Shown: piece after piece, positions 1 to 64,000 of the stretch
Position numbering within the stretch: position 1 is the first letter of the stretch
Layout of the letters: every line of letters begins with the position of its first letter
NCBI GenBank assembly: GCA_949751835.1
Contig: CATKHK010000098.1
Coordinates: 62,001-126,000 of the forward strand
DNA length: 64,000 nt
Source: Blepharisma japonicum
Lineage: Eukaryota; Ciliophora; Heterotrichea; Heterotrichida; Blepharismidae
Direction of reading: 5' to 3'
Translations under genes and position numbers: made by a program
Notes under the pieces: model-generated
Seen by the model: the letters and a program-made list of their open reading frames with translations, nothing else
Database searches by the model: none
Told to the model about the DNA's origin: nothing

Positions 1-261
1 TTAACCTTAGCTACTAATAGTGGCTCTTAATAATTTATAATCGTGAGATAACTGTCACCATTTTTGATTGCCCGAGAGTTCACACAATTAAAATTGACCA
101 TAAGCTAAATGAAACTTGTTTTCTTCGTAAGAATTTTTGTCCCATATCGAAACAGGAAATTTCTTGATGCTCACTCAAGAAAGCCAATCATTTTTTAAGC
201 GTTCCATAGATAATTCATGAGCCTAAAAATGCATATTTTCTAGTTTCAATAATTTGATAAA

Positions 262-835
262 ATGAAAGAAGAGTTTGATTACTATTACGAAATTTTATTA
301 ATAGGTGAAGGAAGCTGCCTAGAAAATAGCTCAATTCATCAACTATACAAGAGCTGAATGCAAGTTAGAGATGGGGTTAAGTGAAAACAGCTGCACCCTT
401 TACTTAGAATCTGGAATAATCATCAAGGTTAAAATATGAGTTATATCAACTCTAAACAGACAGATATCACATTTTTACCCTTGAAAGGTAGATGGAGCTA
501 TAATGATATATGACGTGACCGATTGAACAACTGTTGGGGATGTCGAATATTTCTTTAATGAATTAAGAAAGGATTCAGGAGATTACGTAAAAATTTTACT
601 TATGGGAAATGTTGCAAATATGAAAAATAGACCTCGTGAAAATAATATAAAGAAGCAAGTCAAAAAAAGAGATACGACAGGATTTGCAAAATATAATCGA
701 CTATTATTTGAAGAAACCAATTGAGATGAGTATAGAGAAGTCTATAAAGTAGTTGATAAATTTATCCAAAAAATTTATGATGAAAATGCTAAGATTTGGA
801 ATAGACTTTTGAAACGAAAGGGTTATTCTAAATAA
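262..835 (+). pseudogene. Rab-like small GTPase, copy 1, frameshifted
   Basis: Reading TGA as Trp, the C-terminal part from 503 is open to the TAA at 833-835. It has a Ras/Rab layout: a GAxxxYDVTD strand, a KILLMGN strand where GNKxD is expected, then FAKYNRLLFEE where the (E)TSAK loop falls. The N-terminal part from ATG 262 (YEILLIGEGSC) is in another frame. One extra A in the run near 321-326 causes the shift, because dropping one base restores an alignment to copy 3. The P-loop, switch II DTAGQE and NKxD motifs are all degenerate. This is probably a pseudogene; an assembly error in the A-run cannot be excluded. Confidence 0.6.
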
Positions 836-1398
836 CAATAATATAATTATTTTCAATTTACAGTAATTTAATTGAGCAGTGAATCTCTCAATAAATTATC
901 AATGGATTTATTGGGATAATTAGATTTGCAACGGCTGAACGAATTAAATCAATACAGTTTGCTATTTCTATATATTGTAAAAATAAATACAGCTATTATG
1001 AATATATTTTTAACCTAAGCTAGCAATTTTATTATCTGCTTGAAATTATATTGAATATCATTTTCAAAGTTAAGGCAAATAGAATGGTACTGCTTGAAGA
1101 CTAGTTTAGCAAAAATAATATATGATTTGCTCTTTACCCCGGCTATGGATTAAAACTCTTAATGATTCACAATCGCGCCATTTTGAGATTCCCATGGGTG
1201 GAAGAGTCTCACACCTTTAAATTTTACCATAAACTGATGAAACTTTGGTTTCTTAGTGAGAATTTTTGCCCCAAATCGAGACAGGAAATTTAATGCTCGC
1301 TCAAGGAATCATTTGTGAAGCGATTTCTCCATACCCAGAGATAATTCATGACCTGAGCTTAAAATTGCATATTTTTTAGTTTCAATAATATTAAATAA
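836..1398. other. Spacer between Rab-like copies 1 and 2
   Basis: AT-rich spacer without a gene. Its last part (about 1090-1398) is homologous to the upstream flanks of copies 1 and 3, including a GAAACTT-TTTCTTAGTGAG block and a GAGACAGGAAATTT block. The segment around 925-1010, starting AGATTTGCAACGGCTG, recurs at about 3980-4105 upstream of copy 3. The unit duplicated therefore included several hundred bases of flank. Confidence 0.6.
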
Positions 1399-1965
1399 AT
1401 GGAAGAAGAGTATGATTACAATTACGAAATTTTATTAATCGGTGAAGGAAGCTGCCTAAAAAACAGCTCGGTTCATCAATTATGCAACAGCTGAATGGAA
1501 GTTAGAGATGGGGTTGAGTGAAGCAGCTGCACCCTTTACTTAGAATCTGGAGTAATCATCAAGGTTAAAATATGAGTTATTACAACTTTTAAAGAACGTT
1601 CATCATCTTATTATCCATGAAAGATAGATGGAGCTGTGATTATATATGATGCAACCAATTTGAGAACTGCTTCTGGTGTCGAAAAATTCTTTAATAAATT
1701 AAGAGAGCACTCAGGAGATCACGTAAAAATTTTACTTATGGGAAATGTTGCAAATATGAAAAGCAGACACCGTGAAAATCATATAAAGAGAGAAGTCAAA
1801 AAAAGTGATGCTGCAGGATTTGCAAAGAAAAATCAACTATTATTTGAAGAAGCCGATTGAGATGAGCATACAGAAGTCCAAAAAGTGGTGGATGAGTTTA
1901 TCAAAAAAATTTATGATGAAAATACTAAGATTTGAAGTAGGCTTGAATCGATAGGGTTACCCTAA
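1399..1965 (+). CDS. Rab-like pseudo-GTPase, copy 2, open frame
   Basis: Open from ATG 1399 to TAA 1963-1965 with TGA=Trp (188 aa). The Rab order is clear: an N-terminal YEILLIGEGS strand, VKIW (usual IWDTAGQE), SSYY, DGAVIIYDAT, KILLMGN, and FAKKNQLLFEE. The critical residues are gone. The P-loop reads GEGSCLKNS instead of GxxxxGK(S/T), DTAGQE is replaced by VITTFKE, and NKxD by NVAN. Compared with copies 1 and 3, residues about 20-45 are read out of frame between two compensating indels (an extra A near 1460, one base lost near 1521). The open frame may thus be accidental. If made, it would not bind nucleotide in the usual way. There is no obvious C-terminal prenylation cysteine pair. Confidence 0.5.
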
Positions 1966-2529
1966 ATAAAAGTATAAGATTATTTCCAATATTTAAAGTT
2001 TATTTAATTAAGCAATGAATCTCTAAGTAAATTATAAATGATTTACTGAGATAATGAGGTTTTATCACATTAGATCATTTGTTCCTCAATAAGCCTTTAA
2101 ATTTACGTAATCTTAGATAGAAATTTTTTAGTTATGGCTTTGAATTAGCATATCTCATCTGCTATAGCTCGCATCGGTTATTTAGTGCTCCAAATACTAA
2201 TTGTAAACTAAATTCAGTTTTGGCAAGCTAGTCGTGCTACTATCAAGGCCTAACCAGAATTTGACTCAGTATGGTATTAGTAGTATAAAATGCTTATGGT
2301 TTCCTTGAGGTGAAGTGTTTTATTGCTTTCTCTCAGTATATATAATTTTTGGCATTACTTTTATTTGTAAATAGGTATTTATTATACCTTTTTTGCTAAT
2401 ATAATTTATTTTATTGTTTGGCTCATTTATTTAAATTAATTTTGGTTTTATTAAATCAGCCAAAAAAATTGCAAGAAATTAAATTCAAAAGAAAGAGTCG
2501 CTGAAGGGCAAATAAATTTCTATTAAATT
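1966..2529. other. Spacer after Rab-like copy 2
   Basis: No open frame of note. It aligns in patches with 5040-5400 downstream of copy 3, for example CCAAATACTAATT and TGGTATT-TATAAAAT-CTTATGG. It is therefore part of the same duplicated unit. Confidence 0.5.
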
Positions 2530-2870
2530 TTTTTAATAATACCTTGTGCTATAATTAACGGTCCTCTTTCATTAGGATTTCTTTTATCTTTAATGATTTC
2601 CAGTCAAACTATGTGAATTATTTCACCAGAGTTTTTTTCATAATCCAGATTTAAGTCCTGCTGGTCCTAGTAGCTAGAAAATTCGATGACCAATTGATCT
2701 TATGCACTATAGCTTTTTGATCTGCTAGAAGATACTTTCTATTCTTTTCATCAATGTTTCGTTCAATTTTCTGCACAATCTCCTCTGCAATCCCTGCTCT
2801 TCTTGCTGTTCTGCTCTACTCGCTCGTGAAGATATCTTAACAAGATTATTTCTAAGTATGGTGTGTCTCC
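2530..2870 (-). pseudogene. Fossil of an unidentified charged, helical gene, copy A
   Basis: On the minus strand, fragments such as DQQDLNLDYEKNSGEI and WLEIIKDKRNPNERGP can be read, with a TAG at a position also interrupted in copy B (5410-5762). The two copies keep similar peptides in the same order but differ by indels and stops. This suggests a decayed coding sequence with a helical, charged product. No family recognised. Confidence 0.4.
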
Positions 2871-4248
2871 ATACTTTTGGAGCTCTTGCTTCAAATTGCG
2901 TATTTATTTATTTATAGGCTTAAGAAGAGGGCATAATATCGAAATTTTATATCATACTATCATTAGAATACAAAAAGTATCAAGTTTATTAATAAACGTT
3001 TGACATAAAACTAAATTTTACCAGAGCTGTATAAGATATTTTTACCTCATAAGAGATTTACTTAAATTGATAATGAAAATTGTAGCATCTTAACTAATTC
3101 TAATGCAAATCATCTATTATGATCATTATCGCATCTAAATTCATGAAATTTTTATTTTAATTTTTATATATAAACTAGCAACTGGTTAAAAGTAATGGGT
3201 GCGCTTTGCCGTGCTTGGAAATCCCATTTTTATACTTCCTTTTCCAAACTTACTCAACTCATAACTCCTATTCGATGAAGGGAACTATGCTCATATTATT
3301 TTCATCTAAATAAAGATACTCTTGTCAGGTAAAGTCAAATTTATGCCCTTGCAAGCACTGGTGACGTTCAGCGTAAAGCAGAATTTGTTGAGCTGTGTGG
3401 ACTGAACTTGTAAATGGTTTCTTCTGAGATAAAAACAAAGATGAGCTGCTGAGGTTTAAAATGAGCTCGGAGCTATTTTCTTCTATTGTAGTGCTGCGAA
3501 GAAGCCACCTCTTACGCACTAAGACCTTGAAGCATGCATACTATCAAAATTTGCAAGTGCTTGTGTGATGCAGATGCGTTTAAATTCCCTTTGTGCAAAT
3601 CCATTTTAGTGCAAGCAAATTATTTTTAGGCAAAAAAAATTTGCTTGCAAAATAATTTAAATTTTCTCATGAAGCATAAAATTTGCTTCTAATATAATAG
3701 TGCAAGCTCAAGGCTTATTTTGAAAGCTTGCTTTGCCACAGTAGGCTTTAATCATAATTTTTTAAATATTTCTAATTTTTCTTTGGTCAAAATTTTATGA
3801 GGGATAATAATGCAAAATTAAGGCTGACTTTATTATATTCTAGAGAGTGAAGCAAATAAAGCTAAGAAAATATCGTATAGCCACCAGTTAACTAGATGTC
3901 ATTTTCATAGAATTTTAACATTTAGATAATATTTTCAGAGCCCTAAATAAAATTAGAATTCTAAGTAAAATTTATATTTAGATTTGCAACGACTGAACGA
4001 ATCCACGTATAATATATCTTTGAAACAGGAATTTTGTTAAATCAATAGAGTTTTTCATTTTCTATATATTGTAAAAGTAAATACACTATTATGAATATAT
4101 GCTTTAAGACTAGTTTAACAAAAATAATATCAGATTTCTCTTAATTCCAGTTGTTGATGGAGGTTCTTGATTCATAATTTCGAGATAACTGTCACCATTT
4201 TGGTATTGCTTATCAGTTTAAGAGAGCTCACAATTTTAAAACTAATGA
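2871..4248. other. Gene-poor stretch with weak open frames
   Basis: Mostly AT-rich and without a convincing gene. A minus-strand frame at about 3278-3540 (TGA=Trp) gives roughly 85 codons in a patch of higher GC, but it has no ATG and no recognised domain. The last 260 bases are the upstream flank of Rab-like copy 3. Confidence 0.4.
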
Positions 4249-4404
4249 AACTTGGGTTTCTTAGTGAGAATTTTTGTCCCATATCGAGACAGGAAATTTC
4301 TTGATGCTCGCTCAAGGAAGGCAATTATTTTTTAAGCATTCCATAGATAATTCATGAGCCTGAGCTAAAAATGAGTATTTTCTAGTTTCCATAGAATTTG
4401 ATAA

Positions 4405-4976
4405 ATGGAAGAAGATTATGATTACAATTACGAAATTATATTAATCGGTGAAGGAAACTATCTAAAAACAGCTCAGTTCATCAACTATGTAATAGCTGAA
4501 TGAAAGTTAGAGATGGAGTTGAGTGAAGCAGCCACACTCTTTACTTAAAAGCTGGAATAATTATAAAGGTTAAAATATGAGTTATTACAACTCTTAACAG
4601 ACAGATATCACATTTCTACCCTTGAAAGATAGATGGAGCTGTAATGATATATTACGTGACCGATTGGACAACTGTTGGGGATGTCGAATATTTTTTTAAT
4701 AAATTAAGAGAGGACTCAGGAGATCACACAAAAATTTTACTTATGGGAAATGTTGCAAATTTGAAAAATAGATCTTGTGAAAATCATATGAAGAAACAAA
4801 TCAAAAAAAGAGATACGGCAGGATTTGCAAAGTATAATCGACTATTATTTGAAGAAGCCGATTGAGATGAGCATAGAGAAGTCCAAAAAGTAGTTGATAA
4901 GTTTATCAAAAAAATTTATTATGAAAATGCAAAGATTTGAAGTAGGCTTTTGAATCGAAAGGGTGACCCGAAATAA
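4405..4976 (+). pseudogene. Rab-like small GTPase, copy 3, frameshifted
   Basis: ATG 4405 begins a frame reading EIILIGEGNYLKTAQFINYV, which matches the Rab beta-1/P-loop/alpha-1 region better than the other copies (xLKT instead of GKT). One base is missing near 4529, as in copy 2, so this frame ends early. The remainder is open in another frame to the TAA at 4974-4976 and carries the DVEYFFNKL, KILLMGN and LLFEEAD segments. Switch II and NKxD are degenerate as in the sister copies. Probably a pseudogene. Confidence 0.6.
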
Positions 4977-5409
4977 AATAAGTAGACTATTTTCAATAAT
5001 AACAGTTTATAGAAAATTTAGAAAGGATTTATTGATATCTTTATCTTAATTCTTATCTTAGATAGAAATTTTAAGTTAAGCTTTAAATTACCATGGGCTT
5101 TTGGTTCCAAATACTAATTCTAGCTAAATTTATTTTTGCAAGATAGTCATACTACTTAGTTAGGCCTAGCAAGAGTTTGCATCACTATGGTATTTATATA
5201 TAAAATACTTATGGCTTCCTTGAGACAAAGCGTATTTTTAGCTTTCTCTAAGTGTATATAATTTTTAGTTGTACTTTTATATGGAAATAAGCATTTATTT
5301 ATATTTTTTTTTCGAAATATATATTTTATTTTATTGTCTGGCTCATTAAATGATTTTAGCTTTATTAAATCAACAAAGATTGCTGGAAATTAAATTCAAA
5401 GGAAAGAAT
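4977..5409. other. Spacer after Rab-like copy 3
   Basis: AT-rich spacer homologous in patches to 1990-2530. No gene seen. Confidence 0.5.
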
Positions 5410-5762
5410 AGCTCAAATAATTTCAATTCAAAATTTTTTAATATTACCTTGCGCCTTAATTGGCGGTCATCTTTCATTAGCATTTCTTTCATCTTAAATG
5501 ATTTCCAGTCAAGATTATATAAATTATTTCGCTAGTGCATTTTTTGCATATTCCAGATTTAAGTCCTTCTGGTCCTAGTAACTACAAAATTCGGCAGCCA
5601 ATTGCTTAGCATCCCACTCTGTTAGAAGATACTTTCTATCCTTTTCTGCAATGTGCCATTCAATTTTCTACACAGTCTTCTCTATAATCTTGATTTTTTG
5701 AAAGGCTTCTAATTGATCCTACTTCTCAAACCGTATTGCTTGTGCCAGCTCTACTCATTCTT
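5410..5762 (-). pseudogene. Fossil of an unidentified charged, helical gene, copy B
   Basis: Minus-strand reading gives LEIISLKHLQEWVELAQA, then a TAG, DQLEAFQKIKIIEKTV, a second TAG, and YLLTEWDAKQLAAEFCSY followed by further stops. The peptides are coiled-coil-like. The downstream part aligns with copy A at 2530-2870, so the pair was duplicated together with the Rab-like gene. Stops in frame mark it as a pseudogene. Family unknown. Confidence 0.45.
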
Positions 5763-7003
5763 GAAGATGCTTTAAAGAGATTATTTCTAATTAATTAAAC
5801 GCTCAAAAATATCAATTTGATATAAAACTGTATTTTATGAGATCAGTATTAGATATTTTAATCCCATAAGAGATTTAATGAAATCGATAATGAAAATTGT
5901 AGCTTCTTAACGAATTTTAATCCAAATCATTTACTATGATCAGCATCTCATCTAAACTGCAACTATTAAAATCTATAATATTACTATTCAAAACTAGTTA
6001 AAATCTCTTGTTCGATAAAAATTATTATATTTTAATTTCATAGTGATAGTGAGCAAATCTAGCATCTGATAAATCAAATGGATCCAAAAGTAGTGCTAAA
6101 TTTTACAATTGCCTAGCCACGAGTTTTAAGAACCTTTAGAAAATTGTCAAAATTTTGGATGTGCCCATGGATGGAAATGAGGTGCTTATGAATTTGCAAA
6201 TTTCCTTAACCTGATAAGACTTGGATTTTTTCAGTAAGATTTTATCTAATAAAAATTTAATTTGGCCTTTAGGCCATCAAAAACAATCATATTCTGATAA
6301 CTGCTTGGGGCTTAGTGAACTGATAAGGGGTAAGTTGTGATAAAGCATGCTCTGGGATGAGTGTATGTGAAGTTCATAAATTCATGAATTAAATCAACTC
6401 TGATCAAGCATTCCTCTAGGCTAATTTATCAAAAAGAAGGAAATTGTCAATTTTTTGCCATTATTCAGGATATGGTATCATAATTTTTCTAATTGTAAAT
6501 AAAACAGCAACTATTAATTTCAGCAATTTTAAAGAATGCACTGCTAAACATTTATTCAAGAGCTTATTATTATATACAAAATTTCTCTTATGTTAATTAA
6601 AATAGAGAAAAACTATCATAATTTACATATAAAAAATTCTTATAATAATAACTCTTAAAATTATTTATTATATAATTTTTAATTTTATATTATAAGGCTT
6701 ATTTGGGCTCTGTTTGAAAAAATAGCGTTCTTGAGCTTAATAATCATTTTATTCAATAAATATAGCAATCGAAGTCTAGTGCGCTTTTTATTAATAAATT
6801 CAAGCAAAAATTTCTAATTAATTATTAATAAAAATTAATTATATTTTAAAACATTGCAATAATAAAAATATCCTCCATTAAGACTATAATATTAGCTAAA
6901 TTTTAAGAAATCTTAATCTTATCAATTTAATTATAATTCAATCTTAAACTTCATAATTTATGAAAAATATCATAAAAAAAACAAATCTCAAAATACCAAT
7001 AAT
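5763..7003. other. AT-rich intergenic region upstream of the receptor gene
   Basis: No convincing gene. About 6245-6320 holds a block (AATTTGGCCTTTAGGCCATC, then CTTGGGGCTTAG) that recurs diverged at about 6010 bases into the 40-kb block, at 46013-46080. The last 500 bases are extremely AT-rich, as expected of a ciliate promoter region, with no single clear element. Confidence 0.4.
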
Positions 7004-10000
7004 ATGAACTGCTTAGTGATTCTTGCCACTTTTTGGCTAGCAAAAAGCATAGACCTCACCTGCCCTTTATCAGTATGCCCAGACATCAACGTAACTTTAA
7101 ATTAGAAAGGTGATCACAGGTGTGATCCTGGCTGTATGACTTCTTATTGCAATTACGACACCACCCTTGAAATTAATGGGTCACCCCAAAAAGAAAGCTC
7201 TGATTGCTATAACAATTGTGTCAACCTTGACAGCTGTGATCCTCAAAATCTAGGAAATGGGATCTGCGACAGCTCTTGTAATACCGAAAACTGCGGGTTT
7301 GACTGGGGCGACTGCACTTGTTCTCCCGGATGCTTAAACTCAATGCTGGGAGATGGAAATTGTGATGAAGCCTGCGATAATTGAGACTGCGACCTTGACA
7401 ACCACGACTGTGGACAATGTGCAGATGGCTGCTTTCCAAATATGCTTGGAAATGGAATCTGCGACTTAGAATGCAATAATGAAGATTGTTTATATGATTA
7501 TAAAGACTGCCAATGTGCAGAAAACTGCTTATATACTGATTATGGAGCCTGCAAGCCAGAATGTCTGGTGGCTAGTTGTGAATTTGATAAAGTAACTCAA
7601 TACCCAAATAGTTGATGCTATAATACTTCTTTGGCTATTTTTTCTTCTTACCAACAAATCATACGTAACGATTTTTCTTATGTTACCCGTCTGGATGATT
7701 GTTATGCTGCTTCTAATTATGCATGCTCTTGGGAAAAATTAGTGGATTTTTCTAATTGTTATGACGAATGCAATATATTGGAATGCAACTATGCAAATGG
7801 AAACTGTAATAGTCAAGATTACCTTTGTCAACGTTACCACCCTGATGGATGCTTGAAGTGCCGTGACTTATATTGAGCGATAAGCATCTTGTGAAACAAG
7901 AATTGTATTTTAGCTGAAGAAATTTGATTTAATGCAACGAAATTTCCTGATGAATCTTCTGTTATTGTACCTTTAATAGACACTTCTTCGTCAAAGAATC
8001 CTCATATTTACTTCATAATTTCAGCAGGAGATCCTAGCTCCAAAGCTGGAAATGGGAATTATTTTAGCCCTTATGTAGGCTTTTCATATGGTCTTTCAAG
8101 AATAAAATATAACTATTCTATTATTTATTTGTTAGAAGGAGACCATTTTTATACATTAGAAAAACATTCAATCGGTAAATCCATGACTGGGGAAGGTTAC
8201 TACACAAACGTAATGGATCTTTTTCAAAATTTTTATGGGAAAAGTATAAAGATTACTCCTTTAAAAAACTCTTCAATTACTATAAGGAGATCAAAAGATA
8301 ATAATGAAGCTAAAACCTTTTCGTTTTACATAAAAGATGCCAAAATCTTTGAGATAAATAACATCGTTTTTGATTGGCAGGATACAATTTCATCTTGCGT
8401 AGGTAGTGAATATTGCGATTATTGTCCATTCGCTGTCTATGATTCGGCATTAGGCTACTTTTACAATGATAGAGGCGAAATTTTTGAGAATTTTTTACCA
8501 TTATCTTGATGCATAAAATATAGTATGAAGAATTTTATACAAGTTATATCAAGTAGTTTAGTTCTTCGCAATGTAACTTTTATTAATTTTCGGACAGGCT
8601 TTTTAACAATTCTATGCACAATGAATGGGAGCAATATAACTTTAAGTAATGTCACTTTTGACAATATAAAAGTTTATGATGGAGATAATGCTGCAGTAAT
8701 AGTGTCTGAGCTATGCACTGACGATTTTTTAGAGCCAAATACTGGAAATAGTTACGGAAACCTAAAATTTGAGAATGGCGCTGTTAGAAGGATCAACAAT
8801 GGGTACGAAATTAATGATGCAATCAATTTAAAAGGGTTTCTAAAAATTACAAGCATTTCTACTATTGTTTTCCGAAATATTGAATTCCAAAATAATGTAG
8901 TTTTTAGAAAATCTATGCTTGGAACAAATGAAGCTTCTCTTTTCTTTTTAAATATATTTCAGGCACTTTTAATTGATTCTTGTGCTTTTGAATATAACTA
9001 TTGTGACTTAGGAATAATAAATATACAGCAGGAAAGGGGTGAGTTTAGTCTTGAGATAAACGATAAAGGAGAGGTCATTTATTCAACTTTGAGTAATATT
9101 CATATTAAAAATTCAAATTTTACGTCGAATTATGGGATAACAGCTGGAATATTATATGCGAATTTTAAGGATGAAGCTCAAAATTTTCTTATTGAAGATT
9201 CGCAATTCATTCTTAATGGCATTGAAGCTGGCCCTTTAATTCATATTGAAAGCAGCTTGTCCAATCAAAAATACTTAAAAGATAGCATAGTTAATATTAC
9301 TAAATCTAACGGAATTGCTGTTGAAAGAAAATACTTAGCCAAGTGAGGAAAAATCCTTAAATCAAAATTTAATGAAAATTATTCAGGTGGAAATGGGATA
9401 TTTGAAATAGCCAAAATGATTAATATTAATATATCAACAGTTGAAATTAGCAATAATGGAGCTACTCTCTCTACGAATATTAATTCTCTGCTGGTAAAAT
9501 ATTATATTGAAAATCCTGATTTGTATATCAAGTCCAATGCAAAGGATTCTCCTGAGCTGAATTGCCAGCTTTTATCATCAATATCTGACTCTATTAATTT
9601 TAATATACAATCTGCAAATATTAAAAAAAATTACTGCAAAAGCTATTTACCAGGGATTCTCATGTCAAATACAGAAAAAATATCAATAAAATCATCTTAT
9701 TTTGAAAATAATAGTGGCGCAGGAAGTAATGGAATTTGCTTAATATTCAAAGGAAATGATTTAGTGACTATAAAAGACTCCAAATTCAATTCAAACATAA
9801 ATTATGAAACTGGAAATTCAGGAGCTATAAGCAGCCTTTCCAGCTTATTACTACAAAACTGCTCTTTTTATAACAACACTGGAGATGTAGGAGGTGCGTT
9901 ATATTTTGAGGGGCAAAATCTCTATATAGACTCTTCTACATTTGACTCAAATAAATCGCCGAATTTAAATGGAGGTGCTATTTATTTTTTAATTTCTCCT

Positions 10001-13000
10001 AGCAATAATAAAACACTGCAAATTTCAGACACAAAATTTACGAATAATTATGGAGGACTCAACGGTGGAGGAATTTTTATTCATAAAAATTCCCCTCTGA
10101 AGTATATATTATCATTTACTATTTCAGATACTTATTTTTATAATAATCAAGCTTTGGAAGGTTCATGCATTTATATTGACGATACTACCTTGATTTCTGC
10201 TGATTCTTCAATTGCCAACTGTGATTTTAAAGAAAATAAGGCAAGATTTTCAGGTGCTATTTCAACTCATTATATAAGTGGACAGCTTACTTTTACCCAA
10301 TGCACATTTTTCAATAATGCTGGAGCCTATAGTTCTGGATTTAATATAGAAATTGGAGAAAATAGTGAAATAAAATCAAAAATAATTTTTAAATCCTGCG
10401 CTTTTCAATTCAATTCAGGAATTGTAACGGTATCCCTCGATAATCCAAATATAAATTCTACATTGGAAATGGATAATTGTTCATTTGAGTACAATAGAGG
10501 CTCAATATTTTCCTTGGATAATGATAATTTAATTGAAAAAAATTCAAGATATCTTCATAATTATTCACCGATTTCTGGAGCAGTGCTGAATTTGAAAAAT
10601 TCAGCTGTTTTTCGGTCAGAAAAAGCAACATTTCACAATTGCAGTAGTGAAATTAATGGCGGGGTAGCTTCAATCAGCCAGAAATCTCAGTTCTTTTGTT
10701 TTTCATGCATTTTTACACAAAATTCAGCAGGGTCATCAGGGGGTGTCATATATGCTGACTCAGATGCTCAATTTCATATTTATGGATCTAATCTTAGCAA
10801 AAATATATGCAAAAATAGAGGCTCAGCTATATTCACGGCAAGTAGTTTAGTTAGCTCATCAATAGTAAATACTGAGATTAGTGAAAATTATTCATATAAT
10901 GAAGGCGCCATAGCCCTTTTATCATCACTTATTTCGATAACTGCCTCAAAATTCTCAAATAACTCTGCAAGTGGGAAAAATCCAGGTATTTTCCTTGAAG
11001 ACTCTGATGCTACCATACTAAACAGTGTATTTTCTGATCAAAATGGAGATCAAGGCTGCTTTATCCTCTTAAGCATGAGCTACCTAAAATCTGTCAATTC
11101 AAGTTTCAAAAATGGATTTTCAAATAGTTCAGGAGTTGCCATCCACGCCACATCAAGCACCGTCAACCTGATTTCTACATCATTTTCCAATCTTTTTTCA
11201 GCTGACAGCGGAGGTATAATTTATTTATATGAAGCCAGTACACTCTACTCTGAAAACTCAAACTTTACTAATTCAAACACCTCAATTGACACATCTTCAA
11301 GCTCACTTTTTATAGCAAATTCCTTTTTTAAAAATTATTCAAATAGTGCTATCTCAGGTGCACAAATGGTCTCGCTATCTATATTAAATTCAGATTTCTC
11401 AGATGGCTATGGAGTTAATGGAGGTGCTTTATATTGTTTGCAATGCAGCGATATTTCTATTAACTCAGCTTATTTTTTTAATAATTTTGCTGAAAATGGA
11501 GGAGCTATTTATATAGAAAATTCTGAAAATTCTCAATGTAATATAGAGAACTCTACATTTGTGTCAAATATAGCTGGAAATGGGGGTGCAATTTGGGCTA
11601 CAGGGATAAATTTGTATATTTTTGCTTCAAATTTCTATGAAAATCATGCTGAAGCTTGGCAGACTGAGACGTTGCAAGAAATAATAGATGGGATTGGAGG
11701 GGCTATGAAATTAGAATGTGAAAATTCAGATTGTTTTTTTGATTTTTCCTCAAATGATTTTAGGAGTAACTGGGCAGATTATAATGGTGGAGCTATAAAC
11801 TGAGATGACTCAAAACCTAATTTTACAAATAATAGCTTTTGGAATAATTCAGCAGAGTATGGAAATGATATAGCTTCTTTTCCTGTTATGATGATTTTTA
11901 TTAATAATACCAACAACAATCGAGTTCTTAATGATGATTGAGAAAGCAGTATGACATTAACACTAAATGACATAGCATCAGGCCAAAAAGATAATCCACC
12001 CTTAACTTTTGCTTTGGTTGACGACCTTCATCAGATCATCACAACAGATATAACAAGTCAAGCTCAATTAAAAAGTCTCAGCAGCGATACCATTATATCT
12101 GGCACTTCAACAGCCTATGCTGTAAATGGGATTTATTACTTCGATGACTATGCAATTTCTGCAAAGCCTGGAACATTAGCCCAAATATACATAGACTCCT
12201 CAGCTATTGATGAATCAAAAAGCGTAAATATGCCAAGCCAGTTCCTTATAAATGCAAAAATGAGACTCTGCAAAGTTGGAGAAGCCACGGTTGGTCTTGA
12301 GTGCGAAAGCTGCCTTAAAAATTACTATAATATTGATGCTAGAAATTCTAAATGCTTTGATTGCCCTTCTTCTGCTATTTGCTATGGAAATTATACTATG
12401 GTTCCTAAATCTGGGTTTTGGAGGGACAATAAATTTACTGATAGGTTTTGGAAATGTCTTTATCCGCCTGCTTGTTTGGGGTCATTGGATATTAAAAATA
12501 TTTCTTTTACAGGAATTTGTGAAGAAGGATATGAAAATAATTTGTGCCATTCCTGCAAGGAAGGGTATTCACGACTGTATAAAAATGAATGCCAAAAATG
12601 CCCTGATACTATTAGCAATGTTTTTAGACTTATTGGGATTTTTACATTATTAGTCTTTATAGCAATAGTTATAATAATTACTTCACGAAAATCTGCATTT
12701 GAGCCAGCTTCTTTTTCATCAATTTATATAAAAATTTTTTGAAATTATTTGCAGATTATGATTATAATCGCTACTTTTAACTTGAATTGGCCTCGTGAAG
12801 CAGTCGAGCTCTTTTATTTCCAAACATGTATGGATTATATCGGAGCACAGCTGTTTTCTATTGACTGTTTTTTGCAGAATTCGTATTCAAAGGAAAAAAT
12901 TTATTATTACAAAATATTAATTACAAGCTTAACTCCATTTTCTCTAGCATTTATTTGTCTATTATTGTGGATTGTTATTTATGCAATTAAAAGGAAAAAT

Positions 13001-13924
13001 CTAAGGGAATTGAAAAATGATTATATATCATCATTTACGATTTTGCTATTTTTGATTCACCCAAGTATTATTGATACAATGTTCAGCATTTTCAGCTGCA
13101 AAGAAATAAACAGTGGAGAGTACTGACTTAACGCAGATCTCGGAATTAGATGCTGAGACTCCAACCATTTGTTTTATGCTCTTTTATTCGCGCTACCTAC
13201 AATAAATATTTGGGTTATTGCAATTCCTGCACTTTGCCTCATAAAATTAATAAAAAGTAAAAGCACATTAGAAGATATATCAACTAGATTGAGGTTTGGG
13301 TTTTTATTCAATGGATATAGCTCAAAGTATTACTATTGGGAATTTTTAATTCTATATTATAAGGTAATTCTGATTATGTGCTCAGTATTTTTTTCGAATA
13401 TTTCAATAAATATTCAAGCCCTTACAGTAGCACTCCTGCTAGCTATATTTCTCCATATTCAAACTAAAAATCAACCATATCGCGAAAATTTGCTTAATAA
13501 AGCTGATAAATTGTCAAGAGTAGCTTCTCTTATAGCAATTCTATCTGGTCTTTTCTTTTTGACTGGTGATTTAGATATTATTGGAAAAAATATTTTACTT
13601 ATAATTTTATTGCTTTCTAATCTGCTATTTATCATCTATATCTTAATCCAGTTCCTGATGCAATTCTATATATTTAACGCAGCAATTGGAGTGTTTAAGA
13701 GGATTTTCGCTTTGAATAAAGGGAGAAAATATGTAGTTGATGTGGATCATGAGAATCCAAACAAACTTGAAAAAGATTATGCACCTATTGCTTCCCAAAA
13801 TATAAAAATAATAAGCACAGCAATATTTTCTGAAGATTCAAATATCGGGCATCTTGCTGAATTTGAGAGAAGTGCGAACATTTCAATTGAAATAGACCCA
13901 GTACCTTCAGAGCAAAGCGTTTAG
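7004..13924 (+). CDS. Giant LNR / beta-helix / multi-pass membrane protein
   Basis: One frame runs from ATG 7004 to TAG 13922-13924 with TGA=Trp and one 15-nt intron (7091-7105), giving about 2,301 aa. Visible in order: a hydrophobic signal peptide (MNCLVILATFWLAKS); at least three Notch/LNR-like cysteine modules at about 70-170 (pattern LGNGICDxxCNxxxC-D-xDC); another cysteine-rich part to about 300; a long series of short repeats (SxFxxNxAxxGGAI) at about 500-1,650, typical of a right-handed parallel beta-helix of the Pmp type; a cysteine-rich module at about 1,750-1,865; and a C-terminal region from about 1,867 with roughly eight hydrophobic segments and a short cytoplasmic tail. Likely a plasma-membrane or cortical surface protein with a very large ectodomain. 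Ligand and signalling partner are unknown. The LNR, beta-helix and membrane assignments are from pattern; receptor function is inference. Confidence 0.85.
7091..7105 (+). other. 15-nt spliceosomal intron
   Basis: GTAACTTTAAATTAG lies in frame after the signal peptide region. Left in place, it would end the protein at its own TAG. Removing 15 nt joins CPDIN to KGDHRCDPGC and keeps the frame. Length and GTAA..AG ends match the tiny introns known in heterotrich ciliates. Confidence 0.85.
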
Positions 13925-14270
13925 CTAAGAATAACATTAATTATTTATCCTATAATAAAAATATTAATACTTATATTTACAAAAATAAATTGTAAAATAA
14001 ATGCTTCATTTCAGATCATTTATTCTGCTTTATCTTTTCTATTACAGATTACTGATGAAATAAAATGCAACAATAATGGATGCTGATAAAAAATAAACTT
14101 ATAAGCTGTATAGTGAAAAATTAATAATTGATCAAATTTCAAATACAAATGAGAATAAAACTTTATGGCTTAGGCATAATGGTATATTGTTAAGAAACCC
14201 GAAGTGGGATGAGATAAAATCATTTTAAATTATCGAAATTTTTTTTATTCTAAGATGTAATCATTTTTAT
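13925..14270. other. Convergent intergenic spacer
   Basis: 346 bases between the 3' ends of the plus-strand receptor gene and the minus-strand kelch gene. AT-rich, with no further gene or clear structured terminator. Confidence 0.6.
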
Positions 14271-15377
14271 TTATATTAATTTTAATTTTTTGGATTTTAA
14301 GCGAAACTTGTAGAAATTGCTCCTTATGCCTTTTAGACCTTCAGAAAAATAACCAATATAGACTGCCCCTTTATTATAAGTGCAATACAGTCTGCCAGGG
14401 ATCCCATGAATATATTTGACTCCAATGCATTCTCAAGCATACTCATCTCTTATTTTACTTTCATAAATATTACAGCAGTCTCTATATGCAAATAGATACA
14501 GTCTCTCTTCTGCATTTACCATTATCTTTTGTCGATATAAATCAAATTTGTAAAAGATTTTTGAGAATGAATCAATATCAATTGAATACAATAAAAGATT
14601 TTTACTGCCAAATCCAGAAATTAAAATATTCCCATTAAATATTACGCTATAGCATCATTTGCCAGCTTTTGGCATAGGAGCTAATTTAATTCATCGATTT
14701 CTATCCAAATCAAATCTAACAGATAGACCTAAGGGTTTTCTACTTTGATTGTTACCTCCAAAACAATAGACACTCCTATTGAAATATATAGCAGATGAAT
14801 TTTTACAATGTTTTCCAGATGGTAACCTACGAACTTCATAATCCTTATCTATTATGCATGTTACTCCAGAAAAAGAGTGATTGCCAAAACAGAATAATTC
14901 ACCATTTGGAAGTTGGGCAACACTGGTGCTATTATAGTGAAGAGGCTCTAAAGCTTCCAATCTTATCCATTTTTTTGTGTCATTTTCAGTGTCATATATT
15001 AGCAAGAAGACTTCGTCATCAATTCTATAGCTTTCATTACTTGGAGTTTCTTCCATCCAATCAATAAGGTAAATAGATGTAATTTTATGGTAAGATTTGA
15101 CGTATTCTTGATAAGCTTCATTGAGTTCTGGGCTAGAATTAGAATTTTCTTGATTCAATACACAAGTTCTCCGAAAATTTCTTTCTTTTTCCGAATCATT
15201 AGCACTGCTTAAAAGGATAGAGCTTTTTGCTCTTAGCTGTTGATGGTTTAATAATTGATTATCAGCACTTTGATTAAGCTGATTTTGAGTGCTCTTTGAT
15301 TCATTATTTATGGCTGCTTCAATAAAGTTTATCTGAAAATTAAGCAAATTAGGTTGATTTCCAGTTTTATGTTCCAT
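14271..15377 (-). CDS. Kelch-propeller protein, short form
   Basis: Open from ATG 15377 to TAA 14271-14273 with two or more TGA=Trp codons (368 aa). N-terminus of about 130 aa with an RRTCVLNQ - ELNEAYQEYVKSYHKITS block shared by the whole local family. The propeller from about 150 has repeated kelch-type blades: LPNGELFCFG, SSAIYFNRSVYCFGG, VIFNGNILISG, AEERLYLF, IYESK, YNKGAVYIG. Kelch propellers usually serve as protein-interaction platforms. This member lacks the B-box zinc finger of the longer relatives. No introns, no obvious breaks. Divergent from the next kelch gene at 16388. Substrate unknown. Confidence 0.8.
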
Positions 15378-16387
15378 TTTATCAATTTCAGTAATGATAT
15401 CTAAATAGTTTAGATTTTATAATCTCTAAATTAGGCTTATGAAATTTCTTCGAAAAATATTGGGTTTATAAAGCTTTCTATAAACTGCTATATTATGTTT
15501 TTATGATGAATAAGTATTATTTTACAAGACATAATTTCAAGGCCTGAAGCCTGATAAATATATTAGATTAGGCTTTTAAATAATCCTGCCTGAACAGTTT
15601 AAGAGCTGATTTATAATTTTGCTGCAGAATGAACTGGAGAAGTTGATAAATATAGGTCTATTTTATTTAATTGTGCTTGAAATGGGTAGAGAGAGTTTAT
15701 ACTAGAGAGGTTAAACGCGGCTATTTAGCCTCCAATCAATCTAACTTCACATTAATCTGGTGTCAAGTACTAAAGAGACATAAAGTTCTTTTCTTCAGAT
15801 CATTCTTAAATATTGCATTGCAAGTCTTATGAGGACTCAATCAAGCCCTCTTAGCCTAGAACTTCTTAATTACTTCTATAGCTCAGGTAGAAATTAAACA
15901 CTCAATGTTATTTTCTGAGTTTGCCATTAGGATTTTAGTTTGGGTTATTTGATAATTAAGTAAGTTGAGATGATTTAAGCTTCAAGCTAAATAATTGAAT
16001 TCCAAAAACTCATCTAATTATTTTGATTTTATAGTCTATGAAAGTTTCCTTTCTTTTTTTACGATTCAGCTTCTACTTAACAAACCTTTTGCTGTAATTT
16101 TTCAATGACATGAGCTGTATGTATGATTTATCTTTTTTTACGCCATAAGGAATTGCAAATCATGAAGCAACTACTAAGTAAAATATCCCAATCTTTTAAA
16201 GGTAGAGAGGAGTTAATTAAAAAGGTAATTAAAAACTAGATGACTAGAAATGTGAATGCCTTAAAATCTATATGCCTAGCATAAACCAATAAAGCTGCTC
16301 AATTTTTTTTTTATCGTCAAAATAAATCAAGTATGTTAATAAAATCAATATAATAAAAGCAAATAAGTTATTGAAGTTTATAATTTT
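15378..16387. repeat. Divergent intergenic region, repeated elsewhere in the window
   Basis: About 1 kb between two divergent kelch genes, with no gene seen. The segment from about 15420 to 16160 is repeated directly, diverged, at about 27605-28040 upstream of the kelch copy at 28346. The part from about 15838 is repeated in inverted orientation at 63401-64000 upstream of the kelch copy at 63400. The duplications thus carried the promoter region along. Confidence 0.7.
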
Positions 16388-17461
16388 ATGGAACTAGAAA
16401 CCAGAAATAGTCTCAAACTACTCAATGGTCAGTTAAATCCCATAGAGGAAACTCAAAATAATGAAGACCAGCTCATTAAAAATTCTAATAATCAATTTTT
16501 AAATCCTCAAAAGCTAAAATTCAAAAGTTCTCTCCTTTTAGGGAGGTCCAATACTCTAAAAGAAGAAAAAGACTTCAGAAAAACCTGCCGTTTATATAAC
16601 AAACATTGAAATCCCAGTGTAGAACTCAAAAAAGCTTATCAGGAATATATCAAAACTTACAATCGATTCACATCTCTTTATCTTCCTTATGAAATAGATG
16701 ATGAAGCAGCTTTAATTATTTATAATACTGAAAATGAAAGAGAAGATATAAAAATGCTGAAGACTTATAAATCAATAGACAAGTACACATGTGTTGCTCA
16801 ACTTCCTAATGGCGAACTATTCTGCTATGGTAGTTTTTTAATTTCTGGGATTACAATAATAATTGACAGCAATTATGAAATTCATACGCTGCCATCTGGA
16901 AAGCCCATCTTCTTCTCGTCAGCTATTTATTTCAATAAAAACGTATATTGCTTCGGAGGGCATGCTAACAGTGTCTTAAAACTATCTAGTAGATTTGATT
17001 TGGATAGAACCCGATGGATAGAACTTACCTCACTGCCAAAAGCTGATGAATGCTGCCATAGTATAACATTTAATGGAAATATTTTGATTTCTGGGTATAT
17101 TAATAGAAATTTGTTGATATATTCGATTAATATTGACTCTTTCTCGGTAATTAATTACAATTTTGAAAGCCATAGTAGAAAAATACTGATAAATGCAGAA
17201 GAAAGACTTTATTTGATTGAAGGTAATAATGGATCTATTTATGAAAGTGAGCTTGGAAATGAGTATATTTGGGAATTAATAGGAAAATCACCAATTACTG
17301 CTAATCCTACTTTAGTGCATTGGGTATATAATAAAGGAGCAATATATATTGGATGTATTGAACTGTATAATAAACTAGAACGCAACTACTACCAATTTGA
17401 TTTGAATAAAAAAGCGCTAATTGAAATAAAAAAGAGCTGGATAAATTGCATTATATTTTAA
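16388..17461 (+). CDS. Kelch-propeller protein, short form
   Basis: Open from ATG 16388 to TAA 17459-17461 (357 aa), with one TGA=Trp at 16607-16609 in the N-terminal block (NKHWNPSVEL). At the family-conserved arginine-tryptophan after blade 3 it has CGA TGG, where paralogues have CGA TGA. Blades: LPNGELFCYG, SSAIYFNKNVYCFGG, ITFNGNILISGY, AEERLYLIE, IYESE, YNKGAIYIG. No B-box. Nearest relatives in the window are the copies at 28346 (direct) and 63400 (inverted). Function unknown beyond a predicted interaction scaffold; it appears intact. Confidence 0.8.
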
Positions 17462-17486
17462 TTTAATCATTTCTATTACTAATGAA

Positions 17487-17514
17487 ATCCTAAAATGTCA
17501 TAATTTATAATATG
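17487..17514 (+). promoter_or_regulatory. Short conserved upstream block of one kelch subfamily
   Basis: ATCCTAAAATGTCATAATTT followed by ATAATATG sits directly at the start codon at 17512. Related blocks sit directly at the ATGs at 19633, 21293 and, more weakly, 29573. It could be a compact promoter/5' leader or just recent common descent. Confidence 0.35.
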
Positions 17515-18036
17515 GAACCTAAGCCTCGAAAGCAGATCAACTTGCTTAAATCCTGCCCAAGCCTTATTGAAAAAACTCTTAATACTGAACCAAAAGAGGC
17601 CCAAAAAAAGTATAATAGAAATAATCAAAAAATAAATCTTCAACAAATAAGAGATAAAACAATTGCCCTTTGAGACAGGGCTAATAATCCAAAAACAGAA
17701 AAAGATTTTAGACAAACTTGCTTATTTTTCAAGGAGAATTCTACGTCTGACCCAGAGCTCATTGAAGCTTACCAAGAATATGTCAAAACTTACCATAAAA
17801 TCACATCTCTTTACCTTCTTACCGATATTAACGATAGAACTGAATTAATAATTTACAACACTGAAAATGAAACAGAAGAGATAAAAGTTCTGAAAAACCC
17901 AGAACCATTAGACTATACAACATGTATTGCTCAGCTTCCTAATGGTGAATTGTTTTGCTTTGGCAATTATACATGTTCTGGGATTACGTTAATAATTAAT
18001 AGTGATTATAAAGTTCGGATTTTACCATCTGGAGCT
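17512..18036 (+). pseudogene. Kelch gene split by an insertion, 5' part
   Basis: ATG 17512 (MEPKPRKQINLL) is open through the N-terminal RQTCLFFKEN and EAYQEYVKTYHKITS blocks into the first propeller blades (LPNGELFCFG, IINSDYKVRILPSG). It stops at a TAA at 18037, just inside a foreign insertion. The rest of the gene resumes at 19086. The truncated product would have about one blade and is unlikely to fold. Its closest relatives are the intact copies at 21293 and 29573. Confidence 0.8.
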
Positions 18037-19085
18037 TAAATTAATTACTAAATTTTTCCTTAGAGATTTCACTTTTTTAATCGCCATGAATATGGCAACT
18101 TCGTATGAGAGCAGCAGCGACTCTTTCAGCGAATTTTGCCCTGAAGAAAACGATTCGTGGTATGATGACTTTTATGATGAAATATTGGACGAGGTTGAGA
18201 CTTGGGAAGAGGAACTACAACTTTTAGAAGAGGAAGAATTAAATGGCGAAGAAATTGATGAAAGTGATGAAGAGAATGAGTTGGAAGATAAGGATTATAA
18301 AGAAGAACTGGAGGAGAGAAAAAATTTTGAGGAAAGGATAAGGGCGATGATTGCACAAAAGCATTGAGAAGTCTTGGATGATGGAGAATTGATGGTGGCT
18401 GCTGGATTTAGATCAATATCATGCAATTTGGTTTTTGATGAAAGACATGATGAAGGTAAGGAAGAGATTGGCAAGGAAGAGATAGAGGAGAAAGAAGAAA
18501 CTAAAAGAATAATTGGAAAGGCAAAAAGCACAGGAAATCTCAAGAGTGCGGGAAAGTCTAAAAAGGCGCGAAGAAGGAAAAATGCGCAAAACATCCAAAG
18601 GGTTAGCAAGATAAAAATGGCACCGAGGAAAACAATAAAAGGCTCCACAGAGAATTCAGTAGAAAATCCAATAGAAAATCCTACAGAAAATCGCACAGAA
18701 AAACCAACAGAAAATTTAGTCGAAGCTCAAGAGAACATACTTGACTGAAAGCAAAACAGAAGACCAAGCAAAAAACTTACTAAAAATCAAAATTCAGCAG
18801 AAAGCCCAATTGGCAACGCGGCATGTGAAAAGATAAGGCCTCAATGGAAAGCTAGAAAGAAAAAAAGAGATCAGCAGCAGAAGAAGAAGGATAAGGCTGA
18901 AATTAAAAGAATAGTTAGAAAAAGGAAGAAAAGGCAGGAAAAGATAGGAAAATCAGGAAAAAGGAGAAAAAGTGGGAAATTCTGGATTGGTAGATGAAGA
19001 TGGGAGAGATAGAAGAAAAGGAAGCCATAAGGTTTCTCTCGGCGACATTATATCGCTTATAAACTTAGTCAATTCCAAAAAAAGT
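18035..19085 (+). mobile_element. Insertion of about 1,051 bp flanked by a 10-bp direct repeat
   Basis: CCATCTGGAG is present at 18025-18034 and again at 19086-19095, but only once in related kelch genes. Between them lies a segment unrelated to the family, holding one long open frame. The arrangement is that of an insertion with a 10-bp target-site duplication. Imperfect inverted similarity exists near the ends (AATTACTAAATTT at the left, AATTGACTAAGTTT reversed at the right). No transposase motif is visible. Confidence 0.6.
18086..19012 (+). CDS. Acidic-then-basic low-complexity protein in the insertion
   Basis: Open from ATG 18086 to TAG 19010-19012 with TGA=Trp (308 aa). The first 90 residues are strongly acidic (long E/D runs). 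A short hydrophobic middle holds a GELMVAAGF motif. The last half is K/R-rich with a run of xEN repeats (NSVENPIENPTEN). The GC is higher than in neighbouring genes. The charge layout suits a nuclear or nucleolar, nucleic-acid- or histone-binding protein, but no domain is recognised and it may be a non-functional cargo. It lies wholly inside the insertion that splits a kelch gene. Confidence 0.5.
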
Positions 19086-19550
19086 CCATCTGGAGGGCGT
19101 TGTCGACATTCATCAGCTATTTATTTTAACAAAAGCGTCTATTGTTTTGGAGGAGCAGAGTGAAATGAAAATTTAATTCTGTCGAGTAGATATGATTTGG
19201 ATGAAAATCGATGAGTTAAACTAGTTCCAATCCCAAAAGCTGATACTGGATGCTCTAATGTGATATTTAATGGAAATATTATATTTTGTTGAAATCAGCA
19301 GCCAAATCTTTTGATATATTCAATTGAAATTAATTCTTTCTCGACTGTTCCGTATAACTTTCAGATCGTGACAAGATACTCATAAATACAGAAAATAGGC
19401 TTTATTTACTTGGATTTGGCAAAAATTTGATGGTATATGAAAGTGAAGATGGGGTTTTTTGGGAAAAAATAGCAAGATCGACAACTCTAAATTGGTCTAT
19501 TAGTGATTATTGGAGATATAATAAAGGAGAAATTTATAATAATCCTTAGA
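19086..19550 (+). pseudogene. Kelch gene split by an insertion, 3' part
   Basis: Resumes the gene of 17512 with SSAIYFNKSVYCFGG, a CGA TGA (Arg-Trp) and LVPIPKAD. One base is lost near 19360 relative to the copies at 21293 and 29573, shifting the frame. Further blades (ENRLYLLGFG, VYESEDG, YNKG) can still be read. It ends early at about 19550, where the sequence switches to the upstream flank of another kelch gene (TTAGAGAAATCTTAAA, shared with 29479). Clearly a pseudogene. Confidence 0.8.
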
Positions 19551-19632
19551 GAAATCTTAAAAATTAAAATATTTTTCACTCAAATAAAAAGACCATAATA
19601 AAATCCTAGAATGCCATATAATTAATTAAAAC

Positions 19633-20376
19633 ATGGACCAAAATCAAATGGTTTCCAAGTACTTATGATATTGAGATCATAATGCAGAGAAGAGGGCTTT
19701 ACGCAAATTTAATCTTACTACACTTTCAGTCGAATTTATGCAAGAATTTGGATTTCCTATCTATGCTACAAGTATCATAAATCTTTCAAATAATCGATTT
19801 TTAGGATTAAAAGGCGAGCAATTATCCCAGAGTTTGTTTATTTCAGATGAAAATTTAAATATCAAGATAATAGAAGCTAAAACGTACAGAAATTGGCAAT
19901 CTAGACCTCTCATTAGTTCTTGTTTTTATGATGACTCAATATCAATTTTTAAAGGTGTATGCACTCCAAATGAATGTGATTCATATGATTGCTCCGATTT
20001 GAGCCATAAAAGATGCTTTATTCAACAGAATAAGTGGGAAACTTTAGCTGACCCGCCTACATTTCCGCACCCATGTATATGATTTAACCAAAAAATAATT
20101 TTTATCGCTGAGCAACGTGCCGGAATATGAATTTATGATGCATTGATAAATTCTTATACTCATCATTTACCAATTAAGTCTGAACACGAATTTTCAGATC
20201 AATGACTAACTCAACATGCTGGAAAAATTTATTTGTTAATCTTTTCAGATTTGAGTGGAATTTACAGTTGTGATGATCCTTTATCAAATTGAAATTTTAT
20301 TTACTCTTTTAAAAATAAGTTATCATTATTTGAACTTATTTTTCGTTATAATTTTCTTGGTTCTTATGAATTTTAA
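19633..20376 (+). pseudogene. Divergent kelch-like gene, 5' part
   Basis: Open from ATG 19633 to TAA 20374-20376 with several TGA=Trp codons (247 aa). Propeller-like segments are seen (IINLSNNRFLGL, SCFYDDSISIF, KWETLADPP, WFNQKIIFIA, HAGKIYLLIF), but the sequence is far from the other local kelch genes. It lacks the N-terminal block of the family and has an added cysteine patch (CTPNECDSYDCSD). A matching C-terminal tail appears at 21056-21214, so an insertion seems to have separated the two. It might still produce a truncated protein. Confidence 0.55.
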
Positions 20377-20454
20377 ATTAAAGTTGTTAGATTACCCTAT
20401 CCTCTATCAGGATCTTTATTTTTCTCTCTGCAAACTCATATGGAATTGCTAAGA

Positions 20455-20840
20455 ATCAGTCAACATCAATTTAGTATAACATCAATTAGCAGTGTAATCC
20501 CAGATTTTGACCAATTATTAAATAAAATACCTTGCCATTCGAAAGTTGAGTTATACAAGTGCCAATGTCCAAGTAATTCTGGAGTCTGCAAGATTTTGTT
20601 CTTTGGTTTTAGTTTCAGTATTAAATTACTAAATTATCTCTCCCTTATCATATTAATATTATAAAGGGATGTCTCGTGTTGTAAATATTAAAATAATCTT
20701 GGTAAACTCGCGTTAGCAGTTCGTCATGAAGATTAGAATTGGCTGGCATGCTGAGTAAGTTGCTTTAAAATCCATGTCTAATTCTAGTTTGCTTGACCTA
20801 ATCAAAATCTCAGTTGTTTTACTTCTTAAGGTGTCTAAAA
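20455..20840 (-). pseudogene. Fossil N-terminal part of a kelch gene
   Basis: On the minus strand this matches the 5' half of the B-box-kelch gene at 24182-25960: the segments encoding TLRNKT, the AYQDY region and the LPNGKLFC region can be followed, with many indels and stops. It lies inside the stretch that separates the two parts of the divergent kelch gene at 19633 and 21056. Confidence 0.6.
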
Positions 20841-21055
20841 ACTGAAGTCTGCAGGGGCTGTTTCAACCTCGGCTTGGATGATTTCTCTGGCTTTTGCTGC
20901 AAGATCATCTCCAGTAGCGACGTGGATGTAAGCTCATCTCCAGTCAGGATGTGGATGTAAGCTTGGCGCGTGGCTGGGCTGGGACTTCTCCGAAACTGAC
21001 GCTGATCTCTGTTCTGCTGTTTTCCACACTTGCTTTCCATATGATCCAGGCCCAC
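20841..21055 (-). other. GC-rich foreign patch with a short internal repeat
   Basis: About 215 bases of clearly higher GC than anything around. CATCTCCAG-x-GTGGATGTAAGCT occurs twice in tandem (unit about 29 bp, near 20907-20965). On the minus strand one frame reads AYIHVATGDDLAAKAREIIQ and continues EVETAPADF, with the same start (AYIHILTGDEL) in the preceding unit. It looks like a piece of an unrelated, probably well-expressed gene, or of foreign DNA. Gene not recognised. Confidence 0.45.
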
Positions 21056-21214
21056 CGGGGTTCTAATGAAGGATCTAATTATTTCCTTAATAAATCAAAG
21101 ATATATCAATTTGATTTGGAAAAATTAGAAATAAAACGATGCTTAGATGTTGAAGACTTGAATGTGGGTGAAAAGGCGCGAGCAATTAATATTTTATCTT
21201 CTGATATTGAATAA
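21056..21214 (+). pseudogene. Divergent kelch-like gene, 3' tail
   Basis: Reads NKSKIYQFDLEKLEIKRCLD and ends at TAA 21212-21214. The YxFDLxxLxIK pattern is the last-blade/C-terminal signature of the local kelch proteins. It probably belonged to the gene starting at 19633. Confidence 0.5.
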
Positions 21215-21292
21215 AAGAATGGCATAATAATAAATTATAAATTTAGAAGTTTATTAAAACTTGAATTACTCTTAAAATATCATAATTAAAAT

Positions 21293-22354
21293 ATGGAATC
21301 TAAGCCTCAAAAGCAGATCGAATTACTTAATTTCTGCCCAAGCCTTGTTGAAAAACCGCTAAATACTGAACTAATAGGCTCCCAAAAATTATCTCTTCAG
21401 CAAATAAGAGATAAAACACTTTCCCTTTGAAGCAGGGCTAATAATCCAAAAACAGAACAAGATTTTAGACAAACTTGCTTATTTTACAAAGAGAATTCTA
21501 CGCCTGACCCAGAGCTCATTGAAGCTTACCAAGAATATGTCAAAACTTATCATAAAATCACATCTCTTTACCTTCTTAACGATATTAACAAAAGAACTGA
21601 ATTAATAATTTACAACACTGAAAATGAAAAAGAAGAGATAAAGGTTCTGGAAGCCCCAGAATCATTAGACTATACAACATGTATTGCTCAGCTTCCTAAT
21701 GGTGAATTGTTTTGCTTTGGTAGTCATAGAGGTTCTGGGATTACATTAATAATTAATAGTGATTATAAAGTTCGGATTTTATCATCTGGAGTACCTTGCT
21801 GCAATTCATCAGCTATTTATTTTAACAAGAGCATCTATTGTTTTGGAGGATTAGAGGGTGATGAATATTTAACTCTGTCTAGTAGATATGATTTAGATGA
21901 AAATCGGTGAGTTAAACTAGTTCCGATGCCAAAAGCTGATGCTTGTTGCACTAGTGTAATAATTAATGGCAATATTATATTTTCTGGATATTGAAATCAG
22001 AATCTTTTGATATATTCAATTGAAATTAATTCTTTCTCAACTGTTCCGTATATCTTTCCAGATAATAACAAGAGACTGATAAATACAGAAAATAGACTCT
22101 ATTTACTTGGATTTGGCAAAAAATTGATGGTATATGAAAGTGAAGATGGGTTTTCTTGGGAAAAAATAGCAAAATCGACAATTCCAAATTGGCCTATAGG
22201 TAGATATTGAAGATATAATAAAGGAGGAATTTATATGGGATATATAGCCAGAATATTCAAAAAAGCAGATAGCCGCTACTGTAAGTTTAGGCTAGATAAT
22301 AAAAAGCTGATTGAAATAAAAAATGATAACCATAAGAATTGTTATCTTTTTTAA
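21293..22354 (+). CDS. Kelch-propeller protein, short form
   Basis: Open from ATG 21293 to TAA 22352-22354 (353 aa), with TGA=Trp at the N-terminal LSLWSRAN, the conserved DENRW, GYWNQN and RYWRYN. Shared blocks: RQTCLFYKEN, EAYQEYVKTYHKITS, LPNGELFCFG, SSAIYFNKSIYCFGG, INGNIIFSGY, TENRLYLLGFG, VYESEDGFSWEKI, YNKGGIYMGYI. No B-box. It is the intact sister of the broken gene at 17512 and of the copy at 29573. Predicted interaction scaffold; partner unknown. Confidence 0.8.
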
Positions 22355-22439
22355 AATAGCATTATTTATTCTAAGAGTTGATAGGATATGCAATATATTC
22401 TAAATAAATATATGGGATACTAAATCGTCTTATCTTAAC

Positions 22440-22800
22440 TAAAATGACAGAACTTACTTAATTTCAGACAATAGAATTTTTATACTGATTGATATGCTAT
22501 ATCAATAAAAACATTTATTGTTCTGAAGAATGAAATAATGGCCACTAACTCTAGAGATAATATTTGGCAAAATCGATGAATTAAGCTGTGTCTAAGGCAA
22601 GTCTAATCCTTTATACAATAGTTAATATTTTAAAGGGAATATATTATTTATGGAATAAAATTATTCTTATACTCAATAGATAATGACCTTTCTCAAGTAA
22701 ATTCTTAAATTTTTTCATTGATGAAAATATAGAACTTATAAATCAAAAATAAATTGCCATTAGAAAACTACTAGCATCTTGGAATTTTAAATTTTTCCAA
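22440..22800 (+). pseudogene. Heavily decayed kelch fossil
   Basis: Fragments in changing frames still match the family: YINKNIYC followed by a lost FGG, an ILYSIDND-like segment (usual LLYSIDIDSFS), and later ISYIKW where YNKG normally is. Many stops and frame changes. No product expected. Confidence 0.5.
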
Positions 22801-22871
22801 TTCATGTCCTTTTCCTTGATGATAAAAAAATCTCATATATTAAATGGTCGGCTTTTCAGCAAAAATAATAG

Positions 22872-23750
22872 CAATCTCACAGAGACCCCTACACTGAAGA
22901 AAGGATTTTTATAAAGACATCTCAACTCTTGAAGGCCTATTACTGCATATCTACAACTGTGGGGTCTTCAAAATTTTTGATTGCGACCAACATTGGAATA
23001 TCTTTTTATACAAAAATTACTCTCAAAACCAGTCATAAGCCCAGGAAGTCCCTCCCCGATATTAATTTTGAAAAACTCCTCTCTCAAAGCTTGTTTGGAA
23101 CAAATAATTGGAGCTTGCATGATTATTGATGATTAATGATAAAATTTCAATGTGAAGAAAGGGAAGTTTCAAGATTTGCCCATAGTTTAAGAGTGTCTTT
23201 GTATAGTGAATACCTAGGAGTTGATTATTTTGATGACATAATACAAAACCCTACTTCAGAAGAATTTTTAGAATGATGAAATATAGCTGCCAATTAAGGT
23301 TGAATCATTCAGATAATAATAGAAGAAATTATCCTCTCTATTGACAATAAAAAGAAAAAAATCATAAATAGTTTTTCCTATAAGTTTATAAATCCATTTT
23401 CAAGGCTTAAACACATTAAAACTATGAATTGGCATTATCTAGGAGATCCAATTATAAATTAGCTGCAATGTTAAATAATTAATAACAGCTTGGCATTTCA
23501 TATCAAAGGTGCAAGCTATTTGATTTCCCATTCAGTCCAAACTACGAAAGCTATTATGATTTATAGCAAGCTTTGCGAGATGAATTTTGGCTACATTTTA
23601 TTAGCAATGCCAATACAGATTGTTGAAGCCACGAATTCTAACAAGTTTAATTTTGACTCTTGCTGAAAAAGTGAATTCTCTTTTGCTATTTTCCAATTTC
23701 GTCTTAGCAAGGCTCTACTAGGTCTTTGAAGACTTCAACTTTTATCTTAA
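22872..23750 (+). pseudogene. Decayed gene of unknown family
   Basis: One frame stays mostly open over about 880 bases when TGA is Trp. It is broken by a TAA at 23295, two more stops near 23458-23475, and ends at about 23750. The first 140 codons carry normal-looking protein sequence (ISTTVGSSKFLIATNIGISF, EEREVSRFAHSLRVSLYSEY, VDYFDDIIQNPTSEEF). No domain recognised; the last part has a hydrophobic stretch (NFGYILLAMPIQIVEA). No ATG fits the start. It may be the remains of a unique gene unrelated to kelch. Confidence 0.4.
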
Positions 23751-24181
23751 ATATACCCATACGTAGAAAAAATATTCTAAATTAAGAATTCTAGCTTATA
23801 TCATCAGCTTGTCTGCGTATTCTTTGTCAGATAAGGAAGAGCAATGAATTCTGCTTGCCGGCTTAGAAAGATTTGAGGCATGCTTTGTGTTGAGATCTAT
23901 TATTTAAATAAAAGCTAATTAAGCTTTCAAGGTTAAAATTCAAAGTTTTTCGATCTTCATTTAAAAATTTTGAAAATATATTTGAGAAGGGATATTAGGA
24001 ATGTTTAAAATATACTCGAAAACTGTTAATTCTATTGGAATTTATATAGCTCATATTTTACAGCCTTAAAATTTAATGCTAAACTAATATATATTCACAA
24101 AATAAATTGTCTAATAAATCTTTTAAAGAAAAGAGAGGTAAAATATTTTAAATGAATCTCTATTCATACAAATAATATTTT
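23751..24181. other. Intergenic stretch
   Basis: AT-rich. No gene or repeat recognised beyond the short 3' flank of the minus-strand gene that ends at 24182. Confidence 0.5.
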
Positions 24182-25960
24182 TTAAGGTAGCTTGATGGCT
24201 AATTGTTTATTATTCAAATCGAATTTGTAGCATTCGTAAATTATTACTTCTTCATAATATCTATCAAAAATACATTCTTCTATGTATACGGCTCCAATGT
24301 ATATTCCTCCTTTATTATATGAGCAATACACTTGATAAGGATCATGATATTTTGTTAAGTCTCCTACTTGTGTCCAATTCATTTCATCTCCAATTTCGCT
24401 TTCAAAGATTCAACCACCGAATTCAATTAAATAGAGTCTCTCTATATTTATTAGGACCTTTTTTTTCCCTATTACGAAGTTATAAGGAATTGTCGAAAAA
24501 GAATCAATATCAATTGAATATAGCAAAAGATTTCCATTAAAAATCCCAGAAATCAAAATATTTCCATTAAATATTATACTATTGCATTGGCAATCAGCTT
24601 TAGGCAATGAATTTAATTGAATTCATCGTTTTCTATCCATATCAAATCTACTAGATAGATCTAAAATAGAATCATCATTGTCTCCTCCAAAACAATAGAT
24701 GCTGTTGTTGAAATAGATACATGATGAATAAGAGCAATAGGTTCCAGATGGCAGCACTTCAACTTCACCATTCACATCAATTAACACTGCGATCCCAGAA
24801 CGTTCATTATTACCGTAGCAGAATAGTTTACCATTTGGAAGCTGAGTTATGCAGGTGCTAACATCTAGTGGTTTTTGAGTCTGCGAGATTTCGACTTCTT
24901 CTTTGGTTTCAGTGTCAGTCTTATAAATATATAAATTAGTTCTGTTCTCACGGTCTTTTATAAGATGATAAAGAGATGTCTTTAATTGATAAGCTTTAAG
25001 ATAATCTTGGTAAGCTTGCATTAGCGGTGGATCATAAAGACTAGAATTTCTTTCATATGCTGAGCAAGTTACTATGAAATCCGTCTCTAATTCTGGATTG
25101 TTTGGCATGATCAATATCTTAGCTGTTTTATTTCTTAAAGTGTCTATAATGTTTAAAGTGCTTTCTTTTTCTTCTAGTTTGCAGTTGAAAGCATTAGTAG
25201 TGTTTATTTGAAAATTAAGCAAGCTTGTCTTGTTTTCTGTATTCTTTTTTATTGGTTCTTTTACTTGCTCAAGTTCTTTTAAACTCTTTCTATTCTCATT
25301 TGTGAATAAAGAAATCGAATCCTTAATGTTTGCTGAATCGCTTCTTGCTAGGATAATAGCGTTACCGTTTTCTTCTTGCATGAATTCTATTTTCGAAAGC
25401 TTTTTGTAGAGATTAACTTCAAACTTGTCTTTAATAAAGCTTTCAGCCATTTTCTCTATTGTTTCGCTGAACCCGAGAAACATCTCTACCCTTTCGTGCC
25501 AATCTGAGCTAACTGGAATTATCATTTTTACTTTTTCAATAGCCTCATTAGGTTGCAAACTCAACAATTCTAAAATCGGGTCTTGCATTTGCTTAGATAT
25601 CTTTTTAGCTTCCTCAATTTTTATACAGCAATTACTAATTATATGGGAAGAAGAATCCAGATTTTTTATAAGCTCTTCTATATATTTTTGTGAGCAAAGT
25701 AGATACTGATTGAAGGATGCTAAAGTTTTTCTCTTCAGCTTGATATGCTCTAACTTTTCTTTTGTAAGAAATTTGAGAATTGCTTCTTTTGTTCCTTTGC
25801 AAGGGTCTATGAAAATGAGTTCAAATGTATGAGTTTTATTAGGCAGCTCTATATGCTTTTTTGTATGCTGCTTGCAGGAATAAGTTCAAGGAAAAGCACA
25901 TTTGCATATATACTCAGCCTCAAACCTGCAGTCTGGCTCAAAGCATCGCCTGATGTCCAT
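24182..25960 (-). CDS. B-box-like zinc finger / coiled-coil / kelch protein
   Basis: Open from ATG 25960 to the TAA at 24182-24184 with TGA=Trp (592 aa). Residues about 6-45 form a B-box-like zinc site (Cx4C...CxC...Cx2H...H, with RCFEPDC, ICKC and SCKQHTKKH). A charged, probably coiled-coil region (about 50-170) and a linker follow, then the family block (CSAYERN, YQDYLKAYQLKTS). The propeller runs from about 300: LPNGKLFCYG, SSCIYFNNSIYCFGGD, IIFNGNILISGI, IERLYLIE, YNKGGIYIGA. The architecture resembles TRIM/B-box-kelch proteins, but there is no RING finger, so ligase activity is not supported. Paralogue of the gene at 32728. Appears intact. Confidence 0.8.
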
Positions 25961-26289
25961 GTTAATTATTATAATTGTAGATTTATAAAAATTAATTGCA
26001 TTTATAAAGATATGCAATATAACTTATCACTATAAAATTTGAATAAGTTTCGCTTTGTGCTGGAGCATGTGTAAATATTCATTTTTTCTTAATTGATCTA
26101 ATTCTTTTAAAATATTTTATTAGTTCTTTTCATCTGGAAAATAAACCAAGTTGAAACCAACCACGATAAGCAAAAATGTAGTCCTAAAAATAGCCTTTTG
26201 ATGTATAGTATTAATGGCATTTGTTTCTAGGGGATCCAGGCTTTAGGTTAAAACTGTGCTCAGCTGCTGCAATTAATGATATTTCTTTT
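25961..26289. other. Upstream region of the B-box-kelch gene
   Basis: AT-rich spacer, no gene seen. Confidence 0.5.
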
Positions 26290-27466
26290 TTTAACCTGAA
26301 ATTTGCTGTAATATAAGATTTATTGCCTTTTATAGATATGCAGAATATTGATAAAAAAATTGAATGTCAGCTGAAATTTAATAATTTTATGAGCTGAACT
26401 GACACTCCCAATATCTCTATGGAATTTTTGATCGGCGATTTTCAAATGCTTAATCGCAATCTTAGGGGCTAGTAAAAAGTATTTCTGTTGAAAATTGGGC
26501 TTAAGGTGCATTATATCATGCACGATAGTTGAAAATTAAAAGAAAAAATTATGTGAAAATTAAATTTCACTTGCAAAAATTAATATTTTTTGATGTGTGG
26601 TATATCGAAAATTTCACTCAGGTGATGGAAACGATTCAGCCTTACTTCTTTTTCAATGTTTCGATCCAATAATATGTATACTTATAAAATAAAAGAAACT
26701 GGAGTTTCATTAACGATTTCTGCACAAAATTGATTTGGAAAAGTTGGACAATTTGCTTACTCGAAAACAGCATCTTTATATAATATAATCTCTTATTTAT
26801 ACTCTTGCAATTTTTATGATGCTGCGTTTTATATCGCAATGCTTTGGACTTTATGATAAATCAAGGATTTGATTATGATGATCCTTGCCAATGAATTCAG
26901 CATTGAGGGTGCAGAAGTTACTGAATGCATAGGAACAGTTTCAATTGATAAAACCAGCAATGATAGGCTAGCGAATTCTTTAGTATCTTTAGCTTTAACC
27001 ATGTATATATATGAAAAAGTTGGTGAAACATATCTACTTCTGAGCTTGGCGATACTTTTTTTTGCTTGAGAAAATATTATTGATCTTAAAAAGGAATCTT
27101 TTGGATTGTTATTGATGTAGTTTTTGGACCTAACTATTCTCTTATGAGTCATTTTGTGTTCAACTATTTTGCTCAGACTTGATGCAAAACTCCGAGTAGT
27201 CTCACTTTTAGATTTTTGGGTTAGCTTGCAAACGATTTATGCCTATCAGGGCGATTTATACTTTATTTCTTTTTTCGATGGGCTTAAATATTTTTTATTG
27301 TGCCAATCTATCACAGTTTCCTTGATCAAGATTGCTATTATTTTGCTGAAAAGATGATCATTTAATATATGTGATTTTTTCATTTATAACTCTCGTATGC
27401 TATGAACCATTTGCAGTATTTTGCAGACCTCTATGGGCAAGAATTACAGAATACATTACATATAGA
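26290..27466 (+). pseudogene. Multi-pass membrane protein pseudogene, possibly polycystin-like
   Basis: From 26656 one frame is open for most of 800 bases (TGA=Trp), broken by a TAA near 26849, a TAG near 27118 and ending at a TAG near 27464. It predicts several membrane segments (ETYLLLSLAILFFAWENII, FLDLTILLWVILCSTILL, FLLCQSITVSLIKIAIILL). An upstream fragment in the same orientation (from about 26338, MQNIDKKIECQLKFNN) has further stops. The order of a helix ending in WENI/xLK, an FLDLTILL helix and a YxFISFFDGLKYFLL helix is reminiscent of the S2-S4 part of polycystin/TRP-like channels, but this is weak. It is not related to the kelch genes around it. Confidence 0.4.
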
Positions 27467-28345
27467 GGCATCTCTTTATTTTTAATGGTAAAACAGTAGT
27501 CCAAATCACTTTATAGTTTTGAATAAAACAGTCAAGAGGGCTGCAAATTCAGTTCATGGAGAAATATTGCGATTGCTTAAGATCAGTAAAAAGTGTATTT
27601 AAGTTCTTAGGCTTAAAATTTCTTCTAAAATATTTGTTTTATAGAGCTATCTATAAACTGCTAATTATGTCTCGATGATGAATAAGCATTATTTTACAAA
27701 AATAGTTTCAAGGCAGAAGCCTAAGAAATATATTGGATTAGGCTTTTAAATAATCTAGTCTGAACAGCTTAAGAGCAGATTTACAATTTTGCTGCAAAAT
27801 TAACTGAGAAGTTGGTAAATCTAGGTCTATTTTATCTAACCGTGCTTGAAATGGGTAGAGATGATTTAAGCTTCAGGCTAAATAATTGAATTCCAAAAAC
27901 TCATCAAATTATTTTGAATTTTATAGTCTACGAAGGTTAAACCTCTCTTTTTATATGATTGAGCTTTTACATAATAAAATTTTTGCTGTAATTTTTCAAT
28001 GGCATAGCTGTATGTATGACTTAGCTTATTTCTGCACCATAAGAAATAGCAAAACTTAAATTGTCAACTACGAATTCGATATGGATAAAAATGTGCTGAC
28101 TGTAATAAGATGGGAATGTGGTTAGCTGCAAAATATTTTAATTTAATTACTTTTATTATTCTGCAAAAAGCAATAATTAGCAAAAATTGAGTGCTAGCCT
28201 GCTTAAAAACTTTTTTTAAAATTAACGAGTATAGATATAATTTGTAAAAGGTGATAATATCCAACAAGATATTTTTTATTGTTTAACTTATTTAAAAATT
28301 AGATTACTAGCCAAAAAATCTAATAAGTCTCCTTAACCAATAAAT
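27467..28345. repeat. Spacer, direct repeat of the 15.4-16.2 kb region
   Basis: About 27605-28040 aligns with 15420-16160 (for example AGGCTTTTAAATAATC and GTGCTTGAAATGGGTAGAG). No gene seen. The repeat ends before the kelch copy at 28346, whose start region is altered. Confidence 0.65.
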
Positions 28346-29428
28346 TTGTTCAAACTGCTTTTTATAGTAAAATTAAATCAAGTAGAGGAAACTCAAAATA
28401 ATGAAAATAGTTACACTGAAGTACAGCTCATTAAAAATTCTAATAATCAAGTGTTAAATCCTCAAAAGCTAAAAGTCAAAAGTTCTCTCCTTTTAGGGAG
28501 ATCCAATACTCCAACAGAAGAAAAAGACTTTAGAAAAACCTGCCGTTTATATAGAAAACTTTGAAATCCCAGCATAAAACTCAAAAAAGCTTATCAGGAA
28601 TATATCGAAAATTATAATCGATCCACCTCTCTTTATTTTCTTTATAAAATAGATGATGAAGCAGCTTTAATTATTTATAATACTGAAAATGAAAGAGAAG
28701 ATATACAAATGCTGGAGACTTATATATCAATAGACAAGTGCACATGTGTTGCTCAACTTCCTGATGGCGAGCTATTCTATTATTATGATAATTTTTTAAT
28801 TTCTGGGATTAGGATAATAATTGACATCAATTATGAAATTCATACGCTGCCATCTGGAAAACCCCTCTATATCTCGTCAGCTATTTATTTCAATAAAAAT
28901 GTATATTGCTTTGGAGGGAATGCTAACCGTGTCTCAAAACTATCTAATAGATTTGATTTGGATAGAAACCGATGGATAGAACTTACTCCTCTGCCAAAAG
29001 ATGATGAATGCTGCCATAGTATAATATTTAATGGAAATATTTTGATTTCTGGATATATTAATAGAAATTTGTTGATATATTCTGTTAATATTGACTCGTT
29101 CTCGGTAATTAATTACAACTTTCAACATTATGTAAGAAAGATATTGATAAATGCAGAAGAAAGACTTTATTTGATTGAAGGTGATAATGGATCTATTTAT
29201 GAAAGTGAGCTTGGAAATGAGTATATTTGGGAATTAATAGGAAAATCACCAATTCCTGTTAATCCTACTTGTGTGTATTGGGTATATAATAAAGGAGCAA
29301 TATATATTGGATGTATTGGATGTATTGAACGATACAGTAAATTAGAACGCAACTACTACAAATTTGATTTGAAGAAAAAAGCGCTAACTGAAATAAGAAA
29401 GGGCTGGATAAGTTGCATTATATTTTAA
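28346..29428 (+). pseudogene. Kelch gene without start codon
   Basis: In frame from 28346 to TAA 29426-29428 with TGA=Trp, and collinear with the gene at 16388 (EETQNNE, SSLLLGRSN, RKTCRLYRK, YFNKNVYCFGGN, IIFNGNILISGY, AEERLYLIEG, YNKGAIYIG). The region that should hold the ATG and first ten residues is replaced. The frame starts at a TTG after an in-frame TAA at 28334, and the next ATG is 120 codons in. A small in-frame duplication (YIGCIGCIE) lies near the end. Everything else is intact, so the loss is recent, or an unseen upstream exon supplies the start. Confidence 0.65.
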
Positions 29429-29572
29429 TTTAGTTGCTTCTATATTTTCTTAATGGCAATAAGCAAAATCATGCTATTCTTAGAGAAATCTTAAAGGTAT
29501 TAAAATATTTTTTAACTCAGATTAAAAGGACACTAATAAATTCTAGCGTATTTTAGAATTTCTTATTTTAAT

Positions 29573-30658
29573 ATGGAATCTAAGCCTCTAAAGCAGCTCA
29601 AATTACTTAATTCTTGTCCTCGCCTTACTGAAAAAGCTCTAAATACTGAACTAAAAGACTCCCAAAATCAGGTTAATTGAAATCATCAAAAATTAAATCT
29701 TCAACAAATAAGAGATAAAACAATTGCCCTTTGAGGCAGGGTTAATAATCCAAAAACAGAAAAAGATTTTAGACAAACTTGTTTATTTTTCAAGGAGAAT
29801 TCTACGCCTGACCCAGAGCTTATTGAAGCTTACCAAGATTATGTCAAAACTTATCATCAAATCACATCTCTTTACCTTTTTAACGATACTTACGAAAGAA
29901 CTGAATTAATAATTTACAACACTGAAAATGAAACAGAAAAGATAAAAGTTCTGGAAACCTCAGAACCATTAGACTGGACAACATGTATTGCTCAACTTCC
30001 TAATGGTGAATTGTTTTGCTTTGGCAATCATAGATCTTGTGGGATTACGGTAATAATTAATAGTGATTATAAAGTTCAGATTTTACCGTCTGGAGCATGT
30101 TGCTGTAATTCATCAGTTATTTATTTTAACAAAAACATCTATTGTTTTGGAGGATTGGAGGGTGATAAATATTTAACTCTGTCTAGTAGATATGATTTAG
30201 ATGAAAATCGGTGAGTTAAACTAGTTCCGATGCCAAAAGCGGATGCTTGATGCACTAGCGTAATATTTAATGGAAATATTTTATTTTCTGGGTATTGAAA
30301 TCAGAATCTTTTGATATATTCAATTGAAATTAATTCTTTCTCAACTGTTCCATATATCTTTCCAGATAATAACAAGAGACTGATAAGTACAGAAAATAGA
30401 CTCTATTTACTTGGATTTGGCAAAAAATTGATGGTATATGAAAGTGAAGATGGGTTTTCGTGGGAAAAAATAGCAAGATCGGCAATTCCAAATTGGCCTA
30501 TTGATAGATATTGGAAATATAATAAAGGAGGAATTTATATGGGATATATAGGCAAAATATTCAAAAAAACAGATGCTCGCTACTGTAAGTTTAGGTTAGA
30601 TAAAAAAAAGCTGGTCGAAATAAAAAAGGATAATCTTAAATGCTGTTATCTTTTTTAA
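29573..30658 (+). CDS. Kelch-propeller protein, short form
   Basis: Open from ATG 29573 to TAA 30656-30658 (361 aa), with TGA=Trp at several sites including DENRW and GYWNQN. Blocks: RQTCLFFKEN, EAYQDYVKTYHQITS, LPNGELFCFGN, SSVIYFNKNIYCFGG, IFNGNILFSGY, TENRLYLLGFG, VYESEDGFSWEKI, YNKGGIYMGYI. It is a close sister of the gene at 21293 and the split gene at 17512. It follows the copy at 28346 by about 145 bases in the same direction, but ciliate genes are normally transcribed singly. Confidence 0.8.
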
Positions 30659-30782
30659 ATTAGCAGCATGTATCTTAACACACTGTAAGAGTTAATAGGA
30701 TAGGCTGGATACTTCTAAATTAAAAATAAAATCATTATATCAAAAGTTTTTTCTGTTGCTTCAAATTATAACATTCTCATCA

Positions 30783-31290
30783 AATATTAGGCAGCATAAG
30801 AAAATTTTATGGATGACAATTTTACTAATGATTCTCTTCCATGAGATACAGAACACTCTCGATAACTTTCAAAGCAATAAATTCTTTTGTCAAAATAGAA
30901 ATAATATTTTTTTTGACTTCTAGCATGAAATATAAATAATCGCTTATCATTTAATTCAATATAAGAAATAATAGCTGATTTGTATTGATAAGACATTTTA
31001 GACTGCAACACTCAAATTCTATAGTTTTAATCAATTATGAATGCAAAGGAAGAATTAATTTGTTATTGCTCATGCAGAAAAGCTTACCATTAAGAAGCTG
31101 AACTATGCATACTCTGAGTCTATTCCTACAGAGTTTCTAAAGTTTTGCTTCCTCAATTTCGCTTTCTGTCATAAACGAATAGCGTTCTTCCATCATCCTT
31201 GTCCAATAAGGTAATGGGATGTGCCTTTATGATAGGCATTGATATATTCTTGATAAGCTTGGTTAAGTGATTGATCAGAAGAATTTTTCT
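30783..31290 (-). pseudogene. Kelch fossil
   Basis: Minus-strand fragments in order: a QLLNGKLFC match (usual QLPNGKLFC) near 31080-31110, a YFDKRIYCFESY segment (usual YFNxxIYCFGG) near 30880, and an N-terminal remnant around 31200-31260 (AYQEYI-like). Interrupted by stops and indels. Confidence 0.5.
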
Positions 31291-31315
31291 AAACTTCGAA
31301 TTTTATTCTATAATC

Positions 31316-31560
31316 TCACTCTCTTTGTTCATTATTAGGTTTGGCGAAAATTGTATATGCGCTATTTTTTAAGTCTCCCACTCTACAAAATGACCTAACT
31401 TTGCTATATAATTCTAAGCCTCCTGATAGAACTTCAGTTACAAAAATAGAACCAAAATCAAGAGCTTTAATATGCAAGATTTCAGAAAATATTGGCATGA
31501 TATCTGAGCGCAAACTCTTAGACTTATTTGATGCAGCAATAAATCATATTCTATAATTCA
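31316..31560 (-). other. Short unrecognised open frame
   Basis: A minus-strand frame of about 65-75 codons (MPIFSEILHIKALDFGSIFV, then ELYSKVRSFCRVGDLKNSAY) of normal amino-acid composition that matches no neighbour. It lies between two kelch fossils and is probably a fragment of an unrelated gene. Confidence 0.3.
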
Positions 31561-31726
31561 GGATTACTTAAGAAATAAATTAAATGCAATATGATAATCA
31601 ACCGTATGCTTGTAATTAGATAAGAGATGATGGTAAGTGTTATAGCCAGAATATGTAAGAAGGAATTTCTGAGCCTGCTTACCTGGCTAAATTTGATATT
31701 TATAATTCAAAAAATATGTTTTTTAT

Positions 31727-32256
31727 AAATGGCAGCACTTCGACTCCACCATTTAATAAATTAGCACTGTAATTCCAGATTATATATAACAAAATAGAAT
31801 AGCTTGCCATTTGGAAGTAAGTTATCCAAGTGTAATGGCCTAATGGTTCTGGAGCCTACAAGCTTTCAGTGTTATAAATAATTAACTATTTTTTGTTGTT
31901 ATCATTGCTAAGATTATAAAGAGATAACTTTTGATGTTAAATATTAAGATAATCTTGATAAGCTTGCATTAATGGTGGATCATAAAGATTAGAATTGGCC
32001 TGATATTTTGAGCTAGTTACTCTGAAATCCATCTTAATTCTAGATTGTTTGATATATACAAAATCTCTTCTGAATTATTTCTTAAGCCGTCTATAAGATT
32101 TAAAGCGCATTTTGTTTCTTTTAGTTTATTGCTGAGATCATTAGTAATGGCATTTATTTGAGAATTAAGCCAGCTTTTCTTTTCTATTTTTAGTTTTAGT
32201 TTTATTGGATCTATACTATTTTCAAGCCTTTTTAACTCTTCTGTAAAAGTCATCAT
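31727..32256 (-). pseudogene. B-box-kelch gene fossil, middle part
   Basis: Homologous to the middle of the intact gene just upstream (32728-34428): an ELKRLENSID region, LNLIDGLRNNSEEIL (usual TLRNKTAEIL), LYDPPLMQAYQDY in another frame, and a QLPNGKLFC-like remnant near 31800. Many frame breaks. A tandem duplicate in decay. Confidence 0.6.
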
Positions 32257-32727
32257 CCTTGCTAGAATATCTATTGAAATTAGTCCTTAATAGTTTGCAT
32301 AATTCAATCTTTGTGTTTTCGCAATGAAATTTAATAAATACTGAGCTCCCAAAGAGAAGTGCATTAACATTCATGCTCAATAATGAGTGTATCAATATTT
32401 TCCAACTCTATCTAATTGCTTAATGGTTGAGCTAACAGAGCTTAATTAATCACTTATTAATAGTACAATATATTACATTGAGGAATGGCTATAAGTGTGA
32501 GAACATCAAAATTATTTTAAGGGATATTAATAATTTGCATAGCTTTCTATAAAATTTTTATACCTGCATAATTATATTTGGATTTTTCAGTATTCATACT
32601 TTAAGCCTATGAATTTTAATATTCTCATAATATTTCTTTTACAAAATAAATCGTATTGATAAAGGCTTTTAGATTTTAAGATAGAGAGTGATATAATAAA
32701 TTATTTTTAATAATTTTATATTTATAA
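32257..32727. other. Spacer between B-box-kelch copy and fossil
   Basis: AT-rich, no gene seen. Confidence 0.5.
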
Positions 32728-34428
32728 CTAAAGTTCAGTGATTATTTTTTTATTCAAATCGAACTTGTAGCATCTATGAAAATAAAATTTTTTTACATGT
32801 TGGATTAGACCAATGTATATTCCTCCTTTATTATATGAAAAATACACTTGAGAAGGAGTATAAAGAATTGTTGAGTCTGCTATTAGTCTCCAATTCATGT
32901 AACTTCCATTTTCGCTTTCATAAATTGATCCAATTGAGCATTCAATCAAATATAGTCTCTCTGCATTTATCAGAATCTTTCTTTTTTGTGCTCCAAACTC
33001 AAAAGGAATTTCTGAGAAAGAGTCAATATAAATTGAGTATAACAAAATTTTTCTATTATATCCAGAAATCAAAATATTCCCATTGAATATTATACTACTT
33101 CAAGTTTGAGCAGCTTTTGGCATTGAATTTAATTTAATTCATCTTTTTCCATCCAAATCAAATCTACTAGATAGAGTTTTATCAATGCCATAATTATCTC
33201 CAAAGCAATAGACGCTGTTGTTGAAATATATACATGATGAGCGAGTGCTGTGATGAATTCCAGATGGCAGCGCTTCGACTCCACCATTCAAATCAATTAG
33301 CACAGAGCATTTATAACTACCAAGACAGAATAACTTGCCGTTTGGAAGTTGAGTTATGCAAATCAAAGGGTCTATTATTTCTGCAGCCTGCAAGATTTTT
33401 TCTTCTTTTTTTTCAGTTTCAGTGTTAAAAATAATTAACTTATTTTTGTTGTTATCATTGGTAAGATTAAAAAGAGATGTCTTTTGCTGATAAGCACTAA
33501 CATAATCTTGGTAAGCTTGCATTAGTGGCGGATCATAAAGATTAGAATTGGCCTGATGTATTGAGCAAGTTGCTCTGAAATCCATCTCTAATTCTGGATT
33601 ATTTGATATATCCAAAATCTCAGCTGTTTTGTTTCTTAAGGTATCAATAGAGTTTAAATCGCTTTCTTTTCCTTTAAGATTTCTGTTGAAATTATTAGCA
33701 GCAGTGCTTCATCGAAAATTAATTAAGCTTATCTCATTATCTGTTTTTTGCTTATTTGGCGTTTTTACATTTTCAAGCCTTTTTAAACTCTCACTGCCCT
33801 CATTTCTTATTAAAGAAATCAAATCCTTAACGTTTGCTAACTCTATATATGCGGGTTCACTAGTTTTGTGATGCATTTCATTATCATTTCACACATTCCT
33901 ATTTTCTAAATGTGCTTCATATTTTTCTTCGACAAGGAATCTATTTAGGCTCTCTAAATTTTCAATTATTATATCTCTGTTGGTAACGGTCATCAGTTTT
34001 ATTTTCTCAACAGCTTCTCGAGGCTGTAAAACTAATAATCTTAATATTGGGTCTGGCTCTGGCTTTGATAATTTTTTAGCTTGGGAAATTTTTGCAAAGA
34101 AATCATTTATTTCACCTAAGTAATCATCAAATTTTTTGGTGAAATCTCTTAAATTTTCCTTTAAAGTAAAAGGATGCTCGTTAAAGAAATCTATGAATTT
34201 TCTTTTCAGTTCGTTGTACTTTGAATCCTCATTTGCGAGGAATTCAAGGATTACATCTTTTGTCCCTCCAAAAGGCTGCATAAAGATAGATTTAATTTTA
34301 TGAGCTTGATTAGGCAAGATTAAATGCTTACAGATATGCTCTTCACAAGATAAAATTTTAGGAGAAGAACACTTGCATGCATGGATAACCTCATTCATAC
34401 ACCCTTGCTCGAAACATTTTTTCATCAT
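32728..34428 (-). CDS. B-box-like zinc finger / coiled-coil / kelch protein
   Basis: Open from ATG 34428 to TAG 32728-32730 with TGA=Trp (566 aa). B-box-like zinc site at about 5-45 (KCFEQGC, ACKC, SCEEHICKH, then PNQAH). A helical, charged segment (about 50-180) follows, then a linker with TLRNKTAEIL, the CSIHQANSN/YQDYVSAYQQKTS block, and the propeller from about 320: LPNGKLFCLG, SSCIYFNNSVYCFGD, IIFNGNILISGY, AERLYLIE, YNKGGIYIGL. Blade details and the zinc site match the gene at 24182. No RING or other catalytic domain. Likely a protein-binding adaptor. Confidence 0.8.
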
Positions 34429-34739
34429 ATATAATTATGAGATAGCTGATCATTTAAGAATTACAAATTATAACTTAATTTTAAACAAAACTCCTATGAT
34501 GTATGATATTTCTGCAATGGAACCTAAAATCTAAAAATGTATTTAAAAATAAAATTTATATTTAAAATTGAAAAAAACCGATAACTCAAGCATGATCTTT
34601 AAGGAAAGAAATTTTTGACAAACAGTATACATCACATTGATTTTTGAAGCAAGTCGGCAATGTAATTATATTTTTGCAATCGTTTTTGAAACAATTTAAT
34701 GCAGAAAACTTGAAAGTTTAAGGCTCAAAGTCTATAACC
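34429..34739. other. Upstream spacer
   Basis: AT-rich region between the divergent B-box-kelch gene and an aldo/keto reductase fragment. No gene seen. Confidence 0.5.
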
Positions 34740-35045
34740 TAAGCTATGGATTTTTTGCTACCGCTTTTTAAAATGATCACAAACTTCATAAAACCTACTT
34801 GGCCACTTTTGTCAGAGCTGGCATACATTTTATAGACACTTCTGAGTTATATGACAACAGAAACTCTAAAACTGCCTCGATAAAACTCAAAGAAATAATA
34901 GACAAAAATATAAGCGAACTTATTATTTCTACAAAATTTTATCCTACAGTTTTAGGCTCAATCCAAGGATTAGTAATAAAAATAAATTCCATTTGGACTT
35001 ACAATAGCTTCAGCTTGAAATTTTTGATGCCTTTCCCTCCATAGA
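34740..35045 (+). pseudogene. Aldo/keto reductase fragment
   Basis: The stretch RAGIHFIDTSELYDNRNSK, followed by LKEIIDKNISELIISTKFYP, matches the aldo/keto reductase core (AGIxFxDTAExYG, then the xLIIATKF strand). The FIDTSELYD motif retains the catalytic-type Asp and Tyr. An upstream GYGFFATAF piece is in the expected place but is cut by a TAA. The downstream barrel strands and cofactor site are missing. A short orphan fragment of an NADPH-dependent oxidoreductase gene, without function. Confidence 0.6.
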
Positions 35046-35990
35046 TTTGACTATTTATTCCTTTAAATAACCAAATTGCAGATGTTAGCCAGCTTATTGG
35101 AGCTCAAAAAAATTAATTGGAGAGTTTTATGTTTATCCCTTAAATTCTATTTTAAAAAAATGTTAGTTTCACAAGAATCAATATGTCAAGACTAAGGCTA
35201 ATTTTTAATTTAAAATTATCTTCCTTAAAATAATTAGCTAATTCACATTGAAAACTATTTAAATAATTATATCATTGCATTTTTTTATTGACTGCCTGAT
35301 AAATCAGTTAGCAAATCCTGAGACTTCACCAGTCTTTTCAAGTCGCTAAGCTATTGTATCTACTTGAACCTGCCTGCTTTGCTAGTCCTAAAACTCAAAA
35401 ATAAACTTTCATACCAATTAATAGCTCAATGTAAAGAATGTGACCTGGGGCACAAACCCAGTTTGCCCTTAGTATTTGCCAATAAGTCAAGTAGTGCTAT
35501 CTGCCACATCCTACACCTAGTTTCAATCTCATGTCTCGTTCATCCCAAGAGGCACTTGAAATCTGACTTGACAAGATACCGCTACTTATCCAGAATTACC
35601 GTGCATTCTGGGTTAGTAAAAATTTAGCCAGTTTAATATGTGTCCGAGGCAAGCTGACCAGAAGGTCATATTTCAGGATCTCTGGATCTTTTATAAATTG
35701 ATCTTTATCTCAAAATTTTTGTTTACTTCAATTCACATTAAAATAATTATATAGGAAATAACTTAAACTTATCTCCTGTAATTGGTTTACAATAGTTAGC
35801 TTTTTTATTTGGTAATTTATGTTTCTTTACTCTTTTATCCGTTTTAATTAATAAAATCTAAAATTCCTATTTAAAATGGGCATTAATAATATTTATTTAT
35901 ATTATATTGAATAATTTCTCTTATCCAGCAGTTTTTGTTATTATATGACTTGTTGAATTTCCTCAATAGAGAGCTATCTATTTAATATAT
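35046..35990. other. Gene-poor stretch
   Basis: No recognisable gene. A patch at 35364-35630 has higher GC and an 87-codon plus-strand frame without family match. The last 250 bases are AT-rich 3' flank of the following minus-strand kelch gene. Confidence 0.4.
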
Positions 35991-37127
35991 TTAATAATAA
36001 TGCGGATTACTTAATTTAGTTAACACTTTTTCATCTAAATTAAACTTGTAGTAGTGTATTATTGGATCAGTCCCAAAATCCTCATCATCAATGCATCCAA
36101 TATAGATTCCTTCTTTGTTATATACCCAATACATGCTGCCAGTTATATGATTAATTTCTGATTTTGAGATTTTTTTCCAATTATACTCATCTCCAACTTC
36201 ACTTTCATAAATTGACCCATGGCATTCAATTATATATAGTCTCTCTTCTGTATTTATCAATATCTTTCATTTATATATTTCGAATTCATAAGGAATTGTT
36301 GAGAAAGAGTCAATATCAATTGAATATAAACAAAGAGTTGCCCTCCACAAACTAGAAATCAAAATATTTCTATTAAATGTCAAGCTTGAGCATAGTGTGT
36401 CACTTCCTGGTATTGAAGCCAATTTAATTCATTGATTTTTATCCAAGTCAAATTTGCTAGATAATTGATAATCCGGAACATTTATCACGAACCCTCCAAA
36501 GCAATAGACGCTTCTGTTGAAATAAATAGCTATTGAGGCCAAATAAGGAATTCCAGATGGTAGCCTACGCATTTTATAATCATTGCCAATTATCATTGAT
36601 ATCCCAGAATCATTTAATCTATTACCATAGCAGAATAGTTCGCCATTAGGAAGTTGAGTTAAGCGTACTCGATAAATAAGTGTTTTTGGAATATTCAGTG
36701 CTTTCACTTGTTCTTTTTCTATTTCGGTGTTATAAATATACAAATTGATTGCATCACCTTCATCATCGCTTATTTCTGATTCAAAGATTTCTTCACTTGA
36801 AGCATTTTCATCACCATTTCAATCAATAAGATAAAGAGATGTGATTTTATGGTAGGATTTGATGTATTCTTGATAAGCTTCATTGAGTTCTGAGTTAAGA
36901 TTAAAACTTTCCTGATTTAATAAGCAAGTTTTTCTGAAATCTCTTTCCCTTTCTGGATTATTGGCACTGCTCATAAGTGCTGATGTTTTTCTTCTTAGTC
37001 CTTCAGAATTTAATAATTGATATAAGCAACTTTGATTGGCCTCTCTTTGAAATTCGTTCGTTTCATGATTTAGGGATTCTTCAGTAAGGCTTAACTGAGA
37101 ATTGAACAAATTGATCTGACTTACCAT
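35991..37127 (-). CDS. Kelch-propeller protein, short form
   Basis: Open from ATG 37127 to TAA 35991-35993 with several TGA=Trp (378 aa). Blocks: RKTCLLNQES, NEAYQEYIKSYHKITS, a short acidic linker (EIFESEISDDEGD), LPNGELFCYG, IAIYFNRSVYCFGGF, TFNRNILISS, TEERLYIIE, YNKEGIYIGCID, YYKFNLDEKVLTKL. Compared with the truncated duplicate at 55963-56280, the start codon lies in an extra segment of about 380 bp. The first residues (MVS) are therefore new while the rest is old. It appears intact. Confidence 0.75.
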
Positions 37128-37499
37128 AAAATTAAAATGGCAAGTGAATTGATCTCTTAATTCCTTTCCCGTATATTAATGGGGCGGAGATATTGATGAA
37201 AGAAGTGTGTCGTTGAGCTGTATTCATAATGGAGCACTGCATTTCTAATTTCCTTTTTTTATATTAGCTGACTAGAAAATTCGATTTCTTGTATTTTCTA
37301 TTTAAGCAATCTCCGATGCGTGGTATGGTAATAAATTTTTATGGATTCCGAATAGTGAGTGCAAACATTCTTTAAAGCAATATTTGTGATATCTTGAAAC
37401 GTGAACTGGCATACAAGCCCTGGAGAAATAGAAAAGAGAAAAAGGATTTTGTAGATCCACAGTGGACTTTTTTACAAGTTTAAATAAAAATAACGATTT
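37121..37499. mobile_element. Segment of about 380 bp absent from the duplicate locus
   Basis: At 56255-56285 the kelch N-terminus runs straight into TTATGACCTTTAG. Here the same two sequences are separated by about 380 bp, bordered by GATCTGA and GATTTGA. The segment holds a 72-codon minus-strand frame of no known family. It supplies the present start codon of the kelch gene at 35991-37127. Insertion here is likelier than precise loss there, but either is possible. Confidence 0.5.
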
Positions 37500-38233
37500 G
37501 ATTATGACCTTTAGTTCCATTTAAAAATTTGTGCAAGGTTTAGGCACAATTTTTTTTCAATATTTCTCATAAAATTTTCAGAACTATGAGCTTTGAGCAT
37601 TGTTTACATTTCTTTATGTAATAAAAATATATCTAACTACATTAATTCCAGGAGATATCCTACCTGCATATGGATCAAAATGTAATAGTAAAACCTTTTA
37701 TCCATATGACTTTTATCTACATAAAGCCTTGAAGCATGGTTTCTGCAGCATATAAAGAGCTCTTCTATTTAATCATTAATAATTTGATATTTATAAACCG
37801 AAATGGTGGTATTCTGCAATGATTTTAAGAATATCTTATCTTGTCCATTTGAACATAATTAATTTTATAAATTCTTAATTTTCTCTGATAAGGCAAGCGG
37901 TCACTAAATGTGGAGAAATGTTTTTCGTATCAGAGATTTTAACAATACATGTGAAGAAATTGTATGATGTTTGAATCTTCACTATTGAAATATTTAACAT
38001 ATAATTTTGACGCAATGAAAAATATTGCATGAAGGTAAGGATATAAGGAGAACAAATGAGGATTGAGATATTTCAAAGGATTCATTGATAATTATAATTA
38101 AGTAATTAAGATTAGCTGAATGAGCTCTATCCAAATAATAAATCAAATAGAAAACGTATTATAAATTAAGTAATCTAGAGAAAAGTTTATTTTTAGTCTT
38201 TTAAGAAAATAAGCGATCATGAATCTATAAAAA
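37500..38233. repeat. Upstream part of the 3-kb segmental duplication, copy 1
   Basis: Collinear with 56262-56985 at high identity. On the minus strand there is a decayed frame that is better preserved in the other copy (56526-56810). Here a frame change and stops interrupt it. It acts as upstream region for the B-box-kelch gene at 38234. Confidence 0.65.
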
Positions 38234-39532
38234 ATGTTTAACGGTAGGTGCTTCAAAGATGGCTGTACAAGCAAGCTGCATGGAATATGCAGATGTGAAG
38301 GACTCATCCTATTCTGCAGAGACCATGGTCTTGAGCATGTAGAAAAACCAACACCTAAAGGGCATCAAATCTTAAGATGCTACTTTAAACCAGCAGAAGA
38401 AATCAAGCAGCCAATTATCGATAAGCTAATAGAACTAAAAAAAGATATCAAAAATTTTAAGATTGAAGCAATTACTAAGGCAAATGAAATTATCAAGAAT
38501 TTTACAACTGAATTTGAGAAATATCTCAATCAAATAAATGAAGCAGAAACAAGATGCAACAAAATAATTGAAATCTTATATAATGGAGAAGAGGTTCTTG
38601 ATATTGCTACTGAAGATGACATGGAAAATGTTTTAAAATTAAACGTTTCAGATATTAAATATAAGACAATCTGGTGAAATATAAGCAAATGCAGCTACAA
38701 TGCAATAAATGAAGCTATCAAAAATATTTATAAAAGCACTTTTGTGGTTTCTTTTGTACCAACTTTAGAAAATGAAATTGAATCAAACGAGCTTTCATTT
38801 TTTAGAGATAGCACTTCTAATTTTGCAACAATAAACTTAGATACTTTCCAGATTTCCTCTACAGTAACTCTTCCAACTGAAACAACAATTCATCCATATA
38901 CTACAAGCTGTATACTCCCTGATAAAACGTATTTTTATTGCTGCAATAATAATTCTGGTTCAGGACTTACATTTACGATTGACAAAAATAAAAATTATAA
39001 GCAGCTGCAAAATTCAAAAGTGTATCATTATGCTGGCCCTATTTTTTATAATAATTTTATCTATTTAATAGGAGGAAATAGCAATCAGGCTCAAAGGTAT
39101 GATTTTAAACAAAATGTTTGGGAAAGCATCGCTCCATTACCCCAAGGTTTAAATTTTAATTATAGCTACAGTGCGCAATATAGAGATACAATTCTTATAG
39201 TGGGCTATTATATCCAAAAAGTAATAATTTATAGCATCCCTCAAAATAGCTACCAAGAAGCCCCGAATTTGATATTAAATGTTAATTGTTTTAAATTGAT
39301 ATTGAAAGGAAACAATAGGATTTATGTACTTGAGAAAGGAGGAAGGAATTTTGAAAGTAGCGAAAACAGTATTTCAAGTTGGACTCAAGTAGGAACTAAT
39401 AGCATTACAGCTAATTGTGGTCTTTCTAGTATTGTTTATTATAAAGGTTTCATTTACTTTATTAAACATCAATACCAACTCTGGAAGTTCGATCTCACTT
39501 CAAAGCAAGTATCTCAGGTTACAACTTTATAA
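38234..39532 (+). CDS. B-box-like zinc finger / kelch protein, second subfamily
   Basis: Open from ATG 38234 to TAA 39530-39532 with one TGA=Trp at 38678 (432 aa). Zinc-finger-like N-terminus at about 6-45 (RCFKDGC, ICRCEG, FCRDHGLEH, PKGH). A coiled-coil region (about 60-130) is rich in K/E/I. The propeller from about 170 has SNFATINLDTFQ, SCILPDKTYFYCC, IFYNNFIYLIGG, YDFKQNVWESIAPLP, NNRIYVLEKGG, YYKGFIYFI and LWKFDL. The kelch signature (GG followed by Y and W) is clearer here than in the other subfamily. It has an almost identical but frameshifted duplicate at 56986. No RING. Probably an adaptor protein. Confidence 0.8.
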
Positions 39533-40403
39533 AATAAAGAATTTATAACTTAAATAAAGCCGAACCATGCATTAGCAAAATTGCATGATTCTTCGCTCGT
39601 CTTTTCTTCGTATGATTATGCTTAGTTATTTTTAATAAAAACCTAATAAAAGAAAAGAGCAATATTGCAATTGGTATTTCAATCTGCCTTACTCTTATAT
39701 TTTAAAAATCCTTAATTATGATGTTTCTTATAAAATAAGAGTAGAGCATAAAAAAGGAAATAGAAAGTAAATGAGAACCTCTAAAAGAAGAGCCATTAAA
39801 AGGAAAGCTAGAAGAGGCCATGAATTAATAACCAAAATGATAACGCCATTAAAGCAAGTGTCACAAGATTTTCTAAAGGAAGATTAGCATTTCTCCTCTA
39901 TTAATTTTGTCTTTCTTGATTCAAATTCAATATAAAATAAATGCTGATTATCCTCTCCTCACTAGATGGCTAAATCTCAGCTTGAGAATTTACTTTATTT
40001 CTCAATAAATGAAAAACTTGCATTTTCCTAACTTAATATCTTGAAAACAAATTTACTCCCTCATTTATGAGATTGCAATTCTTATACCAGCTTGCAATAC
40101 AATTAAAATATATAAAAAGTTTAATTCATCAGTAGAATCATCAAAATATATGAATGTTCTTTTAATTTCCTAAATTCTTTATATATAAATAGAAATATTA
40201 CAAATTTTTCTGCTATTAATAAAGGGAAAATGCGATTCTCATAGATTAAAATCTCTCTAGTTTATATAAGCACTTTTTGCATAGTTATTGAGAGACACTA
40301 GTATATCATTAAATTTTTGCATTTAGTTATATTTCTTAAAGAATTAAGTGATATCTTTTTAATAGGAGAGAAGACGGAAAGAAGTTATTTTATTTGATAC
40401 TAT
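39533..40403. repeat. Downstream part of the 3-kb segmental duplication, copy 1
   Basis: No gene seen. Collinear with 58286-59128 apart from small indels; about 40090-40170 differs from 58850-58890. High identity in noncoding DNA indicates a recent duplication. Confidence 0.65.
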
Positions 40404-40512
40404 TTATTCTTCTTGTGATTCATCTAAACAGATTAGAACTTTTTCATTCAAATTAAATTTTTCGTATTTTTTATCTGCATACTCTTCATCATCAAAAGCG
40501 TCCATATGTCCA
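40404..40512 (-). pseudogene. 3' end of a kelch gene, cut at a duplication breakpoint
   Basis: Minus-strand reading GHMDAFDDEEYADKKYEKFN to a TAA at 40404-40406 is nearly identical to the C-terminus of the chimeric kelch gene at 59129-60592. Homology stops exactly at about 40512, where coding sequence of the SecA-GTPase giant family begins on the other strand. Confidence 0.75.
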
Positions 40513-43500
40513 AATAAAAAAAGTGTGGAACTTCTGCAATCAATTATTACTGTATATCAGCAATACTTTGAAAAGACTAATAATGATGTGATATCATTTA
40601 TTAATAATCAAGTGACAAATAATATAGCTGAAATTCAAACAAAATTTGATGAATTCAGCCCTGTTAATGGAGATACCTGATAGAGAGTATTTAATTTCTG
40701 CTTCTTATCAAGAAAGTTTAAATTCACTGATAAATAAGATCAGCTTTTTCAGAAAAGAAGCAAAAGAATTTGTTAAATCATTTATAAATTCTCCTGATTC
40801 TGTAGATTTTAATCACTTGCGTAATTGTTTCTTTTGGCTTGAGTCGGGAAAATGAGTCGAAAAATTAAGAGAAGGAATTTACAGTAATGAAATCTCAGGA
40901 ATAGAAAAAGAAATAAAAATTATATTGACAAACTTTTATTTAAAATTAAAAGAAATTAATTTAGGAATTCAAAAATTATATCCAATTCTTCAATTAAAAG
41001 AATTTATTCCTTCATTGGAAAATTATGAGAAAGATATTTGAATATTTTTAAGAAAAAGAGTTGAGGAAACATTGAAGCTCATAAAAAGAGAGTTTAACCC
41101 AGAATTGCAAGATATTGAAAAGGAAAACAATGATTTAAAAAGATTAATGAGTCAAGAGCATAAATTAGATTATGCACTCTATCATATAAAAGGCACAAAT
41201 TTAAATAAAAATGAGCTAGAGGATAAATATAATGAGTATAATGAACATTTTGGTCAGCTTCACAGAATATACTGAAGAATTACAAGTAATGAAGGGGTGA
41301 ATAGTGCAATCTCTCAAATATTAAGCCAAAATGAAATAGAGTCCAAAAATCATGTCATAACCTCTTTAAACCCAGATATTAATTTGATTAAAAACTTTAT
41401 CCCTGAGCTTTTAGCTCATATAGCAATGCTATGGGTACTTTTGAATATTAAAAAATATAATCAAGATGTAAATGACGAAGATCAAGAAATTAATATGGTC
41501 ACTCCACATACAATGCAGGTTCTATCAATATTTCGTATGATTGGCATTGGCTATGAAGAGAACACCAAATCTAAGAATAGCTTAGTCCAAATCCTAACAG
41601 GTGAAGGAAAATCAATCACATTAGCATTTTTGTGCTCCATGCTCGCTCTGCTAGGATTTAGTGTGAACTGCGCCTGCTATAGTGAGCACCTAAGCAATAG
41701 AGATTTTCAAGATTTTCAACCATTATACACAGCCTTAAATGTTTATCATATGTAAATATGGGACTTTTAACAAGCTCTGCGAAGATGAAATAAATTCTAA
41801 AGGCTATATCAGAACAATCGTTTTAGATTTCATAAAGTTTGGAAGATGTCCAGGGGTATATGATGAAACTGAGGAAAGACCTAAAATTCTTTTGATAGAT
41901 GAGGTAGATGTATTTTTCACAAAAACTTTCTATGGGAATATATATAGGCCTCTTGCTAAGCTAAAGCATGATACAATAAAGAAATTAACGGATGATGTAT
42001 GGAAAATAAGAAAAGCGCCTCAACTGATGGATATTTGAAATGCGCCTGAATATAACTCTGCAGTCTACAGTTTCCAGGATTCGAATTTCTCATTGAAGAG
42101 GCTGTTAAAGATATGATAAATCATGTCAGACAGTTTGAGTCACATGATTATATAGTGCAGCGCGATAAAATTTGCTACAAAGAGAATGATGGGGTTTCAT
42201 TTAATATATCTACGGATATAATACATTATTTGCATACTATTATGAGAATGAAAAGGGAAATATCTCTCAAAAAGCTTAGAAGAAAATATTTTTATTGGAA
42301 TTAAATGCGGAATGTTTTCATTTGCAGAAATTCCCCACAAATTCAATTACATTATGGGAGTGACTGGAACTTTAGAGACTTTGGATTATTATGAAAAAAA
42401 TATTATAGAGAATGAATACAATATAAAACTAAACACTTATATGCCATCAGTATTTGGGGAAAGCAACCGTATTTTTAGAAAAAAATTGGATATTTATGTA
42501 GAAAATAAACATAATTATAATATGAAGATAATGTCCGAAATAAATAGTCAAATAGCAGGCAAAAAAGCAGACTGCAAAAGAGCAGCATTGGTATTTTTCG
42601 AAGAAGAAACAAAATTAATGGATTTTTATAATAATTCAAATCTAAAGAGCACTGATTATAAGATTCAGCTCATGACAGAAAGCTTGAGTGCAGAAGACAG
42701 GGTATGATGATTAAAAAAGCAACAGTTCCTAATACGGTATCATTATTAACAAGAGCTTTAGGTAGAGGAATTGATTTTAAATGCGAAAATCATGAAATTG
42801 AGACAAATGGAGGAGTGCATGCAATCCAAGTATTTTTTTTCATAAATATATCAGAAAAACACAAATTATGGGAAGATCTGCAAGGCGAGGCCAAGAAGGA
42901 TCATTCAACATGGTCCTTTTAGATAGTGAACTAGAAAAATTTTGGCTTCAAAACATGATATTGAAAATATGAAAGGTAATGGTATCATTTATAATGGTTT
43001 GGGTGAGGAGAGAGGTGAATATAATCAAATAAAGAATAGCAATGAATCTGGACATGTGAAACAATCTAAAGCTCTATGATAGCTCAGTTGAATTTCAGTG
43101 TTTTCTTCAGAATAATAATATATCAAGAGCTAAAGGGTTTCTGCATGAACTCAATAAAGGATCCAGAATTAATATCTATGGTGCAAAAACAATTGTTTTA
43201 ATGGATGCAACAGGGTCTATGTCACACTTGTTACAAAACGCCAAAAATACTGTAAAAGTCATGTTTTCAAGAGTTTGTGCAGTTTTATCAAAGAAGGGGG
43301 TAAGTTTTGGGTGTTTTCAGCTTCAATACTGCTTTTATAGAAACTATAACTCAAACGAAGATAAAATACTCCAAATTTCACCATGAACAAACAAGCCTGA
43401 TATTCTGAAAAGGTTTATGGAGAATGTGCAATCTGAAGGTGGCAATGGAAATGAAGCAATAGAAGTTTGATTATGGCATATAAATAAGATTTCACAAAAT

Positions 43501-43874
43501 GATAAAATTTCACAAGTAATTTTAATTGGCGACAAACCTCCAAATATTATCGAGGATATTTCTAAGAAGCGAGGTACACGATCAGATTATTGAAATAGCT
43601 CGAAATTTAGCAGTGTCGAATATTATGAGATAGAGTTAAAAAAAATGATAAGTAAACAAATCCAATAAATGCCTTTTATGTCGCTAACTATGCTCGAGAG
43701 AAATTTGAAGAGATTGCAAGATTAACAAAAGGCCAAAGTGGGTTTTTAGATATTAATTCAAGCTCAGGGGCTGATAGACTTACTGATTTGGTATCAAAAG
43801 AGGTTTTAAGAAAGTCTGCTGGAGAAGATGCTGTAAATCTTTATCGAAAAATGTATCCTCGCTCATATACTTAA
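40513..43874 (+). pseudogene. Decayed, internally deleted copy of the SecA-GTPase-VWA giant gene
   Basis: Homologous to the giant gene at 46224-55387 but lacks the C2, first coiled-coil and GTPase parts. It also lacks about 2.9 kb of the central helical region (the join near 41150 corresponds to 49780 and 52660). Retained: TGEGKSITLAFLCSMLALLG (SecA Walker A), a LLIDEVDVFF box, VTGTLETL, RALGRGIDFK, IDF..GGVHAIQVFF, and a VWA domain with DATGSM. Frame breaks occur near 40660, 41740, 42040, 42300, 42700, 42860-42960, 43070 and 43663. The last 300 bases are almost identical to the giant gene. A pseudogene, useful for showing that the family has at least three copies. Confidence 0.85.
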
Positions 43875-44960
43875 TTATGAACCTACTTTATTCTATAAAA
43901 TTATTATTCATTATAATCAATAAAATATTTTTATTTCAATCAATTTTCATTTTGAGAACTCTAAGCCTTATATTCCTAAGAAATAAATATTGCTTGCTTT
44001 GTGTGATCTATCAATAAGCATTAGCTATCAAAAATATATTAAATATTTTAATTTTAAATAAATTTACAGCTTTATTTAGTTTTAATTTTAAATAAATTTG
44101 CAGCTTTATTTAGTTTTATCTTCGCCTTTTATATGCTATATTAACAGTTTTTAAATTAGTAAAATTATTGAGCCTTTATCGCAATAAAAGATCATAAAAT
44201 TTTCCTAGTATCATCTCAGAAACATTCCAACAATTAATATCCTTTCTAACATATTTAAAATAAAATAATAATTCTTTACCAAATGGGCTATAAGCTCAGC
44301 AATAGAACTTAATAAAAATTTGAAGAGATTGCATTATTAACAAAGTATAACGTATATATCTTGTATAATTGATGCTGATTCAGTATTTCTATGAATTTTG
44401 TAAGGAGAACACGCAATAGAAAATGCTTCTTCTTCATCTCAAGATTTTTTTAATTATACTTCATCATATAAATATCATTTGTGAATTGAGCTTAATTTAA
44501 TTGATTCTGAATCGGGATCCTAATTGCCACGGCTACTGCATGAGGTGAAAGGGAAATGAGATGTAGGCAGAACTTCTAAAGCAATAGAATGGGATAGCAA
44601 AGCAATCAAAATCAACCCCGATGAAGCAGTTAATGTATGTAGAGTAATAGACTTTTTTTTCTCCTTCTTCTTCACTCGTCATATTAAAATGAAAAAAATT
44701 CGAATCATAAATATTCCATAATCATAATTATATTACTAGTAAACTTAAATGCAAAAAAATATGCCAAATTTAGTAGGCATCTGATTCGCTATATGATTAC
44801 TAAAAGTCCAAAACTTTGAATTAATTTAAATGAAGTTTCAAATACTCCCCAAAGTCAGTTTTACATTGTCAAACTCTCTAACCCTCAAGCGATCTTTCAG
44901 TCTTCTTTTTATAAGCATTTTCAAGTTTCCTCTTTTCCTCCTTTTCAGTTGTAATCAGAT
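43875..44960. other. Gene-poor stretch after the SecA pseudogene
   Basis: The first 45 bases repeat the 3' flank of the giant gene (55388-55445). A 34-bp tandem duplication lies at 44046-44113. A patch at 44500-44640 has somewhat higher GC, but no frame is recognised. Confidence 0.4.
44046..44113. repeat. 34-bp tandem duplication
   Basis: Two adjacent 34-bp units (44046-44079, 44080-44113) beginning TTTTAATTTTAAATAAATTT and differing at one base (TACAGC versus TGCAGC). A local slippage-type duplication, no function evident. Confidence 0.8.
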
Positions 44961-45400
44961 CTTTTTAGTTCTATCGTTTCCAAAAATTTGTAAAAGAAAA
45001 TAAAAGACTCTGGCGATAACTATAATAAGATAACAACTGAAAATGGTCAGCAAAAGAGCTGTTATAGCATTTTGAAAATGAAGAGAAATTTAGAAAATAG
45101 TATGATGAATGGAATTCGAAAAACTATGAGGCAATTCTCAGATGATAAGATAAAAACTTAGTGCTAGTGATAGAGATATGGTGACCAAGAAAGAGACAGG
45201 TACAGATACTGTAATATTATTAACGAGAATTTTTGTAAAATATACTGATTTCAAATGTCTAAATAAAGAAGTAGAGAACAATTGGAACTCATACAATTCA
45301 AAAATTTCTATTAGAAATCAAGGTAGAAAAGACTCAAATTATAGGAAGAATAGCTAGGCAAGGACAAAAAGGATCATAAATGCAATTTATGCTTGCAAGG
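44961..45400 (+). pseudogene. Third, fossil copy of the SecA motor region
   Basis: Nucleotide similarity to 54080-54440 of the giant gene is clear. Readable pieces include AAAAGAGCTGTTATAGCATT (KRAV.AF), ATATTATTAACGAGA (LLTR), TTCAAATGTCTAAATAA (FKCLN), and the peptide TQIIGRIARQGQKGS, which corresponds to the SecA arginine-finger motif GRSARQGQAGS. Frames change and stops are frequent. Only the second half of the motor survives. Confidence 0.65.
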
Positions 45401-46223
45401 ATTATAAATTGCTCTTTAAAGGGGAAATGGTAACTATTTTTAAATATCATAAATGAGTATGATATTCATTAAAGAATCATGAATTTTCTTATAGATAACC
45501 AAAAAAGTAGAGTTCCTAAATAATAAATATCTGAAAAATCTAGATTGAGGCTTAATATCTCCTTATCGATACTTAAATTGCATAAATTTAGTTTTAGAGA
45601 TATTTGACCTCAATTTTACTTTTGGACTTTTATAAATATTGAAAGCAAGGGTTTAACGTTTAAGTAATGAATATTGATAAGAGTAGTTTGATCAATAAGT
45701 TTATCGCCGAAACTAAAGTAAATTTCGAATTTGTTATAGCTGATCTCTTACTCCTTCTTTGAGTTTAATTATCTATCTCCCTCTTTTTCGTTTTGACTTC
45801 AAAAAAATGCGAAGAGCAGCTGAACTATATGCATCACTTATTACACCAATCCTTTCAGAAATACTGTAGGGTAAAATGCTAAATGACATTAACCTTCTGC
45901 TTAAGAGATTGCTAGGCTAGCCATTCTCCAGCCAGATCAGCAACTTATTGATAAAAGAGCATATTACCTTATTCATGTTGTCAAGATTTAAATAGTTAAA
46001 ATTTGACTTAATAAAAATTAATTTGACCTTTAGGTCATCAAAAACTATTCTAATTCTGATGATTCCTTGGGGCTTAGCTAATTATTTATATGTAAGCTCA
46101 CAATCACTTACTATATAATTTAAATTCTCACATTCTTACCAGATTTTTGATTTTAAGTTGACGCTATTGGGTTCTATTTCCATATTTATACCCAGAAATT
46201 TGATAGAATTGTAGATTCCATAA
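45401..46223. other. Upstream region of the giant gene
   Basis: AT-rich, no gene seen. The block at 46013-46080 (AATTTGACCTTTAGGTCATC, then CTTGGGGCTTAG) is a diverged copy of 6245-6320. Confidence 0.45.
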
Positions 46224-49200
46224 ATGATTAGTGAGCATAACCCTTTGCTTACATTTAAAGTCACTGAACTTGAATTTAAGCCAAACTGAGATATAGATGC
46301 AGCTCTAGAACTAAGTTATACGTTAACGGACTCTCAAACCTCCCATGTAATCTCCCTGTCTTCTGTTTTTGAGCCTTCACATGTTTCTAGCCTTCCTCCT
46401 GTTCCCTTGCAGTCAGGACTCTATAACTCCTTAGTTATTAGCATTTATATGAAATTCTTTGATGATCAAAAGCTACTTGGATCAGCATTAATTGATCTCA
46501 ACCAAAATCTCCCACTAAGGACATGACTAAAAATCCCAAGCAATGGCGATGAAGTTTTAAGCATAGAAATAGAAATCATCAAAGAAGAAAAAATTGAAAT
46601 CCTCCAAATAAATTCAGATGTAAGTGAAATTATAAATCAAAGTAAAAAATGTGAAAATCTACAAAATGTAAGAGAAGAACACAAAAATGAAGAGGAAATG
46701 AAAGAGTTATTAAGGGTCTATGAAATTGAAGATATAAATAGTGTTGGAGAGAAAATTGAAGAGACTAAAGGTTCCATTGCTCATTACCATAGTAGGAAAA
46801 AAATTGATAAAGAGGAAAAAGAAAAGACCAAGTTAATTGGCCTTCAAAGACTGTTGCAATTGAATGAAGAAATAAAGATATCAAAAGAGAATGAAGAAAT
46901 AGAATTAATTAAAAAGAACAACAAGACTCATAATTCTCATGCAAGTAATTTGGATGAAGAAAATCCAGAAGAAGAGCTAAAGCAAGGACTGAGTAAATAC
47001 CAAATTGATAATCCAAAAAAATTAGAAAAATTAATAAATGAATCAAAAAAAGTTATTTTATACTATCAAAAGATGAAAAATCTAGACGAAGTAGAAAAAT
47101 TAGAAAAACTTGTTGCAGATTATGTAAAGCTAAAAGACATATTCAATAAAATTAATTTGAAATCTATGATAATGTTAGATTTGAATGATATTAAAAACGA
47201 AAAACAACTAGACTTCATCGAAGGGCTTCTAAGCGATATTTCTTCTTACCCTGATTGCACTGAAAGATTTCTTACCAGCATTTTGTGCTATGCATATTAT
47301 AAAAACTATAATTTTGAAACTGCACATGACATTCATGTAAGGATTAGGCAAATAGATCATTTAAAGGAGTTCAATAATTTCATTGAGTTTTTAAATCAAA
47401 ATAAGCAAGAAAATTTGCCAAGAAAACTTATCAAAAGCTTTAAAGAAAGCTTTGAAAATCAAAATTGGAAAAATTTGATCAAAGACATAGAAAAAATTTT
47501 CAGAGATCATCTTCGTCCAATAAATATAAAAGAGATTTCTCGCTTAATTAGCAAATCAGTTCATTTCTCTGAAAATTTAGAAAATAAAGACATTATTTTG
47601 CTAATTGGAGTAACAGGCTCAGGAAAGTCAACAACAACTCATTTTTTATGTGAATCTAAATTAGAGAGAATTTCCGAAAATGGTGTGATGCATATCAAAG
47701 CTATTGCTGTGAAAACTCCTCTCCTAAAAAATACTATAATCTCTTCCCAGACTCAATCAGAAACTAGATATATCACTATGGTACCAATAAATATAAAAGA
47801 AACTGGAAAAACGATTTATCTGTGTGATGCCCCTGGACTAATGGATACAAAGGGCGCAGAGATTGACATAGCAAATACGATCAGCATTGTTGAGTATGCT
47901 AAGAGATGTAGAAGTGTAAGACCATTGATTTTATTAAGCTGCAAAACTGAGGGTGACAGATTTGAAGGAGTCAAGAAACTTGCTCATTCATTGGCTAGGC
48001 TTACTCCAAATTTCAATAAATACAGCAATTCGTTTACATATGCATTTACAAAATATAAAAAGAAAGACGCTGCAAATATGCATGCATTGATAAAAGACGC
48101 TTTAGAATTAACTGATAATCAAGATGGAGCATTTTTTCATATTTTAAATGATATGAAAAATAAAACTAAAAATGGAACAATAACTATAAATCCTTTAGAA
48201 GATAATCCTCAAGATCTTATTAGAATAATAATGGAAAGAGAGCCAATATTAGACCCAATGAATGCGTTTGAACATTTTATAACTGAAGATTCTCGATTTT
48301 ATATTAATAATCAAATGTTGGTTTATTCAAAAGATATTGAAAAAGCATTGAATTCGATGAGTTATGAAATGATTAAATATAAACTGGACGATCTTAAGTA
48401 TATAATAACTCAATTTAATCAGTTTGAGCCATATTATAATAACTGTGTTGAATCTGTGATTACAAATACTAATGATGCTTATAACAAAGCAGTTGCCCAA
48501 TTTAACAGCTTTCTTGAAAGGCATGGATCTTTGGATGAAAATAGCATAAAATTGTATAAAGAAGTTTATAATGCTCTGAAAATATCAGAAGAAATCAGGG
48601 AAAATCATTTAAAAGGTGAAACAGTCAAATCAGCAGCAATGATAACCAATATTGTCTCACAGCTGAGCCTTGCTCAGCTCAGCTTAAAATGTGAAACTAC
48701 TGATTCTTACATTTTGAAAGCCCAATTAAATAATGCAAAAGTTTTAAGTCAAAATTTTGGAGAAGTAGCTCCTCACTATCAAAATATTATTACAGATTAT
48801 AAAAATCTCATTAAAAATTTATTCAATTCTGCAGAGTCGCATTTAAATGATAACAATTTTGAGATTTTTGCAAGCACTTTATTGCAAGCAAAGAAATATT
48901 TAGGAATCGTGGTGGATCATTTTAATTTAGAAGCTTTAGAAGAAAAGCATAGCAATCTTATAAGTATTTTCAAATCGAACTTAAAGAGTTGAAAAGATAA
49001 ATCAATTTCCTTACTAAATAAAGGATGCATTGAAAAATATGACATAGAGATTCTCCAAAGAAGCATATCTCTTATAAAATCAGCTATTGATGCTCACTCT
49101 TTAAATTCTTTAATACCACAAGAAGATATAAAAAATATTTTGCAAGAAACTCTTAAGTTCTATCAACAATACTTTGAAAAGGCCAATAATAATGTCATAG

Positions 49201-52200
49201 AACTTATCAATAATGAGGCCACGCATAATATATCTGAAATTGAAACAAAATTTGATGAATTTAGCTTATTGATGAAAATTCCTGATATTGAATATTTAAT
49301 TGTTGCTACTTATCAAGAAACATTAAACTCTCTAATAAATAAGATAAGCCATTTCAAAAAAGAAGCAAGAGAAATTGTCAAAGCATTTCTCATTTCTCCA
49401 GACTCTACCAATATTAGCTTTTTGCGTAATTGCTTTTCTTGGCTTGAGTCAGGAAAATGAATTGAAAAATTTAGAGAAGGGACTTATAGCAATGAGCTCT
49501 CAGGAATAGAAAAAGAAATAAAAAATTATATGGATAAATTGTTAGTTGAATTTGATGAAATTGATTTAGGATACAATTTTTCTGCCAATATATCCAAAGC
49601 TTACAAAATTATAAAAAAATTAGATCCAATTCAGCAATTAGAAGAATTTATTCCTTCTCTGAGGAGCTATGACAATAATATATATGTAAAATTCAAAGAA
49701 AGAATTGAAAAAGTATTAAAAATAATGAAAAGAGAATTTAATCCAGAATTGGAAGATATTGCAGAGGAATTAAATGATTTAGAGAGATTAAAAGGAATTA
49801 GGAATGAGTATTTGAAATATAAAGAAGAAAAGAAAACTAAAAATTGCGAAGAATTGCTTGAAATAAATCGCGTTGATAGCATCAGAGAAATAGACTCAAA
49901 AATAAGCAAAAGGGAGCATTTTATTGAAATTTTCAATAAAAAATTGATTAAGAACGTGTTTGATGTTGATAGAATAGAAGATTTTTATAATTATATTGAG
50001 GAATGCAAAAAAATACCAGAATTATCTAAAATTATTGAGCCTTTCTATACAAATATTATACCTATGCTGTCTCAATTCTATAACAATCATATGAATTCTT
50101 CGAATGAATGCCTTAATGCTATTTCAATACATATTTCAAATAACATTATTTGAGACATAAATATTATAAAGCAGAATTCTTATCAATTTTCTTTAAGCTT
50201 CAAAGAAATAATACAATTAAATTCAAAATCTCAATCATTTTTCAATTTTTTAGAACTGCTGCCTCACTATGACCATTGCAACAGCCAGCTTGATAGTTTA
50301 TGCCAAAAATTTGATGGAAAGTTTAATTCTTGTGTTGAAAAAAATGAGATCAAACTTATCTCTCTGCTATTAGCTGTTGCTAATGATTTTTCTAAATTTA
50401 ATAATACATTTTTAGAAATTTTAAATAGCTATGAAAAAATTCAAACCTCCAAACTAGATCAAATTTCCCAAAACATAATTCAATTTATTCAGAGCCATGA
50501 TTTTGATAAATTAAAACAATTGATAGAAAAGCTTGATGAAATAGTATTAAATCAGTTTATGGACACTATTAAAAATAAATTTTATTCAGAAATTGATAAT
50601 TTATTGGATCATCTTAAAGAGCGTGTCTTAAGTATAAGCAATTCTAAGCTTGAAAGTGCTCAATTAAACAGTGTAATCACAAGTTTCCAAGATATAATCT
50701 CTGCTAAAAAATTAGACCTTTATGACTTATTATTAGATAACAAAACAAAACAAATATTTATAAATCAAGAGGAAGAAGTTAAAAAAATATTTCATAGTAA
50801 AATTGAATGAATTTTATATACAATAAAAGAAGCTGCTGATTTTGATAAATATTATGAGGCTGAGCTGAAAATGAAAATTATTCAAGAAATGAAAAGCAGC
50901 TTACTTTTGCTCTTTGAGCCAAAATTTGCAAAAACTCATATTAATAAAATTGAAAAGAAGCTTGGTGGAATGCCGAAAAGAGTTATTGACACTATAAGAT
51001 TATGCAATATTAAAGATTTGAAGCAATGCTCTCTACGAATAATTTTACAGGAATTTGAAGATGCTTCGAAAATATTCCCAAGATATAAAGGCGCTTCTGA
51101 TAAAGTCAAAAGTATAATTTGTAAAAAATTTGAATATATAAAGGACACTATTAATAAAAAATATCCAGCTGAAAAAAAAGAGATTATTAAAGACATTTCA
51201 TCAATATTAGATTGTTTGCCAGATGACATTAAAAAGTTGGGTTGTTGTTTAATAAATGAAATTAAGAAAAATTATAAAGCTGAAAAACAATTTACAAGGG
51301 AGAAGATCGATCTACTAGCAAAAGATCAAAATATAAAAGAACTTTGCACAATTTATCATAAATTAACAAAGAAGAAATCCGAATCAGACGCTCTTTATGC
51401 ATCTAAGAAAATAAAAGAAGTGTTATTGCAAATAAAAGATGAAATAAGCTCTTGCCTGAGCAAAGGTGAACTAGAGAAAGCCTTTAAAAATGCTGGCGTT
51501 TTGGAGTTCGAAGGTAAACTAAATGGCATAATTTCTAGCAGTGACATAACACTATTAGAAATTCAGAAAAGTCTAAAGAAATTTGTTGAAAATGCTTTGA
51601 GTGTTCTCCTAAATGTTGAACATAAAGATAAGAGTGATGAGCTAATAGAAGCTTTTAAAGTTCATATCGTTTTTATGGATTTTAAAGTTAATTTTGAAAA
51701 AGAAATGGCAATTTCAAATGTTTTTGAAGTTAATAACATCATTGAAAGCATGGTGGTAGGCATATTAAATATTTACCAAAACCTCTATAAAAGTTATTTA
51801 GAGTTTAGGCCTCCAAAAAATGCTTTTAAATGCAATAATATATTAAATAAAATAAGAGAGTGGGATGAGTTTTTCAGAATTTATAAAGAATATATGTCAA
51901 ACTATCAATATTACCATTGCAATATTGACTATTTAAAAATTCAAAAACTTCCACGTTACTCTGAGCTTGTTGAGGAATTAAGTAATAACTTGCATCAATT
52001 TAGTGGTTATTTTCTTAACATGAGAATCGATCTTAATCAAATAAGACACCAAAAACTCATTGAAGATTGTGCTAATGAAATTCAAGAAAGACTAAACCAA
52101 ATGCAAAATTATGAGGATATAAAAAATCATCTAAATCCTCAAACTCTTTTTGAAAACATTAAAGAAGGAGTACTTGATTCGATATCCAAAGAATTGAATA

Positions 52201-55200
52201 GAATTGTGAATGATGCATCAATTTTGATAAATAAAGTAGAAATTACAGAAAAGGAATTTGATGATCTCAAAAATTATTATAGTTGCCTTGCTGTGTTTGA
52301 GAAAAATCTAAAAATAAATGGCATCGATTGGAGAAAGACTCTTAGTGAAATTGAAGACATGATGTATTGCAAAACTCTGAAACTAAAAGAAAAGGCTGAG
52401 ATGGAAACTCAAGTCGATGAAATTGCTAAGCCTTTAATTAAAATGAAAAAGATTTCAAATGATTTCCCTCTGCTTAAAAAAGAGCTTGATAAAATTATGG
52501 ATGATTTTTTCACAACATTTGGCAAGAAAAATAAAGAAATGGCTGTAGCAATGTTTGGAGAATTAAATAAGCATTCAAGCGAATTAGGACGCTATATAAT
52601 CGCAGAGCATAGATTCTTTGAATGGCTAGTGAAAAAACTGTGAATTGATAAGACTCAAATGCACGGTATAGACTATGCAATTAACCATATAGAAGGCACT
52701 AATTTAAATAAGGAAGAGCTACATAATAAATATTTAGAATGAGATGGAAAATTTAAAGAGTTACGCCAAATATATTCAAGAATAGCAAGTAACGAAGGAA
52801 TAGGCAATTCAATAGCTCAAATAATAAGCAAAATAGAGATAAAATCTAAAGATCATGCAATAACTCCTTCAAACAAAGATTTCAGCGTATTTAGAGGTTT
52901 TATTCCTAAGCTTTTAGCTTATATAGCAATGCTATGGGCTCTTCTGAATATCAAAATATACAAGCAAGATATAAATGCTCGAGATAGAGAGATTACAATG
53001 ATTATTCCACATCCAATACAAATCCTATCAATATATCGCATGATTGGCATTGGCTATGAAGAGAATGCGAGACCTAAAAATAATTGGTTCAAATATTAAC
53101 AGGGGAAGGAAAATCAATCACGTTAGCATTTCTATGCTCAATACTTGCTCTATTAGGATTTTCAGTTGACTGTGCCTGCTATAGTGAGCATCTAACTAAA
53201 AGAGATTTTCAAGATTTTCAACCTTTATACACAGCATTAAACGTCTCCTCTTATATAAAATATGGGACTTTCAACAAACTTTGTGAAGATGAAATCAATT
53301 CCAAAGGTGACATCAGAACAATAGTTTTAGATCTCATAAATCATGGAAGATACCAAATGGCGAATAGAGAAGTTGCTGAAAGACCAAAAATTCTTCTAAT
53401 AGATGAAGTAGATGTATTTTTCACCAAATCTTTCTATGGGAATATATATCGACCTCTTGCAAAATTAAAGCATCCCAAAATTAAGGCATTAACTGATTAC
53501 ATATGGAATATAAGAAATTCACCTGAACTTGAGGAAATAGAAAATACACGCGAATATATGAGTTGCTGTAAGCAATTTCCTGGATTTGAATTCATCATTG
53601 AAGAAGCCGTTAAAGATATGGTAAATCAGGTACGCCAGTTTAAATCACATGACTATATAGTCCTAAATGATAAAATTGGTTACAAAGAAAATGATGGAGT
53701 TTCATTCAACATTAATTATGGATATAATACATTATTTGCATATTATCATGAGAATGAAAAGTTAAAAATATCTCGAGAAAGCTTATGTGAAAATATTTTT
53801 ATTGGAGTTAAATGCGGCATGTTTTCATATGCAGAAATTCCTCACAAATTTGAATGCATCATGGGAGTCACTGGAACTCTAAAAACTTTAGGGGATTATG
53901 AAAAAAATATTATAGAAAATGAATATAATATTACACAAAGTACCTATATGCCATCAGTATATGGTGACAATCTTCGTGTCTTCAGAAAAAATGGAGACGT
54001 CAACGTAGAAAATAAGGATAATTATCATATGAAGATAATGTCCGAAATAAATAGTCAAATAGTAGGCAAAAAAGCAGACTGCAAAAGAGCTGTATTGGTA
54101 TTTTTCGAAGATGAAGCAAAATTAATGGATTTTTATAATGAGTCACTCATAAAATATTCTAATTATGAGATTCAGCTGATGGATGAAACCTTGAGTGATG
54201 AAAACAGAAGCATAATGATTAAAAAGGCTACAATTCCAAATACCGTATCATTATTAACGAGAGCTTATGGTAGAGGGATTGACTTTAAATGCCTAAATAA
54301 TGAAATTGAGGCAAATGGAGGAGTTCATGCAATCCAAGTATTTTTTTCAGAAAATATACCAGAGGAAGCTCAAATTATGGGAAGATCTGCAAGGCAAGGT
54401 CAAGCAGGATCATTCAGTATGGTTCTTTTAGATTCTGAGCTAGAAAAGTTTATAATCTCTGAACAGGATATTGAAAATATGAGACATAATGGGACAATTT
54501 ATGATGGCTTAAATGAAAAAAGAAATGAATATAATAAAATTAAGAATGCCAATGAATCTAATCATGTGAAACAATATAAAGCAGAGCATAATAGTTCAGT
54601 TGAGTTTCAGAGATTCCTTCAGAATGGGGATTTGAAAAAAGCTAAAAGATTTCTGCATGAACTCAATGAAGGATCCAGAATTAATATCGAAAGCACAAAA
54701 ACAATTATTTTAATGGATGCAACTGGGTCTATGTCTCATTTATTGCAAAATGCCAAAAATACTGTGAAGGAAATGTTTAAAAGAGTTTGTGCAGTTTTAT
54801 CAAGGAAAGGGATAAATTCTGAATCCTTCCAGCTTAAGTATTGCGTTTATAGAAACTATAGCTCAAATGTAGATAAAATACTCCAAGTTTCCCCATGAAC
54901 AAATAAACCTTATATTCTAGAAAGATTTTTGGAAAACATAAGACCTGAAGGTGGTCAAGGAAAAGAAGCAATAGAAGTTGGATTATGGCATATAAATAAG
55001 ATCTCACAAAATGATAAAATTTCACAAGTAATTTTAATTGGTGACAAGCCTCCAAATACTATTGAGGATATTGCCTTAAAACGAGGTAGACGATCAGATT
55101 ATTGAAATAACTCGAAATTTAGCAGTGTCGAATATTATGAGATAGAGTTAAAAAAAATGATAAGTAAGCAAATCCCAATAAATGCCTTTTATGTCGCTAA

Positions 55201-55387
55201 CTATGCTCGAGAGAAATTTGAAGAGATTGCAAGATTAACAAAAGGCCGAAGTGGGTTTTTAAATATTAATTCAAGCTCAGGGGCTGATAGACTTACTGAT
55301 TTGGTATCAAAAGAGGTTTTAAGAAAGTCTGCTGGAGAAGATGCTGTAAATCTTTATAAAGAAATGTATCCTCGCTCATATACTTAA
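46224..55387 (+). CDS. Giant C2-like / GTPase / SecA-type ATPase / VWA protein, one frameshift
   Basis: From ATG 46224 the frame is open with TGA=Trp to about 53095. It resumes shifted by one base from 53084 to TAA 55385-55387, giving about 3,054 aa if joined. Order: C2-like beta-sandwich, about 1-125 (LLGSALIDLNQN, RTWLKIPS); charged coiled coil, 130-450; P-loop GTPase, about 455-660, with G1 GVTGSGKS (462-469), G3 DAPGLMD (from 535) and a TKYKKKD G4-like motif; about 1,500 residues of helical, probably spectrin- or dynamin-stalk-like sequence; SecA-type DEAD motor, about 2,250-2,760, with TGEGKS (from 2293), the SEHLTKRDFQDFQPLY element, DEVD (2394), VTGTLKTL, RAYGRGIDF and GRSARQGQAGS (from 2720); and a VWA domain from about 2825 with MIDAS DATGSM (2832). 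No signal peptide or membrane segment, so cytosolic. The SecA preprotein-crosslinking domain is replaced by a short unrelated segment. Role unknown: both NTPases look catalytically complete. Confidence 0.8.
53078..53086 (+). other. Frame change just before the SecA Walker A
   Basis: The giant gene reads AAAAATAATTGGTTCAAATA, where its paralogue at about 41570 reads AAGAATAGCTTAGTCCAAAT. One base fewer here puts VQILTGEGKS in a different frame from the preceding RMIGIGYEENA. No 14- or 17-nt GT..AG intron fits. It may be an assembly error, a recent inactivating deletion or a recoding site. Confidence 0.65.
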
Positions 55388-55962
55388 TTATAAACCTACT
55401 TTATTCTATAAAATTATTATTCATTATAATCAATAAAATATTTTATTCTACCAGTTTGTTTCAATCATTTTTAATTTTCAAGAGCTCTAGGTCACATATA
55501 TCTAAGAAATATATGCCTAGTTTGATGCTATTCTATTCTATTAAATTATACAACGCCCAGCATCGTCCAACCCCTTAATGGCTTCTTAATAATTACTCAA
55601 TAATCACTTTTTGTTTGCACTGTGAAACTTCAGATCGCCTGCAGTCTAAGGATGAATCCTCCAAGATGCAATCTAAATATATTCATGTAAAACCGCTTCA
55701 CTGCAGTGTCCACTTTGAGTACCACATCATGTAGGAGTTGCATCAAACATGCAAAATGTCCTCTACTTATTTAAAGATTGTTGAAAAATATATAAAATAT
55801 CCTGATCATTAACATTGAGCAGCATTGGATAGGATAATAGCAGTTGTGTTGATAGAAAACGTTATGTGGATTTATCACCAGTAATAAATGAATCTGGGGT
55901 TACAGTGACAGAGGCTAATTCTGCTGGTTGAGCTGTAAAAGTGATTCCATTACTATTTTGAT
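55388..55962. other. Spacer with a short fragment of an unrelated gene
   Basis: The first 55 bases repeat the 3' flank at 43875. Around 55860-55985 the minus strand reads DQNSNGITFTAQPAELASVT followed by VTPDSF, a beta-rich, Ig- or filamin-like style unlike any neighbour, cut off at both ends. The segment 55560-55760 has slightly higher GC and no clear frame. Confidence 0.35.
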
Positions 55963-56280
55963 CTACAAGATAGCTAAAAGTGTTATTTTATGGTAGGATT
56001 TGATGTATTCTTGATAAGCTTCATTGAGTTCTGAGTTAAGATAGGAACTTTCCTGAATTAATAAGCAAGTTTTTCTGAAATCTCTTTCCCTTTCTGGATT
56101 ATTGGCACTGCTCATCAGTGCTGATGTTTTTCTTCTTAGTCCTTCAGAATTTAATAATTGATATAAGCAACTTTGATTGACCTCTCTTTGAAATTCGTTC
56201 GTTTCATGATTTAGGGATTCTTCAGTTTGACTTAACTGAGAATTAAACAAATTGATCTGATTATGACCTTTAGGTTTCAT
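55963..56280 (-). pseudogene. Truncated kelch gene, N-terminal part only
   Basis: From ATG 56280 it is nearly identical to the N-terminus of the gene at 35991-37127 (QINLFNSQLS, RRKTSALMSSANNPER, NEAYQEYIKSYHKIT). It then stops within a few codons as homology ends at about 55978. The propeller is missing, so this is a duplication edge rather than a working gene. Confidence 0.75.
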
Positions 56281-56985
56281 TTAAAAATTTGTGCAAGGCT
56301 TACGCACAATTTTTTTCAATATTTCTCATAAAATTTTCAGAACTATGAGCTGTGATCATTGATTATATTTCTTTACGTAATAAAAATATCTAACTACATT
56401 AATTCCAGGAGATATCCTACCTGCATATGGATCAAAATGTAATAGTAAAACCTTTTATCCATATGACTTTTATCTGCATAAAGCCTGTAAGCATGATTTC
56501 TGCAGCATATAAAGAGCTCTTCTATTTAATCGTTAATAATTTGATATTTATAAACCACAATGGTGGTATTCTGCAATGATTTTAAGAATTTCTTATCTTG
56601 CCCATTTGAATATATTAATTTTATAAATTCTGAATTTTCTCTGATAAGGCAAGCAGTTACTAAATGTGGAGAAATGTTTTTCGTATCAGAGATTTTAGCA
56701 TCCATGTGAAGAAATTGTATGATGTTTGAATCTTCACTATTGAAATATTTAACATATAATTTTGACGCAATGAAAAATATTGAATGAAGGTAAGGATATA
56801 AGGAGAGCAAATGAGGATTGAGATATTTCTAAGGATTCATTGATAATTATAATTAAGCTTAGCTAAATGAGCTCTATCCCAAATAATAAATCTAATAGAA
56901 TAGAAAACTTATAATAAATTAAGTAATCTAGAGAAAGTTTATTTTTAGTCTTTTAAGCAAATAAGAGATCATGAATCTATAAAAA
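56281..56985. repeat. Upstream part of the 3-kb segmental duplication, copy 2
   Basis: Collinear with 37500-38233. A minus-strand frame of 94 codons (56526-56810; FLHMDAKISDTKNISPHLVT) is open here but broken by a frame change and stops in the other copy. It could be a small real gene or a fossil fragment; no family is recognised. Confidence 0.5.
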
Positions 56986-58285
56986 ATGTTTAACGGGAGG
57001 TGCTTCAAAGATGGCTGTACAAGCAAGCTGCATGGAATATGCAGATGTGAAGGACTCATCCTATTCTGCAGAGACCATAGTCTTGAGCATTTTGAAAAAC
57101 CAACACCTAAAGGGCATCAAATCATAAGATGCTACTTTAAACCAGCAGAAGAAATCAAGCAGCCAATTATCGATAAGCTAATAGAACTAAAAAAAGATAT
57201 CAAAAATTTTAAGATTGAAGCAATTACTAAGGCAAATGAAATTATTAAGAATTTTAATACTGAATTTATGAAATATCTCAATCAAATAAATGAAGTAAAA
57301 ACAAGATGCAATAAAATAATTGAAATCTTATATAATGGAGAAGAGGTTCTTGATATTGCTACTGAAGGTGACATAGAAAATGTTTTAAAATTAAACGTTT
57401 CAGATATTAAATATAAGACAATCTGGTGAAATATAAGCAAATGCAGCTACAATGCAATAAATGAAGCTATCAAAAATATTTATAAAAGTCCTTTTGTGGT
57501 TTCTTTTGTACCAACTTTTGAAAATGAAATTGAATCAAACGAGCTTTCATTTTTTAGAGATAACACTTCTAATTTTGCAACGATAAACTTAGATACTTTC
57601 CAGATTTCCTCTACAGTAACTCTTCCAACTGAAACAACAATTAGTCCATATACTACAAGCTGTATACTCCCTGATAAAACGTATTTTTATTGCTGCAATA
57701 CTAATTCTAGTTCAGGACTTACATTTACGATTGACAAAAATAAAAATTATAAGCAGCTGCAAAATTCAAAAGTGTATTATTATGCTGTCCCTATTTTTTA
57801 TAATAATTTTATCTATTTAATAGGAGGAAATAGCAATCAGGCTCAAAGATATGATTTTAAACAAAATTTTTGGGAAAGCATAGCTCCATTACCCCATGGT
57901 TTAAATTTTAATTACAGCTGCAGTGTGCAATATAGAGATTCAATTCTTATAGCGGGCTATCATATCCAAAAAGTAATAATTTATAGCATCCCTCAAAATA
58001 GCTACCAAGAAGCCCCGAATTTTGATATTAAATGTTAATTATCATAAATTGATATTGAAAGGGAACAATAGGATTTATGTATTTGAGAATGGAGGAAGGA
58101 ATTTTGAAAGTGGCGAAAACAGTATTTCAAGTTGGACTCAAGTAGGAACTAATAGCATTGCAAATGATTTCAGACATTCTAGTATTGTTCATTATAAAGG
58201 TTTCATTTACTTTATTCAACATCAATACCAACTCTGGAAGTTCGATCTCACTTCAAAGCAAGCATCTCAGGTTACAACTTTATAA
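56986..58285 (+). pseudogene. B-box-like zinc finger / kelch gene, frameshifted duplicate
   Basis: Almost identical to the gene at 38234. It starts at ATG 56986 and keeps the zinc site (RCFKDGC, ICRCEG, FCRDHSLEH), the coiled coil, and the SCILPDKTYFYCC and IFYNNFIYLIGG blades. One extra T in AATTTTGATATTA near 58018-58022 shifts the frame, giving a TAA a few codons later. The last 87 codons (ILKGNNRIYVFENGG to the final LWKFDL) continue in the other frame to 58285. Product, if made, lacks the last two blades. Recent, since both parts are otherwise clean. Confidence 0.75.
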
Positions 58286-59128
58286 AATAAAGAATTTATA
58301 ACTTCAATAAAGCCGAACCATGCATTAGCAAAATTGAATGATTCTTCGCTCGTCTTTTCTTCGTGTGATTATGCTTAGTTATTTTTAATAGAAACCTAAT
58401 AAAAGAAAAGAGCAATATTGCAATTGGTATTTCAATCTGCCTTACTCTTATATTTTAAAATCCTTAATTATGATGTTTCTTATAAAACAAGAGAAGAGCA
58501 TAAAAAAGGAAATAGAAAGTAAATGAGAACCGCCAAAAGAAGGCCCATTAAAAGGAAAGCTAGAAGAGTCCATGAATTAATAACCAAAATGATAATGCCC
58601 ATCAAAACAAGTGTCACAAGATTTTCCAAAGGAAGATTAACACTTCTTTTCCATTAATTTTGTCTTTCTTGATTCAAATTCAATATAAAATAAACGCTAT
58701 TATAATTTAATTATCCCCTTTTCACTAGATGGCTAAATCTCGGCTTGAGAATTTACTTCTCTCTTAATCAATGAAAATTTTGCATCTTCCTAACTTAATA
58801 TCTTGAAAACAAATTTACCCCTCATTTATGAGATTGCAATGCTTAGCAGATGATCAATTGGTCGAACCTTCGCCTTTAAGCACACTGAATTTATCAATAA
58901 TACTATATAAATAAATAGAAATACTACAAATTTTTCTGCTATTAATAAATGGAAATTGCGATTCTCATAGATTAAAATCTCTCTAGTTTATATAAGCAAT
59001 TTTTGCATAGTTATTGAGAGACACTAGTATACCATTAAATTTTTGCATTTAGTTATATTTCTTAAAGAATTAAGTGATATCTTTTTAATAGGAGAGAAGA
59101 CGGAAGAAGTTATTTTATTTGATACTAT
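58286..59128. repeat. Downstream part of the 3-kb segmental duplication, copy 2
   Basis: Collinear with 39533-40403. No gene seen. Confidence 0.65.
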
Positions 59129-60592
59129 TTATTTTTCTTGTGGTTCATCTAAACAGATTAGAACTTTTTCATTCAAATTAAATTTTTCATATTTTTTATC
59201 TGCATACTCTTCATCATCAAAAGTATCCATATGTCCAATATAGATTGATCCTTTATTATAAGCCCAATATAAACTATCAGGAAAATAAAAAGGGTATCAA
59301 CTTGATATATACTTCCAGGAATATTCATTTTTAATATCGCTTTCCCAGATATCATTTTCCCAGATAGGGCCACCTCTTAATAAGCATTGAATCAAATAAA
59401 GTCTTTGTTCTGCGCTTATGAGAACCTTGATAGCCTTTTTTTTAAAATCATAAGGAATCGTTGAGAAAGAGTCAATATCAATTGAATAAAAAAATAGATT
59501 TTTATTTTTTCATCCAGAAATCAAAATCTTCCTGTTAAATATTACACTATAACATCATTGATCAGACTTTGGCATTGGAGTTAATTTAATTCATCGATTC
59601 TCATCCAAACTAAACTTGTAGTAGCTTGTTTCCGGGTCTTTAGTGCAATCATTGTCATCTATACATCCAATATAGATTCCTCTTTTATTATATAGCCAAT
59701 ACACACTATCAGGGACAATATACATTTCTGAGCTTGAGATCCATTTTCATGTATACTCATCCCTACTTTCATAGATTGATCCTTCAAATTCAACCAAATA
59801 TAGCCTCTCTTCTGCATTTATCACAATCTTTCGCTTATGCTTCTCAAATATATAAGGAATTTTCGAAAAAGAGTCAATATCAACTGAATACAATAAAAGA
59901 TTTTTATTTTTTCAGCCAGAAATCAAAATATTCCCATTAAATATTGCACTATGGCACCAGAGATCTGCTTTTGGCATTGATGCTAATTTAAATCATCGAT
60001 TTTTATCCAAATCAAATCTATGAGATAGAGCTAATACATTGGCATTGCTATCATCCCCTCCAAAACAATAAATATTTCTATTCAAATAAATAACTGATGA
60101 GCCTTCATAAAGTGTACCAGATGGAAGTCTATGAACTTTATAATCGTTATCAATTATCAAAGCTATCCCAGATACAGGATAAGATGTACCAAGACAAAAT
60201 AACCCGCCATCTGAAAGTTGAGTAATGTATGTACGAGTGCTTAAAGCTTTTGGAGTCTTCAACTCTATTATTATTTCTTTTTCACTCTCTGTGTCATAAA
60301 TAACTAAATTACTCATTTTTTCAACTTCATTAATTTTATCTTCACTGTCTTCATCACTCTCATCATTTTCATAATCTCGATAAAAAAGGTAAAGAGATGT
60401 GATTTTATGGTATGATTTGACATATTCTTGATAAGCTTCATTAAATTCTGGGTTATTAATAGAATTTTCGCTATAAAATAAACAAGTTTGCCTGAAAGCT
60501 TGCTCTTTGATAGAATCATTGGGACTGCTCAAGAGTGCAGATTTTTTATTTCTTAGAATTATTGACTTATCAGCACAAATTAATTTGCACAA
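59129..60592 (-). CDS. Chimeric kelch protein with two C-terminal halves, 5' truncated
   Basis: Minus-strand frame open from 60592 to TAA 59129-59131 with many TGA=Trp (487 codons). After the family block (RQTCLFYSEN, NEAYQEYVKSYHKITS) and an acidic linker (NDESDEDSEDK) it has a full set of blades: YLNRNIYCFGGD, IFNGNILISG, AEERLYLVE, YNKRGIYIGCID. Where the protein normally ends (YYKFSLDENRW) it re-enters IKLTPMPKSD and repeats the last blades: IFNRKILISG, AEQRLYLIQ, YNKGSIYIGHMD. This is what unequal recombination between two tandem copies would give. No ATG at the 5' end: the first frame codon is TTG at 60592, and about 40 N-terminal residues are missing next to another kelch fragment. It may be a pseudogene. 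Confidence 0.65.
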
Positions 60593-60614
60593 TAATATAT
60601 TTAATTTAATTTTA

Positions 60615-60966
60615 TTAATTTAAGTTCAGTTTAATCACATTTTTATCTAAACTAAACCTGTAATAATCTCTTTTATATTCCCAATCAAAAGGTGCATCAT
60701 TTCTAATTATTCCGATATAAAATGATAATTTATTATATGAAAAATATACTTGAGTTGGTCTTACTAAAATATTTTTATTTGAAACTTGTGTTCAAGCATA
60801 CTCATTTTCATATTCGCTTTCGTAGATATATCCATCAAATTCAATCAAATACAATCTCTCTTCTGAATTCATAAAGAGCTTTCATCTCTGTTTTATAAGT
60901 TTTATAGGAATTACTGAGAAAGAATCAATATCAATTGAATACACTCAAATATTCTTGTTTGTATTG
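60615..60966 (-). pseudogene. C-terminal kelch fragment
   Basis: Minus strand reads VYSIDIDSFSVIPIKL, SEERLYLIEFDGYIYESE, YNKLSFYIGII and YYRFSLDKN to a TAA at 60615-60617. It is open throughout but lacks the N-terminus and first blades. It lies directly upstream of the truncated chimeric gene, so a deletion or recombination between the two removed the intervening sequence. Confidence 0.7.
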
Positions 60967-61275
60967 TGAGATCAGCTTATCAAGTGTGAATGAATTTGCT
61001 TCTTTAATTAATTTATTTTTTCATTAAAAATATCTAGACTCTAGACTCTCTAAATAAAGATCAATTCACTTAAAAGGTTTTAAAACTTTGTTGGGTAAAT
61101 TTCAGATATACTTTAAATCATTTATACTATTAGATATAAAACACTTAAATGATTTCATTACTAAAATAATGAATTTTATTTTAAAATTATGATGTTACAA
61201 TAAAACATGCATGATTATTAGCATTTTGGATTATTTAATCACTAATTTGAAATAAATATACATAAAATAGTCAAT
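60967..61275. other. Upstream spacer of the pentapeptide/WD40 gene
   Basis: AT-rich, no gene seen. Confidence 0.5.
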
Positions 61276-62013
61276 ATGCACGATCTCACTTCTTTGCATG
61301 TTGACGAAAAACGATTTGGTATCCAAAGTCTAATTTCTCACATATCAAAACATCAATACCTATCACTTCAGCAAATGGAGCTATCCCTTTTCAAAATACA
61401 ACAATTTCTCTCCAAAAGAATTCTTAAGGACATCCCAAAATGAGTATCTGTAAGCTCTGTTGAAAAGTCTTATATGAATGCTATTTACTTAAAAGACTGC
61501 TATGATTCGTGCTTAATACTTAAAGAACAATTGAAGGAAAATGAAAAAAATATTCTTTACGAAATTGTAATGATGTCAAAACAATCAGATAAAATTAATA
61601 TTGCCTCATCAAATGCTATAACTCTTTTGAACCATATTGGATACCAGTTTATTAACAAGAATATGGCAAACATTAAGATTCCTAATGCAGACTTATCAGG
61701 ATCTTTCTTTTTCCACTCTGATCAGCAAAACTCAAATGTGCAAGGAGTAAATTTTTCACAATCCTCCTTACTTTTTTCTAATTTTAAAGGATGCAATCTT
61801 AATTTTCGGCCAATTTCTTCTTTCATTAGTGATAATGCACAAATTCTATCATTTTCGTTTTCTCCGTGCTGCAAATGGCTTGCAACTTGCAATGCACATG
61901 GTAAAATCGCGATATGAGATGTGAAAAACTGAAATAAAGTAAAAGAATTTTCAACTATGAGTGTGCATGCTAAGATTTATTTAATATATTTAATCTTAAA
62001 TCGGATTACTTAA
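61276..62013 (+). pseudogene. Pentapeptide-repeat/WD40 protein, truncated after the first WD repeat
   Basis: Open from ATG 61276 to TAA 62011-62013 with TGA=Trp (245 aa). The N-terminal 130 residues are helical. About 138-185 shows pentapeptide-like repeats (ANIKIPNADLSGSFF, NVQGVNFSQSSLLFSNFKGCNL). Then one WD40 blade follows (ILSFSFSPCCKWLATCNAHG, with IWD). At about 61975 the sequence changes into the 3' end of a kelch gene read on the wrong strand, giving about 16 meaningless last residues. WD40 proteins of this type need several more blades, so the gene is cut by a rearrangement. The start context and upstream AT-rich region look normal. Confidence 0.7.
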
Positions 62014-62105
62014 CTTATTCGACGCTTTTTCCTCTAAATTAAACTTGTAGTAGTATATTTTTGGATCAGTCCCAAAATCTTCATCATCTATGCACCCAAT
62101 ATGAC
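61976..62105 (-). pseudogene. Kelch C-terminal fragment at a breakpoint
   Basis: Minus strand reads IGCIDDEDFGTDP and YYYKFNLEEKASNKLSNP, almost the same as the C-terminus of the gene at 35991-37127 (IGCIDDEDFGTDP, YYKFNLDEKVLTKLSNP). It overlaps the end of the truncated WD40 gene. Confidence 0.75.
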
Positions 62106-62380
62106 GTTTTTGTTCCTTTAAAGCAAAATTCAAGCAATTTAAATTGTTGACCTATATCTATTTGCTGAAAACTCTTCACAAGCCCATTACTTTTCTTAAA
62201 TTTTTTCATATTCTGTTTCTTTTTTATTTCTTATTGCCATCTTTCTGTCTAAGTCCTCATTTTGTCTTTTTCCATAAATTTCTAAGAATAGCGTGGTTTT
62301 ACTTATTGCCATTTGGTAAATAATAGAAAAGATTAATTAAAATATAATGTAATTTATCAGCCAATTTCAATTAGCGCTTT
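62106..62380. other. Short unassigned segment
   Basis: No clear gene. Minus-strand fragments such as SFQQIDIGQQFKLLEFCF look protein-like but lie between stops, so this is probably a further gene fragment. Confidence 0.3.
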
Positions 62381-63400
62381 TTATTCAAATCAAATTGGTA
62401 ATAGATGCCTTTTGATGTATTGTATCATTCAATACATCCAATATATATTGCTCCTTTATTATATAACAGAAATTGGTGATTTTCCTATTAATTCCCAAAT
62501 ATACTCATTTCCAAGCTCACTTTCATAAATAGATCCATTATTACATTCAATCAAATAAATTCTATCTTCTGCATTTGTCAGTATCTTTCTTACATGACGT
62601 TCAAAGTTGTAATTAATTACCGAGAAAGAGTCAATATTAACAGAATATATCAACAAATTTCTATTAATACATCCAGAAATCAAAATATTTCCATTAAATA
62701 TTATACTATGGCAGCGTTCATCAGCTTCTGGCAGAGGAGTAAGTTCTATCCATCGGGTTCTATCCAAATCAAATCTTCTAGATAGCTTTAAGACACTGTT
62801 AGCATACCCTCCGAAGCAATATACATTTTTATTGAAATAAATAGCTGACGACAAAAAGGTGGGTTTCCCAGATGGCAGTGTATGAATTTTATAATTGCTG
62901 TCAATTATTATCGTAATCCCAGAAATTAAAAAACTACCATAACAAAATAGCTCGCCATTAGGAAGTTGAGCAACACATGTGTATTTGTCTATTGATTTAT
63001 AAGTCTTCAACCTTTTTATAACTTCTCTTTCATTTTTAGTATTATAAATAATTAAAGCTGCTTCATCATCTATTTCATAAGGAAGATAAAGAGATGTCAA
63101 TCAATTGTAAGTTTTGATATATTCCTGATAAGCTTTTTTGAGTTTTACACTGGGATTTTTATGTTTTTTATATAAACGGCAGATTTTTCTGAAGTCTTTT
63201 TCTTCTACTAGAGTATTATTGTACCTCCCTAAAAGGAGAGAACTTTTGAATTTTAGCTTTTGAGGATTTAACAACACTTGATTATTAGAATTTTCAATGA
63301 GCTGGTCTTCAGTGTAACTTGTTTCATTATTTTGAGTTTCCTCTATGGGATTTAACTGATAATTAAGAAGGTTCCGCCTATTTTGAGTTTCGGGTTCCAT
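62381..63400 (-). pseudogene. Kelch gene with deletion near the 3' end, inverted copy of 16388
   Basis: Open from ATG 63400 to a TAA at 62459-62461 with TGA=Trp (about 313 aa). Nearly identical to the gene at 16388-17461 but on the other strand (EETQNNE, SSLLLGRYN, RKICRLYKKH, YFNKNVYCFGGY, IIFNGNILISGC, AEDRIYLIE, IYESELGNEYIWELIGKSPI). About 26 bases are missing near 62465 relative to 16388's NPTLVHWV segment. The last blade (YNKGAIYIGCIE, YYQFDLNKK) therefore lies out of frame at 62381-62458. The product would lack the last blade and part of the preceding one. Confidence 0.7.
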
Positions 63401-64000
63401 AAAATTATAAATGCCAGTATTGGTTTTATTTTATTGATTTTTATTATCATGCCTGATTTATTTTGACTATAAATAACAGTTTGAGCAGCTTTATTGGTTT
63501 ATGCGAGGCATATTAAATTTTAAGGCATTCACATTTCTAGCCATCTAGTTTTTAATTACTTTTTAATTATATTCCTCTCTAACCCTTAAAAGATTGGGAA
63601 AATTTCTTAAATAACTAAAATATTTTGTTGAATACTATCACCTTTTACAAATTATATCTTAGTATTTACTTCATGATTTGCAATTCCCTAGGTGCAGAAA
63701 AAAGATAAATAATACATACAGCCCATGCCATAGAAAATTACAGCAAAAAATTTATTAAGTTGAAGCTCAATCGTAAAAAAAGAACGACAACTTTCATAGA
63801 CTATAAAATTCAAAATAATTTGATGAGTTTTGGAATTTAATTATTTAGCCTGAAGCTTAAATCATCTCAACTTATTTAATTATCAAATAACCCAAACTAA
63901 AATCCTAATGGCAAACCCAGAATTAGCATTGAGTGCTTAATTTCTACCTGAGCTATAGAAGTAATTAAGAAGTTTTAGGTAACAGTGGGCTTGATTGAGT
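63401..64000. repeat. Inverted copy of the 15838-16387 upstream region
   Basis: Reverse complement of the region upstream of the gene at 16388 (for example CATTGAGTGCTTAATTTCTA here and TAGAAATTAAACACTCAATG there). With the gene itself this makes inverted arms of at least 1.6 kb, about 45 kb apart. The arm continues to the window end. Confidence 0.7.

Follow-up and report, generated by a model that had tools for sequence, protein, structure and literature searches.

Protein export in bacteria and plastids is driven by SecA. The giant proteins described here share with the SecA translocase ATPase (PF07517, PF21090, PF01043, PF07516) the motifs TGEGK[ST], DEVD, TGT, GRGxD and GRxxRQG, and match SecA_DEAD above its cut-off. 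They differ from it in having no detectable cross-linking domain (PPXD), wing/scaffold or SEC-C, in being fused to a GTPase-type domain, a helical region and a VWA-like domain, and in falling on a branch apart (100/100). The VLIG-type very large inducible GTPases are not known to have a SecA motor, and the likeness of VLIG/GVIN proteins to this family is one of size only. Secondary SecA_DEAD proteins of Planctomycetes, Verrucomicrobia and others also have a missing wing/scaffold, or a small fragment of it, and are encoded together with components of type I secretion, according to excerpts of PMC4452313; the terms "GTPase" and "von Willebrand" do not occur in its main text, and these proteins were set apart by description. 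In excerpts of PMC3482391, GIMAP-type GTPase and SecA-like helicase-related domains are listed among the host-directed effectors of the amoeba symbiont Amoebophilus; there the domains occur among variable C-termini, and a single GTPase-SecA-VWA protein is not described. The excerpted text of PMC11521996 mentions only the housekeeping secA gene.

The window, that is, the whole stretch of 64,000 nucleotides that was analysed, contains the following features of the giant gene and its relatives.

40504..43871, forward strand: decayed second copy of this gene, its frame broken in several places and an internal part deleted
45049..45397, forward strand: piece of another copy, covering a portion of SecA NBD2
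46224..53099, forward strand: upstream frame of the giant gene, 2291 codons with TGA read as tryptophan; 58% identical to and collinear with the intact paralog C14a
46224..46598, forward strand: N-terminal segment of about 125 residues, beta-rich in a low-confidence model; aligned among ciliate copies only
46599..47540, forward strand: charged helical linker, from a low-confidence model and the composition of paralog C14a
47541..48323, forward strand: septin/GIMAP-like P-loop domain, with G1 GVTGSGKST at residue 462, a conserved SET and G3 DAPG at residue 535
48324..52763, forward strand: long region, about 1480 residues, judged helical from its composition (proline and glycine scarce)
52821..54463, forward strand: SecA-type motor, NBD1 and NBD2, spanning the frame break, with HPIQILSIYR, TGEGKS, LTKRDFQDF, DEVD, TGTL, GRGIDF and GRSARQGQ
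53070..53100, forward strand: frame break of the window copy, immediately 5' of the SecA Walker A; here each of the four intact paralogs stays in frame
53084..55387, forward strand: downstream frame, 767 codons, 80% identical to intact paralog C14a
54701..55384, forward strand: VWA-like domain with the MIDAS motif DATGSM; VWA_2 21.4 bits against a cut-off of 27

The upstream frame encodes the N-terminal segment, charged linker, GTPase-type domain, long helical region and start of SecA NBD1, and the downstream frame the remainder of the motor and the VWA-like domain. Four paralogs elsewhere in the same genome were uninterrupted frames of 3041, 3058, 3113 and 3110 codons, all collinear with both window pieces. 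Since each of the four is a single frame, the fused architecture is real. The single giant protein proposed in the initial annotation was therefore borne out as a fusion; the window copy itself is two frames rather than one. Together these genes represent an undescribed giant family in which a variable N-terminus is followed by a septin/GIMAP-like P-loop domain, a long helical stretch, the SecA-type ATPase and, mostly but not always, a VWA-like domain. The family forms tandem arrays in a Blepharisma-like ciliate and is rare in Gammaproteobacteria and Chlamydiota; its identity is well supported. The ciliate genome has about a dozen copies, the arrays including decayed, chimeric and contig-breaking ones, and SecA_DEAD was above cut-off at 11 of 11 places. 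Because the genome searches scored only the best candidates, copy and genome counts are lower bounds.

The use of TGA as a tryptophan codon, as annotated, was supported at Trp605 of the downstream frame. This residue is encoded by TGA here and was tryptophan in all eight covering rows of one alignment, which included a standard-code bacterial relative; in another alignment it was tryptophan in six of seven rows and phenylalanine in the seventh. The assembly also carries telomere repeats of the Blepharisma type. Together with the TGA-containing Kelch-repeat genes in the same window, these results ruled out bacterial contamination of the ciliate assembly as the source of these genes.

All of the SecA hallmarks quoted in the initial annotation were found. 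TGEGKS, DEVD, TGTL, GRGxDF and GRxARQGQxGS were invariant in the eight aligned ciliate copies, including the window copy, while the LTKRDFQDFQPLY element was itself variable among them, with only L, RD, F and L kept. SecA_DEAD (PF07517) scored 33.0 bits in the window copy (curated cut-off 24.6). Scans of three of the four intact paralogs gave 28.3-32.6 bits, and scans of four of the seven bacterial relatives gave 36.5-46.4 bits. A PDB profile search with the motor returned SecA for 24 of 24 sequences at E≤0.01. These two results excluded an ordinary DEAD/DEAH helicase and agreed with the annotated SecA-type motor.

In the P-loop domain, G1 (G....GKST) and G3 (D-x-P-G) were invariant in all ten aligned rows; by eye, no canonical [NT]KxD-type G4 was seen in this alignment. 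Septin-9 and GIMAP4 were among its sequence-profile matches, and GIMAP7 ranked first in a Foldseek search with the low-confidence N-terminal model, but AIG1 remained below cut-off in the window copy (12.9 bits against 27; matches at E≤0.1 in 7 of 10 members, best 0.0027). MMR_HSR1 scored 23.5 bits, against a cut-off of 21.9, when this segment of the window copy was scanned by itself, and 18.3 bits when the whole frame was scanned. The domain is of GTPase type, nearest to septins and GIMAPs; because no such G4 was seen, the annotated complete-looking GTPase was not upheld, and with G4 degenerate, specificity for GTP is at most putative. Two weaker GTPase relatives were located on contig C63.

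For the remaining segments, the annotated C2-like domain was not upheld: the N-terminal segment gave no Pfam C2 match and no PDB sequence at E≤10. No hydrophobic N-terminus was seen by eye, consistent with the proposed lack of a signal sequence. The second half of the helical region was homologous to its bacterial counterpart (95.5%, E 1.6e-8, 758 columns; control 0.1%). The family protein is tentatively predicted to be soluble; counting against this are hydropathy maxima of 1.4-2.1, with 10 of 14 in the helix following the Walker A of the motor (highest window per protein only). The VWA-like domain carries the annotated MIDAS motif in the window copy, but its Pfam match is subthreshold. VWA matches at E≤1 were obtained in 4 of 7 members, and the two weak matches from a profile search of the PDB (E 0.11 and 0.75) were not to VWA domains. 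DATGSM was present in three of the eight aligned ciliate copies, being altered or deleted in the other five, and in three of seven bacterial proteins, a set of which two members are truncated at a contig end. The two structure models, built from three-row alignments, had mean pLDDT values of 46.6 and 42.2, and Foldseek results with both were counted as weak support only.

The ciliate is not alone in having this arrangement. Giant bacterial homologs, a new finding, comprised five complete stop-closed frames of 2792-3464 codons in Gammaproteobacteria and Chlamydiota; all five had the order GTPase, long helical region and SecA, with a DATGSM VWA at the end of three. Because size and order are the same in bacteria, the idea of a bacterial motor captured by a ciliate gene is better replaced by that of an entire multidomain protein common to domains of life. 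Carriers were rare, with at least 3 of 369 and at least 4 of 232 genomes, two starting genomes counted in. By pattern, one protein (L063) had the Walker A SGQGKS and no DEVD, GRGxD or motif VI, another (L064) had no GRGxD, and two (L065 and L066) had no TGT or motif VI. Eukaryotic contamination is unlikely for L038, L062 and L065, since ordinary bacterial genes adjoin them (encoding NhaA, SpoVR, aconitase, GGDEF/EAL or a branched-chain amino acid transporter). None of the three neighbours of L063 matched Pfam, and the one neighbour of L064 that was scanned encodes a protein kinase. An ankyrin-repeat gene adjoins one copy.

Searches of phages gave no match, and none of the 51 viral contig stretches that fitted a pattern was confirmed. 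Among plasmids, the downstream frame gave three records, none covering 80% of the frame, and a bacterial relative gave no match. PADLOC returned no match for the ciliate protein and one weak match (12.5 bits) for the bacterial protein, and no gene neighbourhood linked the family to immunity. A further set of large bacterial proteins with a SecA-like motor, here labelled type II, consisted of two Candidatus Megaera plasmid proteins and L067-L069. Unlike the giant family, these fell on the SecA side of the tree. In the Megaera proteins PPXD was above cut-off in one and below it in the other, and Pfam scans showed no GTPase or VWA family; L067-L069 had neither a GTPase nor a VWA motif, as checked by pattern only. 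Candidatus Megaera is a symbiont that was sampled together with a ciliate.

In the motor tree, a 100/100 branch separated 15 family rows from two housekeeping SecA and five type II rows. Eight ciliate rows were used; the decayed window copy, C208 and the partial copies C14:309-5990, C169:1-3243, C169:4143-7580 and C169:32693-35782 were omitted, and the low-scoring matches G406, G470 and G473 were not taken as full genes. The ciliate rows formed one clade (100/100), and the bacterial groups next to it combine members of the Gammaproteobacteria and Chlamydiota. The equal size and domain order of ciliate and bacterial proteins suggest an undescribed machine that passed between protists and bacteria, in either direction. 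Such an origin, in which the ciliate gained a host-directed protein from an intracellular bacterium and then expanded it, or bacteria took up a host gene to subvert the host, is about as likely as not. A single bacterial clade was just not rejected (p-AU 0.059), so that a position of the ciliates among bacteria is slightly preferred. However, the base of the clade lacks resolution, ciliates with either bacterial group are likewise not rejected (p-AU 0.257 and 0.349), the sample contains one eukaryotic genome, and patchy presence fits uptake by bacteria equally well. This proposal concerns origin, not mechanism, and is compatible with the functional explanation that follows.

The best explanation, plausible although short of probable, is that these proteins are GTPase-gated, ATP-driven polypeptide remodellers used in conflict between protists and bacteria, a function that we infer. 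The GTPase domain would gate self-assembly on a cytosolic target and the helical region would form a stalk. The SecA motor, driven by ATP, would grip and remodel polypeptide without SecYEG, and a VWA domain with an intact MIDAS may dock partners or clients. The role is the least certain step; in the ciliate it might be cell-autonomous defence or symbiont control, and in bacteria that of a host-directed factor or counter-measure. A conflict role is favoured because the family is rare in bacteria, Chlamydiota are among the carriers, and one copy adjoins the ankyrin-repeat gene. It is also favoured by the decayed and chimeric copies in the tandem arrays, by the loss or alteration of the MIDAS motif in five of eight copies, by the top rank of GIMAP7 in the low-confidence fold search, and by the listing of GIMAP-type GTPases and SecA-like domains among Amoebophilus effectors (PMC3482391, in excerpt).

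The motor may not translocate anything, since its cross-linking and wing/scaffold domains were undetected. STAND NTPases are thought to act as ATP-driven conformational switches, and the giant protein could likewise be a signalling or scaffold NTPase, its SecA core switching conformation without translocating polypeptide while the GTPase and VWA domains assemble a complex. We regard this as possible, though rather unlikely. It is consistent with the profile searches of the window copy, in which PPXD (PF01043), wing/scaffold (PF07516) and SEC-C (PF02810) gave no match at E≤10, with program filters that drop many weak matches; the positive controls, housekeeping SecA from two of the bacterial genomes, scored 142.1 and 84.6 bits for PF01043, 229.6 and 176.7 for PF07516, and 40.5 and 31.7 for SEC-C. 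The gap from motif VI to the MIDAS is also short, at 111-112 residues in the ciliate copies and 124-191 in three bacterial proteins, where SecA has its scaffold and wing. However, a DEVD-to-TGT segment remains (157 residues), about 20 residues shorter than that of SecA (178), and its second half aligns with SecA; the cross-linking domain initially described as replaced is more precisely this shortened segment, in which PF01043 is undetected. The catalytic motifs, including motif VI, were moreover kept in the eight aligned ciliate copies, which argues against a mere switch.

A selfish or arms-race family without cellular benefit, such as a drive gene spreading by tandem duplication, would account for arrays containing decayed, chimeric and contig-breaking copies. 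This is improbable, because omega was 0.22-0.38 in six of eight pairwise comparisons (0.29 for the C25 pair, 0.25 for the C14 pair, and 0.29 and 0.22 for the window pieces against C14a). The remaining two values, 0.53 and 0.77, came from the C169/C140 group, where omega reached 0.98 in the helical region. Frames of more than 3000 codons, the omega values of these six comparisons and the 24 of 24 SecA matches in the PDB ruled out chance.

The two frames of the window copy, 46224-53099 and 53084-55387, overlap when TGA is read as tryptophan. They could be taken as two separate genes, the second beginning within the motor, but this is very improbable: the break falls inside NBD1, the first ATG of the downstream frame is 3' of the Walker A, and the pieces are fused in four paralogs. 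The Q-motif-like HPIQILSIYRMIGIGY still lies within the upstream frame, which stops at 53099, and in the downstream frame stops occur directly ahead of LVQILTGEGKS. A search for introns at the break (GT-AG of 10-120 bases, GC-AG and AT-AC of 10-39 bases) gave only GT-AG candidates of 98 or 116 bases and an AT-AC candidate of 29 bases; all three remove the Walker A, and a spliceosomal intron was rejected. Either the window copy is beginning to decay into a pseudogene or its sequence was misassembled at the break. The decayed copy at 40504..43871 had no match to C14a residues 1183-2130.

An accessory Sec translocase partnering SecYEG in a ciliate organelle is scarcely credible, since the NCBIfam SecA2 models that matched the downstream frame (47.5 and 44.5 bits) were far below their cut-offs (930 and 862), no PPXD, wing/scaffold, SEC-C or hydrophobic N-terminus was detected, and the motor lies outside housekeeping SecA in the tree.

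In its most far-reaching form, which is speculative and as a whole unlikely, the remodelling explanation would make these proteins GTP-gated, SecYEG-independent SecA machines, each one chain of 3000 residues, exchanged whole between protists and intracellular bacteria. In ciliates they would duplicate rapidly and provide cell-autonomous immunity or control of symbionts, by stripping, unfolding or extracting proteins of bacteria or of vacuoles. The nuclear genome of a ciliate thus encodes a SecA-type motor in which no export-specific domains are detectable, set in a 3000-residue chain that also occurs entire in bacteria. Should this motor move polypeptides, it would be a SecA machine without a translocon; should the family serve in conflict, it would tie the fighting or bargaining between ciliates and their intracellular bacteria to a definite molecule.

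When read with TGA as tryptophan, the region that the initial annotation had described as encoding a single giant protein (46224..55387) consisted of two overlapping frames, 46224-53099 and 53084-55387, which are collinear pieces of a single gene. The first terminates inside SecA NBD1 (HPIQILSIYRMIGIGY...) and the second starts at LVQILTGEGKS, with stops immediately before it. Blepharisma introns are reported to be mostly 15-16 bp (PMC9942806), and a search for introns that would join the two frames (GT-AG of 10-120 bases, GC-AG and AT-AC of 10-39 bases) gave only candidates of 98 or 116 bases (GT-AG) and 29 bases (AT-AC), each of which would delete Walker A. In the assembly, the window copy is therefore interrupted at 53,070-53,100. 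The proposed TGA=Trp coding was supported: residue Trp605 of the downstream frame is encoded by TGA and aligned with Trp in all eight covering rows of one alignment (A2), including one standard-code bacterium, and in six of the seven rows of another (A6), the bacterial protein L064 having Phe. A second copy and a fragment lay upstream of the main copy.

Additional gene copies in the window
40504-43871, second, decayed copy with a deletion and several breaks
45049-45397, fragment of a copy

Elsewhere in the window, LNR (Notch) repeats scored above cut-off in a 2262-codon frame (7136-13924). Of ten neighbouring proteins that were scanned, six had a Kelch model above cut-off (14271-39532 and 56986-58038); the Kelch genes are perhaps another local expansion.

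The motor was assigned to SecA, as first proposed. SecA_DEAD (33.0 bits) and Helicase_C (26.4 bits) exceeded their respective cut-offs of 24.6 and 23.5, and all 24 PDB profile matches at E≤0.01 were SecA. In the single-sequence PDB search SecA accounted for 18 of 21 matches at E≤1, the other three being thymidylate synthase, and Foldseek, queried with a low-confidence predicted model, returned SecA in 21 of 24 matches at E≤0.001. The motor motifs were intact in the aligned ciliate copies. PF01043, PF07516 and PF02810 gave no match in the window protein but were strong in two housekeeping SecA controls, from the genomes that hold the bacterial loci L038 and L037. The interval from DEVD to TGT, the PPXD site in SecA, comprised 157 residues compared to 178 in one housekeeping SecA (the other control has an insertion), and its second half could be aligned with SecA. 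Thus, while the cross-linking domain had been thought replaced, and PF01043 was indeed unmatched, the PPXD is shortened and diverged rather than demonstrably absent.

The flanking domains corresponded less fully to their original description. In the GTPase domain, G1 and G3 were invariant in 10 of 10 rows and MMR_HSR1 exceeded its cut-off when the segment was isolated, but no canonical G4 was seen by eye in that alignment, so that its description as complete-looking was not supported. A conserved SET is read as a putative switch I. Profile matches included septins and GIMAP4, with midasin and ABC transporter P-loops ranking above them; a fold search with a weak predicted model placed GIMAP7 first. 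The VWA-like domain had a subthreshold Pfam score; its MIDAS was retained in three of eight ciliate copies, and in the window protein only 112 residues separate it from motif VI. The supposed C2-like N-terminus was not supported, since that segment had no Pfam or PDB match whatever. Hydropathy was gauged crudely, from the single top-scoring window per sequence (14 sequences): these maxima were 1.43-2.14, and 10 of the 14 fell in the motor, within the helix at or following Walker A; no hydrophobic N-terminus was evident by eye, and the giant protein is probably soluble.

The ciliate assembly searched (45 Mb, 224 contigs, window included) contained 77 forward and 91 reverse exact matches to three units of CCCTAACA, the reported Blepharisma telomere repeat (PMC9942806), compared to none for the reversed control; among the matches listed, all were at extreme contig starts or formed a single run at high coordinates. 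Together with the TGA=Trp coding, the repeat indicates Blepharisma as the source. SecA_DEAD was found in at least 11 places, every one above cut-off, the VWA segment in at least 14, all on contigs carrying these arrays, and the GTPase segment in at least 16 (12 at ≥49% identity, two on contig C63 and two fragments). The C63 pair (240019-243319; 28-29% identity) lies outside the SecA arrays and could represent motor-less relatives. Four copies were intact in a single frame.

Intact single-frame ciliate copies
C14, 20279-29404, 3041 aa
C169, 22782-31958, 3058 aa
C25, 412446-421787, 3113 aa
C25, 423105-432437, 3110 aa

The remaining copies were split, cut by contig ends, without an N-terminus, or chimeric. 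Between groups, identity taken across either the long upstream segment or the full length dropped to approximately 29-32%, with SecA-VWA remaining at approximately 50%. A 3957-codon frame running off the end of contig C140 (52122-63992) joins an internal part of one copy (C169a residues 829-1758) in frame to residue 305 to the end of another, and is a tandem chimera. Contig starts or ends fell within copies on C169, C140 and C208, and the arrays are therefore probably longer than assembled.

Pairwise omega values (Nei-Gojobori, table 4) were 0.29 between the two C25 copies and 0.25 within the C14 pair. Compared with C14a, the window pieces gave 0.29 and 0.22; compared with C14b, the downstream piece gave 0.38. 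The other comparisons were C25a-C14a (0.37), C169a-C169b (0.53) and C169a-C140a (0.77). As averages across both copies' history, silent on the window copy's present constraint, these values demonstrate average constraint at the sequence level. In the divergent pair C25a-C14a, the GTPase (52%) and SecA (55%) regions were best conserved and the helical region (29%) least. Synonymous divergence in the C25 tandem pair (412446-432437) was uneven, 0.058 in the linker versus 0.375 in SecA, a pattern expected of gene conversion.

A genome-contig scan reduced 247 pattern matches to two confirmed loci, L038 (Gammaproteobacteria MAG OFTM54) and L037 (Chlamydiae MAG OFTM140). The L038 product (3462 aa) has a GTPase-type domain, helical region, SecA and VWA-like domain. 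Whole-genome searches at E≤1e-20, starting genomes counted, gave matches in at least 4 of the 369 genomes searched from L038's class and in at least 9 of the 232 from L037's phylum, these ranks being inferred from the two titles. At 1e-25, at least 1 of 398 genomes drawn from L038's phylum matched, the starting genome itself, and single-order searches gave no further relatives. Close relatives (≥324 bits) made up three of the four and four of the nine, respectively; the weaker matches (75-86 bits) numbered one and five, and the three of these six placed in a tree all fell on the SecA side with Candidatus Megaera proteins; these SecA-like giants are together termed type II.

Stop-to-stop frames of bacterial family members
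L062, 3093 codons
L063, 2792 codons
L064, 3010 codons
L065, 3323 codons
L038, 3464 codons

L037 and another member, L066, were cut by contig ends. The GTPase P-loop and G3 were present in all five closed frames, and DATGSM in L038, L062 and L064; L065 and L066 end ahead of any VWA, and none was detected in L063, which has SGQGKS as Walker A and lacks the DEVD pattern. P-loop to Walker A spacing was 1821-1827 in three intact ciliate copies compared to 1278-2080 in five bacterial proteins. Neighbours of L038, L062 and L065 were ordinary bacterial genes. Two adjoining SecA-like proteins are encoded on the Megaera plasmid (CP113870.1, 36608-57076), one of 5225 residues with PPXD above cut-off and HEAT/Arm repeats and a RickCE-type protease subthreshold; both fell on the SecA side of the motor tree, outside the giant GTPase-SecA-VWA family.

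Comparison of the ciliate and bacterial helical regions by hhalign gave 95.5% (E 1.6e-8) over 758 collinear columns, the second half; the value was 0.1% when the ciliate profile was set against two type II proteins in their N-terminal regions. In the motor tree (22 rows, L063 a long branch), a 100/100 branch separated eight ciliate and seven bacterial rows from two housekeeping SecA and five type II rows, and the ciliates formed their own clade (100/100). L038, L062 and L064 grouped at 99/99 and, weakly (77/88), in a 10-row GTPase tree where long branches meet. Bacteria as one clade was not quite rejected (p-AU 0.059), nor were ciliates with either bacterial group (p-AU 0.257, 0.349). As judged from the sequences, homology along the chain spans domains of life, and the helical-region homology and motor tree suggest that the fused chain predates the divergence of the ciliate copies from the bacterial ones.

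Some eukaryotic sequences may already bear a SecA-like label in protein databases. Judged by title and abstract opening, none of the papers retrieved on SecA, ciliates, Blepharisma, Stentor and bacterial effectors concerned such a protein in a ciliate; secondary SecA_DEAD proteins are reported in other bacteria (PMC4452313), and a SecA-like ATPase is mentioned as a predicted secretion aid for giant actinobacterial toxins (PMC8195603). In the giant protein, the GTPase domain would gate assembly, the SecA motor would perform ATP-driven remodelling and the VWA-like domain would mediate docking. PADLOC returned nothing in support of a role in conflict, which is the least certain proposal. Such a role may nevertheless be suggested by the tandem birth and death of copies, the variable MIDAS, the rarity in bacteria with Chlamydiota among the carriers, and the fact that GIMAP-type GTPases and SecA-like domains are listed among the effectors of Amoebophilus, a symbiont of amoebae (PMC3482391).
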